Under the pieces are notes generated by a model that saw only the letters and a program-made list of their open reading frames with translations, had not been told where the DNA came from and did not search any database. From assembly GCA_029265355.1 (NCBI GenBank), contig JAJUJL010000022.1, positions 1-64,000 on the forward strand: a stretch of 64,000 nucleotides of DNA, read 5' to 3'. The stretch comes from Chloroflexota bacterium (GTDB taxonomy: Bacteria > Chloroflexota > Anaerolineae > Anaerolineales > UBA4823). The translations under genes were made by a program, and so were the position numbers. Below, piece by piece: positions 1 to 64,000 of the stretch (its first letter is position 1; each line of letters starts with the position of its first letter).

Positions 1-1
1 G

Positions 2-253
2 GACCCGTTTTCCGTAGGGGCGACCCAGGCGAGAGGTGATCGCCATCCGGCTGGCGATTCAACACGGCTATGGCGCCGGATGGCAGGTAAGGTGCGGGTC
101 GCCCATGCCCTGCGGTGGGGTGCGGGCGACCCGTTTTCCGTAGGGGCGACCCAGGCGAGAGGTGATCGCCATCCGGCTGGCGATTCAACACGGCTATTGC
201 GCCGGATGGCAGGTGAGGTGCGGGTCGCCCATGCCCTGCGGTGGGGTGCGGGC
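2..253. repeat. 126-bp tandem duplication
   Basis: Two back-to-back 126-bp copies (2-127 and 128-253) differ at only about two positions, and a third copy starts at 254 but diverges after a few bases. Each copy carries the CGTAGGGGCGACCC motif near its left end and a GCGGGTCGCCC motif further in. The near identity implies a recent duplication. No convincing gene lies in it; the open frames crossing it are only the by-product of the repeat. Confidence 0.9.
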
Positions 254-340
254 GACCCGTTCCTCGCCAGCCGTGGCAGCGGTGGGAGAGGAGGCCCTGC
301 CAGCCGTATCGGGATGGGTCTCGCGTGGGTCGCCCCTACG
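13..340. repeat. Inverted-repeat-bounded intergenic element (MITE-like)
   Basis: The left end CGTAGGGGCGACCC (13-26) is the exact reverse complement of the right end GGGTCGCCCCTACG (327-340). The tandem 126-bp duplication lies inside, so the left-end motif also occurs at 139-152. Elements with the same outer CGTAGGGG/CCCCTACG signature but different interiors occur at 55353-55521 and, more loosely, 19856-20073. No transposase is present. A non-autonomous or hairpin-type intergenic repeat family is the best description; the mechanism of spread is unknown. Confidence 0.6.
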
Positions 341-509
341 AGATTATTGGACGGGGTTCCGGTAGGGGGTAATTTTGGTGTGGCGAACCACGCACGGGTG
401 CGGGCGGCTATGCCTGGTAAACATTCGGGCGGCTATGACTGGTAAAGTCTAGCACGCTCAATGACATGGGGACAACTAATCGGGCGGATCCCAACTTGGG
501 GAATAATGC
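341..509. other. Non-coding, array-distal flank with degenerate repeat
   Basis: No gene is visible. Positions 464-475 (catggggacaac) match the inner end of the CRISPR repeat, and the 34 nt from there to the first intact repeat is about one spacer length. This looks like a decayed terminal repeat, as expected at the old end of an array, and agrees with the leader being at the other (cas2) side. Confidence 0.5.
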
Positions 510-2731
510 GGTTCACCCCCACGTGCGTGGGGACAACCCTGGCGAGCCAACTCCCACCGGCGGCGGGCCAGGTTCACCCCCACGTGCGTGGGGACAACGC
601 TCACCCGTCAGCCCCAGGATGTCGAAGCGCAGGTTCACCCCCACGTGCGTGGGGACAACCCGCTGGCTTGCGGGCGCTGCTCCGCGTTGTCCGGTTCACC
701 CCCACGTGCGTGGGGACAACATTGACAACGGCGCTGTTCATGTCGTTATACACGGTTCACCCCCACGTGCGTGGGGACAACCACGATCACGACGACAACG
801 AAGAGTACGGCATAGGTTCACCCCCACGTGCGTGGGGACAACTCACTTCGGGACGGGGTCAAGCGTAAACTGCAAGGTTCACCCCCACGTGCGTGGGGAC
901 AACAAATAAACTGCGCTTGTCTCTCCCCACTGCCTCGGTTCACCCCCACGTGCGTGGGGACAACTTTTTGCAGGCGGCTACGGGCACATCGGCTGCCGGT
1001 TCACCCCCACGTGCGTGGGGACAACCCCTGTAGCCCGCCAAGCATTCAGGGAAGGGTAGGTTCACCCCCACGTGCGTGGGGACAACATGGCGACGACAAT
1101 CGAGGTGGACATTCACCCAGGTTCACCCCCACGTGCGTGGGGACAACAGACATTCTTGGAGATAAGGCCAAATTCTATTAGGTTCACCCCCACGTGCGTG
1201 GGGACAACTGCGGGCCTTGTCTCGCTCATGTTCCCTCTTTAGGTTCACCCCCACGTGCGTGGGGACAACCCTGTTTTGCTCGATGAGGCCGGCGACCCGT
1301 ACGGTTCACCCCCACGTGCGTGGGGACAACTAGATCATTACTCATTGAATAATTATATTCCTAGGTTCACCCCCACGTGCGTGGGGACAACAATAAAAAA
1401 TGGGAGGATGGTACAGTACAGGCAGGTTCACCCCCACGTGCGTGGGGACAACGGAGATTACCATGAATACAACTGAATTGCTGAGGTTCACCCCCACGTG
1501 CGTGGGGACAACAGAGATTATGAGGTCGTGTCTGTTACCATCCCAGGTTCACCCCCACGTGCGTGGGGACAACGAGGCGAGAATAAGTGAATGATATCTT
1601 TCCAGCGGTTCACCCCCACGTGCGTGGGGACAACCCCCCGCCATATACTTTATATGCCATCCAATTAGGTTCACCCCCACGTGCGTGGGGACAACTCGCC
1701 ACTAAATGACGGCATAACCACCGTGCAGGTTCACCCCCACGTGCGTGGGGACAACGATTGAGAGCCGCCATGCACTTGTGCGGTGCTCGGTTCACCCCCA
1801 CGTGCGTGGGGACAACATCGTTGAATTTCTTAAGAATTTTTACCCTGACGGTTCACCCCCACGTGCGTGGGGACAACTGTGGCATCAATGTGCCCACATA
1901 TGCCCCACTCGGTTCACCCCCACGTGCGTGGGGACAACCCCCTGGGTTTGGATAATCCGGGGGGAATTGGCGGTTCACCCCCACGTGCGTGGGGACAACT
2001 CTTCGAGCCTGTCAGCCCAGATAGATTTAGTAGGTTCACCCCCACGTGCGTGGGGACAACTGAAACTACTGACCTGGTCGCGCCGCAGGTGTAGGTTCAC
2101 CCCCACGTGCGTGGGGACAACAAATGATAATAATGTAACCGATAATCTCAAAAAGGTTCACCCCCACGTGCGTGGGGACAACTTCCCTTGATCGTCTATC
2201 GTTGGAGGGTGAAAAGGTTCACCCCCACGTGCGTGGGGACAACACCTCTATCGCTGGTGTCGGCACGATCTCCACCGGTTCACCCCCACGTGCGTGGGGA
2301 CAACGCCAGATGGGCGCTTGCCTGCGCCGGTTAGCGCGGTTCACCCCCACGTGCGTGGGGACAACGGGATGCCCGCGGTGTACTGGGGTAGTGGGCAAGG
2401 TTCACCCCCACGTGCGTGGGGACAACGATGGTATTCGCTCCCATACGGATGCCATCCCCGGTTCACCCCCACGTGCGTGGGGACAACGGATATAATCCTG
2501 GCATGATCAAGATAACCTACGGTTCACCCCCACGTGCGTGGGGACAACGCCTAAGATAATACCCTAAACCGTCCAATGTCAGGTTCACCCCCACGTGCGT
2601 GGGGACAACTTACAATTGTAAATAATTGGGAGTTATGGGGCAGGTTCACCCCCACGTGCGTGGGGACAACGGCAAAAGACTGCCCGCTTCTCGCCTCAAC
2701 GCCGGTTCACCCCCACGTGCGTGGGGACAAC
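510..2731 (-). CRISPR. Type I-E CRISPR array, 37 repeats / 36 spacers
   Basis: A 28-bp repeat starting GGTTCACCCC and ending GGGGACAAC on the plus strand recurs at a 61-bp period from 510 to 2704. I count 37 copies, which look identical by eye, and 36 spacers: 34 of 33 nt and two of 32 nt (ending at 1484 and 1727). Read on the minus strand, the repeat begins GTTGTCCCCACG and ends GGGGGTGAACC, with a CCCCACG/CGTGGGG stem. This is the usual I-E orientation, so pre-crRNA should be transcribed leftwards from the cas2 side and cut by Cas6e 3' of the stem. The degenerate repeat near 464-475 marks the trailer end. Confidence 0.98.
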
Positions 2732-2766
2732 ACTATATTTTGGCTTCACTCCCAATAATCAGCTCG
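2732..2766 (-). promoter_or_regulatory. Short gap where the CRISPR leader should be
   Basis: Only 35 AT-rich bases separate the first (newest) repeat from the cas2 stop codon. A I-E leader is normally longer, so the leader, its promoter and any IHF-like bending site must overlap the 3' end of cas2 or lie further upstream within the cas operon. I see no clear -35/-10 pair in these bases. Confidence 0.4.
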
Positions 2767-3114
2767 TTATCCCATATCTGGGGGATGGTTCACTGATCTG
2801 AGTCTCTTGTTCGCCCTGTTCCTGGCCTCCTCCGTCAATTCGGGTATGCGAATGAGCTGTAAACCCTCCAGTTCTACAATCTCGCGCTGGGTGTCGCCTC
2901 GAATTCGCATTGCAAAATGTTGCTCAGTATTGGTGGTATAGATTTGCACCACACCACCCGTGGCGCCTGCTGCTTTACAACACTTTTCCCATAACCGGTC
3001 GCGCACCATGGCATTGACATGCCCCACGTATACCCCCGTGTGCGGCTCGATCAACCAGCGCGTCAATTCGCCGCGCAACGCCGGCGTCATGTGCTCTAAG
3101 ATCATTACAATCAT
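2767..3114 (-). CDS. cas2: CRISPR-associated endonuclease Cas2, type I-E
   Basis: Cas2 forms the central dimer of the Cas1-Cas2 integrase that inserts new spacers. The 115-residue protein opens MIVMILEHMTPALRGEL and keeps the I-E core (WLIEPHTGVYVGHVN, then a YTTNTEQ segment), closely matching the layout of E. coli Cas2. The ATG start at 3114 overlaps the cas1 stop as ATGA, so translation is probably coupled. It is longer than the roughly 95-100 residues usual for I-E Cas2: about 20 extra basic residues (ending NHPPDMG) reach almost to the array. The CRISPR leader probably overlaps this tail. Confidence 0.95.
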   Translation of the reverse strand: MIVMILEHMTPALRGELTRWLIEPHTGVYVGHVNAMVRDRLWEKCCKAAGATGGVVQIYTTNTEQHFAMRIRGDTQREIVELEGLQLIRIPELTEEARNRANKRLRSVNHPPDMG

Positions 3115-4016
3115 AGCTCTTCCTCCTCCGAATCCCACAGCGGCGCCGGCAGGGAGGGCTCACTGTCAGGGTCGCCTTCCGGCGGAATCCGTGTGCTATC
3201 AATCTCCAGTATGGCGTCGATATCTGGCAAAATCCGCTCAAGTAGCTTCGTCTCTTTGAACCGTTGACGACAGGCCAGGCGCACACGTGAATCGATCTGA
3301 GCATCGGACTCGGCCACAGTTCGAAAAGCAAGCGGAATCGTGATCTCAGCTTTGTAAAGATCGGCGACATCATAAACAAAAGACGTTTGCCGTCCGGTGT
3401 GGATAAATCCCAGCGCAGGCGAATAGCCGCCGGATACGATCGCTGCATGGCAGATGCCATTCAATAAAGCATTCGCCGCCGAAAGGGCGCGGTTTACCGG
3501 ATCAGCATTGCCCCAGTTGCCGCGATCATAGCGTCGCCCATGCCAGGGAACCTGATATTCCTGGCTGGCCTGGAAATACGCGCTGCGTACCCGCGCCCCT
3601 TCCATGCCGCGAATCTGCTCCAGGCTCAAATCTTGCGGCAGAGGCTCAGGAAATCGTTTCTGGTACATGCGCCGGATGACTCCCAGGCGCAGTCTGGCGT
3701 CAGCGCTGAGTTCTGCCTGGCGCAACAGGTGATAGGCCTTACGCGTCTCTCCGCCGCCATGCGCGTACAGGCGCGTAGCTTCCTCGCCCGTCCACAGCAG
3801 GGTTACACCGCTCTCGCCCAATACTTTCACCGCGGCATGGGTAATACTGGTGCCAGGGCCTAACATGAGCACACACAGCGCAGCAATTGGCAAATGGATG
3901 CGGCCGTCTTTCGTGATGAATTCCACCGCTGAATCTTTACGCTCAACGATGGCATGCTCAATGTAGGCATAGCTCAGGCTATCGCGCAGCTTGGGTAATT
4001 CATGCAAGTCTTGCAT
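3111..4016 (-). CDS. cas1: CRISPR-associated integrase Cas1, type I-E
   Basis: Cas1 is the catalytic subunit of spacer integration. The 301-residue protein carries the metal-binding triad of the family: Glu in MEGARVR (about residue 139), His in GFIHTG (about 206) and Asp in VYDVADLYK (about 219). An ATG at 4016 is preceded by GGAGGAG at 8-nt spacing and is preferred to the GTG at 4025, which abuts the Shine-Dalgarno. The C-terminus is an acidic tail (WDSEEEEL) that overlaps the cas2 start. A 241-bp gap with inverted repeats separates it from cas6e, unlike the tight spacing elsewhere in the operon. Confidence 0.97.
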   Translation of the reverse strand: MQDLHELPKLRDSLSYAYIEHAIVERKDSAVEFITKDGRIHLPIAALCVLMLGPGTSITHAAVKVLGESGVTLLWTGEEATRLYAHGGGETRKAYHLLRQAELSADARLRLGVIRRMYQKRFPEPLPQDLSLEQIRGMEGARVRSAYFQASQEYQVPWHGRRYDRGNWGNADPVNRALSAANALLNGICHAAIVSGGYSPALGFIHTGRQTSFVYDVADLYKAEITIPLAFRTVAESDAQIDSRVRLACRQRFKETKLLERILPDIDAILEIDSTRIPPEGDPDSEPSLPAPLWDSEEEEL

Positions 4017-4257
4017 CGAACCCACTCCTCCAAGTTTGAACTAAGTAAACCGCCGAAAGTGTTTAGAGTAAATCCGCCATTGCGTCGGCGGTTTACTCCA
4101 GGGTTTCGCCGGTGCTCGTTCACATTTTTGTAAAAACACTTCCGGCGAAACACCTATTCGGTTGTTAAGGTGCGGATGGAGACCAGGCCGAACTGCAGGC
4201 GCTTGCCGCGTCTCCGGCGGCAATCGCCTGTCAGCCAGCCTGCAGCTTGAGGTTTAG
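4017..4257. repeat. Paired inverted repeats between cas6e and cas1
   Basis: This 241-bp gap has no gene but two perfect hairpins. AGTAAACCGCCGA at 4044-4056 pairs with TCGGCGGTTTACT at 4085-4097, and GTTTCGCCGG at 4103-4112 pairs with CCGGCGAAAC at 4142-4151. The two units are related, since CGCCGAAAGTGTTT near 4051 recurs inverted as AAACACTTCCGGCG near 4134. No run of T follows either stem on the minus strand, so they are not typical terminators; an inserted palindromic element or an mRNA-processing signal is possible. Confidence 0.6.
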
Positions 4258-4929
4258 CTACCCGCGTAGCGGCGCCAGTGAGAGCAGGCCGAACCCAAAG
4301 CTCTTGGCGCTGCCGATCCCCGCTTCTACTGCGTTTTTCAAGCGGTCGGCATCTCGAACTAACAAAACACCGTCGAACTGGACCGCTAAAAAGCTCATGT
4401 ATTGCCCACCAGCCGGGCGAGAAAACAGCCCGCCGCGCAGCTTGCTTTTACCCGAGATACGGGCGGCAAGCAGATCCGCGCCGGCGGCGTCGAGCTTGCG
4501 CGTCAACCAGGCAAGTTGCTGCTCCTCTTGCAACAACCCGACACGCCGCTTATTTTCTTTAAGCCGGCGAGTGGGATTGGAGCGCAAACGAAACGCCAAC
4601 CTTTGACCGGCTCGAACCTGCAGGTTGACCACTTTGACGGCAGGATTATCAACTACCGGAGACAGGCGATGCGGGCTGAGCAAATAGTCTTTCCCCGGCA
4701 CGCGCAAGAAGGACCAATCGGGCATCAAAGCAGATTGTACCAACAAGACGATCGCTCCCGACTGGGATGATACTTCCAGGCGAAACAACACTCCCGAAGG
4801 TGTGTTGTCATGGAAGGCGTCTTCTGGAAAGGCGCGGCAGATGGTGCGGTGCATCTCATAAACATCCGCCAGCTCGCGCTGCACCTGGCGCGAGCGCGGG
4901 TTGAGGATCAGACGGGATAGATGCATCAT
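4258..4929 (-). CDS. cas6e: CRISPR pre-crRNA endoribonuclease Cas6e
   Basis: Cas6e (CasE/Cse3) cuts pre-crRNA at the repeat stem base and stays bound to the crRNA 3' hairpin within Cascade. The 223-residue protein has the double ferredoxin-like layout of the family: an early His at residue 27 (YEMHRTICRAFP) in the position of the catalytic His, and a C-terminal glycine-rich loop GIGSAKSFGFGLLSLAPL. The ATG at 4929 overlaps the cas5e stop (ATGA). Gene order cas3-cse1-cse2-cas7-cas5-cas6-cas1-cas2 is the canonical I-E arrangement. Confidence 0.95.
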   Translation of the reverse strand: MMHLSRLILNPRSRQVQRELADVYEMHRTICRAFPEDAFHDNTPSGVLFRLEVSSQSGAIVLLVQSALMPDWSFLRVPGKDYLLSPHRLSPVVDNPAVKVVNLQVRAGQRLAFRLRSNPTRRLKENKRRVGLLQEEQQLAWLTRKLDAAGADLLAARISGKSKLRGGLFSRPAGGQYMSFLAVQFDGVLLVRDADRLKNAVEAGIGSAKSFGFGLLSLAPLRG

Positions 4930-5609
4930 CGAGCCTCCGTGGGTGAAAGCTGTTCGAGAGCGGCACGCGGCGGGTCAAAGAAGGTGGTGTGCACCCGGCG
5001 AGGGGCAAACTGGCGTTTGCCGATTTCGAAGGATAGGGGTTGGTCAGGGCGAATTGCTTCTCCGTGTGGATCTTCGATCACCGCCCGCAGCCGCTTAGGG
5101 GCGTCGCCGCTCGACAAGCGCGGCGCGTCACGCAGTGCGTCGCACAGGGAGATGCCCGGTTTCAGCCCATCTTCCAGCCATACCGGTTTGGCAGGCACGA
5201 ACGCCTTGCGCCCGAGATAGAGAGGCCAAACCGGTCGTTGCAGCGCCTGATGCAATCGCTCTAATAAGGCAAGATCATCGCTTTCCAGTCCAACCAGGAA
5301 AGCCGCATCTGCCAGGTAGTAGCGGCTCGAAATCTCAGTCGCCTTTGGCTTGCTTCCTTCACCCGTATACACGTCATGGGCGGTTTGGAAATCGCGGCTC
5401 AAGCGGCCCTCGTTGTCGACACGAACACCCATGCGCAATGCGACCAGATCGTCCAGCGGATGCTGGCGCGGGCGGCCCAGCGCGGCGCAGAGCAATCCCA
5501 CCACGCCACTTTTGGACGGTTCCAGGCCGGTATCGCGTACTCCAAAATGGCTCTGCACGCCCCAGGACTGCATCGGTCCGACCAGGCGAAGAAGGAGGGT
5601 GTTCATCAT
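4926..5609 (-). CDS. cas5e: Cascade subunit Cas5e
   Basis: Cas5e (CasD) caps the 5' handle of the crRNA in Cascade. The 227-residue protein opens with the family signature LRLVGPMQSWGVQSHF followed by the PSKSGVVGLLCAALG stretch, and its length is normal. Two consecutive ATG codons (5609 and 5606) are equally possible starts. It begins one base after cas7e ends and overlaps cas6e by four bases, so it is part of a tightly coupled operon. Confidence 0.95.
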   Translation of the reverse strand: MMNTLLLRLVGPMQSWGVQSHFGVRDTGLEPSKSGVVGLLCAALGRPRQHPLDDLVALRMGVRVDNEGRLSRDFQTAHDVYTGEGSKPKATEISSRYYLADAAFLVGLESDDLALLERLHQALQRPVWPLYLGRKAFVPAKPVWLEDGLKPGISLCDALRDAPRLSSGDAPKRLRAVIEDPHGEAIRPDQPLSFEIGKRQFAPRRVHTTFFDPPRAALEQLSPTEAR

Positions 5610-5610
5610 C

Positions 5611-6723
5611 TCACTCCTGTGGCAGCCTGGCCAGCAGCGCTGTCACCCAGGCCTCCAGGCGCGGCTGGATCGCAGACTTGAGGTTCGTCAAAGGTGCTTC
5701 TTCATCGAGCACCAGAGCCGCAGGAAAAGCGCCTTCCCCTCCATAGGTTTTCACCAGGCGCCCCCAATAGGCATCCAGGGCAGCGATGGAGGCCGACACC
5801 AGCCCCCCCTCACGCTCTGGCCGCACCGGTTTCTCGAAGGCGTTGGCCAACGACCAGGCGTGCCCATCGGTGCGCGCTACGCCTAACACCATGTCGGGTG
5901 GGTTCTGGGCGGCAAAACTATTCTGCTTGCCCGTGGGCACGGCCAGAACAGCGGCGCGCAGAAAGCCTTCCACCGCCCGTCTCGCCAGGGCAGCGTCCCC
6001 GCCCAGGTTTTGCACCAATTGCTCCCATTCGATGCGCGCATAGCGGTAGAAACAGGCGCTATTGAAGGGGATTACCCCCATCATTGCGGCGCCAGTCTCC
6101 TCATCGCTTAAGAGATCATCCACTGCAGTGTAAAAATCCATCTCCATGTTGACGCGATGGGTGGATATGGCGTGAGCTACCTGACAGGCGGCGTCGATGT
6201 TGAGCTCGGGGTTCTCAGCCAACATGCGTCCGAACAAGGCAATGTCTGGCGCGCTGGTGCGGTTGCGCAGCGCTCTGAACATTTCTTTGGTCAGCCGGTC
6301 AATTGCTGGACTCTTTCCATCTTTCAGGTCTGCCAGAATCTCTTCCCAGTTAGTCAGCAATTGTTGCACGGCAGCTCGCGTCTCGCTGGCGCTCAGGTAG
6401 AGCAGAACGCTGGAATCGTTCTTATCCAGCTTGGCGTACCGAGCGGCGAATGCATTGGCCACCATCTGCGCCTGGTCTTCTGCCTTCCCGGCTTTCACCA
6501 GCGAATCGACCAACAGACGCGTCAGATGCTTGGTGCGCACGGCCAGTTCAACCCGGGTAGCCTGCTGGAAAGCTGGATGTAGGCGAATGGAACGCTTGAT
6601 GCACTGCGAAGAGATGCGCGCCCGGCGAACACCGCCAAATTCGGTGTCTTTGGGGTTGCCGGTATCATCGCGGTTCAGGTTGGAAGGGGCAAAGCTCTGC
6701 AGGATATGGATTTCGAGATACAT
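5611..6723 (-). CDS. cas7e: Cascade backbone subunit Cas7e
   Basis: Cas7e (CasC/Cse4) is the six-copy backbone that coats the crRNA spacer. The 370-residue protein begins YLEIHILQSFAPSNLNRDD and carries GGVRRARISSQCIKRSIR, the typical N-terminal RNA-contacting block of I-E Cas7. Length is as expected. A GGAG-type ribosome-binding site precedes the ATG, and 42 bp separates it from cse2. It should be the most abundant subunit of the complex. Confidence 0.96.
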   Translation of the reverse strand: MYLEIHILQSFAPSNLNRDDTGNPKDTEFGGVRRARISSQCIKRSIRLHPAFQQATRVELAVRTKHLTRLLVDSLVKAGKAEDQAQMVANAFAARYAKLDKNDSSVLLYLSASETRAAVQQLLTNWEEILADLKDGKSPAIDRLTKEMFRALRNRTSAPDIALFGRMLAENPELNIDAACQVAHAISTHRVNMEMDFYTAVDDLLSDEETGAAMMGVIPFNSACFYRYARIEWEQLVQNLGGDAALARRAVEGFLRAAVLAVPTGKQNSFAAQNPPDMVLGVARTDGHAWSLANAFEKPVRPEREGGLVSASIAALDAYWGRLVKTYGGEGAFPAALVLDEEAPLTNLKSAIQPRLEAWVTALLARLPQE

Positions 6724-6765
6724 GGTAAGCTCCTTTCAATCAATACAGCTAGAGTGAGAACGGAT

Positions 6766-7287
6766 CTATTCGTTCGTGGTTGTCTCAGATGGGGCGCGGC
6801 TGCCCCAAAAACTGCGCGCCCAATTGCGCTGGACCATAGCGCGCCGCTCAGCGTGCTCCCAGGCTTGCACGTCGAATAACAGTTGCTCCCAGTTGACCGG
6901 CACCTCTTTAGATTTTAAAAAACTGATCGCCTGTCGTAAATACGCTGGCAGGTCATCTGGATGCGCCGCCAGAAGGGCAGTGAAGCGCCGCTCCAGCGCA
7001 TCATCATCGCCTGCATTCTTGCGAGCCTGCGCCAGGTGTGCGCCCAGGTTGCCTACGGTGATGGACTTGGGATGAAGCGCAAACAGAGCAGCTACCAGGT
7101 AGTAAGCGTTTTCCTGGGCACGGGTGGCATTGGCCGGCAGGAAGGGCACCACGTAGCGAAACATCTCAGGCGCGGTTCCGGGCGGCTGGCCCAGGCCGCG
7201 GCGCAGGGCTGCCAGGGCCCCGCGTTCCTGGCTCTCAGCCAGTGAGCATAAATATGAGATAAAGGGATGGGGTGTAGCTTGATTCAT
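6766..7287 (-). CDS. cse2: Cascade small subunit Cse2
   Basis: Cse2 (CasB/Cas11e) dimerises along the Cascade belly and stabilises the R-loop. The 173-residue helical protein contains the family pattern LARRGLGQPPG-like (LRRGLGQPPGTAPEMFRYVVPF) and the later RFTALLAAHPDDLPAYLRQAI region with a final WEQLLFDVQAW segment. Its start overlaps the cse1 stop as ATGA. Divergent family, but position and motifs make the call safe. Confidence 0.93.
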   Translation of the reverse strand: MNQATPHPFISYLCSLAESQERGALAALRRGLGQPPGTAPEMFRYVVPFLPANATRAQENAYYLVAALFALHPKSITVGNLGAHLAQARKNAGDDDALERRFTALLAAHPDDLPAYLRQAISFLKSKEVPVNWEQLLFDVQAWEHAERRAMVQRNWARSFWGSRAPSETTTNE

Positions 7288-8828
7288 GAATTTTGCTCCT
7301 CTTGATCAGTTTGAGGGATCAACTCGCGCAGTCCACTGCTCAGGATCGTCCGTGCTCTTACCGCTGCTTTGAGCGCCTTGGGTGTCTCTCCCGCAAAAGT
7401 GATGGCCCGCTCCAAAGATTGCCAGGCCGCGCGTTGCAGGGCTTTCTGCCAGCCTTCAAGGGCGGTGGCGGGCTGCCCTGGAATCTCTTCGACAAAACGC
7501 AAAAATTGGGATTCGAGCAAGCTCCAGTATGTGCGTTCGACCGACCAATGCTCAATTAACCTGGCGACATCATTCTTGTCCGCTGAGCGTCCATTCTGCG
7601 CCTCGTGGTTGGGAGCCAGCAGAACCCTGGCCAACGCACTGGCTGCTCCCCACAATTTCGATCTCACCTGGTCGGTCAGATCGAGGGCAGTGGTAAGCTG
7701 CTCAACCAACTCATCGCTGTGTTCGTCTCTGAAATATGCCAGGGGCAACGGTAAGTGCTCCTGGCGATAAAAGAATATTTTGGCTTCCTTGTAGTGCACA
7801 CCGGCGCCCAGCGCCATGCAGCGGTAGACTTGACTGGCATCGAACAGGACGCCAACGTGCGAGGCAAGCTCCTTGATCGCCAGTGGAGGACGGTGATCCG
7901 GGCTTCTCAGGCGAAAGAGAGAGTGGCTGTCGCGCCACAAGGCGCGTTCCTCGCTGAAAGACAGGTGTTTCCAGCCTTTCTCAGCGCGACGATACTGCTT
8001 CATTGGGTCAAGCACCTCGCCCAGGCTCAAGCCGCGATCGATCCAGTAGCTGCGAACAATCACCTGCCCATCTTCCTCCTCCGGAATCAGGCTGAGTTTT
8101 CGGTTCTGCCAGGTGAGGTAATCCAGGTAGCCGATCGGTTGGCTGCGCGCGGGTTTGAAAGGGTCTTCCATCTCCCAGGCAGGACGATCGTCTCCGGTGA
8201 TGGGGATCTGGTCAATCCGGTCATAGCGCAACAGGTTGAGGGCCAAAGTCTGGAAGAGGCTATCCCCTTCGATGAGGAACACGATGCCTCTGGTCAGCGG
8301 AGCAGTGATCAAATGAATACCCAACTGGGGGTGACACAGTCCACCCAGTCCGTAGCACTGGGCAGCCAGCAGCGCGCGCGCTGCCTGGCTGGGTGTCAGG
8401 ATCGCATCCTGGGTGGCTACACCGTGTTCGAACAGCTCATTGGCGGTCGCCATGCCATGGGTGAGCAGCGCGGCCGGCTTGAGAGCCATTCGATCCTGGC
8501 GCACCTGGTAGAAGGGTGTCTGAGGATGAAACAGGTCAAAGCGGTTATGCCATTGCTCCAGGTAGGCGTCGATGACTGACATGTTCCAGCGACCCTGCTT
8601 CCACAACTCGCCCCATTCTTTTTGGCTGCGTGGACCGCGTAGGGCGCTGTGCAGTACTGCCAACAACAGGCGGTGCAGCGTGGCGGTTTCAAGCGGAGAG
8701 GCAGACTGCACGCTGCGCAATTCATGAGCACGCGCCAATGTCTCGCGCACACCGAGCTCGGCGGCGCGACCCTGCATGTCCAATGTTGGTATCCAGGGTC
8801 GCTCCACCAGGTTGAATGATATGTTCAT
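7284..8828 (-). CDS. cse1: Cascade large subunit Cse1 (Cas8e)
   Basis: Cse1 (CasA) recognises the PAM and recruits Cas3. The 514-residue protein begins MNISFNLVERPWIPTL, the classic CasA N-terminus, and contains the FDLFHPQTPFYQV segment conserved before the PAM-reading loop. The ATG at 8828 is preceded by AAGGAGG and is preferred to the TTG at 8849 that sits in the cas3 stop. It lies 17 bp after cas3 and overlaps cse2 by four bases. Confidence 0.95.
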   Translation of the reverse strand: MNISFNLVERPWIPTLDMQGRAAELGVRETLARAHELRSVQSASPLETATLHRLLLAVLHSALRGPRSQKEWGELWKQGRWNMSVIDAYLEQWHNRFDLFHPQTPFYQVRQDRMALKPAALLTHGMATANELFEHGVATQDAILTPSQAARALLAAQCYGLGGLCHPQLGIHLITAPLTRGIVFLIEGDSLFQTLALNLLRYDRIDQIPITGDDRPAWEMEDPFKPARSQPIGYLDYLTWQNRKLSLIPEEEDGQVIVRSYWIDRGLSLGEVLDPMKQYRRAEKGWKHLSFSEERALWRDSHSLFRLRSPDHRPPLAIKELASHVGVLFDASQVYRCMALGAGVHYKEAKIFFYRQEHLPLPLAYFRDEHSDELVEQLTTALDLTDQVRSKLWGAASALARVLLAPNHEAQNGRSADKNDVARLIEHWSVERTYWSLLESQFLRFVEEIPGQPATALEGWQKALQRAAWQSLERAITFAGETPKALKAAVRARTILSSGLRELIPQTDQEEQNS

Positions 8829-8845
8829 GAAACCTCCTTCTTTGA

Positions 8846-11557
8846 TCAAGTGACCCTGCCCTGGCTTGTTTTGAGAATCTCCAGGCCAAGCTCGCGGCTC
8901 AACTTCAGGCTGAAATCGGCTCCTGGCGGTTGCCAGTAGCCAGACGGATCAAAAATGACGGGGTGCTGGTTGCGCAAGGCGGCGCTCTTCTGCCAATGAG
9001 TGGGTCTTTGATCATAGGTTATCACATAACGCACCACATTCTTTCGCTGCACGTTGACCGACCGCAGCAGCAGCGCTTTCACCAGGTCTGGCTGGATGGG
9101 ATTGTTTAAGTCTAGCGGAGCGCCGCGTCCGTCTGCCTCCAGGGCGAGACCCTGCACAGTCTGGTACAAGCAGATCAATGAGACGCCTGGCTCTCCCAGG
9201 CGGGTCAGAGCGCGAAAAGCTTCGTTGACACGCTCATCCTCCTCTTCCAGATGCTCATTGAGCTGGGTCAGCAACTCTTCGTCATCCGGCCCGCTGATGA
9301 CGCGGATTTTTGCCTGGGCGATTTCTTCCAAATTCTTGCGGCGGGATTGCTCGGCAGCGGCGAGTAGTTCCCGGCGCAGGTCTTCGCTCAATTCCTCCTT
9401 CTCGAGACGATCACCATACACCATCTCAATCAGCTCTTGCGTTTGCTCTGGCAGACGAATCGCCGGGCAGCGTCGCAGCGCAACCCAACTGCGCAGCAAG
9501 ATTTCTAAATCATACACATAGGTATCCAGACCGAAATCTGGCAGGCCGTCAATTTCACTCGGCCACGCTAATCCCAGGGTGGGCTGTTGTAGACGCGGTG
9601 GTCGCAAGACTGTGTGCTGAGCATGGCGCTGCAGTCGGCCGGCGCGCTGGATAAGTAAATCAACTGGCGCAAGGTCTGAAACCATGTAGTCGAAATCAAG
9701 ATCGAGGCTTTGCTCGATAACCTGCGTGGCGACCACCACTGCCTTGCGCGGCCGGATGCCGCCTTTGCTGAAAAGCTTTATGACGCGCTCTTCAATCTCT
9801 TTACGCCAGGCGAAAGGAAAACGCGCATGATAAAGGATCAGGTATTCCGGCTTCAGGTCACCTGCCTCTCGAATCGCCGAATAAATCTCCTGAGCGCGCT
9901 GGATGCGATTAACGATTACAGCCGCGCAACCTCCCTCCTCAAGCATTTCACCCAAATGGGCGGCGATCTGTTGTGGGGTGTAACCCACTGGGCTGAGGAT
10001 AAGCTCGCGTCCCTGCGGCGACGGGAGAGGGAATGTGGCGGACTGGTTACCTGAGACCAACGTCAGGCGCGGGTAATTTCCGGGTGGCAATTGAAGATCG
10101 CAGCCTGACCAGGCGCGTGTCAACGCCTGACGGGTGCGTTCGGGAAGCGTAGCTGATAACAGGATGACCGATGAACCTGCACTGTGCAACCAGCGCAGCA
10201 AGCGCTCGAAAAGGGTGGTCATATAGGTATCATAGGCATGCACTTCATCGAAAACAACAACCTTCTGTCCCAGGCCAAACAGGCGCACAAAAAAGTGGCG
10301 CGTTTGCAATACGCTCAACAAGGCCTGGTCAACTGTGCCTACGCCAAAGGGCGCCAACAGGGTGCGTTTGCGCGGCAGAAACCAGCTCTCCGCCCGGACA
10401 CTACCCTCTTCAGTTGGAGTATCCTGGGCAATTCCCTCTACTCGAGGAGACTCGGCGGAAGCGAGCAGCGCGCCAGCATGCGCCAGGTGAGCGTTGATGA
10501 TCGAGGTCGGATAACGACTGTTCAGGAAACTGACCACACGGTCGTACATCTGGTTGCTGGTAGCCTGGGTTGGCATGGCGATGTACATCCCCTGGCCGCG
10601 CTGGCGTTGTAGCCAGTTGTCTGCCATGAACAAGGCTGCCTCGGTTTTACCGATGCCCGTAGGCGCTTCCAGGATCATCAAAGCAGGTAAATCGCCATCC
10701 AAGGCCGCGTCAAATGTTCGTTGCTGAATCGGGTTGGGGGTAGGCGTTGCGGGGAACATTCCTGCAAAGCTCAAGCGGCTGCCTTCGGAACGCCAACCGA
10801 GCCAACCGAGCTGCCGAAACGCCAGCTCGGCTTGTTGCATGGCATGTTGTCTGTACGCTTCAGGCGGCATAAAGTCGGGGGTAAAGTGAAAATGCTCGGA
10901 CATCGAACCGATCCAATCGGCCACGCTGACCAGACCAGAGAAAAGGGCGATCAAGGCGTTTTGCTCGGCAGGCTTAGAAGGCAGTTGAACACCGGTGGCA
11001 GGCTGAAAGATCTTCAGGAGCTCCCGGAAAAGTTCCTGCCTGGCTTGCTCCCAAAGTCCACTCCCTTTGTCGGAAGATTTCAGGCTGTGCGGCAGGAAGA
11101 GGTCTGGAGTCGGCCAAACGCCGTGATGCCCTCCTAAGGCTACGGCAATGCGGTTTGCCTCATCTGGCGGCATGCCGGTTTCCCGCGTTAGCAAGCTGCG
11201 CAGCGCCCAGGCGGAGACAATGCCGTGAGGAGCAGGCATCGGCGCCTCGGGAGGGAAGGTGAATCCCAATTGCTGAAGAATCGCGATTGCCGGTGGAAAC
11301 TTTCGCTGAAACCCGGGGGCAGCTTTGCCGATATCGTGCAGCGAGGCCCAAAAGGCCAGGGTATTCCCGGCGGCGCTTTCATCAACCCGAAGAGCGATTG
11401 AGAACATGCGCCGGCTTTGCACACTGAGGGCATGATTCCATAAAGTCAAGGTACAACAACCGACGTCCAGCATATGATAAAGCAAAGGATGAATTTGGTG
11501 ACTCTCGCCTGTTGTATCTGTCTTAGCCCACAAAGAAAAGTATACTGGTGGCTCCAT
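8846..11557 (-). CDS. cas3: CRISPR-associated nuclease-helicase Cas3, type I-E
   Basis: Cas3 degrades DNA targets marked by Cascade. The 903-residue protein has an N-terminal HD nuclease domain (HDIGK at 74-78, GGHHG near 143) and an SF2 helicase: Walker A EAPTGIGKTE around 297-306, DEVH box at 437-440, SAT at 468-470, then the motif VI region QRAGRLQR after a DLDFDYMVSDLAPVD block. Both activities look intact, so interference should work. Only 3 bp separate it from the upstream WYL regulator, which suggests co-transcription. Confidence 0.97.
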   Translation of the reverse strand: MEPPVYFSLWAKTDTTGESHQIHPLLYHMLDVGCCTLTLWNHALSVQSRRMFSIALRVDESAAGNTLAFWASLHDIGKAAPGFQRKFPPAIAILQQLGFTFPPEAPMPAPHGIVSAWALRSLLTRETGMPPDEANRIAVALGGHHGVWPTPDLFLPHSLKSSDKGSGLWEQARQELFRELLKIFQPATGVQLPSKPAEQNALIALFSGLVSVADWIGSMSEHFHFTPDFMPPEAYRQHAMQQAELAFRQLGWLGWRSEGSRLSFAGMFPATPTPNPIQQRTFDAALDGDLPALMILEAPTGIGKTEAALFMADNWLQRQRGQGMYIAMPTQATSNQMYDRVVSFLNSRYPTSIINAHLAHAGALLASAESPRVEGIAQDTPTEEGSVRAESWFLPRKRTLLAPFGVGTVDQALLSVLQTRHFFVRLFGLGQKVVVFDEVHAYDTYMTTLFERLLRWLHSAGSSVILLSATLPERTRQALTRAWSGCDLQLPPGNYPRLTLVSGNQSATFPLPSPQGRELILSPVGYTPQQIAAHLGEMLEEGGCAAVIVNRIQRAQEIYSAIREAGDLKPEYLILYHARFPFAWRKEIEERVIKLFSKGGIRPRKAVVVATQVIEQSLDLDFDYMVSDLAPVDLLIQRAGRLQRHAQHTVLRPPRLQQPTLGLAWPSEIDGLPDFGLDTYVYDLEILLRSWVALRRCPAIRLPEQTQELIEMVYGDRLEKEELSEDLRRELLAAAEQSRRKNLEEIAQAKIRVISGPDDEELLTQLNEHLEEEDERVNEAFRALTRLGEPGVSLICLYQTVQGLALEADGRGAPLDLNNPIQPDLVKALLLRSVNVQRKNVVRYVITYDQRPTHWQKSAALRNQHPVIFDPSGYWQPPGADFSLKLSRELGLEILKTSQGRVT

Positions 11558-11560
11558 GGA

Positions 11561-12538
11561 TCACTCCGAACCGTAAAGATGGATAAAGCGTATCGCATCG
11601 TTGTGCATCATCTTGCGTAGAGCCTCTGGCGCCAGCACCTCGACGTCGGCGCCCCAACCGCGGATCCAGGGGAGCATTTCCAAAGGCTCAGCGATCCTGC
11701 CTCGCCAGATCAAATACCCATCGGCTTCCTCGCTGAGTTGTTCGGATGCGTGCCAACGCGTCTCACGCACCCGCGCTGCAACGCGCGGGTGAAAGCGCAA
11801 ACAGACATCAACCGGCTCGCTCTCAGTGTACCAGACGCCCCAGGCGTCTGCCAGAAGCGCTTGCGGATCAAAGTCGTCTGGGATGTCATAGTGCTCCCTG
11901 GTCAGTTCTACACGCTGTATGCGCTCGATTTTAAATGTTCGCAGCTTACCCGGCGGTTCACGCCAGCCAATGACGTGGGTAGCCTGCCCCACGGCATACG
12001 GTTCGATGAAATACGGGGCAAATATATATTCACTGATCGGTTGGTCGGGTTCGCGCCGGTGCCAGACAAGCGCTTTGCGTTGCTCAGCCCATGCCAGCGT
12101 CAGTTTTTCCAACGCCTGTAAGTAGACCGGATCATGACGTTGAGCGACGTTGTCCATGATATCGGCGGATTGCAGCACGTGGGCTGAGATGCGCGGCGCC
12201 AGCTTTGCCATGGATACGCCCAGCTTGCGCAGAGCGGCAGCAGCGTGAGGGTTTTGGCGCTCCATACGCGTGGCTAGCAGCCGCGCGGCCAGGTGTACAG
12301 ACAGCACTTCGTGCAGATTAAAGCGGACATTCACCAGGAAAGCCTCGCGGTCGATATGCCAGTGGTTGTCAACATCGATGTAGATGTATTTTGGCAAATC
12401 TGGAATGTAGCGTCCGATCGTCGAGCGATTGACAGACAATCGTCGAGCAAGCTCGGCTTGGGAGAGACCCTCCGGATGCGCCAGCAACAGCGCCTCGATT
12501 TGCAGCAGCCTTTCGGCTTTCACTTGAGCTGGTTTCAT
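11561..12538 (-). CDS. WYL-domain transcriptional regulator of the cas operon
   Basis: The 325-residue protein has an N-terminal winged-helix domain (LSQAELARRLSVNRSTIGRY, residues 24-43) and a C-terminal WYL-type ligand-binding region with the YFIEPYAVGQATHVIGWRE pattern near residue 177. WYL proteins sense nucleic-acid-type or other small ligands and often regulate defence genes. The gene is first in the cas transcription unit, with GGAGTC upstream of its ATG. An inverted repeat overlies the probable -35 region, so it may control itself and cas3 through cas2. That link is inferred from position. Confidence 0.85.
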   Translation of the reverse strand: MKPAQVKAERLLQIEALLLAHPEGLSQAELARRLSVNRSTIGRYIPDLPKYIYIDVDNHWHIDREAFLVNVRFNLHEVLSVHLAARLLATRMERQNPHAAAALRKLGVSMAKLAPRISAHVLQSADIMDNVAQRHDPVYLQALEKLTLAWAEQRKALVWHRREPDQPISEYIFAPYFIEPYAVGQATHVIGWREPPGKLRTFKIERIQRVELTREHYDIPDDFDPQALLADAWGVWYTESEPVDVCLRFHPRVAARVRETRWHASEQLSEEADGYLIWRGRIAEPLEMLPWIRGWGADVEVLAPEALRKMMHNDAIRFIHLYGSE

Positions 12539-12571
12539 GAGATGACTCCTGCAGGTTGACTGGTTACAGTT

Positions 12572-12605
12572 ATTATATATCCACCCTGTTGCAGGATGCG
12601 CAACA
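12572..12605 (-). promoter_or_regulatory. Putative cas promoter with overlapping operator
   Basis: On the minus strand TTGCGC (12598-12603) and TATATA (12574-12579) are separated by 18 bp, 35 bp upstream of the WYL gene. A TGTTGC/GCAACA inverted repeat (12587-12592 and 12600-12605) lies over the -35. A second small repeat, ATCAG/CTGAT, sits just upstream near 12610-12624. This placement suits a repressor site for the WYL protein; the assignment is inference. Confidence 0.45.
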
Positions 12606-12635
12606 ATCGATCAGTATCGCTGATAAATTATTGGC

Positions 12636-12944
12636 TCATTCCCCTCCCCCCAACCCCAGCTCCTCCAGCAAATCCACCGTCGCTTCCTCCTGGCGCAGGC
12701 AGCTCTCGCACAGCGCCAGGCGCTCTTCAGTGAACCCATCCTCGGTGATGCCCACCTGCACCAGCACCACCACCACCGCCCTTTTGCCGCAGTCGCAGTT
12801 CAGGCGCATCTGGCGCGGGGAGTGGGCCGCCGGCGCGCCGCGACTGCGCCGCTGCAAGCGCAAGCAGCGGTCGCAGGTGGTGCGCGTGCCGTGCAGGTAC
12901 GGCGCGCCGCACTGGTCGCAGGGTGGGGCGAGGCGCATTGGCAT
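12636..12944 (-). CDS. Small cysteine-rich zinc-ribbon-like protein, function unknown
   Basis: Not recognised. The 102-residue protein has three CxxC-type pairs: CDQCGAPY...CDRC near the N-terminus, a central CDCGKR, and CESCLRQE near the C-terminus, so it probably binds zinc. The middle is a valine-rich strand (AVVVVLVQVGI). The ATG at 12944 follows AGGAA at about 10 nt; a downstream ATG at 12938 is also possible. It is a single gene, transcribed like the cas operon but upstream of it. Codon use and GC match its neighbours. Confidence 0.5.
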   Translation of the reverse strand: MPMRLAPPCDQCGAPYLHGTRTTCDRCLRLQRRSRGAPAAHSPRQMRLNCDCGKRAVVVVLVQVGITEDGFTEERLALCESCLRQEEATVDLLEELGLGGGE

Positions 12945-13040
12945 GGAGCGGCGATTCCTGGGTTGAGTATACACAGAACATTTGTTCTATACAAGCGGTG
13001 AGAGAATTAACAAATGCTTAAGCGCTGCCAGGCAGAATAT

Positions 13041-13072
13041 GAAAACACCCCGGCAGCGCGGCGCCGGGGTGT
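13041..13072 (-). terminator. Rho-independent terminator
   Basis: On the minus strand a 10-bp GC-rich stem (ACACCCCGGC at 13045-13054 paired with GCCGGGGTGT at 13063-13072) is followed by TTTTC. It ends the four-gene operon running from 17140 to 13090. Confidence 0.75.
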
Positions 13073-13089
13073 GGGATGGAGCGAACCGC

Positions 13090-13491
13090 TCAACTCGCTT
13101 CAGGCGAGCGCTGCAGCGCCCAGGCCGGCGGCTGCTCTGGCAGGATGTACAGGAGGTAGTAGACCGGCAGCGCCAGCACGGGAAAGATCAGGAAACCAGC
13201 GGCTAACACGATTCGCCAGACCTCTGAGCCCGAGCGATTCTTCACCAGGTGGGCGAGGTAGTAGATGATCAGCCCGTAATAGAGAAAATTGAACAGGCAG
13301 ATCAGGGCGAAGAACAGCGGGAAACCAAAAGCTTGCAAAACCCCAAACGGCGGCTCGGCGTCGCCTCGCCCAGCGGCAAGCAGGAAAGGGCCAAAAGTTG
13401 TGAACCAGACGGCGAAGAACGCCAGCGGGAGCAGCACGTACACCGCGGTGAGCACGCCGACCGTGATCCTGGCAGCGCGCCCGGTCTTCAT
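13090..13491 (-). CDS. Small integral membrane protein, function unknown
   Basis: The 133-residue protein starts MKTGRAARITVGVLTAVYV; its ATG at 13491 overlaps the stop of the DUF4013 gene (ATGA). It has three or four hydrophobic helices, roughly residues 10-35, 48-72 and 96-120, with short charged loops (KNRSGSEVW). No catalytic motif is visible. Translational coupling to the DUF4013 gene suggests the two membrane proteins act together. The last gene before a strong terminator. Confidence 0.65.
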   Translation of the reverse strand: MKTGRAARITVGVLTAVYVLLPLAFFAVWFTTFGPFLLAAGRGDAEPPFGVLQAFGFPLFFALICLFNFLYYGLIIYYLAHLVKNRSGSEVWRIVLAAGFLIFPVLALPVYYLLYILPEQPPAWALQRSPEAS

Positions 13492-14234
13492 GGCTGCACC
13501 TTTGCGACGGCGTCCCGGTAAAGGCGGGCGTACAGCGCGGCCTGCACCAATGGCAGGTAAGCGGTCGTCAGCACTGCTCCCACCGGCGCCAGGATGATGG
13601 TGACTGCCAGGAATTGCACAGCGATGCCTGCCAGCAGGCCGATGACGACGATCAACAGCCAGGTGATCACCAGCCCGCCGAAATTGGCCTTCACCAGCGC
13701 CCACACCGGGCGCGGCTCGAAGGCTGCCGCGAAGCGCTGCTCGACGATGGCGCGCGCCAGCGGCAGCGGCACGAAAAGCCCGACGACCATCGAAACAACG
13801 AATGCCAGCATGAGCAGGGCAAAGAATCCCAGCACGCCGAGCAGCAGCAGCGGCGCGACCACCTCATCCCCGGCGTTGCCTGTGTTCTCGGCGATGATGG
13901 CGCTGAATGTCGGGATAAAGATCGCTCCAAAGGCGGTGAAGAACAGCACCACCACTGGCAGCCAGTACACCAGGTACACGCCAGCGGCGCGCAGCCCATC
14001 CAACAGCAGCGCCGTCCAGTCGTCCCAACTGGGCAGCTTTGGGAGTCCGCCTTCCAGCGCCGCCTGGCGGGTGATCTGGGCGGCGTAGCCGTAGATGAAG
14101 ATCCACGGCAGGAAGGGGATCACAAACCCTGCCAGGGCGATAGCGCCTAATATGAGCAGCTTGTTGACCCAGTCCGGGTCTTCGAAGGGGTAAGTGATCG
14201 CGTCTTCGATATCCTGGAAAGTGTAGTTGTGCAT
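13488..14234 (-). CDS. DUF4013-family membrane protein
   Basis: The 248-residue protein matches the DUF4013 pattern: an N-terminal FQDIEDAITYPFEDPDWVNKLL segment, then about five or six transmembrane helices. A cytosolic-facing QAALEGGLPKLPSWDDW segment sits after the second helix, as is usual for the family. Function is unknown; such proteins are common in Chloroflexota and archaea. It starts 5 bp after the NTPase gene ends and overlaps the next gene by four bases, so it belongs to a translationally coupled set. Confidence 0.8.
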   Translation of the reverse strand: MHNYTFQDIEDAITYPFEDPDWVNKLLILGAIALAGFVIPFLPWIFIYGYAAQITRQAALEGGLPKLPSWDDWTALLLDGLRAAGVYLVYWLPVVVLFFTAFGAIFIPTFSAIIAENTGNAGDEVVAPLLLLGVLGFFALLMLAFVVSMVVGLFVPLPLARAIVEQRFAAAFEPRPVWALVKANFGGLVITWLLIVVIGLLAGIAVQFLAVTIILAPVGAVLTTAYLPLVQAALYARLYRDAVAKVQP

Positions 14235-14239
14235 TTTGA

Positions 14240-14776
14240 TTATCCTCCTTTGTACAGCGCTGGATTTTTGTGGGGGATGAGCGCCAGGATCACCGCCGGT
14301 ATGTACAGGCTCTTGCGGTCGATCACATCGCCGGTCAGCAGACCCACCGCGCCGTTCTCCTGCTTGGAATTCACCCGTCCGAAGACGATGTCGTCAGCCT
14401 CGCCCAGCTCCACGCCCTCTCGCACCAGGCTGGCGACCGCGGGGGGCAAATAGAACGCGCCGGTGCGCGCTTGCCCGCTGGCGGTGGCTGAGAGCGCCAC
14501 CACCCAGGCGAAGGCCAGCATGCCCTGCGGCGTATCCTGCACGCCGCCCTCCACGCCGAACCACAGGTCGGCTTGCGGCTCGGCCTGCTGCGCCAGGCAG
14601 GCGCGCAGCCGCGCCCCCTGCAGCGTTTCTTCGTCGGAGCATGGCTGAGCGGCGAGGCCAGTCTCCACGCTCACCGCCCGCACCTGGAAAAGCGCCCCTG
14701 GGAACATGGCGCGAAAGCCGTCTGCCACCGCCGCCAGCTTGACCGGGTTGTGCGATGCGACCACCAGCTTCATCAT
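14240..14776 (-). CDS. yjjX: Inosine/xanthosine triphosphatase, YjjX (DUF84) family
   Basis: A house-cleaning enzyme expected to hydrolyse non-canonical ITP/XTP to the diphosphate. The 178-residue protein has the family start VVASHNPVKLAAVADGF, a central WFGVEGGVQ block and a C-terminal QENGAVGLLTGDVIDRKSLY block that binds metal and triphosphate in relatives. Length is normal. Two adjacent ATG codons (14776 and 14773) are candidate starts. It lies 18 bp after the phosphatase gene and just before the DUF4013 gene. Confidence 0.85.
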   Translation of the reverse strand: MMKLVVASHNPVKLAAVADGFRAMFPGALFQVRAVSVETGLAAQPCSDEETLQGARLRACLAQQAEPQADLWFGVEGGVQDTPQGMLAFAWVVALSATASGQARTGAFYLPPAVASLVREGVELGEADDIVFGRVNSKQENGAVGLLTGDVIDRKSLYIPAVILALIPHKNPALYKGG

Positions 14777-14794
14777 TTGAGAATTCCTTAACCC

Positions 14795-17140
14795 TTATTC
14801 CTCGCCCAAGACGTGCAGGGCCAGCAGGGTGATGTCGTCATACTGCTCTGCGCCGGCCTGGAAATCGCTGATGCGCTCCAGCACCTCGCGGCACAGGGCG
14901 TGCGGTTCCAGGCCGGCCGCGGCCTGCAGCAAAGAGATCAGCCGGGCGCGCCCGAAATCTTGCCCGTGCGGGTCGAGCGCATCGCACAGGCCATCGGTGT
15001 ACAGCAGTAAGCGGTCACCGGGTTGCAGGTGCAGGCTGCGCTCTTCCAGGTGAAACTCTCCCTCCAGGAACAGGCCCAACGGGATGCCATCTCCCTCCAG
15101 TTCGTGCAGGGCTTTGCCGCGCAGCAGCAGCGGGCGGTCGTGCCCGGCGCGGGCATAGGTCAATTTGCGCGTGGAGCGCCGGATCACGGCGTAGAAAATG
15201 GTGACGAACAGCTCGGGGCGTCCCAGCTCCTGCAGCAGGCGGTTGACCTGCTGCAGCACCGCGGCCGGTGAGCGGCTGCGGGCGGCTTCGGCGCGCAGCA
15301 GGGAGCGGGTCAGCGCCATGTACAACGCCGCTGGCATACCTTTGTCCGAAACATCGCCAATTGCCAGACCAAAATGGTCGTCATCCAGCGCGAACAGGTC
15401 ATAGAAATCGCCCCCCACCTGTCGGGCTGGGAGACAACTGGCCGACGCCTGGAAGCCGGGCATGCGCGGAAAGTCCACCGGCAGCAACGCTTGCTGCACC
15501 TGGCGCGCCAGCTCCAACTCTCGCTCCAGGCGCTCTTTCTGCGCCAGGCCGGCCTGCGCCGCCTCCAGCTCGATCACCCGGCTGCGCAGCTCCTCCACCA
15601 ACGCCGAGCACTGCAGCGCCAGGGCTGCCTGGTGGGCGTAGGTCTCCAGCATGGCGCTTTCGCCGGGTGAGAAGGTCAGCTTGTGGCTGGATTGCACGAT
15701 CATCAAGCCGACCGGCGCGCTCTGCGCCAGCAGGGGGATGGCGATGCCGCAAGTGATTTTCGCCGGGCTGGACGCCTCCCCCTGGGAGGAGAGCGGCAGG
15801 CGCAGGCCGGGCGGCGGCTCGCGGTAAGGCAGGGGAGCCGGGTTGCCCGGGCGCAGCGGCAGCGCATCCAGCGCGGCGAAGCCCCCGCTGAGCTGGGCGT
15901 CCCAACCGCTGGTTGCCAGCACCTGGGCGGCCAGGTTTTCGCCTTGGCGGCGCAGGTAGTACAGCACGGCCAGCTCAGCGCCGCACAGCTCGCAGGCCCG
16001 CTTGCAAACGCGCTGCGCCAGCTCGCTCAGGGCTTCGCCGCCGGTGAGCGCCTGGCCGATTTCCTGGAAGGTGACCAGCGAGCGGGTGCGCGATTCCAAC
16101 ACACGCTGCGCCGCCTCCAGCTCCGCCCGCCGCCGCCCCAGTCCGGAGAGAGCGGAAGCCAGGCGGCGCTCGCTGTCTTGCAGAGCCAGGAAGGTGCGCT
16201 GGAACAGGCGCTGCGGAAGATCGAGCGCCTCCCGCGCGTCGAGGCGCCCGGTGGCGGCCAGCCCGGCGGTGTAGGAAAGCATCGGCAAGCGGCTCTGGCG
16301 AGCGCCGGGCGGAGAACCGGGCTCATGCGCATAGATGTCGAAAATCAGCGCCTCGCCGCGGTAGCCGCTCATCTGGCAGGTCGGGCATCCCTGTGAACGC
16401 TGGTAGCAGGCCTCGTCGAAGCCAACCGCTTGCATCCCCGGCTGCGCCGGCGCGCTGGGCAGCGCCTTCAACCGCTCGAGATGCGGCTGCAAGCGGGCTT
16501 TGATGTCGGCGCGATCGTCAACTGGCAGGCGGCAGGCCGTACACAGCGCCGGTAAACGTTGCACGGAGATGATCCATGCCAGGCCGTGCAATTCGCCCAC
16601 GCCGGCCAGCTCCTGCAGATGCCGGGCGGCATCCGGGCCGTAGAAGACGCTGTCCAGCCCGGCCAGGACCAGCGTACCTTTGCCTGCCGCGCTCAGCGCC
16701 AGCGGCAGCGATTCGCCGTCCAGCTTTTCCAGCGCGATCAGCGCGGGGCGGGCTGCCAGGGCGCGCGCCAGGGCGGCAGCGTAACCGCTTTCCGATTCGA
16801 CTGCCAGCATCTCGGCCTGTTTCTTCAACCGTTTCGGCAGGTGAAAAGACTTTGGGTTGGTGGAAACCACCAGGGCGTGCGCCCGGGGCCGCCGCTCCAG
16901 CAGACCGTCCAGCAGCACGCGCAGCAGCGACTCGCGCCCCGATTCGGGGATGAGATAGCCGCCATCCCTGGACCGCTCGCCAGGGTCCAGCGAGGGGCTG
17001 GCGTCTGGCCGAGGCCGGGCGTCTGGCCGAGGCCGGGCATCCGGCCCTGTCACCACAATCAAACCGGCCTCCTGCGCCAGGACGCGCTCCAGGAGCGGGT
17101 CGAGCTGCGGCAGGTGCCAAAAGTCGTTCAGCGTGAGCAT
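14795..17140 (-). CDS. Degenerate GspE/PilB-like ATPase - GAF - SpoIIE (PP2C) phosphatase
   Basis: The 781-residue protein is a three-part fusion. Residues 1-270 follow the fold order of GspE/PilB secretion ATPases: LIVVTGPD where Walker A should be, a LIALEKLDG segment at Walker B, a GTLVLAGLDS segment, and a zinc site (CTAC at 200-203, CPTC at 252-255) before GYRGE. The Walker A lysine and glycine loop are replaced by a DARPRP repeat, so ATP hydrolysis is unlikely. A coiled coil (about 305-350) and a GAF domain (about 360-510) follow. The C-terminal SpoIIE-type Ser phosphatase keeps GGDFYDLF, DVSDKGMPAALYM, YTDGLCDA and YDDITLLAL. ATG at 17140 is chosen; GTG at 17161 is possible. Likely a signalling phosphatase acting on an anti-sigma antagonist. 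Confidence 0.85.
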   Translation of the reverse strand: MLTLNDFWHLPQLDPLLERVLAQEAGLIVVTGPDARPRPDARPRPDASPSLDPGERSRDGGYLIPESGRESLLRVLLDGLLERRPRAHALVVSTNPKSFHLPKRLKKQAEMLAVESESGYAAALARALAARPALIALEKLDGESLPLALSAAGKGTLVLAGLDSVFYGPDAARHLQELAGVGELHGLAWIISVQRLPALCTACRLPVDDRADIKARLQPHLERLKALPSAPAQPGMQAVGFDEACYQRSQGCPTCQMSGYRGEALIFDIYAHEPGSPPGARQSRLPMLSYTAGLAATGRLDAREALDLPQRLFQRTFLALQDSERRLASALSGLGRRRAELEAAQRVLESRTRSLVTFQEIGQALTGGEALSELAQRVCKRACELCGAELAVLYYLRRQGENLAAQVLATSGWDAQLSGGFAALDALPLRPGNPAPLPYREPPPGLRLPLSSQGEASSPAKITCGIAIPLLAQSAPVGLMIVQSSHKLTFSPGESAMLETYAHQAALALQCSALVEELRSRVIELEAAQAGLAQKERLERELELARQVQQALLPVDFPRMPGFQASASCLPARQVGGDFYDLFALDDDHFGLAIGDVSDKGMPAALYMALTRSLLRAEAARSRSPAAVLQQVNRLLQELGRPELFVTIFYAVIRRSTRKLTYARAGHDRPLLLRGKALHELEGDGIPLGLFLEGEFHLEERSLHLQPGDRLLLYTDGLCDALDPHGQDFGRARLISLLQAAAGLEPHALCREVLERISDFQAGAEQYDDITLLALHVLGEE

Positions 17141-17214
17141 ATTCGTGATTAAACCACACAAAATTATTTCCGAGTAAAATTGTGCTATTCAATTTCGACA
17201 ATTGGAGTGTGCCG

Positions 17215-17910
17215 GTGCCTGCTGCAAAAATCCTGGTGATCGACGATGAGCCGTCTATCCTCAACCTGGTCTCTGCTTACCTGGTCAAGGAGGGCTACCA
17301 GGTGTTGACCGCCGCGGATGGTCCCGGCGGCCTGGCGCTGGCGCGCTCCGAAAAACCCGACCTGGTCGTTCTGGATGTGATGCTGCCCGGCATGGATGGC
17401 ATCGAGCTGCTCACCCGCCTGCGGCGTGAGTCGGACGCCTATGTCATCCTGCTCACGGCGCGCTCCGAGGAGACCGACAAAATCGTGGGTCTCTCTGTCG
17501 GAGCGGATGATTATGTCACCAAGCCTTTTAGCCCGCGTGAGCTGGTGGCGCGCATCAAAGCCGCTCTGCGCCGCCTGCGGGCGCGCGGCGAGAGCGCCGA
17601 GCCGGGCTCGGATGTGCTTGTCTTCAGGCATGTGCGCATCGATATCGCCAGCCGCCGCGCCTGGCTGGCAGACCAGGAGATCGAATTGACTGCCATCGAA
17701 TTCGACCTGCTGCGCGCCCTGGCAGAGAACCGCGGTCGAGTGCTCAGCCGCGAGCAGCTTCTGGAAAAAGTGTGGGGCTACGAGTTCTTTGGCGATACGC
17801 GTGTGGTGGATGTGCACATCGGGCATATTCGCCAAAAACTGGGCGAGAGCGGCCTGATCGCCACGGTGCGTGGCGTCGGATACCGTTTCGAAGATGAGGC
17901 GGCCGTATGA
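17215..17910 (+). CDS. OmpR/PhoB-family response regulator
   Basis: The 231-residue protein has a receiver domain (phospho-acceptor Asp54 in DLVVLDVMLPGMDG, DDE acidic pocket at 10-12, Lys in VTKPFSP) and a winged-helix DNA-binding domain ending RGVGYRFE. The GTG at 17215 has GGAG seven bases upstream; GTG codons at 17209 and 17182 are alternatives. It overlaps the histidine kinase start by four bases and is divergent from the SpoIIE-phosphatase gene, with both promoters squeezed into about 75 bp. Confidence 0.93.
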   Translation: MPAAKILVIDDEPSILNLVSAYLVKEGYQVLTAADGPGGLALARSEKPDLVVLDVMLPGMDGIELLTRLRRESDAYVILLTARSEETDKIVGLSVGADDYVTKPFSPRELVARIKAALRRLRARGESAEPGSDVLVFRHVRIDIASRRAWLADQEIELTAIEFDLLRALAENRGRVLSREQLLEKVWGYEFFGDTRVVDVHIGHIRQKLGESGLIATVRGVGYRFEDEAAV

Positions 17911-19043
17911 TACAGTTCTTCCAGCGCCACCTGGGCGTGAAGCTCTTTATCTCCTACCTGATCGTCATCCTGGTCAGCGGCGTCGTCATGGTCACCGCCG
18001 CCGAGCTGTCCATTCCCGGCGCCTTCAACCGCCACCTTTCGGCCATGCGCCAGGCGATGGCGGGCATGGGCGGGGATGAGCTGCTGGAAGCTGACTTGTA
18101 CGCCAGCTACCAGGCGGCGGTCACCGAGACGCTGCTCCTGGGTGGGCTGGCGGCGGTGGCTGCTGCCGTGCTGGTCAGCCTGTTTGTCTCGCGCGAGGTG
18201 GTGGCGCCGGTGCAGGCGCTGAATCGAGCCAGCCAGCGCATCGCTGAAGGCCATTACACCGAGCGGGTCGATGTGCGCAGCGACCTGCCGCGCAGCCGCC
18301 AGGACGAGCTGGCCGGGCTGGCGCACAGCTTCAACCGCATGGCGGAGACGCTGGAAAAGACCGAGAGTATGCGCCGCCAGTTGATCGGCGACGTGACGCA
18401 CGAGCTGCGCACGCCGCTGACCGCCATCCAGGGCTACATGGAAGGCCTGATGGATGGCGTCTTGCCCGCCGACGAGAGCACTTACCAGATCGTCTCCGCC
18501 GAAGCCGGGCGCTTGAAGCGCCTGGTGGATGACCTGCAGGAGCTCAGCCGCATCGAGGCCGGCGCCTTCGAGTTGCACCGACAGGCGCTGGACATCGCCA
18601 GCCTGCTGCAGCGCGCCTGCCTGCGATTGGAGCGCCAGTACGCCGAAAAGGGTGTGCAGCTCACCGCAGACTTGCCGGAGAACCTGCCTCCCGTGTGGGC
18701 TGACGAAGACCGCCTCAACCAGGTGCTGACCAACCTGCTGGGCAACGCCCTGCAGTACACACCCGCCGGGGGCAGCGTGCACCTCTCCGCCTCTGTTCAC
18801 GGTAGCCAGCTCACGGTCACCGTCAGCGATACGGGCGTTGGCATCGCCGCCGAGCACCTGCCGCACCTGTTCACCCGCTTCTACCGCGTCGACAAGTCCC
18901 GCTCGCGCGCCGGCGGCGGCAGCGGCATCGGCCTGACCATCGCCCGCCACCTGGTGGAAGCGCACGGCGGGCGCATCTGGGCCGAGAGCCAGGGCCTGGG
19001 CAAAGGCAGCGCCTTCAGCTTCAGCCTGCCGCTGGCCCCCTGA
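17907..19043 (+). CDS. Sensor histidine kinase, partner of the adjacent regulator
   Basis: A 378-residue membrane sensor: TM helix at about 12-33, a short periplasmic loop of about 40 residues, a second TM at 74-95, HAMP (about 95-150), dimerisation domain with phospho-acceptor His165 in GDVTHELRTPLTAIQ, and an HATPase domain with NLLGNALQYTPAG, DTGVGI and GGGSGIGLTIA motifs. The small sensor loop gives little clue to the ligand. ATGA overlap with the response regulator indicates a cognate pair. Confidence 0.93.
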   Translation: MIQFFQRHLGVKLFISYLIVILVSGVVMVTAAELSIPGAFNRHLSAMRQAMAGMGGDELLEADLYASYQAAVTETLLLGGLAAVAAAVLVSLFVSREVVAPVQALNRASQRIAEGHYTERVDVRSDLPRSRQDELAGLAHSFNRMAETLEKTESMRRQLIGDVTHELRTPLTAIQGYMEGLMDGVLPADESTYQIVSAEAGRLKRLVDDLQELSRIEAGAFELHRQALDIASLLQRACLRLERQYAEKGVQLTADLPENLPPVWADEDRLNQVLTNLLGNALQYTPAGGSVHLSASVHGSQLTVTVSDTGVGIAAEHLPHLFTRFYRVDKSRSRAGGGSGIGLTIARHLVEAHGGRIWAESQGLGKGSAFSFSLPLAP

Positions 19044-19088
19044 GCTGGTTTGCGCCAGCCTGGAACCGGGTGATGGCGCCTGGATGAG

Positions 19089-19280
19089 GGCGGGTATGTA
19101 CAGGCGGTAAACCGGTCCGTACCAGGGGTACATCACGGAATCGGTGGTATCTTCCACGCCGGCGATGCGCGGCAGATTATCGGCGGTCAGCTCCAGGGAT
19201 GTGCTCACACCGCTGATGCCCTGGGGGTCAACGGCCTGGATGTTCCAGCCCTGCGCATCTTGATAGATATCCCTCAATTC
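19089..19280 (-). pseudogene. Fragment resembling a secreted GW-repeat protein
   Basis: The minus-strand reading contains YQDAQGWNIQAVDPQGISG followed by STSLELTADNLPRIAG. This resembles the repeat unit of large secreted proteins of the type GW-IQTVDS-G-SLALD-PHISY. Only about one unit plus a tail (YPWYGPVYRLYIPAL) remains, with no start, signal peptide or second repeat. It probably is a gene remnant; the longer antisense frame running under the histidine kinase is not real. The stretch 19044-19592 holds little else. Confidence 0.35.
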
Positions 19281-19293
19281 ACTTGCCAGGATT

Positions 19294-19488
19294 GTGCACG
19301 TCTGTTTTTCTACCTGGTATCGAAAGCAACTTCGTTGCCTGGCTGTCATGGTTTGGATCGTTCTGGGAGCCTGCGCGCCGCCGACCGCGCTTTCCCCTGG
19401 GCTCATGCTGCAAAGGTCGCAGGAGGGCGGCGTGGATCTGAGCAGTATGCTGGGATGCGGCGACTATCTTTACAAATTCTTTAGATGA
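19294..19488 (+). CDS. Possible very small lipoprotein
   Basis: A 64-codon frame whose middle looks like a lipoprotein signal peptide: basic KQLR, hydrophobic CLAVMVWIVLG, then the lipobox-like GAC (Cys about residue 27), leaving a mature peptide of under 40 residues ending DYLYKFFR. The start (GTG at 19294 or an internal ATG) lacks a good ribosome-binding site. It overlaps the decayed fragment on the other strand, so it may itself be a remnant. Confidence 0.25.
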   Translation: MHVCFSTWYRKQLRCLAVMVWIVLGACAPPTALSPGLMLQRSQEGGVDLSSMLGCGDYLYKFFR

Positions 19489-19592
19489 CCTTTTTAGAGC
19501 CTTTAACCAACTCTGGTATCCTAACGATACCTGGAGGCGTCTTCAGGGCTCGAACGGTCAGCCTGGTAAGCCAGGATAAAGGAGTGTGCAAG

Positions 19593-19823
19593 ATGATGAC
19601 CGGTTTTGGATGGGGCTTTGGTTACCTGGGAATGATACTGATGGTGGTCTTTTGGGGTCTGTTGATCGCTGGCGGCGTGTGGCTTGCCCGGGCGATCTTC
19701 AACAGCGGAAGCAGCCAACACCTGCCTCCTCCGCCCACGGCCCGCGAGATACTCGACCAGCGCTATGCCCGCGGCGAGCTGACCCGCGAGCAGTATGAGC
19801 TGATGAAGCGAGACCTGGCGTGA
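19593..19823 (+). CDS. SHOCT-domain small membrane protein
   Basis: A 76-residue protein with one transmembrane helix (about 8-30, YLGMILMVVFWGLLIAGGVW) and a C-terminal SHOCT motif: AREILDQRYARGELTREQYELMKRDL. SHOCT is a short oligomerisation motif at protein ends. The ATG at 19593 has AAAGGAG eight bases upstream. Relatives often sit beside heavy-metal or copper redox genes, and here the next gene cluster is a copper/haem redox operon. Confidence 0.8.
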   Translation: MMTGFGWGFGYLGMILMVVFWGLLIAGGVWLARAIFNSGSSQHLPPPPTAREILDQRYARGELTREQYELMKRDLA

Positions 19824-19855
19824 GCATACGACCCTCCCCTCTGTTCCGTAGTTCC

Positions 19856-20073
19856 GTAGGGGTGGGTTTGTGCAGGCAAGACTGGCGACTCAGAGAGCTG
19901 TGCATCAGGCCTATCATTTCCGCCAACCAGGGCCAAAACCCACCCTTGCCTGGACAATGGGTACAATTCTACCGGGAGGGCGGGGCGGGTTTTGGCTCTG
20001 ACCGGTCTGCCTGGAAGGCCTGAGCCGGGCATTTCCTGACGATGGCGCCTCGCTGGCACAAACCCGCCTCTAC
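19856..20073. repeat. MITE-like element with nested inverted repeats
   Basis: The ends GTAGGGGTGGGTTTGTGC (19856-19873) and GCACAAACCCGCCTCTAC (20056-20073) are inverted repeats matching at 16 of 18 bases. A second inverted pair lies inside: CCAAAACCCACCC near 19933 and GGGCGGGTTTTGG near 19982. No gene is seen in the 300-bp gap 19824-20123 that this fills. It shares the GTAGGGG edge with elements at 13-340 and 55353-55521. Confidence 0.55.
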
Positions 20074-20123
20074 AAAATGCTATCTCCCTACCGGGTGAAT
20101 GTCTCTTAGGAGTTGGAATAATC

Positions 20124-20552
20124 ATGCCAAATAAAACATTATTGGTTCTGAGCGTGAGTTTACTGCTGTCAATTTTCCTCTCTGCGTGCAGCCCACAAAC
20201 GGTCGAGCTCGAGATGGCCTCCCTGGATGGCATGCCCGCCAGCGTGCAGGCTGCGCCGGTGGCTGTGCAGCGGGCTTACCAGTTCGCGGCTGCTAACCCG
20301 GATGTGCTCGAGCACCTGCCCTGCTACTGCGGCTGCGGCGCGATGGGGCACACCAGCAATTACATGTGCTATGTATCGGGCGAAGACGCCCAGGGGCAAC
20401 CCATCTACGACGAGCACGCCCTGGGCTGCTCGATCTGCGTGGATATCACCCAGGACGCCATGCGCCTGATGCGCGAAAACAAACCGTTGGACGAGATCAA
20501 ATCCTACATTGACCTGACCTACGCCCAGTACGGGCCGTCCAACATGCCCTGA
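20124..20552 (+). CDS. PCYCGC-motif lipoprotein
   Basis: The 142-residue protein has a lipoprotein signal peptide with lipobox LSAC (Cys22), then the PCYCGC motif (residues 66-71) and further cysteines in NYMCY and GCSICVD. The family is named for this motif; the cysteines are expected to bind metal, plausibly copper, at the outer face of the membrane. TTAGGAG lies 10-15 bases before the ATG. It is the first gene of a plus-strand redox operon with two CuA-type proteins, a ferredoxin membrane protein and a candidate selenoprotein. Confidence 0.85.
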   Translation: MPNKTLLVLSVSLLLSIFLSACSPQTVELEMASLDGMPASVQAAPVAVQRAYQFAAANPDVLEHLPCYCGCGAMGHTSNYMCYVSGEDAQGQPIYDEHALGCSICVDITQDAMRLMRENKPLDEIKSYIDLTYAQYGPSNMP

Positions 20553-20575
20553 GCCTGGGCCGGGTAAACTGAGAC

Positions 20576-21028
20576 ATGACGAAAACATCGCTGCACGCTG
20601 TTTTACCCTGGTTGGTCCTGGCGCTGCTGGCTGCGCTGGTGCTGCTCCTGCCGCTGCCCGTCGCCGCGGCGGCGCCTCGGGCGCGCCGCTTTCGCATCGA
20701 GGCCTCCCAGTTTGCCTATTCTCCGGCGGTGCTGCGCGTCAACCCGGGAGACCAGGTGACCATCGAGCTGGCGCCGCAGGACGTGGTGCACGGGCTGTCC
20801 ATCGACAGTTACCCGGTCGATCTGCAAGCCGACCCGGGACAGGTCGCCAGTCTCACCTTCACCGCCGATCGGCCGGGCGTGTTCAAGCTGCGCTGCTCGG
20901 TGACCTGCGGCAACATGCACCCCTTCATGACTGGCAAGTTGCAGGTGGGCCCGCCCACGCTGCTCTGGCGCAGCCTGGGGCTGGCCCTGGTGGCGTTGGC
21001 AGCGGCGCTGCTGCCGAGGTTCAAGTGA
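20576..21028 (+). CDS. Membrane-anchored CuA-type cupredoxin
   Basis: The 150-residue protein has an N-terminal signal/anchor (about 8-32), a cupredoxin domain and a C-terminal hydrophobic helix. The copper ligands match a binuclear CuA site: His72 (VVHGLSI), then C107, C111, H115 and M118 in the pattern CxxxCxxxHxxM. This is the site of cytochrome oxidase subunit II and N2O reductase, but neither catalytic partner is encoded nearby. Probably a small periplasm-facing electron carrier. Its stop overlaps the GTG start of the next gene. Confidence 0.8.
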   Translation: MTKTSLHAVLPWLVLALLAALVLLLPLPVAAAAPRARRFRIEASQFAYSPAVLRVNPGDQVTIELAPQDVVHGLSIDSYPVDLQADPGQVASLTFTADRPGVFKLRCSVTCGNMHPFMTGKLQVGPPTLLWRSLGLALVALAAALLPRFK

Positions 21029-22434
21029 AAGGCGTGGCTGAGTTCGATCTCGCGATGCGGTCAGCCGACGCCCGGCGTGGGTGGCGCGCCAGGCGCTTCG
21101 ACCTGGCCGCGCTGCCCTGGCTGCGCCCTTTCATCGAGAGCCGCTGGCCGCTCTTCGTTACCCGCAGCCTGGCGCTGGCGGGATTGGTCTTCACCATCCT
21201 GGCCGGTTTGCTGGGACCTCGGGTGGGCAGCCACAACTTTGCCATCATCCTCGTTTGGATCGCCTGGTGGACGGCGCTCAAGCTGGTCTTCATCCCGCTG
21301 GGTGGGCGCTCCTGGTGCAGCGTTTGCCCGCTGCCCATGCCGGGCGAATGGCTGCAGCAGGGCAACCTGTTGGGCGGCCTGCAAAAACCGCACGGTCTGG
21401 GCCTGCGCTGGCCAAAAAAGCTGCGCGGCGCCTGGCTGCAATCGGGGGCGTTCTTGCTGATCGGCCTGTTCTCCGCCGTCACGCTCACCGATGGGCGGGT
21501 GACCGCCTGGGTGCTGCTGGCGCTGATCCTGGCTTCGGTCGGTCTCAGCCTGGTTTTCGAGCGGCGCGCCTTTTGCCGCTATGTCTGCCCCATCGGCGGC
21601 TTCACCGGCCCGTATGCCCGCTTTGCGCCAGTGGAAGTGCGCGTCAAATCGTCCTCCGTGTGCGCCGCCCACAGCGAAAAGACCTGCTACCAGGCCTGCC
21701 CGTGGGGGCAGTACCCGTTGGCGATGCGCGACAGCGCCCAGTGTGGCCTGTGTATGGAATGCCTGCGCGCCTGCCCCAGCGATAACATTGCGCTCTCACT
21801 GCGGCCCTTCGGCAGCGACCTGGGAGCTGCTCACCAGCCCCGGGGCCTGGATGAGGCGTTCCTGGCGCTGGTCATGTTGGGCAGCGCCCTGGCCTTCTCG
21901 GCGGTGTTCACCGGCCCGTGGGGCTGGTTGAAAAGCGCCGCCTACCAGGTGGGCAGCCTGCCCTGGCTGGGTTACAGCGCTGGTTTCCTGGCGCTCAACC
22001 TGCTGCTGCTGCCCGGCCTGTTCGCCGCGGCCGCCTGGCTGCACCGTCGCCTGTCTGGCTCTCCAGCGCAGCTCGGCAAAATCTTCGCCCAGCAGGCGCA
22101 GGCGCTCTATCCGCTGGGCCTGTTCACCTGGATGGCGTTCACGGTTTCGTTTGCTTTCCCGAAATTCTACCTGGTGGCGGAGATGCTCGCCGACCCGCTC
22201 GGCCTGGGCTGGGAGCTTCCCGGGCTGGCGGCGCTCGATTTCGGCTGGCTGCAGCAGGTTGGCCCCGGGCTGCAAGCCGCCATACTGCTGGCAGGCCTGG
22301 CGATTTCCCTGCGCCTGGCGCGGCAGTTGGCGCAGGCCTCGGTAACCAACCGCAGCCCAGTATTGGCTGCCCTGCCGGTTTCGCTGTTCTGCGTGGTCTA
22401 TACAGGATGGGTGTTATGGATGCTGGTCGGATAG
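21025..22434 (+). CDS. NapH/NosR-like polyferredoxin membrane protein
   Basis: A 469-residue multi-spanning membrane protein. It has Cys pairs after transmembrane helices (WCSVCPLPMPGEW; FCRYVCPIGGFTGPY) as in NapH/NosR/CcoG proteins, and a ferredoxin-like block CYQACPWGQ...CGLCMECLRACP for [4Fe-4S] clusters. Such proteins pass electrons from the quinone pool or cytoplasm to periplasmic redox proteins. Here the likely acceptors are the two CuA proteins on either side. It starts with GTG at 21025, overlapping the cupredoxin stop. Confidence 0.8.
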   Translation: MKGVAEFDLAMRSADARRGWRARRFDLAALPWLRPFIESRWPLFVTRSLALAGLVFTILAGLLGPRVGSHNFAIILVWIAWWTALKLVFIPLGGRSWCSVCPLPMPGEWLQQGNLLGGLQKPHGLGLRWPKKLRGAWLQSGAFLLIGLFSAVTLTDGRVTAWVLLALILASVGLSLVFERRAFCRYVCPIGGFTGPYARFAPVEVRVKSSSVCAAHSEKTCYQACPWGQYPLAMRDSAQCGLCMECLRACPSDNIALSLRPFGSDLGAAHQPRGLDEAFLALVMLGSALAFSAVFTGPWGWLKSAAYQVGSLPWLGYSAGFLALNLLLLPGLFAAAAWLHRRLSGSPAQLGKIFAQQAQALYPLGLFTWMAFTVSFAFPKFYLVAEMLADPLGLGWELPGLAALDFGWLQQVGPGLQAAILLAGLAISLRLARQLAQASVTNRSPVLAALPVSLFCVVYTGWVLWMLVG

Positions 22435-23459
22435 CGCCTCAGCGCGAACGGCGGGCGCGCCTGTTTTTACTGGCCTTGTTGGCTGCGTTGGCGCTGGTGT
22501 TGCTGGCGGCGTACCTGGCTCGCCCTGAGGGTGTGCTGGTGCGGGCTGCCATGCCAGAGCAGGGCGGCTGGCTGCCAGCGGAACTGAAAGCGCGCGTGGG
22601 CGAGCCGCTGCGCCTGCGCCTGATCTCGGAAGATGTCACCCACGGCTTCGCCGTGGGCAGGCATGACGCGCCGGCGGTGGATGTTAACCCGGGGGAGTAC
22701 CGTGAAATCACCTTGCTCTTCGACCAGCCGGGGAAGTACGTCTACTACTGCACGCGCTGGTGCGGGCTCAACCACTGGCGCATGCGCGGCACGATCGAGG
22801 TGGTCAGCGCAGGGCAGCCGGGCAGCGACGGGCAGGCGGCGCCGGCCGAGCCGCCGCTGTACCTGCAGCTTGGCATTGACATCGACGCTCCCCATCCCGC
22901 CGCAGTCGTCCCGGAGGGGCGCCCGCGGGCTGAGCTCACCGCCGGGCGCATCTCCGGATTGCCGGAGCATTACCGCAGCCGGGAGTATTACCTTTCGCAC
23001 AGCCCGTCCCAGGCCTGGCAAGCGCTGCGCCAGGAGCCAGCCGCGCAGGCGTTGAGCGACGAACAGCTCTGGTCGCTGGTGGCGGGTTTGTGGCAGGCGC
23101 AGACCCGCGTCGAGCGCCTGGAGTTTGCCCGTCAGCAATACAACCAGAACTGCGCCGCCTGCCACGGCGCGCAGGGCGCCGGCGATGGGGTGGCTGCCCG
23201 ACAGATGGCGGACGGCGCCGGGTCCGGCCCCGTGATGGGCATGCAAGGCCATGGATTGCAAAAGCCGAGCAGCTTTGCCGATCCCGGCGCAATGCTGGGC
23301 GCCAGCCCGGCGCTGCTCGCTGGAAAAATCGTGCGCGGCGGTATGGGCACCGGCATGCCCTATTGGGGGCCAATCTTCGATGATGACCAGGTCATGGCGC
23401 TGGTCGAGTACCTGTACACATTTCAATTTGATTATTCATTGGAGGTGAAAGATGAGTAA
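22416..23459 (+). CDS. CuA-type cupredoxin - cytochrome c fusion
   Basis: The 347-residue protein has one N-terminal TM helix (about 15-35), a cupredoxin domain with CuA ligands H76, C112, C116, H120 and M123, a linker, and a class I cytochrome c domain with CAACH at 246-250 and a likely axial Met in GGMGTGMPYW. The order copies cytochrome oxidase subunit II of the caa3 type, but no subunit I gene follows. ATG at 22416 lies inside the end of the previous gene; ATG at 22407 is an alternative. It overlaps the next gene by eight bases. Confidence 0.8.
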   Translation: MDAGRIAPQRERRARLFLLALLAALALVLLAAYLARPEGVLVRAAMPEQGGWLPAELKARVGEPLRLRLISEDVTHGFAVGRHDAPAVDVNPGEYREITLLFDQPGKYVYYCTRWCGLNHWRMRGTIEVVSAGQPGSDGQAAPAEPPLYLQLGIDIDAPHPAAVVPEGRPRAELTAGRISGLPEHYRSREYYLSHSPSQAWQALRQEPAAQALSDEQLWSLVAGLWQAQTRVERLEFARQQYNQNCAACHGAQGAGDGVAARQMADGAGSGPVMGMQGHGLQKPSSFADPGAMLGASPALLAGKIVRGGMGTGMPYWGPIFDDDQVMALVEYLYTFQFDYSLEVKDE

Positions 23460-23949
23460 GAATGCCAGGCGAAAGGCAAATTCTGCGCAAAAGAAACTGC
23501 CGCTGCCCCTGCTGCTGGTGGTGGGCGGTGTGCTGCTGATCGCTGGGGCGCTGTACGCTGTGTGGCAGGCCCGGCAGCCGTCCCTGGAGACTGCGCCGGC
23601 CGAAACCAGCGGTTCGCCCCGCCTGAAGGTGGACCCGCAAGTGGTCGACCTGGGCGATGTGCCGGTAGATCAGGTGGTGGATGTGACCTTCAAGATCGCC
23701 AACACAGGCGATGGAACGCTGCGCATCAGCGAGCAACCGGTGGTGCGCGTCGTGGAGGGGTGCTGACCGCCCACGGCGACCATCGGTTCGATGGTCCTCA
23801 AACCGGGCGAGCAGACCACGCTGTCGATGAGCTTCACCATGCACGCCGGCATGGAGGGTCCACATGACTTCCGCGTCAACCTGGAGAACAATGACCCCAC
23901 CCAGCCGTCCAAGGAGTTGGTAATCCTGTCGAACTGGGTGCCGAAGTAG
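23452..23949 (+). CDS. Candidate selenoprotein: membrane-anchored DUF1573-like protein with Cys-Sec motif
   Basis: Translation from the ATG at 23452 (GGAGGTG five bases upstream) reaches TGA at 23764-23766 right after VRVVEGC. The same frame continues with PPTATIGSMVLKPGEQTT and stays open to TAG at 23947-23949, giving 165 residues with residue 105 at the UGA. The protein has a TM anchor (about 18-40) and an immunoglobulin-like DUF1573/ASH-type fold with VVDLGDVPVDQVVDVTFKI and, after the UGA, FRVNLENNDP and a terminal SNW. Strong conservation-like sense after the UGA, plus a bSECIS-like stem, argue for selenocysteine in a C-U-P-P redox motif rather than a break. Stop codon overlap ties it to the CuA-cytochrome gene. 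Confidence 0.75.
23764..23796 (+). promoter_or_regulatory. Putative bacterial SECIS stem-loop after in-frame UGA
   Basis: GACCATC (23778-23784) pairs perfectly with GATGGTC (23790-23796) around a five-base loop GGTTC. The loop starts 18 nt after the UGA and begins with G, as expected for a SelB-binding bacterial SECIS. The stem is within the coding frame. Confidence 0.65.
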
Positions 23950-23967
23950 AGGCGACCCCCTGCCTGG

Positions 23968-24005
23968 CCCTCCCCCAAAATCCGTTTTTGATTTTTGGGG
24001 GAGGG
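23968..24005. terminator. Bidirectional terminator between convergent genes
   Basis: CCCTCCCCCAAA at 23968-23979 pairs with TTTGGGGGAGGG near 23994-24005 around a T-rich loop. It lies between the stop of the redox operon and the convergent P450 gene and could end both transcripts, though neither arm is followed by a long T run. Confidence 0.5.
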
Positions 24006-24060
24006 TTCGGGGGGGTGCGGGTGGACGACCCGTCCATTGCCCCCTCGTCAGGCAAAAAAC

Positions 24061-25380
24061 CTACGCTACCCGGCGATACCTGACCCACGTCGCGCTGGGA
24101 CGCACCGCGCCCAGCCCGTACTGCACGTGCGTATCGGTCGTGATCAGCTCCATCTCGAGCTGGCTGAAGAGCAGCGCTGTGATCACCATCATCTCGTTGG
24201 TGGCGAAATTCATGCCGGTGCACTTGTGCACCCCGCCGCCAAAGCCGATCATGGCGAAGCGGTGCTGGCGGTCTTCTTCCCGGCCGGGGGCGAAGCGCAA
24301 TGGGTCGAAGCGCTCCGGCTGAGGGAACAGCTCGGGGATGCGGTGGGCGACGGCGGAGGAGACCATTACCAGCCAGCCCTTGGGGATGTCGAAACCGCCG
24401 ATCTCCAGGTGCATATCTGCCTCGCGCATCAGGATGTCGGCGGAGGGGTGCAGGCGCTCGACCTCGCGCACCGCCCAGTAGATGTGCTCCAGGCTGCGCA
24501 GCAGGTTGCCGTCGATCTCGCTGTGCGGCGGCATTAATTCGGCCAGCTCAGCTTGCACCAGCGCCCGGTACTCCGGCGAGCGCAGGATCTCGATCACCGT
24601 CCAGGCGGCCTGCCCGGCGGTGGTTTCGTGACCGGCGAACATCAGCGCCCGCACCAGGCCCAGGATGGTTGCGTCATCCGCGTATTCGCCGCTGCGCCCA
24701 GGCGTTTGCAGAAAATCCTGCAGGAAATCGTCGTAGCGTTCCGGATGGGCGCGGCGCTCGGCGATGATCGGCGCCAAAATCTTTGCCATGCGCTGCTTGG
24801 CGCGCTCACGGCGCAGGTTGGCTGGAATGGGCCAGTTGGGTGGAATAGCCGGGTTGAGCGCCTTGCCCAGCGCGCCGTACAGCTCCCAGAATTCAGCGCC
24901 TACGCTCTCCTGGAAGGCTTCGCCCATCAGCGTGTAGCCCGCCACGCGCTGCACCAGGCGCCCAATCTCACCGGAGATCTCCATCTCGCCTTCCGACCCC
25001 AGGCAGTCGATCCAATCCTGCACCACGCGCTGCATGATCTGCACATAGCGCACCATCTTCTCGCGTTGGAAAGGCGCATGCAGGATGGGGCGCTGCTCCT
25101 GGTAGGTTTCCTTCGAAGCCAGGAAGGCGACCTTGCCCAGCGTGGCGGCCAGTATCTCGTAGGCGGTGTCCATGCGCAGGGCGCGGTCGGTCTCGGAGAA
25201 GAAGAACTGCTGGAATTCCGGGCCGATCAGCACCGCCACCGGCTTGGGACCCAGGCGGATGGAATACACCGGGCCAAGCATCTTGTAGCCCTGGCGCAGC
25301 AGGGCGTGTCGGTCGCGCACAAATTGGGGAATGTGCCCCAGTACGGGCAGCCCTGGCAGGGCAGGGGGAAGTTTTGGCAT
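24061..25380 (-). CDS. Cytochrome P450 (CYP51-like group)
   Basis: A 439-residue haem-thiolate monooxygenase with every core motif: I-helix AGHETT, K-helix EVER, FDPLRF meander and the haem loop FGGGVHKCTG with the ligand Cys. The N-terminal LPPALPGLPVLGHIPQFV proline-rich hinge without a membrane anchor marks a soluble bacterial enzyme. Overall sequence style is that of the CYP51/class E group. The substrate cannot be told and no ferredoxin partner is adjacent. AAGGAGA precedes the ATG. It is transcribed separately, with TATAAT at 25403-25408 just after the ilv-leu operon terminator. Confidence 0.93.
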   Translation of the reverse strand: MPKLPPALPGLPVLGHIPQFVRDRHALLRQGYKMLGPVYSIRLGPKPVAVLIGPEFQQFFFSETDRALRMDTAYEILAATLGKVAFLASKETYQEQRPILHAPFQREKMVRYVQIMQRVVQDWIDCLGSEGEMEISGEIGRLVQRVAGYTLMGEAFQESVGAEFWELYGALGKALNPAIPPNWPIPANLRRERAKQRMAKILAPIIAERRAHPERYDDFLQDFLQTPGRSGEYADDATILGLVRALMFAGHETTAGQAAWTVIEILRSPEYRALVQAELAELMPPHSEIDGNLLRSLEHIYWAVREVERLHPSADILMREADMHLEIGGFDIPKGWLVMVSSAVAHRIPELFPQPERFDPLRFAPGREEDRQHRFAMIGFGGGVHKCTGMNFATNEMMVITALLFSQLEMELITTDTHVQYGLGAVRPSATWVRYRRVA

Positions 25381-25410
25381 AAATTGTCTCCTTTTGTGAA
25401 GATTATAGCA

Positions 25411-25443
25411 AAACGAAACGGGCGGCGATAGCCTCGCCGCCCG
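25411..25443 (-). terminator. Terminator of the ilv-leu superoperon
   Basis: On the minus strand a 9-bp stem (GGGCGGCGA paired with TCGCCGCCC, 25421-25443) is followed by GTTTCGTTTT. It lies about 60 bp after the ilvE stop. A second palindrome, CAGCGCCC/GGGCGCTG at 25477-25500, sits between it and ilvE. Confidence 0.75.
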
Positions 25444-25503
25444 GCTCTCATCGAAGTCTCACGAAAATCTGTCGATCAGCGCCCTGGTAAACGGGCGCTG
25501 CAT

Positions 25504-26433
25504 TCAACAGGCAATCACCGTCTCGTCCACGAAATCCAGCCACTCGTGCGAGCGCGCTCCCAGCCCGCGCACCGTCTCGTGGAACAGCTCCTGCACTGCC
25601 TGGGTGACCGGGCCGCGCCGCCCGTTGCCGATGCGCCGAAAATCCACCTCGCCGACTGGCACCAGCTCGGCAGCCGTGCCGGTGACGAAGATCTCATCGG
25701 CGATGTAGAGCTGGTCGCGAGCGATAGGCTCTTCGACCACCGTGTAGCCCAGGTCGCGCGCCAGGGTGATCACCGAAGCGCGGGTGATCCCCTCCAGGAT
25801 CGTGGTGCGCGGCGGCGTGTAGATCACGCCATCCCGCACGATGAACAGGTTTTCTCCGGTGCACTCGGCGACGTAGCCCTGCGGGTCGAGCATCACCGCT
25901 TCGTCGAAGCCGGCGCGCCTGGCGAAGGTCTTCGCCAGGGTGGAGTTGACGTAATTGCCGGAGATCTTAGCCTTGGTCATCATCACATTGGGATGGTGGC
26001 GGGTGAAGGATGAAACCATCATGCGCACACCCTTCTCGGCGGCTTCTTTGCCCAGGAAAGGCGCCCATTCCCACACCGCGATGCCGGTGGCAGGCGTCCA
26101 ATCGTCCAGGGTCAATGTCAGCGGACCGGTCATGTAGATCATGGGGCGGATGTAGCAGGCGGCAAAGCCGTTGGCGCGGATGGTCAGGTGCACGGCGTTG
26201 TACAGCTCGCCAGCGGAGTAGGGGTAATCCAGGATGCCAGCGATGTGGGCCGAGTCGATGAAGCGCTGCAAGTGCTCCTTCAAGCGGAAGACAGCGCTGC
26301 CGCGCCGCGTCTCGTAGCAGCGGATGCCCTCGAAAACGCCCGTGCCGTAGTGCATGGTGGGGTTGAGAAAGTGCACCGTTGCCTGTTCGAAGGGCACCAG
26401 GTCGCCGTCCATCCAGATGTATTTTGAGCGCAT
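25504..26433 (-). CDS. ilvE: Branched-chain amino acid aminotransferase
   Basis: Catalyses the final transamination to Leu, Ile and Val with PLP. The 309-residue class IV aminotransferase begins MRSKYIWMDGDLVPFEQATV and holds the FEGIRCY loop, the PLP-lysine region (TKAKISGNYVNSTLAK) and the ECTGENLFIV phosphate-binding block. The ATG at 26433 has AAGGAG at 8-nt spacing; the longer upstream reading is not needed. It is the last gene of the superoperon, after a 121-bp gap that contains a G-rich stretch. Confidence 0.95.
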   Translation of the reverse strand: MRSKYIWMDGDLVPFEQATVHFLNPTMHYGTGVFEGIRCYETRRGSAVFRLKEHLQRFIDSAHIAGILDYPYSAGELYNAVHLTIRANGFAACYIRPMIYMTGPLTLTLDDWTPATGIAVWEWAPFLGKEAAEKGVRMMVSSFTRHHPNVMMTKAKISGNYVNSTLAKTFARRAGFDEAVMLDPQGYVAECTGENLFIVRDGVIYTPPRTTILEGITRASVITLARDLGYTVVEEPIARDQLYIADEIFVTGTAAELVPVGEVDFRRIGNGRRGPVTQAVQELFHETVRGLGARSHEWLDFVDETVIAC

Positions 26434-26554
26434 AAGTTTTCTCCTTCGATCTTTTGCCTTTACCTTGCCTTCCGTCTCCCCATTTTTCCCAGCAGAACTC
26501 ACGCAATAACGAAGGCGCTTTGGGCGAAAAGGGGGGGAAACCCGGGGGAGGGGG

Positions 26555-27643
26555 TCAGATCCTGGCAATCACCTCTTTGGTAAACGCCTGCGTGTCCAGC
26601 GCCTGCTCGCCCGGGCGGGCGGTGTCTGCCGTGCGGCAGCCATCGCGGATGGCGCTGTCCACTGCCGCCTCCAGCGCGGCGGCCTCGTCCGCCAGCCCCA
26701 GCGAGTGACGCAGCAACATGGCTGCCGAAAGCAGCGTGCCGGTGGGGTTGGCGATGCCCTTGCCGGCGATGTCTGGGGCTGAGCCGTGAATTGGCTCGTA
26801 CAGCCCGCGCGGCAGCCCGAAGCGGTTGCGCCTTTCACCCAACGAAGCGGAAGGCAGGGCGCCCAGCGAGCCAGACAGCACGGAAGCCTCATCACTCAGG
26901 ATATCACCGAATGTGTTTTCTGTCAGCAGCACATCGAAAGACGCCGGGCGGGTGACCAGGAACATGGCGGCGGCGTCCACCAGCACATGCTCCAGGGCGA
27001 CATCGGGATACTCTTGAGACACCTCCACCACCGTCTGCCGCCACAGCCGTGAGGTCTCCAGCACATTGGCCTTGTCCACCGAACTGACCTTGCGCCGTCG
27101 ACCGCGCGCCAGCTCGAAGGCAGCGCGCGCCACACGCTCGATCTCGCAGCGGGTGTAGATCAGCGTGTCCACCGCGGCTGGCTCGCCATCCTGCACATAG
27201 CGTTTCTTGGGCTGTCCGAAATACAAGCCGGAGGTCAGCTCGCGCACCACCAGCAAGTCAACCCCCTCCAGGCGCTCGCGCTTGAGCGGCGAGGCGTCGA
27301 CCAGGGCGGGGTGCGGGCGCACCGGGCGCAGGTTAGCGAACAGCTCCAGGGCTTTGCGCACCGCCAGCAAGCCGCCCTCCGGGCGCACCGGCGCATTGGG
27401 GTCATCCCACTTGGGGCCGCCCACTGCGCCCAGCAGCACGGCGTCGGCTTGCTCGCAGGCCTGCAGGCTTTCTTCGGGCAGCGGCGAGCCGGTGGCGTCG
27501 ATGGCGCAGCCGCCGATCAGCGCTTCTTGCATGTCGAAACGGTGTCCGCCGCGGGCGGCGATGGCTTCCAGCGCCTGCCGGGCTGCGGCGACCACTTCCG
27601 GCCCGATGCCATCTCCAGGGAGCAGCGTGAGGTTTGCCTGCAT
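26555..27643 (-). CDS. leuB: 3-isopropylmalate dehydrogenase
   Basis: NAD-dependent oxidative decarboxylation of 3-isopropylmalate to 2-oxoisocaproate; in organisms using the citramalate route it also oxidises 3-methylmalate to 2-oxobutyrate. The 362-residue protein has [11 protein letters not shown] at the N-terminus, [13 protein letters not shown], the substrate/metal motif with Asp residues [12 protein letters not shown] and the NAD motif [21 protein letters not shown]. It starts 2 bp after cimA ends. Confidence 0.96.
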
Positions 27644-27645
27644 GC

Positions 27646-29244
27646 TTATTTTTCCTCCGGGGAGGCCGGGACTGCGCTGCCAGCGCTGGCGCCGCCGTTC
27701 AACAGCGCAAATTCCAGGCTGTCTGCCAGGGCGCGCCAGGAGGCCTCGATAATATTGGTGCTGGCGCCGACCGTGGACCAGCGTCGTGTGCCGTTGCGCG
27801 TGTCGATCAGCACACGCACATTGGCGTGCGTGCCGGATTCGCTGTCCAGGATGCGCACCTTGTAATCTGTCAGGCGCACCTCCCTGAGCTTGGGGTAAAC
27901 ATCCTCCAGCGCTTTGCGCAGGGCGCTGTCCAGGGCAGAGACCGGGCCGTTGCCCTCCGCCACGGTGTGACGGATCTGGTCGCCGACGCGCACTTTCACC
28001 GTGGCTTCTGCCAGCAAGCCGCGCCCCTGGCGGTGCTCGACCACCACCATGAAGTCAATCAGCTCGAAAGGCGGCTTGTAGCCGGGCTGCATCTGCTGCA
28101 GCAGCACGCTCACCGAGGCCTCGGCGCTCTCGAAGACGAAACCCTGCGCTTCCAGGGCTTTGATCTGCGCCAGGGCGGTGCGCGCCTGCTCTGAGCTGAC
28201 CTCCACGCCGAATTGGCGCGCCTTGTCCAGCACGTTGCCCTTGCCGGAAAGCTCGGAGACCAGCGTGCGCGGCCGGTTGCCCACCAGCTCGGGGTTGATG
28301 TGCTGGTAGGTGCGCGCGTCCTTGAGCATGGCAGCCACGTGGATGCCGCCCTTGTGAGCGAAGGCGCTGGCGCCGACGTACGGCTGGTGGCGGTCGTGGG
28401 GTAGGTTGGCCACCTCGGCGACGAAATGCGCCAGCTCGGTCAGGCGCGCCAGGTTCTCCGGCGCCAGGCAGGTGTAGCCCATCTTGAGCTGCAGATCAGG
28501 AATGATGGTGCACAGGTTGGCGTTGCCGACGCGCTCGCCGTAGCCGTTGATCGTGCCCTGCACGTGCACCGCGCCGGCGCGCACCGCCGCCAGCGTGTTG
28601 GCGACGCCACAGCCGCCGTCGTCGTGGGTGTGAACGCCCAGCTTTGCCGGGTTGACCGAGGCAACCTGCCTGACCGCGGCTTCGATTTCCCACGGCATGC
28701 TTCCGCCGTTGGTGTCGCACAGCACCAGCACATCGGCGCCCGCCTGGGCAGCGGCGTACAGCGTCAACAGGGCGTATTCCGGGTTGGCTTTGTAGCCGTC
28801 GAAGAAGTGCTCGGCGTCATAGATCACCTCTCGCCCGTGGCGCTTGAAATAGGCCACGCTTTTGGCGATCATCTCCAGGTTCTCTTCCAGGTCCACCTCC
28901 AGCACGCGCTCGACGTGCAGGTCCCAGGATTTGCCCACCAGCGTGACCACTGGCGTCTCCGAGCGCAGCAAGAGCTGCAGGTTGCTGTCGGTTTCGACGC
29001 GCTCGCCCTTGCGCAGGGTGAAGCCAAACGAAGCCAGCCGCGCCTGTTCGAAGCGCAGGCGGGCGGCTTTTTCGAAGAAGGCCGCGTCCTTGGGGTTCGA
29101 TCCGGGCCAGCCGCCCTCGATGTAATGGATGCCGATCTCGTCCAGGCGGCGGGCGATCTTCAGTTTATCGTCCACCGAGAGCGAGATGCCCTCGCGCTGT
29201 GTGCCATCGCGCAATGTGGTGTCGTAGATGTCGATGTTTGGCAT
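27646..29244 (-). CDS. cimA: (R)-citramalate synthase
   Basis: Condenses acetyl-CoA with pyruvate to (R)-citramalate, giving 2-oxobutyrate for isoleucine without threonine. The 532-residue protein has the DRE-TIM core: [40 protein letters not shown] metal ligands and [13 protein letters not shown], plus a C-terminal LeuA-type regulatory dimer domain ([17 protein letters not shown]). The [10 protein letters not shown] and the T-Q-R-E-G start are typical of the CimA/LeuA-like branch rather than true LeuA, and a separate leuA exists in the same operon. Confidence 0.92.
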
Positions 29245-29254
29245 AGACCTCCAT

Positions 29255-29307
29255 GTAGGGCGAGCGGTTAGCTTGCCCCATCCAGACCGGCTAACAGCCG
29301 GTCCTAC
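29255..29307. repeat. Small palindromic element in the cimA-leuD gap
   Basis: GTAGGGCGAGCGGTTAGC at 29255 and GGCTAACAGCCGGTCCTAC ending at 29307 form a stem with outer GTAGG/CCTAC. It fills the gap and supplies the leuD stop codon. It resembles a shrunken version of the GTAGGGG-edged elements elsewhere in the window. Confidence 0.4.
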
Positions 29308-29888
29308 CTGCGTTCGTACGCCGCGATCTGCTCTTCGAAACGCAGCAGGTAACCCAGCGTGTCCACGCCCTCCACCAGGCAGGTCTTGTGGAAGGCGTCA
29401 ATCGGAAATGGCGCCTGCTCGCCATCCGGCAGGGTGAGCGTCTGCTGCGGCAGATCGATCGTCACCTGCGCCTGGGGCTGGCTGGCGACGATCTCGAACA
29501 GGCGCTGCAGCGTGGCAGCCTCCACAATCACCGGCAGTAACCCGTTCTTCAGGGCGTTGGAACGAAAAATATCGGCAAAGGACGTGCTGATCACGGCGCG
29601 AAAGCCCCAGCCTGCCAGCGCCCAGGGGGCGTGCTCGCGGGACGAGCCGCAGCCGAAGTTATCGCCCGCCAGCAGCACCTGCGCGCCCTGGTATTCCGGG
29701 CGGTTGAGCGGAAAGTGCGGGTCGGGAGAACCATCCGAGCGGTAGCGCCAGCCGGAAAACAGACCCTCCGCCAGGCCATTCTTGTCGGTCACCTTGAGGT
29801 AGCGCGCGGGAATGATCTGGTCGGTGTCCACGCTCTCGTAGGGCAGCGGGAGCAGCGTCGAGGTGAGGCGATGGAATGGCTGCATCAT
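29304..29888 (-). CDS. leuD: 3-isopropylmalate dehydratase small subunit
   Basis: Swivel subunit of isopropylmalate isomerase, also used for citramalate. The 194-residue protein starts [20 protein letters not shown] and has the [12 protein letters not shown] and [17 protein letters not shown] substrate-binding motifs. The ATG at 29888 overlaps the leuC stop, so both subunits are translationally coupled. Length is typical. Confidence 0.96.
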
Positions 29889-31291
29889 AAGTATTTCCTC
29901 GGATCTGCAATGCGGCCTTCGATGGCGGAGGCGGCGGCGGTCAGCGGGCTGGCCAGGAAAGTGCGCCCCCCAGGACCCTGCCGCCCTTCGAAATTGCGGT
30001 TGCTGGTGCTGACCGCGTATTGCCCGGGTTGGAGCTGGTCTCCGTTCATGGCGATGCACATGGAGCAGCCCGCCCGTCGCCACTCTGCGCCGGCGGCGAG
30101 AAAGACTTCGTGCAACCCTTCGGCTTCGGCCTGCCGGCGCACGGATTCGGAGCCGGGCACCACCAGCAAGCGCACGCCTTCGGCGGCCCGGCGGCCGCGC
30201 AGCAGGTCGGCGGCCATGCGCAGGTCGGAGAGCCGCCCGTTGGTGCACGAGCCGATGAAGACCACATCGATGGGATGCCCCTGCAGCGGCGCGCCGGGTC
30301 GTAAATCCATGTAAGCCAGCGCCTTCTCCAACTGGCCGCGCCGGGAGGGATCGTTCTCGCTGCTGGGATCGGGTATCCGCTGCGAAATCGGCCGCCCCAT
30401 GCCGGGGTTGGTGCCGAAGGTGACCATCGGCTCCAGCCTGGAAACATCCACTTCGACCTCGGCGTCGAAGATCGCCCCCTCATCGCTGGGCAGGCTGCGC
30501 CAGTGCTGCACCGCCCGCTCCCAGGCCGCGCCCTGCGGAGAAAACTGCCGCCCTGCCAGGAACTGGAGGGTGGTTTCATCTGGCGCCACCATGCCAGCCC
30601 GCGCCCCGGCTTCGATGCTCATGTTGCACAGCGTCATGCGCGCTTCCATCCCCAGGCTGCGCACCGCCTCGCCGGCGTACTCCAGGGCGTAACCGGTGCC
30701 GCCGCCCACGCCGATTTTGGCGATCAGCGCCAGGATCATATCCTTGGCGGTGACGCCCTGGGGCAGCCTGCCGCTGAAATTGACGCGCAGGCTGCGCGGC
30801 TTGTGCTGCAGCAGGCACTGCGTGGCCAGCACGTGCTCCACCTCGCTGGTGCCAATGCCGAAAGCCAGCGCCCCGAAGGCGCCGTGCGTTGCGGTGTGGC
30901 TATCGCCGCACACGATGGTCATCCCCGGTTGGGTCAGGCCCAGCTCCGGCCCGATCACGTGCACGATGCCGCGCTGCGGGCTGTCCATGCCATACAGCGC
31001 AATGCCAAAATCGCGGCAGTTCTGCTCCAGGGTGTGCAATTGGCGAGCAGCCTGGGCGTCCAGCAGCGGCAGCTCCAACCCGGTGGTGGGCGTGGAGTGG
31101 TCCATGGTGGCCACAGTGCGCTCCGGGCGGCGCACCTTCAGCCCGCGCTGGCGCAGCCCGCTGAAAGCCTGCGGCGAGGTCACCTCGTGCACCAGGTGCA
31201 GGTCGATGTACAGCACCGCCGGCGCGCCTGGCTCCTGGGCGACCACGTGGCGCGACCAGATTTTATCCAGTAGGGTTTGTGGCGAAGTCAT
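29885..31291 (-). CDS. leuC: 3-isopropylmalate dehydratase large subunit
   Basis: Fe-S hydro-lyase isomerising 2- to 3-isopropylmalate, and citramalate to methylmalate. The 468-residue protein has [17 protein letters not shown] at the N-terminus, the [27 protein letters not shown] block and the [4Fe-4S] cysteines in FIGSCTNGR and GCSMCIAMN. Length is normal for bacterial LeuC. Overlaps leuD by four bases. Confidence 0.97.
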
Positions 31292-31306
31292 ACGGCGGCG
31301 AACCTC

Positions 31307-31570
31307 TCAACGCAGGTTGGAGACGTCCCAGCAGCGGGGCGTGGTGCGCAGCGCATCGAACTTCTCAGGCTGCCACTCACCATGCTGCAACCCCTCCTGC
31401 TGGGCATGCTCCCCCTTCCCTTTCAGGGATGGGGGTCGCAGGATCAGGTTGGAAACCAGCCGGGTTGCCAGGTTGCCCTCAGCCGTCATGCCGGAAAAAT
31501 CCCAGCCTGCCGGCACGGTGCGCAGCATCTCATCGGGGTCCAGTTGTTGGGGGGTGTAGTCGTGGTTCAT
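31307..31570 (-). CDS. Small protein of unknown function between leuA and leuC
   Basis: The 87-residue frame lies in the same direction as its neighbours, with AGAAGGGA before the ATG. It starts MNHDYTPQQLDPDEMLRTVP and ends EKFDALRTTPRCWDVSNLR, both of which read like real protein. The middle (LRPPSLKGKGEHAQQ) is translated from one of the CCCTTCCCTTTC palindromic elements of this genome, so a repeat may have inserted in frame. No family recognised. It may be a BCAA-operon microprotein. Confidence 0.55.
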   Translation of the reverse strand: MNHDYTPQQLDPDEMLRTVPAGWDFSGMTAEGNLATRLVSNLILRPPSLKGKGEHAQQEGLQHGEWQPEKFDALRTTPRCWDVSNLR

Positions 31571-31710
31571 GATTCCCTTCTTTCTGTGTCTTGCTACTCA
31601 GGGTTTTCGCCCTGTACGATCGGATTTGGAAGCCTGGCAGACCGCCGTATGCGCCGGTACACTTTGCTGGAGCGAACCCACCCCTACCGGGCGATCGTGA
31701 GGGTTTCATC

Positions 31711-33363
31711 TCATTGTTCTCCGACCGCTTCCATCACTCCTGGCGCTCTCACTTCTGCCGCGCCGGCATGTCTCCCAGCCGACAGCAGCATCTTGTTCAG
31801 CGCCGAGAGGTAGGCCTTGGCGCTGGCAACGATGATGTCGGTGTCGGCGCCGTAGCCGCCGAAGGTGCGCGCCCGGGCAACATCTGATTGCGGGGAGGTG
31901 CGCCGGCTCTGCTGCCCATTTTCTGCCTGCAGGCGCACGGTCACCTCGCCAATGGCATCGATGCCCTCGGTGACGGCGTGCACGTTGAACTCCAGCAGCG
32001 TGTTCTTCACGTTCATGACGGCATCGATGGCTTTGTAAGTGGCGTCCACCGGTCCGGTGCCGACCGCGGCGTGAATGTGCAACTTGCCATCCGGTCCTCT
32101 CAGGCGCACGGTGGCGGTGGGCATGCCCATCGTGCCACAGGCCACCTGCAACCCATCCAGCGAGTAGACTTCCTCCGACGAGTAAGCCTGGTCTTCCATC
32201 AGCGCTTCCAGGTCGGCGTCGGTGATGGTCTTCTTCTTGTCCGCCAGCTCTTTGAAGCGTTCGAAAGCCCGGTTCAGCTCATCGCTGCTCAACGAGTAGC
32301 CCATCTCCTCCAGGTGCGCCTTGAGGGCGTGCCTGCCGGAGTGCTTGCCCAGCACCAGCCGCGAGCGGCTCAGGCCAACCGTCTCCGGGCGCATGATCTC
32401 GTAAGTCTGGTGGTTCTTGAGCATGCCGTCCTGGTGGATGCCAGCCTCGTGGGCGAAGGCGTTGGCGCCGACGATGGCTTTGTTGGGCTGCACCGGTATG
32501 CCGGTGTAGTTGGAAACCATGCGGCTCATGCGTGCGATCTGGGTGGTATCGATGTTGGTTTCCAACTCGTAGGCCTGGCGGCGGGTGTGCAGCGCCATGA
32601 CGATCTCTTCCAGCGAGGTGTTGCCGGCGCGCTCACCGATGCCGTTGATGGTCACCTCCACCTGCCGCGCCCCGGCGCGCAGACCTGCCAGGGCGTTGGC
32701 GGTTGCCAATCCCAGGTCGTCGTGACAATGCACCGAGACGATGGCGTTTTCGATGCCAGGGGTGTGGGCAATGATGCCGCTGATCAGCGCTCCGAATTCT
32801 TCTGGCGTGGTGTAGCCGACGGTATCCGGGATGTTCAGCGTGGTGGCGCCGGCTTTGATCGCTTCGCCCAGCACCAGGTAGAGGAACTCGGGATCGGAGC
32901 GCCCGGCGTCCTCGGGCGAGAATTCCACATCGGCGCACAGCGAGCGGGCATAAGCCACCATCTCGCGCACCCGCTCGACCACCTCTTCGGGGTCCATGCG
33001 CAGCTTGTAGCGCATGTGAATGGGGGAGGTGGCCAGGAAAGTGTGGATGCGCGGCCGAGCGGCGTGGCGCACCGCCTCCCAGGCGGCGTCGATATCGGAC
33101 TGGTTGGCGCGCGCCAGCCCACAGATCACAGGCGGCGGGCGATCGTCGCCGGGGAGGGCATTGCCGACCTCGATGGCGATGCGCCGCACCGCCTCCAGGT
33201 CGTCCGGCGAAGCCGCCGGGAAGCCGGCTTCGATGATGTCCACGCCCAGGCGCGCCAGCCCGCGGGCGATCTCCAGCTTCTCGCTGGAGGACATCGTCGC
33301 TCCAGGCGATTGCTCGCCGTCGCGCAGCGTGGTGTCGAATATGCGTACGTGAGAATTGTTCAT
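31711..33363 (-). CDS. leuA: 2-isopropylmalate synthase
   Basis: Commits 2-oxoisovalerate to leucine by condensation with acetyl-CoA. The 550-residue protein shows [28 protein letters not shown], the [12 protein letters not shown] metal site, [10 protein letters not shown] and [16 protein letters not shown] motifs, then the C-terminal LeuA dimerisation/regulatory domain ([22 protein letters not shown]) where leucine binds in relatives. It follows ilvC by 3 bp. Confidence 0.97.
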
Positions 33364-33366
33364 AAC

Positions 33367-34395
<1,029 letters not shown>

Positions 34396-34398
34396 TTA

Positions 34399-34435
34399 CC
34401 CCTTCCCCTCTCTCATCTTGGGAGAGGGGAAGGGG
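34399..34435. repeat. Palindromic C-rich hairpin between ilvN and ilvC
   Basis: CCCCTTCCCCTCTC (34399-34412) pairs perfectly with GAGAGGGGAAGGGG (34422-34435). On the transcribed (minus) strand it is followed by A rather than T, so it is not a terminator. Similar C/G hairpins lie at 23968, 31415 and 61198. It may affect mRNA stability between ilvN and ilvC. Confidence 0.6.
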
Positions 34436-34455
34436 CAGGGGTTGGGGTGAGGGGA

Positions 34456-34995
34456 TTAAGGGTTAACCCCATTGCCATTGTGCCCGTTGGCGCCGGGTGT
34501 ATAGCGCACACCGCTGCCCGAGCCGCGCATCATCGCCACCTGCCCGGTGCGCACCATTTCGAGGATGCCCAGCGGGCGCAGCAGCTCGATCAGGCTCTCC
34601 ACTTTGTCCTCGGTGCCGGTGATCTCGACGATCACCGAGTCTGCCGCCACGTCCACGATGTGCCCGCGGAAGATGCCCGCCAGCGAAGCCACCTCGGCGC
34701 GCTGCTCCGGCCTGGCGCGCACCTTGATCAGCGCCAGGTCGCGCAGCACAGCCGCCTGTCCGGTCACATCCTGCACGTCGATGACGTTGACCAGCTTGTA
34801 CAGGTTGGCTTCCACGGCGCGGGCTTCCACGGCGGCGGCGTCCATCACAATGGTCATGCGCGAGACCTCGGGGCGCTCGGTGCGGCCCACGTTGAGCGAC
34901 TCGATGTTGAAATTGCGCCGCCGGAACAGCGACGCCACTCGGTTGAGCACGCCGGGCTTGTTTTCTACCAGGGCGATCAGGGTGTGAGACATCAT
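34456..34995 (-). CDS. ilvN: Acetolactate synthase small (regulatory) subunit
   Basis: Regulates IlvB by valine feedback. The 179-residue protein has an N-terminal ACT domain (HTLIALVENKPGVLNRVASLFRRRNFNIESL) and a second ACT-like C-terminal domain with DVAADSVIVEITGTEDKVESLIELLRPLGI. This is the long form (IlvH-type) found with catabolite-insensitive biosynthetic synthases. It starts 13 bp after ilvB. Confidence 0.96.
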   Translation of the reverse strand: MMSHTLIALVENKPGVLNRVASLFRRRNFNIESLNVGRTERPEVSRMTIVMDAAAVEARAVEANLYKLVNVIDVQDVTGQAAVLRDLALIKVRARPEQRAEVASLAGIFRGHIVDVAADSVIVEITGTEDKVESLIELLRPLGILEMVRTGQVAMMRGSGSGVRYTPGANGHNGNGVNP

Positions 34996-35007
34996 GCACC
35001 TCCTTGT

Positions 35008-36738
35008 TCAATCACCGGCGCCCGGCGCGGCAACTGGCTGACCTTCCGCCATTTTTTTGCGAATCGGGCGGCGGATCATGTTATCCAGGTCAGCTCCGGC
35101 AGGCACCATCGGGTAAACCGCTTCTTCCTGCTCGACGCGGAACTCGAGCAGCACCGGACCGGGCGTGGCGCGCGCAAACGCGATCGCCTCGGCCACTTCT
35201 TCCGGCTTGAGCACGCGACGGGCAGCCACGCCGTGCGCCTCGGCAATCTTGACGAAATCGGGGTTGCGCATCTGGACGGCGGAGTAGCGCTTCTCGAAGA
35301 AGAACTCCTGCCACTGGCGCACCATGCCCAGGAAGTTGTTGTTCATCAGGGCAATCTTGATGTTGGCGCCCTCGTTGACCGCCGTGGTCAGCTCCGCCTG
35401 GGTCATCTGGAAGCCGCCGTCGCCGACCACCGTCCAGATTTCCTGGTCGGGGTGGGCAAACCATGCGCCGATGGCGGAGGGCAGGCCGAAGCCCATCGTG
35501 CCCGAGCCGCCGGAGGTGATCCAGCGGTTGGGGCGCTCCAGCGGGTAATACTGCGCCGCCCACATCTGGTGCTGCCCCACGTCGGTGGTGACGATGGCGC
35601 CGCCGCCGGTGATCGACCACAGGTCGCGCACCACGTGCGAGACGTACAGCTTGCCGTCGTCGGGCCAGGCCAGGATGTCGCGCTGCTCGCTCTCGGCGCG
35701 CCATTCCGCGATCTGCTGCAGCCAGGCGGGGTGGTCTTGCTCATCCACCACCGGGATCAAGTCGCGCAGCACCGACTTCAAGTTGCCCACCAGCGGCACA
35801 TCCACGCGCACGTTCTTGTGCACTTCGGATGGGTCGATCTCGACGTGGATCTTGCGGGCGCGCGGCGCATAGGTGCGCAGGTTGCCGGTGACGCGATCGT
35901 CGAAGCGCATGCCCAGGGCGATCAGCAGGTCGGCGTTCTGGATGGCCAGGTTGCAGTAAGCTTCGCCGTGCATGCCCATCATGCCCAGGCTGAGCGGGTG
36001 CGAGGCCGGGAAAGCGCCCAGGCCCAGCAGAGTGGAAGCGACCGGCGTGTTGGTCTTGACTGCAAAGTGCAGCAGCTCTTCCTCCGCCCCAGACATGATC
36101 GTACCGTGCCCGCACAGGATCACCGGGCGCTCGGCTTCGGCGATCAAACGGGCGGCCTTTTGCAGCTCCGTCATCGGAGCGTGCTCCGGCGGGTGGTAGC
36201 CAGCCAGCGAAATCTTTTCAGGGTACACGAATTCGGTCTTTTCGATCTGGGCGTTCTTGCAAATATCGATCAGCACCGGGCCAGGGCGACCGCTGCGGGC
36301 GATGTAGAACGCCTCGCGCACCACCTGGGCGATCTCGTCGGCGCGCGTCACCAGGTAGTTGTGCTTGGTGATCGGCAGGGTGATGCCGGTCACGTCGGTT
36401 TCCTGGAAAGCGTCGCCGCCGATCAAATGGGCGTGCACCTGCCCGGTGATGCACACGATGGGCGATGAGTCCATCATGGCGGTGGCGATGCCAGTCACCA
36501 GGTTGGTGGCGCCCGGTCCGGAGGTCGCCATGGCGACGCCCACCTTGCCCGAAGCGCGGGCGTAGCCATCGGCCATGTGCGCTGCGCCCTGCTCATGGCG
36601 CACCAGCACGTGGTGCACCGGGTAGCTGAGCATGGCGTCGTAGATCGGCATATTCGCCCCGCCGGGGTAGCCAAAGACCACCTGCACCCCTTCGCGTGTC
36701 AAACATTCCCATAAAATTTCAGCGCCGGTCAAAATCAT
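35008..36738 (-). CDS. ilvB: Acetolactate synthase large (catalytic) subunit
   Basis: TPP-, FAD- and Mg-dependent formation of acetolactate and acetohydroxybutyrate. The 576-residue protein has the catalytic Glu in [17 protein letters not shown], the FAD region [11 protein letters not shown] and the TPP motif starting [19 protein letters not shown] and ending MNN. Length is standard. It is the second gene of the superoperon, 37 bp after ilvD. Confidence 0.97.
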
Positions 36739-36774
36739 GATTGCTTCTCCTCTCTTTGGTTGGGACCCCTGCTC

Positions 36775-38439
36775 CTACAACAACACCGCTCCCGTGCTGG
36801 CGCTGGTCACCATGCGAGCGTAGCGCCGCAACCAGGAAGAGCGCGTGCGCGGCTCGAAGGGCGGCAGCGCCGCCAGGCGCGATTGAATCTCTGCGGGGCT
36901 CAAGTGCACATCCAAGCGCCGCTGGTCGAGGTCGATCTCGACCAGGTCGCCGTTGCGCAGCGCGGCGATCGGGCCGCCGGCAGCCGCTTCCGGGCTGACG
37001 TGCCCGATGCAGGCGCCGCGCGTCCCGCCGGAGAAGCGCCCGTCGGTGATCAGCGCCACCGATTCGCCCAGTCCCATGCCCATGATGGCAGAGGTGGGTG
37101 AGAGCATCTCCTGCATGCCCGGTCCGCCGCGCGGTCCCTCGTAGCGGATCACCACCACGTCGCCCGGCTGCACCTCGCCGCCCAGGATGCCCTGCATGGC
37201 TTCTTCCTGGCTTTCGTAGATGCGCGCCGGGCCGCGATGGTGGCGCATGGCCGGCGTCACGCCGCCAGCCTTGACCACCGCCCCATCCGGCGCCAGCGAG
37301 CCAAACAGTACGCTCAGCCCACCGGAGGCGGAATGCGGGTTCTCGATCGAGCGCACCACCTCGTGATCCTGGATCTCGCAGCCAGCGATCTGCTGACCGA
37401 AGCTGCGCCCGGAGACGGTTGGCCGCTCCAGGTGCAGCGCGCCCGGGATCTTGGACAGCTCGTGCAGGATGGCGGGCACGCCGCCGGCGCGGTGCACATC
37501 CTCCATGTGCCACTTGCCAGAAGGGCTGACCTTGCACAGGTAAGGGATGCGCTCGGCGACCGCGTTGATGCGTTCCAAGGGATAATCCACGCCAGCCTCG
37601 TGCGCCAGGGCCAACGTGTGCAGCACGGTGTTGGTGCTGCCGCCCATCGCCATATCCAGGGCGAAGGCGTCGTCGATGGCTTCGGCGGTCACCACCTGGC
37701 GCGGCGTCAAGCCTTCGGTCACCAGCTCCAGGATGCGGTGGGCGGCGGTGCGCGCCAGCTCTTCCCTTTCGGGAGAAAGCGCCAGCGCTGAGCCATTGTA
37801 GGGCAGCGCCAGCCCCAGCGCTTCCATCAGGCAGTTCATGCTGTTGGCGGTGAACAGGCCGGAGCACGAGCCGCACGAAGGGCAGCCGTGCATCTCCAGC
37901 ACCTTCAGCCGCTCGGCGGAGATGCGCCCGGCTTTGTAAGCGCCCACGCCCTCGAAGACCGAGATCAAGTCCACCGTCTCGCCCTGGGGTGTGCGCCCGG
38001 CTGCCATCGGCCCGCCGGAGACGAAGATGGTGGGGATGTCCACGCGCATGGCGCCCATCAGCATGCCCGGCACGATTTTGTCGCAGTTGGGGATGCACAC
38101 CATGCCGTCGAACTGGTGCGCCTCGATCATTGTCTCGACGCAGTCGGCGATCAATTCGCGCGAGGGCAGCGAAAACTTCATGCCGGCGTGTCCCATGGCG
38201 ATGCCGTCATCCACGCCGATGGTGTTGAACTCGAAGGGCACCCCGCCTGCCTGGCGCACGGCGTCTTTCACCAGCTTGCCAAAAGATTGCAGGTGCACAT
38301 GCCCGGGGACGATATCCACGTAGGAATTGACGATAGCGATAAACGGCTTGCCGAAATCCTCTTCCTGCACACCGGTGGCGCGCAGCAGCGCCCGGTGAGG
38401 CGCACGTTCGAAACCTGATTTGATGCGGTCAGAGCGCAT
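36775..38439 (-). CDS. ilvD: Dihydroxy-acid dehydratase
   Basis: Fe-S dehydratase producing the 2-oxo acids of Val and Ile. The 554-residue protein has the cluster cysteines in [19 protein letters not shown] and a SMNCL context, the [19 protein letters not shown] block and the C-terminal [20 protein letters not shown] motif. It is the first structural gene of the superoperon; the attenuator terminator lies about 30 bp upstream. Confidence 0.97.
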
Positions 38440-38469
38440 AGCGTTGTTCTCTCTGTGAAAGGTTGGGGT

Positions 38470-38505
38470 AAAAAAACTTGGGACTGCTTTCGGGCAGTCC
38501 CAAGT
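38470..38505 (-). terminator. Attenuator terminator upstream of ilvD
   Basis: On the minus strand ACTTGGGACTGC pairs with GCAGTCCCAAGT (12-bp perfect stem, six-base loop) and is followed by seven T. It sits 28 nt after the stop of a Leu/Ile/Val-rich leader peptide and 30 nt before ilvD, so it should end transcription early unless relieved. Confidence 0.85.
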
Positions 38506-38532
38506 CGTTTACCTGTTGACATCCTGGCGTGG

Positions 38533-38646
38533 CTACTTGCGCCTGCGCCGGGGTACGACCACCCGAACGGGAGAGGGTTTCTCGATCCCAAGAATAAGGA
38601 CCAGGATGAACAGCGAAATGATCGCAATTAAGGACGGCAGTAACAT
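38533..38646 (-). CDS. Putative ilv operon leader peptide (attenuator)
   Basis: A 37-codon frame starts with ATG at 38646 after GGAAGGA and stops at TAG 38533. It begins MLLPSLIAIISLFILVLILG and ends VRVVVPRRRRK. Seventeen of the first 21 codons region are hydrophobic, mainly Leu and Ile, with several Val, the three products of the operon. It lies between a good promoter and an intrinsic terminator in front of ilvD, the classical arrangement for ribosome-stalling attenuation. Its CTTGGGA (38586-38592) could also pair with TCCCAAG of the terminator. A membrane microprotein is the alternative. Confidence 0.7.
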   Translation of the reverse strand: MLLPSLIAIISLFILVLILGIEKPSPVRVVVPRRRRK

Positions 38647-38692
38647 GAATTCCTTCCTCGGCGGGTGGCTCCCGCAGGCTTTGATTGGCTGT

Positions 38693-38721
38693 AGTTTACA
38701 AGCGGATGAGGAGATTGTCCA
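38693..38721 (-). promoter_or_regulatory. Putative ilv-leu superoperon promoter
   Basis: On the minus strand TGGACA (38716-38721) and TAAACT (38693-38698) are spaced by exactly 17 bp. Transcription from about 38686 would give a 40-nt leader before the leader-peptide ATG. Confidence 0.55.
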
Positions 38722-38884
38722 CCGTCAGAGTGAACAAGGTTTTGGGGAGGTTTTTGTGCAAGATGACGAAGGAGGGAATTGGCTGGATAGCGGAACCAAT
38801 TCCTTGCCTGCAGCGTTATGTAGTTGTTCACGCGGCGCGCTGCGCGTCGGTTGGGATAAACCTGTTTCTGTGACGAGGTTTGGT

Positions 38885-40000
38885 ATGACACACCGCAACA
38901 ATCAACGCATAAAATTGATCATCCTGCTCTTCAGCTTGCTGCTGAGCGCCTGCACGCCCGCGCCTGCCGCGGTCACGCCACAATCAACCCCTGAAGTGCA
39001 CACCCCGGCGCCAGAATTGCCGAACATGCCCGCGGCTGGCAAGCTGCCGGGCGGTAGCCCGCTGGCTGAACTGATGTCGCTGCTCTCGGGCGCCGGATTG
39101 GCGGTCACTTTCAACGGACCCGCTGAAAGCAGCCTTTTGGACAGCCAGGCGGCTCACCTGCTGACCTCGAACGGCGCCGAGCTGTTCGTGTACGAGTACG
39201 CCAGCGCGGAAGCAGCCGCCGCCGCAGCGGGGCGCATCAGCCCAGACGGAACGACCCTGACCGGAGCAGACGGCTCGGTCAGCTCGGTGCGCTGGATCGC
39301 GCCGCCGCACTTCTGGCAGAGCGGCGTTTTCATCGTGCAATACCTGGGCGAGGACGCTGCCCTGCTGACAGGCCTGGATGCCGCCCTGGGCGCGCCCTTC
39401 GCCGGCGCCAGCCTGGCCGACGAGCCTGAAGCCGCCAGCGCCCTGTGGAAAGAAATCCGCCAGGCGGGGACGGGTATCGGTTTTGCCGTGCCCTGCGGCT
39501 GGGAGGTGGGTGAAATGCCCGCCGAAGGCGGCATCCGCTCGCAGACCATGCGCAGCTATGACGAGGCCTTCTTCGCCGCCCACTCCGAAAAGGGCGACTG
39601 GAAAGGCGGCGTTTGGCCTAAGGGCGCTTACAAGCTCGACCTGACGCTGGTGGAGAGCGTTGATCCTGGCCTGTCCACTTTCGAGGCCTACAGTCGGCTG
39701 GTTGACGCCAGCCTGGAATCGCTCAGCGGCGGGGAGGAGGTGCAGCTCGGCGCCAACACCTGGACGGAAGTGATGGTAAAGAGCGCGCTGCACCCCGAGC
39801 AGCCGGCGACGAAGGTGTACGTCTATCGCCTGGCGCCCGAGCGCTTATTGATCGCCGCCGCCTACCCGCTGGGGACGGCGATCGACAGCCCGGATGTGCA
39901 GGCCATCCTGGCCTCGATGGTGATGAGCAGCGAGCAGGCCGTGATCCTGCCGCAGGCTGCGCCGCAGCACCAGCTCAATTCCGCCGCTTGCGCGCCGTGA
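38885..40000 (+). CDS. Secreted lipoprotein of unknown function
   Basis: The 371-residue protein has a clear lipoprotein signal peptide (basic start, LIILLFSLLLSAC) and a low-complexity Pro/Ala/Thr linker (TPAPAAVTPQSTPEVHTPAP). Two domains follow: one with ELFVYEYASAEAAAAAAGRIS reminiscent of proteins that process signal intensity or load values, and one with WEVGEMPAEGG...YPLGTAIDSPDVQAILASMVMS typical of secreted PsbP/hypothetical folds. No enzyme motif. The ATG at 38885 is chosen because the signal peptide begins there; upstream sequence in the frame is the leader region of the opposite operon. Confidence 0.65.
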   Translation: MTHRNNQRIKLIILLFSLLLSACTPAPAAVTPQSTPEVHTPAPELPNMPAAGKLPGGSPLAELMSLLSGAGLAVTFNGPAESSLLDSQAAHLLTSNGAELFVYEYASAEAAAAAAGRISPDGTTLTGADGSVSSVRWIAPPHFWQSGVFIVQYLGEDAALLTGLDAALGAPFAGASLADEPEAASALWKEIRQAGTGIGFAVPCGWEVGEMPAEGGIRSQTMRSYDEAFFAAHSEKGDWKGGVWPKGAYKLDLTLVESVDPGLSTFEAYSRLVDASLESLSGGEEVQLGANTWTEVMVKSALHPEQPATKVYVYRLAPERLLIAAAYPLGTAIDSPDVQAILASMVMSSEQAVILPQAAPQHQLNSAACAP

Positions 40001-40010
40001 GCGATCGATT

Positions 40011-40553
40011 CTATGGCGCAGACTCGACGCTGGGCAGGAAAATGGCGTAAGGATCTGTGCTGAAGCGGATCTCTGCGTGCGGGTTGAGCTCGCGCGGATT
40101 GTAGGTGTCGGATGCCGTCCAGGCATAGTACCCAGCCACAGTCACGCCCGTATTCGGCATTGTGATCATCCCGATCTCGCAGGTGTCGAACATATTGTTA
40201 ATGATGGTGTTCGCCCACGAAGACGGTCTCCCCGCGTCCAGCGGATCGGCGCTCACGCGCGCTGAATCGCCCGGCGGCAGGTCGAAGACCACCCCGCTCA
40301 GGCACGCCGACCCGGTATCATACTGAAAATCGAGGTCTATGGTCGCGGTGACGGTATTTGTATTATGGAAGAACAGGATGGTATTGTGGTTGTTGCTGTC
40401 CAGCGGGGCGAAGTAGATCGTCCGGCTGGGCAGCGCAGCGGCTGCCGCCGCGCGATGGATAAATTCATCGGGGACAAACACTTGCGCGGTTGCCTGATCG
40501 GGCGCTCCCTCTGAAGAGCCAGAAATCATACCAGAGCGCAGGTTCTTTCTCAA
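40011..40553 (-). CDS. Hypothetical beta-rich protein, probably truncated
   Basis: The 180-residue frame looks like part of a secreted beta-sandwich protein: TIYFAPLDSNNHNTILFFHN, VSADPLDAGRPS and a terminal IFLPSVES, a common ending in Chloroflexota surface proteins. It lacks a signal peptide at the proposed start, and a repeat (40591-40665) lies immediately upstream, so the original N-terminus may have been lost. Convergent with the lipoprotein, only 10 bp apart. Confidence 0.45.
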   Translation of the reverse strand: MRKNLRSGMISGSSEGAPDQATAQVFVPDEFIHRAAAAAALPSRTIYFAPLDSNNHNTILFFHNTNTVTATIDLDFQYDTGSACLSGVVFDLPPGDSARVSADPLDAGRPSSWANTIINNMFDTCEIGMITMPNTGVTVAGYYAWTASDTYNPRELNPHAEIRFSTDPYAIFLPSVESAP

Positions 40554-40590
40554 TACGATCGCCTAAAGTTCGGACCATCAGGATCAGGCT

Positions 40591-40665
40591 GTCATCGCGA
40601 ACGACAGCGAAGCGATCTGTCCGATCATCCAGGGGATTGCCACGCCGCTGCGGGGCTGGCAATGA
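40591..40665. repeat. GTCAT-bounded intergenic repeat
   Basis: GTCATCGCGAACGACAGCGA at 40591 and GGCTGGCAATGA ending near 40665 enclose CGATCATCC-AGGGGATTGCC. Similar units lie at 43184-43267 and 51312-51366. The 349-bp gap 40554-40902 contains this and no gene. Confidence 0.55.
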
Positions 40666-40902
40666 ATGGTGAAATGGATGTTGCCCGAAGGCCGGGATTG
40701 CCATGACTCCGGCATTTTTTACCCTGCTGAGACGTGCGGGGGTCATGTTGACCAGGATAGGGCTGCGCGGCGCCTGGCGGGTGAATCGAGTGGTTTGCCC
40801 GCCAGGTTGTCATCCCAATTGGACGCACTTTGCGCGATAATTACATTAATCTTGTCTAAAACCAAACATGGCGCTGCAACGCGCTTCCGCCGAGAGGGCC
40901 GC

Positions 40903-41643
40903 ATGCTGCATGTTGATTTTGCAATCCTTAAAACCTGGAACCCACCCTTGATGAACGCCGCTGGACGCAAAGCGGTTTGGACCAGCGTCAGCGCCCAGGG
41001 TTTACAGCTCACCAACAGCCTGGAAGAAGCGGCCTGGGATGTCGATCCTGCCCAGGTGCACATCTGCCAGCAGTGCGGCGTTTATGGCTGCTACGAGGGT
41101 GGGTACGTGCGCATCACCCGCCTGGAAGAGCATGTGCTGTGGACCGCGCCCTACATGGATGAAACCATGGACAGGCTGGACATCGACACGGTCGCCAGCG
41201 CGATCTATGAGCGGGGCGCCGTCGCCATCCCCACGCAGGTCTGGGAGAGCTGGCGCAGCCGGGTAAACAACCTGCCGGCTGCCAGCAGCTTCCCCGCTGC
41301 TACCCGCCGTGAGCTGGCGGCTGCCTGGCGCATGGAAGCCCACCCGGGGTTGCGCGAGCTGCCCTGGATGGAGATGCTCGCGCACATTTCCGAAAAACTA
41401 CTGGCGAGCGACAGCTTGGGCTATGACCAGGCCATGGACCAGATCCATGCCCTGCTGGACTGGTTCTTGGAAGCGCCTGCCGAGCCCCTGGCAGGCGCAC
41501 TGAAGCCGCTCAAGGCGACCCAGGCGCGGTTGGAGGTCCTGCGCTTCGACGGGCCAGCGGAGCGTGATTGGCCGGCGTTGGCCTACGAGCATGGCGCCTG
41601 GTTGCCTGCCCTGGGCGCTGATTGGCTCTACTCAGAGGCTTGA
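40903..41643 (+). CDS. Uncharacterised protein with a small Cys cluster
   Basis: Not recognised. The 246-residue soluble protein has VHICQQCGVYGCYEGGYVRI near residue 60, a possible metal site of three cysteines plus His, surrounded by aromatic and acidic residues, then a helical C-terminal half. GAGAGGG precedes the ATG at 40903; an ATG at 40951 is possible. It stands alone between repeats and the following regulator gene. Confidence 0.6.
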   Translation: MLHVDFAILKTWNPPLMNAAGRKAVWTSVSAQGLQLTNSLEEAAWDVDPAQVHICQQCGVYGCYEGGYVRITRLEEHVLWTAPYMDETMDRLDIDTVASAIYERGAVAIPTQVWESWRSRVNNLPAASSFPAATRRELAAAWRMEAHPGLRELPWMEMLAHISEKLLASDSLGYDQAMDQIHALLDWFLEAPAEPLAGALKPLKATQARLEVLRFDGPAERDWPALAYEHGAWLPALGADWLYSEA

Positions 41644-41743
41644 GGGCCTGTCGGGTTATCGGATTTGCAAGCCTGCCGTGGTTGTTTTTTTTTGAAACTG
41701 TTGTATGATAAAGGCAAGTTATCGGAGAGGATGGGGAGCATAA

Positions 41744-42616
41744 TTGCCAGCAATTAATGTGCTGATCATCGAGAACGAGCCAGATATTGCAGGCTTCTTC
41801 AAAGCTACGCTGGAACTGGATGGTTTTCACTGCGACCTGGCTCTTTCGGCTCGCGAAGCGCTGCTCTACCTGACCACCAACATCCCTGAGTTGATCCTGC
41901 TCGACCTGCACCTGGGGGGCGAAATCAATGGCCAGGACATTCTCTACCAGGTGCGCATCAACCCCCTCTTTCAGAATACCCGCGTGATTGTCGCCACAGC
42001 CCATCCCCAGGTCGCCAACCTGGTCTCGCACCTGGCGGACCTGGTGCTGCTCAAGCCGGTAGATGCGCAGCAGTTGCGCCAGCTTGCCGAGCGTATCACC
42101 AGCCAGGAATTCCCGCCCAGGCGACAGGCCTTTATCGACCCGGTGACCGGCCTGTACAACCAGGCGTTTTTCAACCTGCGCCTGGAACACGCCTTCGAGC
42201 GCTCGCGGCGCCGCCCGGATTTCTTCTATGGGGTGATCTTGTTGCGCGTCGAGATCCCGGCTTTGGCTGCCGCGCCGGAGGTGGATACGGCAGAGGACAT
42301 CATCGCTTCGCTCTACCAGCAGATCGCCCAAAAACTGCTCACCGGGCTGCGCACCACGGATACACTGACGCGCCTTTCCATTTGGAAATTTGCTGTCCTC
42401 CTGGAAGAGTTGAAGCATCCGGAGGATATCGAGGTGGTCGAACGGCGTTTGCAGCAGGCGTTGCGCGAACCGCTGCGGGTGGGCGAGCAAACTTATGCCC
42501 TGCAAGTTGTCAGCAGTGGAAAGGTCAATTCTGCCCGGCAATCCCGCGCCCAAGAGCTGCTGGACGCCGCCGAAGCGAGCCTGGCGGCGTTGGAGCGAAG
42601 CGTCGCCAGCGGCTGA
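41744..42616 (+). CDS. Receiver - degenerate GGDEF protein
   Basis: The 290-residue protein has a receiver domain (NVLIIENEPDI acidic pocket, Asp in ELILLDLHL, Lys in LLKPVDAQQL) and a GGDEF-like domain recognised by DPVTGLYNQAFFNLRLEHAF. The catalytic loop is lost: the expected GGDEF stands as SIWKF (TLTRLSIWKFAVLLEEL), so it cannot make c-di-GMP. The start is TTG at 41744 with GGGGAG five bases upstream. Possibly a protein-protein signalling module. Confidence 0.75.
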   Translation: MPAINVLIIENEPDIAGFFKATLELDGFHCDLALSAREALLYLTTNIPELILLDLHLGGEINGQDILYQVRINPLFQNTRVIVATAHPQVANLVSHLADLVLLKPVDAQQLRQLAERITSQEFPPRRQAFIDPVTGLYNQAFFNLRLEHAFERSRRRPDFFYGVILLRVEIPALAAAPEVDTAEDIIASLYQQIAQKLLTGLRTTDTLTRLSIWKFAVLLEELKHPEDIEVVERRLQQALREPLRVGEQTYALQVVSSGKVNSARQSRAQELLDAAEASLAALERSVASG

Positions 42617-42717
42617 AGCCGGCGGCGCTGGGCGGACGATTCTGCTAAACCTGGGGGGTAAATTAACTAGGCGTTACGCAATTTGGATAGGTTCTTCTCA
42701 CGAACTGCGCAAGTCCG

Positions 42718-42754
42718 AAAAAAAAAGACACATCCCAAACCGGGATGTGTCTTT
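42718..42754 (-). terminator. Terminator of the cold-shock gene
   Basis: On the minus strand GACACATCCC pairs with GGGATGTGTC (42727-42751) and is followed by eight or nine T. It lies 20 bp after the csp stop. Confidence 0.85.
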
Positions 42755-42773
42755 GGCTTGTAAAGTGGGTGAA

Positions 42774-42986
42774 CTAGCCGGCTAAGACAACGTTGCTGGC
42801 CTGCAAACCCTTGGGGCCGCGCTCGATGGTGAATTCCACCTTCTGGCCCTCTTCGAGGTTGCGGAAGCCATCGCCCTGGATGGCGGAGTAGTGCACAAAG
42901 ACGTCGGGGCCATCTTCACGTGAAATGAACCCATAACCTTTGCTGCCGTTGAACCACTTGACGGTTCCGATGGTACGATCGGACAT
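42774..42986 (-). CDS. Cold-shock protein, CspA family
   Basis: A 70-residue single-domain nucleic-acid chaperone with RNP1 KGYGFISRE and RNP2 DVFVHYSAI motifs, the classic CspA sheet. The ATG at 42986 has GAAGGAG upstream; the longer reading starting at 43064 is not needed. A 145-nt leader from the promoter at 43139-43167 contains a CAGCTCACGG/CCGTGAGCTG hairpin (43068-43092), in keeping with the structured leaders of cold-shock genes. Confidence 0.95.
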
Positions 42987-43138
42987 GATGTTTTTTGCTC
43001 CTTCTAGCAAGAAAAAAAAGTATTCTGTGACACCAAGGACGTTCCATCGGAGACTGCTGAACAAAACAGCTCACGGACTGACCGTGAGCTGCTGTTGACT
43101 TGTGTTCCAACGCGAACTACTGGTATCCTACGCTCAGT

Positions 43139-43167
43139 ATATTACCTGAATATGTCTGATCTGTCAA
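43139..43167 (-). promoter_or_regulatory. Promoter of the cold-shock gene
   Basis: On the minus strand a perfect TTGACA (43162-43167) and TAATAT (43139-43144) are 17 bp apart. Predicted transcription start near 43132 gives a leader of about 145 nt. Confidence 0.8.
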
Positions 43168-43183
43168 GGTCGGGATGACGTTT

Positions 43184-43267
43184 GTCATCGCGAGCGACAG
43201 CGAAGCGTTCTCCGCCATCATCCGGGAGATTGCTTCAGCCAGCCAGGAACGCTGGCTTCCCAATGAC
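43184..43267. repeat. GTCAT-bounded intergenic repeat
   Basis: GTCATCGCGAGCGACAGCGA opens and TTCCCAATGACA closes an 84-bp unit with internal CATCATCCGGGAGATTGCTT. It is of the same family as 40591-40665 and 51312-51366. Confidence 0.6.
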
Positions 43268-43326
43268 ACGAAAATGGATATCCGGCAGGGAACTCCGTCG
43301 GGGTCGAGCCCTGGCCTGGAAACTGT

Positions 43327-43554
43327 CTATTTGGCGGCGCGAATTTTCGAGCCGCTCAGCGGAGCGCCAAACAGGGGCGCGAACACGCAGAAATCGAACA
43401 GCCCCGCCAGCAAGGGCAGCGCGCCGACGACGGCCACGACCAGGCCGGTGGTGCCGCTCAACCCGAGCATGCCCCAGGCAATCAGCGCCAGGCCAGCGAC
43501 GATGCGCACAATGCGCCCTGTTGTGGAAGCCATGAAAGAAACAAACGGATTCAT
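43327..43554 (-). CDS. DUF2892 small membrane protein
   Basis: The 75-residue protein begins MNPFVSFMASTTGRIVRIVAG and has two TM helices (IAGLALIAWGMLGLSG and VVAVVGALPLLAGLFDFC), with CVFAPLFG at the end, exactly the DUF2892/YgaP C-terminal membrane unit. Relatives are fused to or beside rhodanese or sulfide-handling genes. It lies downstream of a Crp-family gene and behind a palindrome placed at a class II Crp position. Confidence 0.8.
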   Translation of the reverse strand: MNPFVSFMASTTGRIVRIVAGLALIAWGMLGLSGTTGLVVAVVGALPLLAGLFDFCVFAPLFGAPLSGSKIRAAK

Positions 43555-43599
43555 CTGATCATCTCCTTGTGTGGTGAATTAGATCATCATTACACCCAC

Positions 43600-43641
43600 A
43601 GTATAGGAGATGAAGGCATTCTTGTCTGTGACAATGTCACA
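43600..43641 (-). promoter_or_regulatory. Promoter with Crp-type site before DUF2892 gene
   Basis: On the minus strand TATACT (43600-43605) has no -35, but the palindrome TGTGACAATGTCACA (43627-43641) is centred about 41 bp upstream of the likely start (near 43593), the class II activator position. It overlaps the stop codon of the Crp-family gene, suggesting that this protein controls its downstream neighbour. Confidence 0.55.
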
Positions 43642-44311
43642 TTTTCGATAGAGAAATCAGCCCCTCGACGTCCAGCAGCTCGATCGCGCCTCGTTCGGTC
43701 TGCACCAGGCCGCGGCTGGCAAAATCTGCCAGCAGGCGGGTGATGACTTCCCGCGAGCTGCCCAGCTCGGCGGCGATCTCCTGGTGGGTGATGCGCAGCG
43801 GTCGCTGCCGCTGGCTGCGTTCGATCAGGAAAGCCGCCAGGCGCGCGTCCATGCGCCGGAAAGCCACTTCCTCCACCAGGGCCATCACCGCCGCCAGGCG
43901 CTGCGAGAGCAGATCGAAAACGAAGCCGCGCCACACCTCGTAGCGCTGCACCCAATCGCGGAAGGTCGCCGAGGGAATCAGCACCGCCTCTGCCTCTTTT
44001 TCAACCGTGGCAATTGCCGGGAAGGTCTGCTGGCTCAGGATGGCGTTGGCGGTCAGGATGCACGACTCGCCCTCGCCAAAGCGATACAGCGTGATCTCGC
44101 GTCCAGTCTCGCCGATCTTGTACACACGCACCACGCCGGAGAGCAGCAGAGCGATGGCGTCAGCGCGCGCGCCTTCGATGAAGACTTCCCGGCCTGCCGG
44201 GATGCGCGCATAAAAGGCGGCTTGCTGCAGCTCGCGCCCCAACTGTGGGCTGGCGGCTTGCAAGACAGGCAACAGGCGCACAAGGCGGGTGTAAATTTGG
44301 GGATCGATCAT
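43637..44311 (-). CDS. Crp/Fnr-family transcriptional regulator
   Basis: A 224-residue protein with a cyclic-nucleotide-binding-type beta barrel (about 20-135, with FGEGESCILTANAIL) and a C-terminal HTH (ITHQEIAAELGSSREVITRLLADF). No cysteine set for an Fe-S cluster, except a single C in the barrel, so not FNR itself. The recognition helix SSREVITR resembles anaerobic/redox regulators. It faces the arsC cluster divergently; a TATAAT at 44332-44337 lies 20 bp upstream of its ATG. Confidence 0.85.
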   Translation of the reverse strand: MIDPQIYTRLVRLLPVLQAASPQLGRELQQAAFYARIPAGREVFIEGARADAIALLLSGVVRVYKIGETGREITLYRFGEGESCILTANAILSQQTFPAIATVEKEAEAVLIPSATFRDWVQRYEVWRGFVFDLLSQRLAAVMALVEEVAFRRMDARLAAFLIERSQRQRPLRITHQEIAAELGSSREVITRLLADFASRGLVQTERGAIELLDVEGLISLSKM

Positions 44312-44431
44312 CGCGGCTGAAAGGTGATGACATTATACTCGCTGCCGCCCGAAAATGATGGGGATGGGGGGGTCGCAATGACCCGTGATGAGGCTGCCCA
44401 CAAGTTGACAAAATCGCCGGGATGGATTATA

Positions 44432-44460
44432 TTACAAATTAAATTGTAACAATATATATT
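44432..44460 (+). promoter_or_regulatory. arsC promoter with ArsR-like operator
   Basis: TTACAA (44432-44437) and TATATT (44455-44460) are 17 bp apart. The -35 is one arm of the inverted repeat TTACAA-N6-TTGTAA (44432-44449), the kind of AT-rich palindrome bound by ArsR proteins. The ArsR-domain fusion two genes on would be the natural repressor. Confidence 0.55.
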
Positions 44461-44488
44461 GGGATAATATTTAGAAATGGAGGCAGGC

Positions 44489-44944
44489 ATGCCAGCGAAA
44501 CCCCAGGTATTGTTCATCTGCACCGGAAACTCAGCTCGCTCCCAGATGGCTGAGGCCTTCACCCGGCGCTACGCCGGTGAGCACTTTGACGTGCAGAGCG
44601 CCGGGCTGGAACCAAAAGGGATCAATCCCTATACGATCAAGGTGATGGCCGAAGCCGGTTACGACATGAGCGCGCATCGTTCCAAGAGCCTGCGCGAGTT
44701 TATGGGGCACACCCACTCGCGGTACGTCATCACCGTCTGCGGGCATGCCGATGCCAGTTGCCCGCGCGGGCTGTGGTCCAACGGCATCAAGCTGCACTGG
44801 CCCTTCGAAGACCCGGCAGCCTTCCAGGGCAGCGAGGCCGAAACGCTGGAACAATTCCGCAAGGTGCGTGACCAGATCGAAGCCAAAGTCATCGCCTGGC
44901 TGGAGGAGATCGGTGTTCGACCGCAGTTTGCCCAACCCGGCTAG
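44489..44944 (+). CDS. arsC: Arsenate reductase, thioredoxin-coupled (LMW-phosphatase fold)
   Basis: Reduces arsenate to arsenite. The 151-residue protein has the phosphate loop CTGNSARSQ (Cys11) and two later cysteines, C84 (TVCGHAD) and C91 (SCPRG), that form the disulfide cascade of pI258-type ArsC. The ATG at 44489 follows GGAGG and is preferred to that at 44477. The 3' end overlaps the next gene by 32 bases. Confidence 0.9.
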   Translation: MPAKPQVLFICTGNSARSQMAEAFTRRYAGEHFDVQSAGLEPKGINPYTIKVMAEAGYDMSAHRSKSLREFMGHTHSRYVITVCGHADASCPRGLWSNGIKLHWPFEDPAAFQGSEAETLEQFRKVRDQIEAKVIAWLEEIGVRPQFAQPG

Positions 44945-45707
44945 CCGCCAACCGCCCGAAGTGCTGCGCATGCTGGCGCACCCGCTGCGCTGGCAGCTTG
45001 TGCAGGCGCTGGTCGCCGGTGATTATCGCGTTCACGAGCTGGCCGCGCGCCTGGACCAGCCTTTCAACCTGGTCTCGTACCACCTGAAGCTGCTGCGCGC
45101 CGGTGGATTGGTCGGCTTGCGCAAGAGCGATGCGGATGGGCGCGACCTGTACTACCACCTGGCGCTGGAGAGGCTGCAGCGCGAATACCAGGCTGCCGCC
45201 CTGGCGCTCTACCCGGATTGGCCCTGGACGGGAGATAGCCCGCTGCCGTCGCCTGCCCAGTCTCCCCAGCGCGTGCTATTCCTGTGCACGCACAACAGCG
45301 CCCGCTCGCAGATGGCGGAAGCCCTGCTGCGTCACCTGGGAGCAGGGCGCTACCTGGCGACCAGCGCTGGAACGCAGCCACGACCGCTGCGCCCAGAAGC
45401 GGTGCAGGTGATGGCAGAAATGGGCATCGACATTCACGGGCAGCGCGCCAGGCACCTGGAAGAGCTGCGCGGCCAGCGTTTCGATGTGGTGATCACCGTT
45501 TGCGACCGGGTGAGGGAGGCCTGCCTGAGCTATGATTTCTGCCGGGTCAACCTGCATTGGAGCATCCCCGATCCGGCTGCGGAGGAAGACCAGGTGAAAC
45601 GGCGCCAGGCGTTTGCCGCGGCAGCCCGCGAGCTGGAGCGCCGCATTCGCCATTTCATTCGCCTGGGTCAGCTCGCTTCCAACCCGGCACCAGGCGCAGG
45701 CGCGTAG
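44913..45707 (+). CDS. ArsR-type repressor fused to ArsC-like phosphatase domain
   Basis: The 264-residue protein joins an N-terminal ArsR winged helix (about 14-95, VLRMLAHPLRWQLVQAL and NLVSYHLKLLRAGGLV) to a C-terminal LMW-phosphatase/ArsC domain with CTHNSARSQ (Cys125) and two further cysteines, C197 and C204. The GTG at 44913 has GGAGGAG upstream and overlaps arsC. The linker is short. No arsenite exporter gene is in the window. The classic ArsR metal-binding ELCVCDL motif in the HTH is absent, so sensing may reside in the enzyme domain. Confidence 0.85.
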   Translation: MFDRSLPNPASRQPPEVLRMLAHPLRWQLVQALVAGDYRVHELAARLDQPFNLVSYHLKLLRAGGLVGLRKSDADGRDLYYHLALERLQREYQAAALALYPDWPWTGDSPLPSPAQSPQRVLFLCTHNSARSQMAEALLRHLGAGRYLATSAGTQPRPLRPEAVQVMAEMGIDIHGQRARHLEELRGQRFDVVITVCDRVREACLSYDFCRVNLHWSIPDPAAEEDQVKRRQAFAAAARELERRIRHFIRLGQLASNPAPGAGA

Positions 45708-45728
45708 CGCTGCCAGGTAGAGCGCGAC

Positions 45729-45763
45729 ACCGCTGAGCTCACCCAATGCGGTAGCTCAGCGGT
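45729..45763. terminator. Hairpin between convergent genes
   Basis: ACCGCTGAGCT (45729-45739) pairs with AGCTCAGCGGT (45753-45763) between the ArsR-ArsC and GPP34 genes. No T run follows on either strand, so only a tentative terminator. Confidence 0.4.
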
Positions 45764-45837
45764 GGACGTGCGAGTTGTGGGAGGCGCTTCTCGAGCGTTT
45801 GGTTCAGGTTAGGTGATCGATTGCTGCCTGGCGAGGC

Positions 45838-46488
45838 TCAGTCATCCTCGACCACGATGGCGATGGCGGTTTCGATCTCTTGCAGCGTCTGCGCCAATGG
45901 ATCGGTCATGGCGGCGCTCACCACCATTTTGTTAATGAAGCGGCTGGCCAGGCGGCGCTCGTCGCGCAGGAAAGTCAGCTCCAACAAGCCGCAGGCGCGC
46001 AGCAGCGCCAGGAGCGCCATCTCCCGCGCCCCAGGGTCTGCTTGCGCCAGGACGATATCGCGCAGGCGGCGATTGACCAGGTACTTGGTGGAGGCTTGCA
46101 CATCGCTGTGGAACGGCGGTGGCACCACCCATAGCAAATGATCATCATCCTGGGTGACGACCCCTTTTTCGATCAGCCGATTGGTGATGACTTTGGGGAA
46201 TTTTTCAGATTTTTGGTTCAGTTGGTTGACCCAGTAGCTCCACTTGCGCTCTTTCTCGGCCTCTTTCAGCGCAGACAGCGCCTCGTCGAGCAGCTCGTCG
46301 CCGGTGGGAGCGTTGTCCACCAGGCGCAGGCGGTGGTTATCGTTGGTTTGAATCTTGCCCAGCAGGGCCAGCTCTGCCAGCACGGCGCCGACCACCCCCG
46401 GTTTGATGCGATCAATGGAAGATTTGATGAACGTGCCTTTATCTTCATGAATGGAAAGCAGGAACAATTCTTCGAACAGCGTGAACAT
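45838..46488 (-). CDS. GPP34 (GOLPH3/Vps74-like) family protein
   Basis: A 216-residue protein starting MFTLFEELFLLSIHEDKGTF, with GAVLAELALLGKIQTNDNHRL and VTNRLIEKGVVTQ-like blocks of the GPP34 family. In eukaryotes the fold binds phosphoinositides and glycosyltransferases; bacterial members are common in Actinobacteria and Chloroflexota with unknown role. The ATG at 46488 follows AAGGGATG. It is monocistronic, behind a palindrome flanking its -10. Confidence 0.85.
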   Translation of the reverse strand: MFTLFEELFLLSIHEDKGTFIKSSIDRIKPGVVGAVLAELALLGKIQTNDNHRLRLVDNAPTGDELLDEALSALKEAEKERKWSYWVNQLNQKSEKFPKVITNRLIEKGVVTQDDDHLLWVVPPPFHSDVQASTKYLVNRRLRDIVLAQADPGAREMALLALLRACGLLELTFLRDERRLASRFINKMVVSAAMTDPLAQTLQEIETAIAIVVEDD

Positions 46489-46525
46489 ATCACATCCCTT
46501 TCCCTGTTGACTTGTGGGCGCGCCT

Positions 46526-46557
46526 AACCAACCGAAATAATTATACTCCGGTTGGTT
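46526..46557 (-). promoter_or_regulatory. Promoter with flanking inverted repeat for the GPP34 gene
   Basis: AACCAACCG (46526-46534) and CGGTTGGTT (46549-46557) are perfect inverted repeats enclosing a minus-strand TATAAT (46540-46545). Such a palindrome around a -10 box suggests repressor control. Confidence 0.55.
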
Positions 46558-46622
46558 GAGAGTCTGGGGTGATCGCCAGCGGACGCACTCGCTCTGCCCA
46601 ATTTTGAGGTCCCCTGGCCGGT

Positions 46623-47105
46623 TCAGTGAGTGGCGGCGCGGCCGCGGGCTCTCTGCGGATCGCGCATTTCCATCAAAGAGACGCCGACCCCGTAGGTGAT
46701 GAACTCGCCTAGCGGCTCGATTTCGAGCACGCGCACGCCGGAAAGCGTTGCGACATCGGCCTGCACGCCGCCCATCAGGGCGCTCAGCACCTGCGGCTTC
46801 ACATCTTCCGCCAGCAATACTTTGCCGCTCCCCCTGAAAGTGATCGTCGCCGCCGGGATCTTGATCCATGGCATGAAAGGAATGCGCTTTGCGATGGGTA
46901 CGGTGATCGAAACGTGGGGATTTTGAGCCACATGGCGCACCTTCCAGGCGTCTTTCTTGGTGACGATGTACAGTTTCCGGTCGTCCACCACGTAAACCAC
47001 GCCCACGGTGCGCGCCTCGCCTTGGGCGGTGACCATGCCCAGCACGGCGAAGATTTCTTTGCCCAGGGCTTCCCAAACTTGCTGGCTGGAGAGGCGCTGC
47101 GTCAT
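46623..47105 (-). CDS. Pyridoxamine-phosphate-oxidase-like flavin-binding protein
   Basis: The 160-residue split-barrel protein (VWEALGKEIFAVLGMVTAQG, ARTVGVVYVVDDRKLYIVT, KDAWKVRHVAQNPHVSITV) is of the PNPOx-like family that binds FMN or F420 and includes many stress or redox proteins. Its ATG overlaps the stop of the ferredoxin membrane gene. It is the last gene of the PadR-led operon, so it likely works with that membrane electron carrier. Confidence 0.8.
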   Translation of the reverse strand: MTQRLSSQQVWEALGKEIFAVLGMVTAQGEARTVGVVYVVDDRKLYIVTKKDAWKVRHVAQNPHVSITVPIAKRIPFMPWIKIPAATITFRGSGKVLLAEDVKPQVLSALMGGVQADVATLSGVRVLEIEPLGEFITYGVGVSLMEMRDPQRARGRAATH

Positions 47106-47869
47106 GATTGGCCTCCAGAGAAAGAATAGCGGATGGCTTTGGCTGGACAGTTGTCGATGCAGGTGCCGCACAGGATGCACTCGCTGTCTTCCATTCGCCC
47201 GGCGCGCACCATGCCGTTCACATCCAGGCTCATCGGGCAGTTTTTGGAGCAGGTGCGGCAGTCTTTGCAAGCCGATGGCGCAGCGACCAGGCGCAGAGAC
47301 GGCCAGCCGAAGCGGTTGCGCACCCAGCGCCCAAGCATCATGAACGGTGCCATCCAGCAGATGGTGTGGCAGCCAGCGCGTCGCCCGGCGAACACCGCCA
47401 GCCCAACAAATAATCCGATGACGATGTAATAGATGATGTAGGCGACGAGAATGGGGCGGTCGGGTGTTCCAGCGACCGAGATGCCTTTTTGCGTGTGATA
47501 GAGCAGGTCGAGGCTGCGGTAGCCGCCCGCCTGGATTGCCAGCCAGGCGATCAGGGTGATCCAGGGCGTCCAAATCAGCCACTTGATCCAGTCGGTCTTG
47601 CGCCGGTTGACCGGTTTGCGGTTGAGCGGCTCGAAGATCTCCTGCAAACCCCCACCGGGACAGATCCAACCGCACCACAGCCGCCCCAGGAAAAGCGCCG
47701 AGACGAACATCAAGGCAAACATCACCAGGCTGCCGTTGAGCACGCCGTTGGCTGCGCCATCGATGATCACATAGGGCGAGAGGAAGTTCATCGTGATTGG
47801 GAAAGACAAAAAGGCCAGGAAAACCAGGCCTTTGCGGATGCGTTGTCGGAGGGGAAGCTGGCGGGTCAT
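47102..47869 (-). CDS. NapH/CcoG-like 4Fe-4S membrane protein
   Basis: A 255-residue protein with four to five TM helices, the WCGWICPGGGLQE motif after a helix (NapH/CcoG style), CHTICWMAPFM, and two ferredoxin clusters near the C-terminus: CKDCRTCSKNCP and CILCGTCIDNCP. It probably transfers electrons across the membrane. The ATG at 47869 follows AGGAG and overlaps the PadR gene stop (ATGA). Sits between a PadR repressor and a PNPOx-like flavoprotein. Confidence 0.85.
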   Translation of the reverse strand: MTRQLPLRQRIRKGLVFLAFLSFPITMNFLSPYVIIDGAANGVLNGSLVMFALMFVSALFLGRLWCGWICPGGGLQEIFEPLNRKPVNRRKTDWIKWLIWTPWITLIAWLAIQAGGYRSLDLLYHTQKGISVAGTPDRPILVAYIIYYIVIGLFVGLAVFAGRRAGCHTICWMAPFMMLGRWVRNRFGWPSLRLVAAPSACKDCRTCSKNCPMSLDVNGMVRAGRMEDSECILCGTCIDNCPAKAIRYSFSGGQS

Positions 47870-48444
47870 GGTTTCTCCTGGGATGTTGGTTTGGGTGGAA
47901 GCTGCCCGTTTTGGATGCGCTGGATGACGCTCTCGGCCCATTCCAGGTTGGCGCGCATATTGCGCACGCCGTTCTCCAGCGTCAAATTCCAGAAAAATTG
48001 CTCGCGCGGCGAATTGATTTCTTCATGATAGGCGCTGACTTGGGCTGGAACCTGCTCGTATTGCGCCAGGACGGCGCGCATGATGGCAGCGTAGCTCTCG
48101 AACTTTTCCAGCACCGCTTCATCCGAAAGCTGACCCAGGAAGAAGACCTGGATGAGCGGAGCGCTGCGCGCCTCGACCAACGGCGGCGGCCCAGACAACC
48201 AGCGCAGCAGCTCAGCACGCCCGGATTCAGTGATGTGATACACCTTGCGGTCGGGGCGATCCTCCTGGGGCACTTTTTCCACCTCGACCAGCCCTTGCTC
48301 CGCCAGGCGCGCCAGTGTGCGGTAGATCTGGCTCTGGTCGGCGGACCAGAAATGGCGCACCGAATTGTCGAAAATTTTCTTGAGATCGTAGCCGCTGTAG
48401 GGGTGATAGTTGAGAAAACCGAGGATGGCATACTCGAGGGACAT
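47866..48444 (-). CDS. PadR-family transcriptional regulator
   Basis: The 192-residue protein has the PadR N-terminal winged helix (LEYAILGFLNYHPYSGYDLKKIF, IYRTLARLAEQGLVEVE) and the Vir_act_alpha-type C-terminal helical domain (from about residue 90). PadR proteins are usually repressors answering to phenolics, antibiotics or stress. It heads the operon with the ferredoxin and PNPOx-like genes and has a matching operator just downstream of the promoter. Confidence 0.9.
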   Translation of the reverse strand: MSLEYAILGFLNYHPYSGYDLKKIFDNSVRHFWSADQSQIYRTLARLAEQGLVEVEKVPQEDRPDRKVYHITESGRAELLRWLSGPPPLVEARSAPLIQVFFLGQLSDEAVLEKFESYAAIMRAVLAQYEQVPAQVSAYHEEINSPREQFFWNLTLENGVRNMRANLEWAESVIQRIQNGQLPPKPTSQEKP

Positions 48445-48460
48445 AGCCGGACTGCTCCTG

Positions 48461-48520
48461 TATATGAACTATCATATATATTATATGTCCTATAATAGCA
48501 GCGACTCGCCGCTTTGTCAA
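48461..48520 (-). promoter_or_regulatory. PadR operon promoter and operator
   Basis: On the minus strand TTGACA (48515-48520) and TATTAT (48492-48497) are 17 bp apart. Just downstream of the predicted start lies TATATG-N6-CATATA (48461-48478), a perfect inverted repeat of the kind PadR dimers bind. Autorepression is likely. Confidence 0.7.
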
Positions 48521-48607
48521 GCGTCAATCCCCGGCAGGTGTGGGGATTTTGCCCCGTAGGCAGCTCCGCCGCGGTCCTGGTCGCTCCCTCAGCGCTTGCC
48601 CTGGCAG

Positions 48608-49771
48608 CTAATGAAAGGTTGATCGCCTTGCATGCAGCGCTGCCAGCCGGCGCTGCCAGGCGTAAGCGTACACCACCGCCACGGCCAGCGGCGCCCAGAA
48701 AAACCACACCTCGCTGGGCGTTTGAATGCGCTGGTAGAAGGTGATCGCATTCGCCGCCAGCAGCGCCGCGGTGAGCGCCAGCGCATCTCGCCGCGCCAGC
48801 GAGCCATCCGCCGCCCAGCCCAGCACGCTCAACACCGGCGGCAGCAGCAGCACCTGGTCGTAGCTCCAGCCCACCGGCGCGATCACCAGGCCCGCCAGCG
48901 CCGCGACGTCAACCAGCACCCGCGGCTGCCAGGTTTGCCCCTTGAGCTGCCACCCGGCGATGGCGAGCAGCAGCGCCGGCAGCCACAGCCACTTGCCCCA
49001 CAGCCCCTCGCCTGCCACCACTAGCAGCCCATTCAGCGTGGGCGTCTCGCGCACCAACGCCATGCCGCCGCTCACCAGCCGCCAGAAGCGCGTTAGCCAC
49101 TCCGGGTTCAGCGCAAACAGCAGCAGCGCGCAGCCCGCCAGCGCGCCGCCGAAGCCCGCCAGCATGCGCCACTGCCGGCGGCGCAACCCATCCAGCAGCA
49201 GCAGCGGCAGCGCCAGGATCACCAGGTGCGGCTTGACCGTGGTCAGCGCCAGGCTCACGCCGGCGGCGGCTGGTCGCTGGCGTTCGCTGAAGCGCAGGTG
49301 CAGCGCCAGCCCCAACAGCACCAGCGTGTTCACCTGCCCGTAGATCAGCGAGAGCAGCGTCATCGAGAAGGCAAAGGCGGCGAGCAGCGCGATCCACGCC
49401 CGCGCTGGCGGCCCGCGCCACAGCAGCAAGGCGCTGGTGAAGACCACCGCAATATTGATCAGCAGCCAGTAGTAGGCCGCCCGCTCGAAAGGCAGCAGGG
49501 TGAAGGGCAGGAGGACAAGGTTGCCAGTGGGCGCAAACCAGGCCGACATGGTGTAATCGCGCTCCCAGCCGGTCAGCGAGCGTTCGATGGCGTCGATCAA
49601 GGCCGGGTCGCTGAAATCCTGCCCGCGCCCCAGCAGGTAGCTGGATGCCCAATAGGGGCGGAAATCGGTCGCGCCGATGCGCTCTGGCAGCGGCAGCGGG
49701 AAGGCGATGATCGCGCCTACGGCGCAGAGCAGCAAGAGGATGCGAAGGGCGGTCTGGCTCTTTGGCGGCAT
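48608..49771 (-). CDS. Glycosyltransferase family 87-type membrane protein
   Basis: A 387-residue polytopic membrane protein with about ten helices. It contains DFRPYWASSYLLGRGQDFSDP after the first helix (an Asp-containing loop of polyprenyl-phosphate-mannose glycosyltransferases) and IYGQVNTLVLLGLALHLR, diagnostic of the GT87 (DUF2029) family. Likely transfers a sugar from a lipid carrier outside the membrane. ATG at 49771 is chosen by family start; ATG at 49843 with AGGA is possible. Monocistronic. Confidence 0.8.
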   Translation of the reverse strand: MPPKSQTALRILLLLCAVGAIIAFPLPLPERIGATDFRPYWASSYLLGRGQDFSDPALIDAIERSLTGWERDYTMSAWFAPTGNLVLLPFTLLPFERAAYYWLLINIAVVFTSALLLWRGPPARAWIALLAAFAFSMTLLSLIYGQVNTLVLLGLALHLRFSERQRPAAAGVSLALTTVKPHLVILALPLLLLDGLRRRQWRMLAGFGGALAGCALLLFALNPEWLTRFWRLVSGGMALVRETPTLNGLLVVAGEGLWGKWLWLPALLLAIAGWQLKGQTWQPRVLVDVAALAGLVIAPVGWSYDQVLLLPPVLSVLGWAADGSLARRDALALTAALLAANAITFYQRIQTPSEVWFFWAPLAVAVVYAYAWQRRLAALHARRSTFH

Positions 49772-49972
49772 ATTGGTCCAATGCTTGATCGAGATGTCAT
49801 ACCCTGTTGCATCATCAAGGTGAGTCCTGGTGCAGCTCGACATCGTCCTGGTTGAAGAAAACCGGACCCAATGTATAATAGATCAAGGCCGTATAGTGCT
49901 AAATATACCGCAAGGTGGCGTGTTAAGCACGGGTTGGGCAGGCCTTCAGGGTATGCTGCGAGTACTGCCATC

Positions 49973-50419
49973 ATGGAATTTGAGCTTTCAGCCATCATCA
50001 ACAGGCCGTTGGAGGAGGTCTTCGCCTTCTTCAGGGACATCAACCAACACGCCGGGCAGAAGGGCACCATTGTTCCGGTCTATGACAAGGTCACGCCTGG
50101 TAATGTCGGCGTTGGCACACAATACCGCGAAGTTGTGCAGTTGAACCCGTTTGTGACCGGAGAGATACGGACAGAGGTCGTTGGGTACGAGCCAGGCCAG
50201 TTGCTGGCATACCGATTTGTCGCGCTGGGTATGGCTGGGGAGCTAACGTATTGCTTTGAAGCCGTTGAAGGAGGAACGCGGCTGGTGCAGAGACAGAGTT
50301 TGTGGCCAAGCGGGTGGATGAGGCTATTCAGTCCCATAATCGGGTCGATGTTTTCTCGGATGATCGCGAGGCGTTTGGCAGGGATCAAGCGCTTTCTGGA
50401 AAGCAGGGCAGCCGGTTGA
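49973..50419 (+). CDS. SRPBCC/polyketide-cyclase-like protein
   Basis: A 148-residue START-like protein: MEFELSAIINRPLEEVFAFF at the N-terminus, a central strand set (TEVVGYEPGQLLAYRFVALG) and a C-terminal helix (MFSRMIARRLAGIKRFLES). The fold binds hydrophobic ligands; function is not predictable. Start ATG at 49973 matches the family, although a longer frame extends upstream. It directly precedes the cassette-like region. Confidence 0.75.
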   Translation: MEFELSAIINRPLEEVFAFFRDINQHAGQKGTIVPVYDKVTPGNVGVGTQYREVVQLNPFVTGEIRTEVVGYEPGQLLAYRFVALGMAGELTYCFEAVEGGTRLVQRQSLWPSGWMRLFSPIIGSMFSRMIARRLAGIKRFLESRAAG

Positions 50420-50486
50420 TGGTTGAGTATGCGGAGTTGGCAGCAGAAGAAGTTTGCATTACAGGTAGAAAATAAAGAGGTTGAAC

Positions 50487-51059
50487 ATGGCTAACTTGAT
50501 TTACGTGGCGAATACGTCACTCGACGGATATACCGAGGACCCGGATGGTAAGTTTGACTGGACAGAGCCAGGCGAGGAGTATTTCAGGTTTATCACCGAC
50601 CTCGTGCGGCCAATGCGCACCCATCTCTATGGGCGGCGAATGTATGAGACCATGATGGTTTGGGAGACCGACCTCAACCTGGCTGCTGAGTCTCCCCTCA
50701 TGCGCGACTTCGCAGAGACCTGGAAAGCGGCCCATAAGATCGTGTTCTCCAAGACATTGGAGACGGTATCCACTCGCAATACTCAGCTCGAGCGAAGCTT
50801 CGATCCAGGAGCCATTCGACAATTGAAACAGACGGTTCAAGAAGATATTCTCATCGGCGGTCCTGAGCTTGCTGCCCACGCCTTTCGATCAGGATTGATC
50901 GATGAGTGCCATCTGTTTATCATACCCATCATCGTGGGAGGCGGCAAACAAGCTCTGCCAGGCAATGTACGATTGGCGCTCGAGCTTGTGGATGAACGCC
51001 GCTTTGATAATGGCGTGGTTTTCCTCCGTTATCGAACAAACCAGGCCAGAGCCGCCTGA
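50487..51059 (+). CDS. RibD C-terminal/DHFR-family reductase in a gene cassette
   Basis: A 190-residue protein of the bacterial dihydrofolate-reductase-like family: LIYVANTSLDGYTEDPDG, YGRRMYETM, IGGPELAAHAFRSGLIDE and IVGGGKQALPG. ATG at 50487 has AAAGAGG upstream. Its stop codon lies inside the R'' half-site of the attC-like element 51054-51175, as is usual for integron cassette genes. Substrate unknown; several such genes are cassette-borne in soil bacteria. Confidence 0.85.
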   Translation: MANLIYVANTSLDGYTEDPDGKFDWTEPGEEYFRFITDLVRPMRTHLYGRRMYETMMVWETDLNLAAESPLMRDFAETWKAAHKIVFSKTLETVSTRNTQLERSFDPGAIRQLKQTVQEDILIGGPELAAHAFRSGLIDECHLFIIPIIVGGGKQALPGNVRLALELVDERRFDNGVVFLRYRTNQARAA

Positions 51060-51175
51060 CACAGCGTGCAGCCAGCAGGGCTTCGCCCGCGGGTACAGGG
51101 AAGGTTCGCTGGCAATGGTTCCTGGTTGACAATGGATTCTCCCCGCCCACCAGCGGCTAAAACGCACCGTTAGGC
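51054..51175 (+). other. attC-like recombination site 1
   Basis: GCCTGAC at 51054-51060 and GTTAGGC at 51169-51175 are the outer half-sites (complementary except one base), 122 nt apart. Just inside are ACAGCGTGCAGCC and CCCACCAGCGGCT, which echo site 2. The preceding gene ends within the first half-site. Recombination by an integron integrase would cut after the G of GTTAGGC. Confidence 0.6.
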
Positions 51176-51311
51176 GGCTATTTTGCAAGGAGAAAGTATT
51201 GAAACATTTCGCTTCAAAGTTCTTACTTCGCATGGTGTAATAGATGCTTATATGTACATCCCATCACCGGACTTGATAGACGACACTTTAAGTCCTTTTT
51301 TGATCTTAGCC

Positions 51312-51366
51312 GTCATTGCGAGATGTTTCCATGACGCTGGAAGCGTCATCCGGTCTGGGAATGACA
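51312..51366. repeat. GTCAT-bounded intergenic repeat in the cassette
   Basis: GTCATTGCGAGATG at 51312 and CTGGGAATGAC at the right end form a short hairpin-like unit related to 40591 and 43184. The 425-bp gap 51060-51484 holds this and the attC-like site and no other gene. Confidence 0.45.
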
Positions 51367-51484
51367 GATATGTCATGAGTAGACCAGCGTCGGGTGTTCC
51401 TTACACGCCTGTGCTGGTCGTGGCAATCTCCTATCAAATCATTTTGCGTGACCCACATCGGTCGAGCAGCTTTAAGAGGTTATC

Positions 51485-51907
51485 ATGAGCGGTGTTTTTC
51501 AAACCCCAGGCAACAAAACCACGATGTTCGTTCTCCTTACGCTCTGCGGCTTGTCCGCAATTGGCGCTGCCGCTTTGGGAATCGACGATAATCCACCTGG
51601 CATCCTGTTAGCCTATCTTGCGGCTATTGCATTTATCCTTGCCTTCGCCCACTCCTGGCAAACTGCAAGACCGTTCGTGTTGCTCCTCTTGGTATCGGTA
51701 ATCGGTCTGGTTCTCTGCGTCATTTTAAATAACCTTTTCGCGGCTGTCGCTCACAACCCTGCAACCGTCGGTGATTTTCAGAAATTAATGCAGGGACTCG
51801 CCGTTATGGCTTTTTTCCTCGGAACATTGATCTTTCCCGCAGGTTTTATCGTCGGTGCAGCAGGCTCAATTATCATGGTCATCCTTAACCGTCGTCGATC
51901 ACCATGA
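51485..51907 (+). CDS. Small membrane protein in a gene cassette
   Basis: The 140-residue protein has four TM helices (about 12-33, 40-58, 62-85, 105-134) and no cysteine or charged motif. No family recognised. It has lower GC and fewer Arg/Ala than its neighbours, as cassette genes often do. AGAGGTTATC precedes the ATG weakly. It ends 15 bp before the second attC-like site, so gene plus site make one cassette. Confidence 0.6.
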   Translation: MSGVFQTPGNKTTMFVLLTLCGLSAIGAAALGIDDNPPGILLAYLAAIAFILAFAHSWQTARPFVLLLLVSVIGLVLCVILNNLFAAVAHNPATVGDFQKLMQGLAVMAFFLGTLIFPAGFIVGAAGSIIMVILNRRRSP

Positions 51908-51922
51908 ATCTATGAAATGGCT

Positions 51923-52052
51923 GCCCAACACAGCGTCCAGCCGACTGGTGGGATTCGCCCCGGCTTACGGGTATTTTTCTGGCTTCGGGCTTTTTCTGCT
52001 CTCGGAGTTTTATCCACGCCCACCCACCAGCGGCTAAATCAAGCCGTTGGCT
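51923..52052 (+). other. attC-like recombination site 2
   Basis: R'' GCCCAAC (51923-51929) and R' GTTGGCT (52046-52052) bound 130 nt. The inner arms pair well: AGCCG-A-CTGGTGGG opposes CCCACCAG-CGGCT, leaving one unpaired base (A), the extrahelical base typical of folded attC sites. The left arm begins CAACACAGCGTCCAGCC, matching site 1. Confidence 0.7.
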
Positions 52053-52116
52053 CCGGCGAGGTATTTGTTGAAGGTGACAGTCCAGAGTCCGCCCACCCTG
52101 GAGTAGACTCGACGCC

Positions 52117-52602
52117 ATGGGAATCTTGACCTTCTGTATCAATCTCACCTTAGACGGGTGTATCGATCACCAAGAGGGGATCGCCGATGACGAGACACAC
52201 GTCTTTTTCACTCGCCTGATGGACGAGAGCGTGGCGATGCTATGGGGTCGCGTCACCTACGAGATGATGGAGAGCTACTGGCCGGCAGTCGCCCGCGGTG
52301 ACGTGGAGGCATTGCCGGCGATGAGCGAGTGGGCGGTCAAGCTGGAGGCTAAGCTGATGAACGTGGTATCATCGACGCGAAAGGACTACCCGTGGACCAA
52401 CAGCCACCACATCGTCAGCGACTTGCGCATGGCTGTGCAGAGGCTCAAGGACGCGACCCCGGCCGGTGTGCTGCTTGGGAGCAGCAAGCTCGCGACTGAG
52501 CTGGACCGGCTGGGTCTTATCGACGAGTACATGTTCCTCGTCCACCCCAGAATCGCTGGCCACGGCCCGACCTGGTTACTCCCGATCTCTCACGCGAGCT
52601 GA
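52117..52602 (+). pseudogene. RibD/DHFR-like gene with a truncated 3' end
   Basis: The first about 145 residues are a normal DHFR-like reductase: MGILTFCINLTLDGCIDHQE, MLWGRVTYEMMES, VLLGSSKLATELDRLGLIDEYMFLVHPRIAGHGPT. Then the sequence changes abruptly to WLLPISHAS and stops, where relatives continue for some 20-30 more residues of the final sheet. None of the other frames continues the family pattern, so the end was probably lost by recombination or cassette truncation rather than a single frameshift. It may still be expressed. Confidence 0.6.
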
Positions 52603-52798
52603 ACCCCTTGGGGGGCTGGCCAGCATTGGATGCCGCCGCTGCCGTAACGTTTGCGCTTTCGACTGCATCATCCCGCACACGCTCATTGCGTGGAGCCTGC
52701 TGCTGATTGCGAACAATCTTCTCACGGCGTTCAATTTCGAGATGACAGCTTGATAATCATTGTCTGAGCTATGGTCTGAATTTGAGAAGGAGGTTTCG

Positions 52799-53263
52799 AT
52801 GCCCACAAAGAAAACTGCGCCTGCGTCCAGTGACGAGGAGCGATCGGCGGGCTTCACCGCCGAGGAGCGGGCCGCGATGAAGGCGCGCGCCAAAGAGCTG
52901 AAGGCCGAAGCGCGCGCCAGGAAGGACCGGGCGGCCGGTGAAAGCGATGTGCTGGCCAGGATCGCCGAGATGTCCGAACCGGACCACGGCATGGCGCAGC
53001 GTGTGCACGAGATCATCACCGCCAACGCGCCGGAGCTGTGGCCGCGCACCTGGTATGGCATGCCCGCCTACGCCAGGGATGGCAAAGTGGTGTGCTTCTT
53101 CCAGGCCGCGCAGAAATTCAACACCCGCTACGCCACGCTCGGCTTCAACGACACCGCCAACCTCGACGAAGGCGCTATGTGGCCGACCTCCTTCGCCCTG
53201 AAAGAGTTGAACGCCGAGGTGGAGGCGAAGATCGCTGCGCTGGTGAAAAAAGCAGTGAGCTGA
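52799..53263 (+). CDS. DUF1801-like protein with a charged N-terminal extension
   Basis: The 154-residue protein has a Lys/Ala/Glu-rich helical N-terminus ([20 protein letters not shown]) and a DUF1801-type domain ([39 protein letters not shown]), the fold of YdhG/YjhQ/iron-chaperone-like proteins. ATG at 52799 with GAAGGAGG five bases upstream. It lies outside the cassette patch. Downstream 53264-53501 shows no gene on either strand. Confidence 0.8.
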
Positions 53264-53501
53264 TCGCACGCATTCCGGGCTCATCGGTGAAGATTTGGCG
53301 CAGTCTGCCAGCCGCCAGGCATGGGGCGAGCTTGCCTGGCGCAGAGCAGCCTGGCAAGTGCTGCGCGGCAGTTCGCCCTGCTCGCGCGGCAAGGCGTCGA
53401 AACCGGGCGCATCCTCCAATTGGCTGGATGTGCAGGCGCTTTGCGCGCTTTGCTCCTTCCACGGCGCAGGCCGGCGCCTTCTGTAAACGGAGCAGCCGCG
53501 G

Positions 53502-55199
53502 TCAGCCTGCGCCGGATGCGCCGCCGCCCGAAGCGCCCGCTGCGCTTGACGCGGCCGAGGCTGCCGACGAATCTGCCGATGAGATCACCGCCATCATCGC
53601 GGCGTAGCTGCCATCCTGCATGTTGACGTCCATGCTCTGCATCCAGGCTGGGAGAGGCACATCGCCCATCTTCTGGAAGAATTTGCCCCACTGGGTGCCC
53701 ATGCCGAAGGCAGCCGCATAAGCCAGGTAACGGGCGAAGGTGTCCGGCGCGGTGGCTGGCTCCCGCCCTTTGGCGATGCTGCGCAGGTGGGCGCTGAACC
53801 CTTTCCAGGCCTCTGCCTGGCGCAAGCCCTCTTCCGAGAGCACCGAAATGCTGCCGGCGGCGATTGCGCCTACCAGCCCAACCAGGCCAAGCGCTGCGCC
53901 GCCGCCGATCAAGATCGCCCCCAGTGTGGCGATGGACGCTCCGCTAACTGGAGCCGCGGCGGCCAACAGCGCGCCGGCCAGCAGCGCCGCCAACCCCAGG
54001 AACAGCCCCAGGACGGTGAACGCCAGGAAGCGTACCCGCCGGGCAGCGCGCTCGGCATCGCGCCAGCCCAGCGCGGTCAATTCCTTGTCCAGCGCCTGGT
54101 TGAAGGCCCGGTCGCCGGAGACCACCGCGGCCTGGGTGAGCGGCACGCGCTCGTTTTTGGCCTTGCGGAACAGGGCTTGCAGCAGCGCCTGCTCGTGCGC
54201 TTGCAGCGGCAGCGAGCTGGGCTGGCGCACCAGCTCGAAAGTGCGGCTGCCCCAGCGGCGCGGGCCTTCTTCGATGCGGAGCACGCCGCGCTCCGCCAGG
54301 TCGAAGAGCGTTCCCAGGAAGCCCGTGCTGGAACCTGCCAGGCGGGCGGCCAGCGCCGGCGAGATCTGCCGGGGCGGCATGGTGTGCATCGAGGGCGCGC
54401 CGGGCAGCGCGGCCGCGTCCCGGCGGAAGCTCAGCCCTGCCAGGAACAACCCGGCCGCGCCGAGCAGGGTCGTCGCCAGCGCCGCGCCGATACCCCAGGG
54501 CAGCGCTGCCGCGCGCTGGCTGGCGCGCTGTTCCTGCTGGCGCTGCCAGGCGGGCGCCTGCTGCACCAGGCTGCCGGAGGGGAATTGGACGCTGACCACT
54601 ACCGGCGTATCTTCTTCAATTTCCTGCAGGTTGAACGCTACGGCCTGGTCAGCGCTTTCCATCGCACCATTCCAGCCCTCCACCACTGGCGCGCTGAGCG
54701 GTGTGACGCCAGCCGGGTATTCCAGGCGGATCGTGCTGCGCCGGATGGTGTATTCGTGCTCTTCGGGTATGGCGATCCAGCGCAGCGAGTCAGCATCAGC
54801 GCCGTGACGCAGGGCGCCTTGCACGCGGTACACCAGCGTGAAGGTGTGGATCGCGTCGCTGGTGGGAGCGAAATGCCAGGTCACCTTGAGCGGATTACCG
54901 GCGACGATCTCCACCTGCCCGGGGCCTGTGCCCTGCGGCAGCGCCTGCCCGTCCATGGAGGCCTGCAGGCGGTCGATCACATCCAGGTTGGCGTAGTTCA
55001 GATCGCGGAAGACGTAGGTGAATGGCCCCCCTTCGAAGCGGAAGGTGACCGTCTCGGTGACGGCCAGGGCGCCGTCCGGTTGCACGGCCAGGGTGACATC
55101 GTAGCGCTCCGCCTGGTAGCTCTTGGCAGCGGCCGGGGCGGCGAGGAAAGCGCCCAGGATTAGAATGAGCAGGAGCGTTCGCAGAGATGTGTGCTTCAT
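53502..55199 (-). CDS. DUF2207 domain membrane protein
   Basis: A 565-residue protein with a signal peptide (LLLILILGAFLAAPAAA), an N-terminal DUF2207 extracellular beta domain (YQAERYDVTLAVQPDGALAVTETVTFRFEGGPFTY), a TM helix near residue 235, a cytoplasmic segment with LFDLAERGVLRIEEG, two closely spaced TM helices near 400-450 and a Gly/Ser/Ala-rich C-terminus (ASGGGASGAG). That tail is usual for the family. Function unknown, probably envelope. Stands alone. Confidence 0.85.
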   Translation of the reverse strand: MKHTSLRTLLLILILGAFLAAPAAAKSYQAERYDVTLAVQPDGALAVTETVTFRFEGGPFTYVFRDLNYANLDVIDRLQASMDGQALPQGTGPGQVEIVAGNPLKVTWHFAPTSDAIHTFTLVYRVQGALRHGADADSLRWIAIPEEHEYTIRRSTIRLEYPAGVTPLSAPVVEGWNGAMESADQAVAFNLQEIEEDTPVVVSVQFPSGSLVQQAPAWQRQQEQRASQRAAALPWGIGAALATTLLGAAGLFLAGLSFRRDAAALPGAPSMHTMPPRQISPALAARLAGSSTGFLGTLFDLAERGVLRIEEGPRRWGSRTFELVRQPSSLPLQAHEQALLQALFRKAKNERVPLTQAAVVSGDRAFNQALDKELTALGWRDAERAARRVRFLAFTVLGLFLGLAALLAGALLAAAAPVSGASIATLGAILIGGGAALGLVGLVGAIAAGSISVLSEEGLRQAEAWKGFSAHLRSIAKGREPATAPDTFARYLAYAAAFGMGTQWGKFFQKMGDVPLPAWMQSMDVNMQDGSYAAMMAVISSADSSAASAASSAAGASGGGASGAG

Positions 55200-55352
55200 G
55201 GTTTTGTCCTCCTTAACTTATTCTACGCTCGAGCGCGCCAAACGTTTTACAAATGGCAGGGCGTTTACAAGACGTTAACCAACCGGGCAAGGAGATTGCT
55301 TCGGGCGCATGGCGCCTTCCTGAGAAACGATTTCTCGCTGGAGGCCTCTTAC

Positions 55353-55521
55353 CGTAGGGGTCAAGCATTTGCCACAGCCTTTCCGGCAGAGATGTGTGTT
55401 CCTCCAGGCAAATGCTTGACCCGTCCCGGTAGCCATCGAGACTCGCGCGGCGGGCAAAGCATCCGACCGAATCGACCTGTGCATGAGGCGCCGCTCTCCG
55501 GCCGGATGCTTTGCCCCTACG
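55353..55521. repeat. CGTAGGGG-bounded element with two internal hairpins
   Basis: Ends CGTAGGGG (55353-55360) and CCCCTACG (55514-55521) are inverted repeats. Inside, TCAAGCATTTGCC (55361) pairs with GGCAAATGCTTGA (55407-55419), and GGGCAAAGCATCCG (55452) pairs with CGGATGCTTTGCCC (55503-55516). The 430-bp gap 55200-55629 has no gene. Same edge motif as the element at 13-340. Confidence 0.6.
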
Positions 55522-55629
55522 AGAACGGCGATCCTCCAGGGATCGTTTCATCCCGATTGACGCCCCCTGCGGCGTCGTGCGCCCTCGCTATAACACCCGG
55601 ATAGCGGGCGGTCGCCGCTGCAGGAGCAG

Positions 55630-57105
55630 CTACGTCAGCAGCCGCTCCAACTGCGCCGTCTCCGCCTTGAGATCGTCATCCACCGTGTCGCCGCGGCGGC
55701 GGGCGGCCAGCACCCGGTTCAGCCGGGCGTGCGTTTGGTGGGTGAGCGGCATGCGCGCCGCCAGCAGGATCGCCAGCGAGAGCAACACCAGCGGCACGAA
55801 GACAAAGATCAGGCGCAGCACCAGCAGAAACGTCGCCGACTGCGGCTGGTCCACCAGGCGGGCAGCGCCTTCCACCACCTGCTCCACGGGATTGATGTAC
55901 CCCGCCAGCGAAAGCAGGTTGGAGACGATGAAAATGCCCACCGCCCCGCTGAACTTGCGCATCAGTGTGATCAGCGCGCCGAACAACCCCTCGCGACGCT
56001 CACCGCTTTTCAACTCGTCCACGTCCGGCAGGTCGGGAAAGATGGCGTAGATCGAGATGAAATAGCCGCCGGTGCCCAGCCCCACCACCGCGGCGAAGGC
56101 GTACACCATCCAGGGCGGGTTCTCTGGCGAGAGCAGGAAGCTGAGCAGCATGGCGCCCATCCAGATGCCCACGCCGGTGATAAAGCTGCGCCGCTTGCTG
56201 GTGCGCCGGGCGTAGGCAGCGAAAAAGGGCAGCGAGATGACCTGGAAGACCAGCATCGTACCTGCCACGTAATTGGCTTCGTTGGGCCGCTGCAAATAAT
56301 ACTTAATGAAATACACCACGATGCTGCTCACCGAGTCGGCGGCGATGGCGGCGAACACGAACATGCCCAACACCAGCACAAAGGTGCGCAGCTTGAATGG
56401 CTCGATGAACGTCTGCCGGAAGGAGAACGGCCTGGGGGATTTCTGGAATTCCTGCCGCTCGCGTGCCGCCAGCACCGTGCCAATGAAGGGCAGGGCGAAG
56501 AACGCGCCCACCGCCAGCCCCATCACGATATAGCCGGTGCGCACATCAGGGAAAGCTTTGACGATCTCCATCGGCACCAGCGCGCAGATGATCGAAGAGA
56601 CGGCGGAGAAGAAGATGCGCGCCGAGCTGAGCGCGGTGCGCTCGTCATAGTCCAGGCTCATCTCCGACTGCAGGGCATTGTAGTTGAGCATGACGATGCT
56701 CACCACGGTGGAGTAGAACAGGTAGGTGGCAATGACGAAGTAGAAGCGGCTTTGCTCGCTCTCGAAGTCGATCGGGTAGAACAGGGCGAAGAACGAGATC
56801 AGCACCAGCGGAATGCCCAGCAGCAGGTAAGGTCGCCGCCGGCCCAGGCGTGTGCGCGTGCGGTCGGAGATCACCCCTTCGAAGGGATCAGTGATCGCGT
56901 CGTAGACCTTGCTGATCAAGATCACCGTGCCCGCCAGGGCCGGGTTCAGGCGCACCACATCCGTCAGGAACACGAGGTAATAGAAGCTGAGCAGCGTGGC
57001 GGTGCCGCCGCCATAGATATCTCCCAAGCCATAGCCCAGCTTACGCCACAGGCTAAGCTTCTCGCTGCTGGAAGTCACCATGCTGTCGTTCGTCTTGGTT
57101 GCCAT
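55630..57105 (-). CDS. GPH-family (MelB-like) sugar/cation symporter
   Basis: A 491-residue, 12-TM transporter of the glycoside-pentoside-hexuronide:cation symporter family, with YGLGDIYGG at the N-terminus, the DPFEGVISDRTRTRLGRRRP loop 2-3 signature and LPDVDELKSGERREG in loop 10-11. Substrate unknown. The ATG at 57105 is preceded by GAAGGG; the TTG at 57117 is an alternative. It follows the HD-GYP gene by 58 bp. Confidence 0.9.
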   Translation of the reverse strand: MATKTNDSMVTSSSEKLSLWRKLGYGLGDIYGGGTATLLSFYYLVFLTDVVRLNPALAGTVILISKVYDAITDPFEGVISDRTRTRLGRRRPYLLLGIPLVLISFFALFYPIDFESEQSRFYFVIATYLFYSTVVSIVMLNYNALQSEMSLDYDERTALSSARIFFSAVSSIICALVPMEIVKAFPDVRTGYIVMGLAVGAFFALPFIGTVLAARERQEFQKSPRPFSFRQTFIEPFKLRTFVLVLGMFVFAAIAADSVSSIVVYFIKYYLQRPNEANYVAGTMLVFQVISLPFFAAYARRTSKRRSFITGVGIWMGAMLLSFLLSPENPPWMVYAFAAVVGLGTGGYFISIYAIFPDLPDVDELKSGERREGLFGALITLMRKFSGAVGIFIVSNLLSLAGYINPVEQVVEGAARLVDQPQSATFLLVLRLIFVFVPLVLLSLAILLAARMPLTHQTHARLNRVLAARRRGDTVDDDLKAETAQLERLLT

Positions 57106-57163
57106 GTTGCCCTTCAATGGAATTTGTGTGCAGTTTAGGGGGGTGTTGGTTTTTACCGCCGGA

Positions 57164-59200
57164 TCAACGACTGGCTGGGTCGGCGAGCCGTTCGCGCATC
57201 ATGTGCAAGAAGACCTGGACAATGCGCGGATCGAACTTCTTGCCGGACTGCGCGGCGATATAAGCCAGCGCCTGGCCGGGCTGCAGCGCCTGGCGGTAAT
57301 GGCGCGTGCTGACCAGCGAATCGTAGACATCCACGATGGTGAAAAGGCGGGCATACAGCGGGATCTCTTCTCCGTGCAGGCCGCGCGGGTAACCGCTGCC
57401 ATCCCACAGCTCGTGGTGGCAGTAGGGAATATCCAGGGCGGGCCCCAGGAAGGTCACCGGCGCCAGTATCTCGTAAGCATACAGCGGATGATTGTTCATG
57501 ATGCGCTGCTCCTCCAGGGTGAGCGGTCCGGGCTTGAGCAGCACCTGGTCGGGAATGCCGGTCTTGCCAATATCGTGCAGCAAACCGCCGCGGCGGATAT
57601 GGCGCAGCTCGTCTTCCGGAATGCCCAGGCGGCGCGCCAGCTCCAGGGCCAGCTCGGTCACCCGCTGCGAGTGACCCTCGGTCAGGCCATCGCGCAGGTC
57701 GAGGGTGCGCGACCAGCCGGCAATGGTCTTCTCGTAGGCGTCTTCCAACTGGCGGCTCTTCTCTTCGAGAGACTGAATCAGCGCATGGTGCTGGAGCGCC
57801 AGGGCGGTTTGCCCTACCAGCGTATCCAGAAAATGATGTTGTTGCTCGTTCATCGCAAAGCGCTGCCGGTGGAAGAGCTCGATCAAGCCCACCAGGCGCT
57901 CGCCGCCGTAGACCGGCGCGAGGCAGGTGAACTGGAAGCGCTCGCCTTCCAGGCCGCGCTCTCGCAGGTATTCTGCGGCGAGCGCTTCCGGCAGGCTGTG
58001 GGCAGGCAGGGCTTCGGTATTCAACCAGCGGCAGAGCCTTTCGACAACTTCCCTGGCTGGCGCAGATGGGCTGTGGCGAAATCCCAGCCAGGCGGCCAGC
58101 TCGGGGCTGCCGGTGGGATCCAGCAGGATCAAATCGCCAGCGCACAGCCCGAGCTGCTCGATGCCCTGTCGCAAGAGCAGCCTCAGCAACTCTGGCAGGC
58201 TGGTGGTGGCCAGGATGGCCTGGTCCACGGTGCGCAGCGCGCCCAGGAAGTTCATCTGCAGGTTGGCCAGTTCTTGCAGGCGGGTGCATTCGACCGCAGA
58301 GGCAGCCAGGGCGCTGAAATTGAGCAGCGTTTGCTGCTGTTCTGGCGTGGCGTTGGCCTGGTTCACCAGCCAGATGCAGCCCAGGGTCGTCTCGCCGGTG
58401 TGCAGCGGCAGGCAGATGTAGGCCTCATCCGAGTGAATGAACGGCGGTCGCCCATGGGCGGCTTTCTGGGGTTGACCGGAGTGGGCTTTGGAGAGAGTCA
58501 TTGGCGCGCTTTCCGCGGGGCGAAAGACCGGCAGCCGGCTGCGCAGCGCCTGGCGGCAGGCGCAGCTGGCTGAAGCCACGAACTGTAAGCCGGTGAACTT
58601 CTCCCAACGCCCATCCGCCAGCTCGACCTGCAGCAGGCTGGATTCCGAGTCGCCGCTGGTCAGCGCCGCGCTGTGGCTGTCCACCAGGCAGCGCGCCATC
58701 TTAAGAATGTGCGGCATCAGCGCCCGCCAGCTTTCCACACCCGCAGGTTGGTCAGCAGGCCTGGACGCTTGCTCGCCCAGGATGGTGGAGGGTCCCGCGC
58801 TGCGCCGGGGCGCTTCTCGCTGCTTCTGGGCGCTGACATCGATGTGCAGGATCACCGCGCCACGCAGGGGTGTCTCCAGCGGCGATATTCTCACCAGAAA
58901 CCAGCGCTGCTCGACCGGCGAGGGGCAGGGATATTCGTAGCTGAACTCCGACTGCCTGCCTTCCAGCACTGCCCGCAGCCCATCGGCGACGTCTTTCGCC
59001 CCCTCGCAGAACGGCCCCGTCGCTTGCTCGCAGATTTCCAGGTAATTGGCGCCGGTCCCCGTGGCTGCCAGGCTGCCCGCGCTGTTATCCAACGCGAAAC
59101 GCTCCCAGGCCTTGTTGACTGCCAGGATTTGACCGTTCTTGTCCACCACGCACAGTTGGGTGGACATTGAGTTGAGCACCGCGGTCAGGAAATCATCCAT
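57164..59200 (-). CDS. PAS - GAF - HD-GYP signalling protein
   Basis: A 678-residue protein with an N-terminal PAS domain (about 8-125), two GAF-like regions (about 155-310 and 330-465), a coiled coil and an HD-GYP domain: HSQRVTELALELARRLG, LLHDIGKTGIPD, and HHELWDGSGYPRGLHGEEIPL. Both HD and GYP are intact, so it should hydrolyse cyclic di-GMP or a related dinucleotide. A cysteine cluster (SASCACRQ) lies in the first GAF. With no output DNA-binding part. Confidence 0.9.
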   Translation of the reverse strand: MDDFLTAVLNSMSTQLCVVDKNGQILAVNKAWERFALDNSAGSLAATGTGANYLEICEQATGPFCEGAKDVADGLRAVLEGRQSEFSYEYPCPSPVEQRWFLVRISPLETPLRGAVILHIDVSAQKQREAPRRSAGPSTILGEQASRPADQPAGVESWRALMPHILKMARCLVDSHSAALTSGDSESSLLQVELADGRWEKFTGLQFVASASCACRQALRSRLPVFRPAESAPMTLSKAHSGQPQKAAHGRPPFIHSDEAYICLPLHTGETTLGCIWLVNQANATPEQQQTLLNFSALAASAVECTRLQELANLQMNFLGALRTVDQAILATTSLPELLRLLLRQGIEQLGLCAGDLILLDPTGSPELAAWLGFRHSPSAPAREVVERLCRWLNTEALPAHSLPEALAAEYLRERGLEGERFQFTCLAPVYGGERLVGLIELFHRQRFAMNEQQHHFLDTLVGQTALALQHHALIQSLEEKSRQLEDAYEKTIAGWSRTLDLRDGLTEGHSQRVTELALELARRLGIPEDELRHIRRGGLLHDIGKTGIPDQVLLKPGPLTLEEQRIMNNHPLYAYEILAPVTFLGPALDIPYCHHELWDGSGYPRGLHGEEIPLYARLFTIVDVYDSLVSTRHYRQALQPGQALAYIAAQSGKKFDPRIVQVFLHMMRERLADPASR

Positions 59201-59497
59201 ACTTGCCCTGATTATTTAACGTGAGTTCGGGATCGGAAGGAAATCGGTTGATTGGGGGTTGGTTGGGACGGGGAAGCCGCCCGAAACACCCCCCCAATCC
59301 CCTTACCCCGCCCTCAGGTTAATTATAGAGGAGAATGGCCGTCAAATCACCTGATAAATGGTATAAAGCGGGATGCAATTTGTCTTAAACTTCTTCCAAA
59401 GAAGAAGCGCCTTCATTGACCCGTAGCTCTGCGCTCAAAAAGCACCCAACCAGCATCGCTCTGCCAGCGCCCCAATCCGGTCTTTTGCGCTATACTT

Positions 59498-59623
59498 ATG
59501 GCGAATCACCCGTTTCCCGAGACCATTCCAGAGACGCTTTGCCACGCCAGGGCGTTGGCCCAGGCGCTGTTTCAGTGGAGAAAGTCGCAGCGAGCTGTCC
59601 ATAATCCTGAGAAAAACCCTTGA
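59498..59623 (+). CDS. Possible 41-residue protein upstream of the SerK-like gene
   Basis: An ATG at 59498 lies immediately after TATACT (59491-59496). The frame reads MANHPFPETIPETLCHARAL and ends HNPEKNP, stopping 12 bp before the next ATG. No ribosome-binding site, so a leaderless message or chance. The rest of the 435-bp gap 59201-59635 has a CCCCC-rich stretch near 59286 and nothing else seen. Confidence 0.3.
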   Translation: MANHPFPETIPETLCHARALAQALFQWRKSQRAVHNPEKNP

Positions 59624-59635
59624 AGAGTTCAGCCT

Positions 59636-60469
59636 ATGCAAGATAGCAAAGCCCTGCCCGATCTGCGCGTGCTGCCTGCCAACCTGGTCACGCCGCATGA
59701 AGATGTCGACCCGCGCCGCGTGGCGCGGTTAGCGGAGCGCCTGCTCCAGGAAGGGCGCTTGAAGCACCCGCCGGTGGTCGCTCCCATTCCCGAAACGGAG
59801 CGCTTTGTGGTGTTGGATGGCGCCAACCGCTGCCTGGCCTTGCAAAAGCTGGGCGCACCCTATCTCTTCGCCCAGGTGGTGCATTACGGGCAGCCCGGCT
59901 TGATCCTGGATACCTGGTACCACGTGGTTTCCGGCATGGAATTGGAAACCTTCGAGCAGGCCCTGCAGGGCATCGATGGTTTTCGCTTGTTGCCCGCCAG
60001 CCTGGAAGAAGCGCGCCAGGCGCTGGCCACCGGCAACGCTGCCGCGTACATCATCGCGGGCGACTCGGTGCGCATCGTCTGCCCGCGCCAGGGTTGCACA
60101 CGCGACCTGGCGCTGCTGCGCGAGATTGTGAATGCCTACAAAGGCCGGGCGGACATCTTTCGCGCCTCCAACGACGATTGGAACCTGCAGGCGCCGTATT
60201 ACCCCCAAATCACCGCCCTGGTCATCTTCCCCCAGCTTCAACCGGCGGACATCTTGCAGGCGGCTCGCTCTGGGGAATTTGTGCCCAGCGGCATCACCCG
60301 CCACCTGATCCCCAACCGGGCGATCAACACCAACTTCGACCTGCAAGTGCTGCTCTCGCCCGGCAGCCTGGAAGAAAAACAGGCCTGGCTGCGGGAGTGG
60401 CTGATGGAGCGCATGGCTGCCAACGCCATCCGCTATTACGCCGAGTCCACCTTCACCTTCGACGAGTGA
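59636..60469 (+). CDS. SerK/SbnI-like ParB-fold protein, putative free serine kinase
   Basis: The 277-residue protein has an N-terminal ParB/sulfiredoxin-like fold: DLRVLPANLVTPHEDVDPRR, then PPVVAPIPETERFVVLDGANRCLALQKLG, equivalent to the E-x-hE and DGHHR segments of SbnI and archaeal SerK. Those enzymes phosphorylate free L-serine to O-phosphoserine for cysteine or siderophore synthesis. The HR pair is NR here. The gene is convergent with cysE (one base between stops), and cysK follows, so a role in cysteine supply or its control is plausible but inferred. A ParB-type DNA-binding regulator is the alternative. Confidence 0.6.
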   Translation: MQDSKALPDLRVLPANLVTPHEDVDPRRVARLAERLLQEGRLKHPPVVAPIPETERFVVLDGANRCLALQKLGAPYLFAQVVHYGQPGLILDTWYHVVSGMELETFEQALQGIDGFRLLPASLEEARQALATGNAAAYIIAGDSVRIVCPRQGCTRDLALLREIVNAYKGRADIFRASNDDWNLQAPYYPQITALVIFPQLQPADILQAARSGEFVPSGITRHLIPNRAINTNFDLQVLLSPGSLEEKQAWLREWLMERMAANAIRYYAESTFTFDE

Positions 60470-60470
60470 A

Positions 60471-61175
60471 TTAGATCGAAAAATCCTCCCCCTGCCACAC
60501 GCCCTCCTTGGCCTCGTGGATCTCAGGGGTGTGCCCGTTGGCGTGCACCTCCAGGCGCGCTTCCAGGCGGCGCACGTGCTCGGTCAGGGCGGCCAGCGTC
60601 TCGCCGATCACGTCCGGCAGGCGGTTGTGCTCCATGTCCAGCGCCGGCTGCGGGCGCGGCTTGCTGCGCACCACGATCTCGCCGGGCACGCCCACCACCA
60701 CCGAGTTGGGCGGCACGTCTTTCACCACCACCGCGTTGGCGCCGATGCGGCTGCCAGCGCCGACGGTGATGGCGCCCAGGATCTTAGCCCCCGCTCCCAC
60801 CACCACATTGTCTTCCAGCGTGGGGTGGCGCTTGCCCTTGTTCAGGCTGGTGCCGCCCAGCGTCACGCCGTGGTACAGGGTCACGTTGTTGCCCACCTCG
60901 GCGGTCTCGCCGATCACCACGCCCATGCCGTGGTCGATGAAGAAGCACGCCCCGATGGTCGCCCCGGGGTGGATTTCGATGCCGGTCAGCCCGCGCACAA
61001 GCTGCGACAGCCAGCGCGCCAGCAGCTTGAGGTTGCGCTGCCACAGCCAATGCGCAATGCGGTGCCCCCAGGTGGCGTGCAGCCCTGGGTAGCACAGGAT
61101 CACCTCCAGCAGGCTGCGCGCGGCCGGGTCGCGGTCGAAAACGGATTGGATATCGCGGCGGAGAGTATGAAACAT
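60471..61175 (-). CDS. cysE: Serine O-acetyltransferase
   Basis: Acetylates L-serine for cysteine synthesis. The 234-residue protein has the helical N-terminal part ([30 protein letters not shown]) and left-handed beta-helix hexapeptides ([41 protein letters not shown]). A C-terminal extension ([12 protein letters not shown]) replaces the short Ile tail that docks into CysK in enterobacteria. Located downstream of cysK and in the same direction. Confidence 0.95.
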
Positions 61176-61197
61176 AGGACACTCTTTCTACCCAATA

Positions 61198-61222
61198 CCC
61201 CCTTCCCGATCCGGGAAGGGGG
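61198..61222. repeat. C/G palindrome between cysK and cysE
   Basis: CCCCCTTCCC (61198-61207) pairs with GGGAAGGGGG (61213-61222) around GATCC. Same style as the hairpins at 34399 and 23968. It may limit read-through from cysK to cysE. Confidence 0.55.
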
Positions 61223-61236
61223 GCAGGGGGGGTAGG

Positions 61237-62172
61237 TCATGCCTCCAAATCTGCAAACAGCGCCGTGCTCAGGTAGCGCTCGCCGAAGGAGGGGATGATC
61301 ACCACCACCAGCTTACCGGCGTTCTCCGGGCGGGAGGCGACCTGCATGGCCGCCCACACCGCTGCCCCGGAGGAGATGCCCACCAGCAAGCCTTCCTCCT
61401 TTGCCATCCGCCGGGCAGTGGTGAAGGCGTCCTCGGCTTTGACGCGCACGATCTCGTCGATGATCCGGGTGTTCAGCACCGCCGGCACGAAGCCGGCCCC
61501 GATGCCCTGGATGGGATGGGGGCCTTTCTGCCCGCCGGAGAGCACCGGCGAGGCGTCCGGCTCGACTGCCACGCAGCGCACGGATGGCTTGCGGCTCTTC
61601 AGCACTTCGCCCGCCCCGGTGATCGTGCCGCCGGTGCCCACGCCCGCCACCAGGATGTCGATCTGCCCATCGGTGTCGCGCCACAGCTCCTCGGCGGTGG
61701 TGCGGCGGTGGATCTCTGGGTTGGCCGGGTTTTCGAACTGCTGCGGGATGAACACGTTTGGATCGGCGGCCGCCATCTCCTCGGCGCGGCGGATGGCGCC
61801 GGCCATGCCCTCCGACCCGGGGGTCAGCACCAGCTCGGCGCCGTAGGCGCGCAGCAGCAGCCGGCGCTCCTTGCTCATCGTCTCCGGCATGGTCAGCACC
61901 AGGCGGTAGCCGCGGGCGGCGCACACCATCGCCAGGGCGATGCCGGTGTTGCCCGAGGTCGGTTCGACAATGATGGTATCCGGCCCGATCTTGCCAGCCC
62001 GCTCGGCGGCGTCGATCATCGAGGCGCCAATGCGGTCTTTGACGCTGTGCGCCGGGTTGAAGAATTCCAGCTTGGCGACCACCCGGGCGTCGATGCCCGC
62101 CGCGATGCGGTTCAACTTGACCAAAGGTGTATTGCCGATCAATTCGGTGACGTCATTGGCGATTTTCATCAC
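61237..62172 (-). CDS. cysK: Cysteine synthase A (O-acetylserine sulfhydrylase)
   Basis: PLP enzyme making cysteine from O-acetylserine and sulfide. The 311-residue protein has [13 protein letters not shown], the PLP Lys45 in [14 protein letters not shown], the [13 protein letters not shown] phosphate cup and [17 protein letters not shown] few bacterial members also take O-phosphoserine, but none of the marker residues can be judged by eye. GAGGAGCTG precedes the ATG. Confidence 0.96.
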
Positions 62173-62582
62173 AGCTCCTCTACGAAAATCCTCTTCCAGA
62201 GATTAAGCAAAGAAAAATTGACCATCTCAACCATAAAACTTTGCGACCTATGTGAACTGAGTGTTTACCCATGCTTTGCGCCCTGGCGACTTCGCGGTAA
62301 AAAAATAAAACTGCCGCAGGCGGCGGGTGACCGCGCCGGCGCGCCCGTGGATTGCTGTGCGGGGGCTGCGCCGCTGCCTGGGCAGTTGGCTGGTTGAGCC
62401 AGTGATTCGGCGGCGGTTACAGTCCCCGCCGCGTACAGGAGCAAGTGCGCAATTTCATAATAACAATTGTAGACAAGACTGGGGAATTTTGTCAAGTACC
62501 CTGGCGCAAGTTTAACTGGACTTTCACAATTAGCGATTAAAATGTGAAGGAAACTCCACCCGACTGCATCTGTATCTCTAGA

Positions 62583-63197
62583 ATGCCCGAAACATCGCTT
62601 CTCACAACGAGTGACATCGACCTGCGCACGGCGACCCCCGAGGCGCTGGCGCATCTGTTGGAACAGATCGTCTCCGCTGAGTACGCTTACGTGCGGCGGC
62701 TGGCGATCAGCATCTTGAACGATGCGGCGGAGGCCGAAGACGCCGTCCAGGAAACCTTCATCGCCGTGGCGCGGGCGCTGCCCAGCTTCCGCGGCGAGGC
62801 TACCCTGCACACCTGGGTGGCGCGTATCGCGGTCAACGCCTGCCGCGCTCACCTGCGCCGAGATCGTTCACGGCGCGCGCTGCTGCATCGCCTGGGCGAG
62901 GCGCACTGGCAAAGCCACACCCCGCGCCTGGGCTCGCCTGGCGCCGAGCTTGTCGCAGCGCGCCACGAGGCTGACCGCCTGCTCTGGCAGGCGGTGGACG
63001 CCCTGGATGAAAAGCACCGCCTGCCGCTGCTGCTGCGCTACCTCCACGAGCTAGAACTGCCCGATATCGCCCGGATGTTGGATGTGCCGCTGGGCACGCT
63101 GCACTCGCGGTTGCACTATGCCCGTCAAAAGTTGCAAGCGATGATCGATTCCAGCGGTCTTCGAGAGGAGTTTTCCCATGAGTATGACCCACGCTGA
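62583..63197 (+). CDS. ECF RNA polymerase sigma factor
   Basis: The 204-residue protein has region 2 (YAYVRRLAISILNDAAEAEDAVQETFIAVARAL with the LHTWVARIAVNACRAHLRR segment) and region 4 (LDEKHRLPLLLRYLHELELPDIARMLDVPLGTLHSRLHYARQKL). A GTG at 62544 would add 13 residues; neither has a clear Shine-Dalgarno. Its 3' end overlaps the start of the anti-sigma gene, so the two are translationally coupled. Confidence 0.9.
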   Translation: MPETSLLTTSDIDLRTATPEALAHLLEQIVSAEYAYVRRLAISILNDAAEAEDAVQETFIAVARALPSFRGEATLHTWVARIAVNACRAHLRRDRSRRALLHRLGEAHWQSHTPRLGSPGAELVAARHEADRLLWQAVDALDEKHRLPLLLRYLHELELPDIARMLDVPLGTLHSRLHYARQKLQAMIDSSGLREEFSHEYDPR

Positions 63198-64000
63198 AGC
63201 CCTGCGCCGCTTGCCGGCGCGCGCCGACGGGCTGCTGCCGGCGCAGGACAGCGCCGAGCTGGAAGAGCACCTGCAAGCCTGCGCTGAGTGCCGCCAGGCC
63301 AGCCAACGTTTGGATGAACTGGAAAAGCGCCTGGCCGGCTCGCTGCAGCAGCGCTACCCGCTGGAAGAGCCCGACGAGGGCCAGGTGCAGGCGGTGATGC
63401 AGCGCGTCTCTCGCAACCTGACCGGCAAGGAGCCCCGCCTGCCCCGCCCGCCCCGGCTGCGCCTGCCAGCAGGACTGGCCTGGAGCGGCGCGGCGCTGCT
63501 GGTGGTGGCGCTGCTCGCCTGGAGCATCCGCAACCTGCTCCCCGCCCAACCCCGTCCGTTGAGCACGCCCATCAGCCTGGCGAGCGCCAGCCCCTCCCCA
63601 GCGGAGACTGTCGCAGCCCCGGCCGCGCTGGATACGGTCTCCCCTCCAGCGGCTGCCTCGCAGCTCGCTGCGCCGCAGCCCGCGGCGCCGGTCGTGGTAT
63701 CCCAGCCAGCCGGGCTCTTCCCCACAACCGAGTTCATCTTCCAGGTGGATTTTCCCGCCGCGCCGCAAACCCTACCGCTCTACCGCCAGTCTCTCTCCGA
63801 GCCGGTGACGGTGGAATCCGCCCGCGCCTTCGCCGCCCAGATGGGCATCCTCGGCGGCGTGTACCAGTCTACCGGCGAGGGCGGCGAGACGATCATCGAT
63901 GTCTCGGATGGCCGCCGCTCGCTGCGCTTCATCTCGACCACCGGTGTCTTCATCTACGCCGACGCTCAGCGCCAGCGCCAGAACCCTGCCCCGGGCGCGC
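63178..64000 (+). CDS. Anti-sigma factor with zinc-finger domain (cut by window end)
   Basis: Runs off the window after 274 codons. It starts MSMTHAEALRRLPARADGLL and has the HLQACAECR zinc-finger (HC2-type) anti-sigma domain, a helix about 97-117 (GLAWSGAALLVVALLAWSI) crossing the membrane, a Pro/Ala/Ser-rich linker, and an extracytoplasmic domain with YADAQRQRQNPAP at the cut. It overlaps the sigma gene by 20 bases and should hold that sigma factor inactive until an envelope signal arrives. Confidence 0.8.
   Translation, partial: MSMTHAEALRRLPARADGLLPAQDSAELEEHLQACAECRQASQRLDELEKRLAGSLQQRYPLEEPDEGQVQAVMQRVSRNLTGKEPRLPRPPRLRLPAGLAWSGAALLVVALLAWSIRNLLPAQPRPLSTPISLASASPSPAETVAAPAALDTVSPPAAASQLAAPQPAAPVVVSQPAGLFPTTEFIFQVDFPAAPQTLPLYRQSLSEPVTVESARAFAAQMGILGGVYQSTGEGGETIIDVSDGRRSLRFISTTGVFIYADAQRQRQNPAPGA

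Follow-up and report, generated by a model that had tools for sequence, protein, structure and literature searches.

Taken together, our comparisons argue that selenocysteine (Sec) is inserted at the UGA at position 23764 of the window, by which we mean the whole stretch of DNA analyzed here (the first 64,000 bases of one contig in a 5.05-Mb draft genome of 64 contigs), and that the gene around this codon makes a selenoprotein; we put the probability of this reading at roughly 0.93. Comparison with relatives brings out the Sec codon, the hairpin, the Sec machinery, and the gene neighborhood, and it is the same-site TGA or Cys codons, the covarying hairpin, and the sel genes that bear out the selenoprotein first proposed in a sequence-only reading of this DNA. 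At the ribosome, SelB bound to the hairpin would deliver Sec-tRNA to the UGA, Sec105 would be inserted, and translation would continue to the TAG at 23947; insertion in the living cell is what we infer from these comparisons.

A recurrent in-frame TGA

The candidate gene (23452..23949, + strand) encodes 165 residues with an N-terminal anchor and a DUF1573/Ig-like domain. Its frame starts at ATG 23452 and reads through a single TGA (23764-23766), directly 3' of VEGC, with 60 codons between this TGA and the TAG at 23947. The TGC codon of Cys104 and the TGA codon of Sec105 (23761..23766, + strand) form a CU pair that is backed by aligned-codon counts in relatives. The start codon falls inside the end of the upstream frame, which ends at 23459, and a Shine-Dalgarno-like GGAGGTG, read from the sequence, lies ahead of it (23441..23447, + strand). 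The sequence-only reading had described the frame with its TGA after VEGC, the 60 further codons, and the final TAG, as well as a stem GACCATC, loop GGTTC, and GATGGTC with the loop 18 nt from the UGA, and all of these are exactly as it gave them. Standard gene callers are expected to shorten GCUPP-type genes such as this one at the TGA.

To collect relatives, we searched 396 class genomes, which gave matches in 109, and added 40 further regions. After removal of 17 duplicates or unrelated frames from 98 anchor rows, 81 distinct copies remained (locus L025 yielded no anchor; the anchor demands C-x-P, and copies having lost both residues would escape it). The aligned codon is TGA in 66 of them, TGC in 11, and TGT in 4, and TAA or TAG in none, so that either Cys or TGA stands at the site, the pattern by which the sequence-only reading had proposed to judge the homologs. 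A later batch of 17 TGA regions gave 14 with TGA at the same site, the other 3 being without an anchor; stop codons at the Sec105 site were thus TGA in 66 of 66 and then in 14 of 14 copies. The hairpin pair counts, dN/dS values, and tree given below do not include the 14 late copies. Counted by hand among the matches listed, at least 64 of the 396 class genomes have one or more copies with an in-frame TGA, and the TGA site was confirmed in each of these 64, again among the matches listed, once the later batch was included. Further TGA copies are L118 in the class and L122, L126, L127, and L129 outside it. In 17 named loci that carry a gene for a related protein, the source is always Chloroflexota or a group within it, mostly Anaerolineae, which makes a host of this class probable for the window.

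This recurrence also bears on the origin of the codon. In a draft genome of 64 contigs, a sequencing or assembly error might have turned a Cys codon into TGA, but the same codon occurs in 66 distinct sequences, including those of the single-contig genomes G027, G213, G251, and G351, and we regard the chance of such an error as negligible; the sequence-only reading had named it as a possible refutation, and recurrence excludes it. Furthermore, the median dN/dS is 0.10 after the TGA (137 of 140 pairs usable) and 0.13 before it (109 of 140 pairs usable), and, judged from these ratios, the codons 3' of the TGA are under purifying selection and as constrained as the 5' codons. Although TGA ends some genes of the family (for example, L009, L016, and L019) and is therefore a working stop there, the low dN/dS beyond the site, the occurrence of TGA at this position in 66 copies with no TAA or TAG, the covariation of the hairpin, and a confident domain model that runs on through the site (see below) make it very improbable that the TGA is an ordinary stop, ending a 104-residue protein, with the remainder being a decaying or overprinted remnant.

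A tree of the 81 copies and three outgroup pieces requires seven Sec/Cys changes, two of them forced by starred branches, and is built on few columns with many open forks. A Sec copy and a Cys copy of the family adjoin at locus L047 (genome G129). The copy at L062 (genome G227, family f47) is nearly identical in the tree to those of f2, the order of the window, owing either to recent transfer or to a mis-binned contig. Three family matches, L133 (G155:C229), L141 (G153:C53), and L147 (G213:C1), have no C-x-P anchor in one frame; L133 has two TGA codons, L147 consists of two neighboring part-matches, and it is possible that all three are decaying copies.

Hairpin and selenocysteine machinery

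A hallmark of bacterial selenoprotein genes is a hairpin immediately downstream of the UGA whose loop has a G near its start. The candidate bSECIS hairpin (23778..23796, + strand) pairs a stem of 23778-23784 with 23790-23796 around the loop GGTTC (23785-23789), and it lies just 3' of the UGA, with gaps of 11 nt to the stem and 18 nt to the loop, and has a G early in the loop. As proof of Sec, the hairpin of the window alone was rejected: its z score is −1.46, a fold of at least equal stability arises in 18 of 200 dinucleotide shuffles, and its stem length gives a p value of 0.069 against synonymous resampling. Since it is weak by itself, we compared the relatives.

In 69 TGA sequences (64 of the 66 TGA copies, plus L118, L122, L126, L127, and L129; L094 and L098 keep the hairpin but were omitted from the pair counts, as a one-codon insert shifts it), the inner six pairs form in 99.3% of cells, and a compensatory change is seen in five of the six. 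Both sides of a pair have changed in 74 cells versus 25.5 in shuffles, a number that none of 500 shuffles attained; likewise, the observed pairing or covariation score was reached by none of 500 shuffles. Sliding the pairing partner abolishes the covariation signal, RNAalifold predicts the same six pairs from the alignment, and the inner pair of the out-of-class copies goes from C-G to A-U and G-C. Conservation among relatives does not extend to the outermost pair of the window's stem, and covariation partly tracks the protein sequence (TIGSMV versus VVGSTT). In the Sec copies found elsewhere in the phylum (L122, L126, L127, and L129), the differing stem sequences still pair.

Stem lengths separate the two kinds of copies on average. 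The mean stem of the 66 Sec copies is 7.08 pairs versus 5.19 expected (synonymous resampling with outside codon usage), with only 13 of the 66 reaching a p value of 0.05 singly, and that of the 15 Cys copies is 4.2 versus 4.16 expected. One Cys copy, L023, has a seven-pair stem, either by chance or through its history. Compared with synonymous resampling, the free energy of folding of 45-nt pieces is a weak signal in Sec copies (mean z of −0.81, with 15 of 66 at a rank of ≤0.05), partly because the codon usage was drawn from pieces that contain the hairpin; for Cys copies, the mean z is −0.48, with 1 of 15 at a rank of ≤0.05. The loop starts with [GA]GT in 63 of 64 aligned copies and with GGG in one, and the loops of these 64 copies are GGTTC, AGTTC, GGTCA, GGTAC, or a near relative. 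The conserved G-U of the loop is reminiscent of the SelB contact of the Escherichia coli fdhF element. Rfam at the gathering score detected no SECIS family in the 64-kb window and gave cspA as the only hit, a cspA thermoregulator RNA (92.8 bits) at 42722-43090 on the minus strand.

The sequence-only reading had pointed to the sel genes as a check, and all of them are in the genome of the window: selA (543 bits), selB (344 bits), selD (358 bits), which has an in-frame TGA of its own, and a tRNA-Sec with the anticodon TCA (75.4 bits). Because selA is common in the class (over the cut-off in 315 of 396 genomes), its mere presence says little, and the distribution of the machinery over Sec and Cys copies is more telling. 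Among the matches listed, 65 genomes hold a Sec copy, and 64 of these have selA (E < 1e-40) or selB over the cut-off. By hand count, 57 of the 64 class genomes with a TGA copy have selA at E < 1e-40 (within these 57, selB was searched only in the window's own genome and in G354), and six of the remaining seven have selB over the cut-off; the 65th Sec-copy genome, G744 (locus L016), has both. G354, which is 67% complete, has a selA match at an E value of 1.7e-41 and selB in pieces only, and scoring it as lacking the machinery gives 63 of 65. G128, a Sec-copy draft of 1110 contigs, has no selA, selB, or tRNA-Sec over the cut-off. Of 14 genomes with Cys copies only, seven have selA and selB over the cut-off and seven have neither. 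The difference between Sec and Cys-only genomes gives a Fisher p value of 9e-6, or 4e-5 with G354 as lacking, both of which overstate independence because copies and genomes are related. In G222, which has a Cys copy, there is a tRNA-Sec of 76 bits, and neither selA nor selB is over the cut-off, indicating either a relict or an unusual Sec system.

These data also address a reading of the UGA as Trp or Cys, by a code change or by suppression, instead of Sec. Cys is indeed the sole alternative residue at the site, as such a reading might have it, but several genes of the family terminate in TGA, the genome contains the Sec machinery, and a covarying hairpin accompanies the TGA copies, so that we give this reading even less weight than that of an ordinary stop.

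Fold, conserved residues, and copper genes

The protein had been called DUF1573-like from its sequence, which is supported by a Pfam score of 30.8 bits to PF07610 (DUF1573; cut-off, 26.1), and 60 of 62 aligned members match PF07610 at E values up to 0.01. PF22544 (HYDIN/VesB Ig-like) is also over its cut-off (39 bits). The structure model, which like the conservation analysis is based on an alignment of 62 of the 81 copies, has a mean pLDDT of 89.5, with 95 to 98 in blocks of residues 61-165, and shows a beta sandwich preceded by a single N-terminal helix (19-40); the prediction of this helix agrees with the membrane anchor that had been claimed. The basic N terminus suggests that the DUF1573 domain lies on the outer side of the membrane. 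In a fold search, the closest solved chain was 2qsv (Z of 13.8, rmsd of 2.0 over 104 residues, 21% identity), and a sequence search of solved structures gave mostly HYDIN-type domain repeats plus 2qsv. The best fold matches of the model are Ig/PapD-like chains, and no thioredoxin fold was among the best 50 matches of either of the two fold searches, which does not in itself speak against one.

Invariant in the 62 aligned copies are M1, N84, G86, L90, G103, C104, Cys/Sec105, and P106 and, further on, G119, M130, M134, and H138, and H131 is conserved in at least 90%. Met130-His131-x2-Met134-x3-His138 forms a motif (MHxGMxGxH; 23839..23865, + strand) that is defined by this conservation. H131 is replaced in the later copies L136, L139, and L145, and L122 reads SCUPQ and is without the MHxGM motif. 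In the model, strand 97-102 is followed by the loop that holds C104-Sec105, and strand 121-128 by the one that holds the Met/His cluster. With strands named A to G, the two would be the CD and EF loops and would probably lie at the same end of the Ig sandwich.

The gene had further been proposed to belong to an electron transfer operon, and CuA and NapH-like genes do lie upstream. Directly ahead, and overlapping its start, is a gene for a CuA domain (COX2-like) fused to cytochrome c (22428..23459, start approximate, + strand; PF00116 and PF00034), relatives of which occur at 49 of 80 family loci, the locus in the window among them. It is preceded by a NapH/MauN-like membrane ferredoxin protein (21025..22434, + strand; PF12801, with TIGR02163 below its cut-off; relatives at 39 of 80 loci), a CuA-type cupredoxin (CSVTCGNMHPFM; 20576..21028, + strand; PF00116 and PF13473), and the Cys form of a PCYCGC/OS_HP4-like protein (20124..20552, + strand; PF13798, 91.4 bits; NF041379, 72.2 bits with a cut-off of 90; relatives at 42 of 80 loci). 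Relatives of the cupredoxin are found at 45 of 80 loci, a count that overlaps with that of the CuA-cytochrome and includes partly the same genes because both CuA domains match each other. A response regulator, a histidine kinase, and a small SHOCT-domain protein (17182..19823, + strand; Pfam) are possible associated genes, with relatives at 20, 17, and 9 of 80 loci, respectively. Overall, 66 of 80 family loci, with that of the window included, have at least one CuA, PCYCGC, or NapH-like relative, compared with none of 19 control loci taken from the same genome as the window; at 14 of 80 loci, none of the four operon genes is found within the short flanks. A P-type ATPase cluster occurs at 18 of 80 loci, and its representative, a 400-residue piece, scored best against CopA/copper ATPase models, below the full-length cut-offs.

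Two side observations concern these neighbors. In the window, two CuA-type proteins and the NapH-like ferredoxin follow each other in a row (20576-23459); we noticed no oxidase subunit I in this run, and these genes may form an electron chain. At L054, L055, and L085, the GCUPP gene has a PCYCGC neighbor with an in-frame TGA at the distal CxxC (HAFG-TGA-xICVDIT), followed by a possible hairpin, which makes these loci candidates for two neighboring selenoproteins each.

How might such a protein work? We envisage that the one N-terminal helix anchors the product in the membrane, with the Ig-like DUF1573 domain on the outer face, and that the domain presents the vicinal Cys104-Sec105 pair in one loop and the Met/His cluster in another, both probably at one end. 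The pair, jointly with the PCYCGC protein, would act on the copper-thiol centers of the CuA proteins encoded beside the gene, by reduction of their cysteines or by handover of Cu(I). The Cys-Sec pair may be a working redox site, as had been supposed from the sequence, and a metal site is as plausible. Motif and context lead us to favor, tentatively, such a thiol/selenol service to the adjoining copper centers, be it CuA cysteine reduction or Cu(I) transfer. It is also possible that the pair, without a link to copper, works more generally in the cell envelope as a thiol-selenol reductase or a scavenger of peroxides, a role that we rank only slightly behind copper service on the same grounds of motif and context. 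Redox roles are thought likely for many uncharacterized selenoproteins in the part of a recent inventory available to us (PMC13188914), and the neighboring PCYCGC protein has a CxxC/UxxC site. However, the model matches Ig/PapD-like chains, the gene adjoins those of CuA proteins, a copper-type ATPase is present at 18 of 80 loci, and the conserved Met and His residues beside the pair would fit metal binding better. Coming back to copper service, a more specific version of it, in which C104-Sec105 and Met130/His131/Met134/His138 bind Cu(I) and, with the PCYCGC protein (which sometimes contains Sec itself), build or repair CuA, appears doubtful to us. If true, it would describe a copper metallochaperone that depends on Sec, is built on an Ig-like fold, and is widespread in one bacterial class.

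Relation to known selenoproteins and copper proteins

OS_HP2 (PF07610, NF041425), reportedly described by Zhang and Gladyshev in 2007 as cited in reviews, is one of the closest known systems. It belongs to the same domain family, with Sec or Cys at a conserved thiol motif, and 55 of 62 aligned members of our family match NF041425 at E values up to 0.01. In contrast to OS_HP2, where Sec occupies UGC or UxC, Sec here stands in CU within GCUPP. Furthermore, the window protein scores 22.2 bits against an NF041425 cut-off of 100, and thus this model would not flag it; the best member has an E value of 1.5e-10 (roughly 40 bits by estimate), and NF041425 was over the cut-off in none of 400 genomes of the phylum. 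In an hhalign alignment, C104 aligns with the first Cys of the canonical CxC motif and Sec105 with the next residue. Ten canonical DUF1573 relatives read CGCT (eight), CSCT (one), or CACT (one), whereas the motif here is GC[U/C]P and lacks the CxCT pattern.

In the portions of the reviews available to us, DUF1573 selenoproteins are listed with the motif UGC (PMC9312934 and PMC13188914) and OS_HP2 is listed with UxC (PMC2398784). The 2026 inventory counts 119 selenoprotein families or subfamilies and assigns proteins that differ in Sec position to separate subfamilies, and the part of its table available to us has no CU form of DUF1573 and lists OS_HP4/CYCXC (PF13798) with the motif UxxC (PMC13188914); DUF1573 is not mentioned in the available part of PMC12013277. 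In the literature searched (mostly titles and abstracts, with subscription papers and preprints outside the scope), a CU-form DUF1573 selenoprotein was not found. Judged by its sequence, the CU form would be a variant of DUF1573 selenoproteins already in print, with the CU position itself new to the literature searched. It would add a selenoprotein subfamily with members in at least 64 of the 396 genomes sampled from one class, link selenium to copper electron transfer genes, with a second Sec candidate next door at three loci, and open the roles of DUF1573 and PCYCGC proteins to testing.

OS_HP4 is related to the system by neighborhood: its Cys form is encoded in the window's operon and UxxC forms stand beside the GCUPP copies of L054, L055, and L085, but it is an unrelated protein and a likely partner, not a homolog. 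With Porphyromonas gingivalis 2qsv, of unknown function, and with HYDIN/ASH/PapD-like Ig domains, the fold alone is shared. Sco1 and PCuAC are maturation factors of CuA. CtaK/YtkA are described, in the part of the source available to us, as envelope proteins that serve CuA sites (PMC13068155). By analogy, Sco1, PCuAC, and CtaK/YtkA, all envelope proteins with thiol or Met/His residues, may be the functional counterparts of the candidate, which is likewise encoded beside CuA genes.
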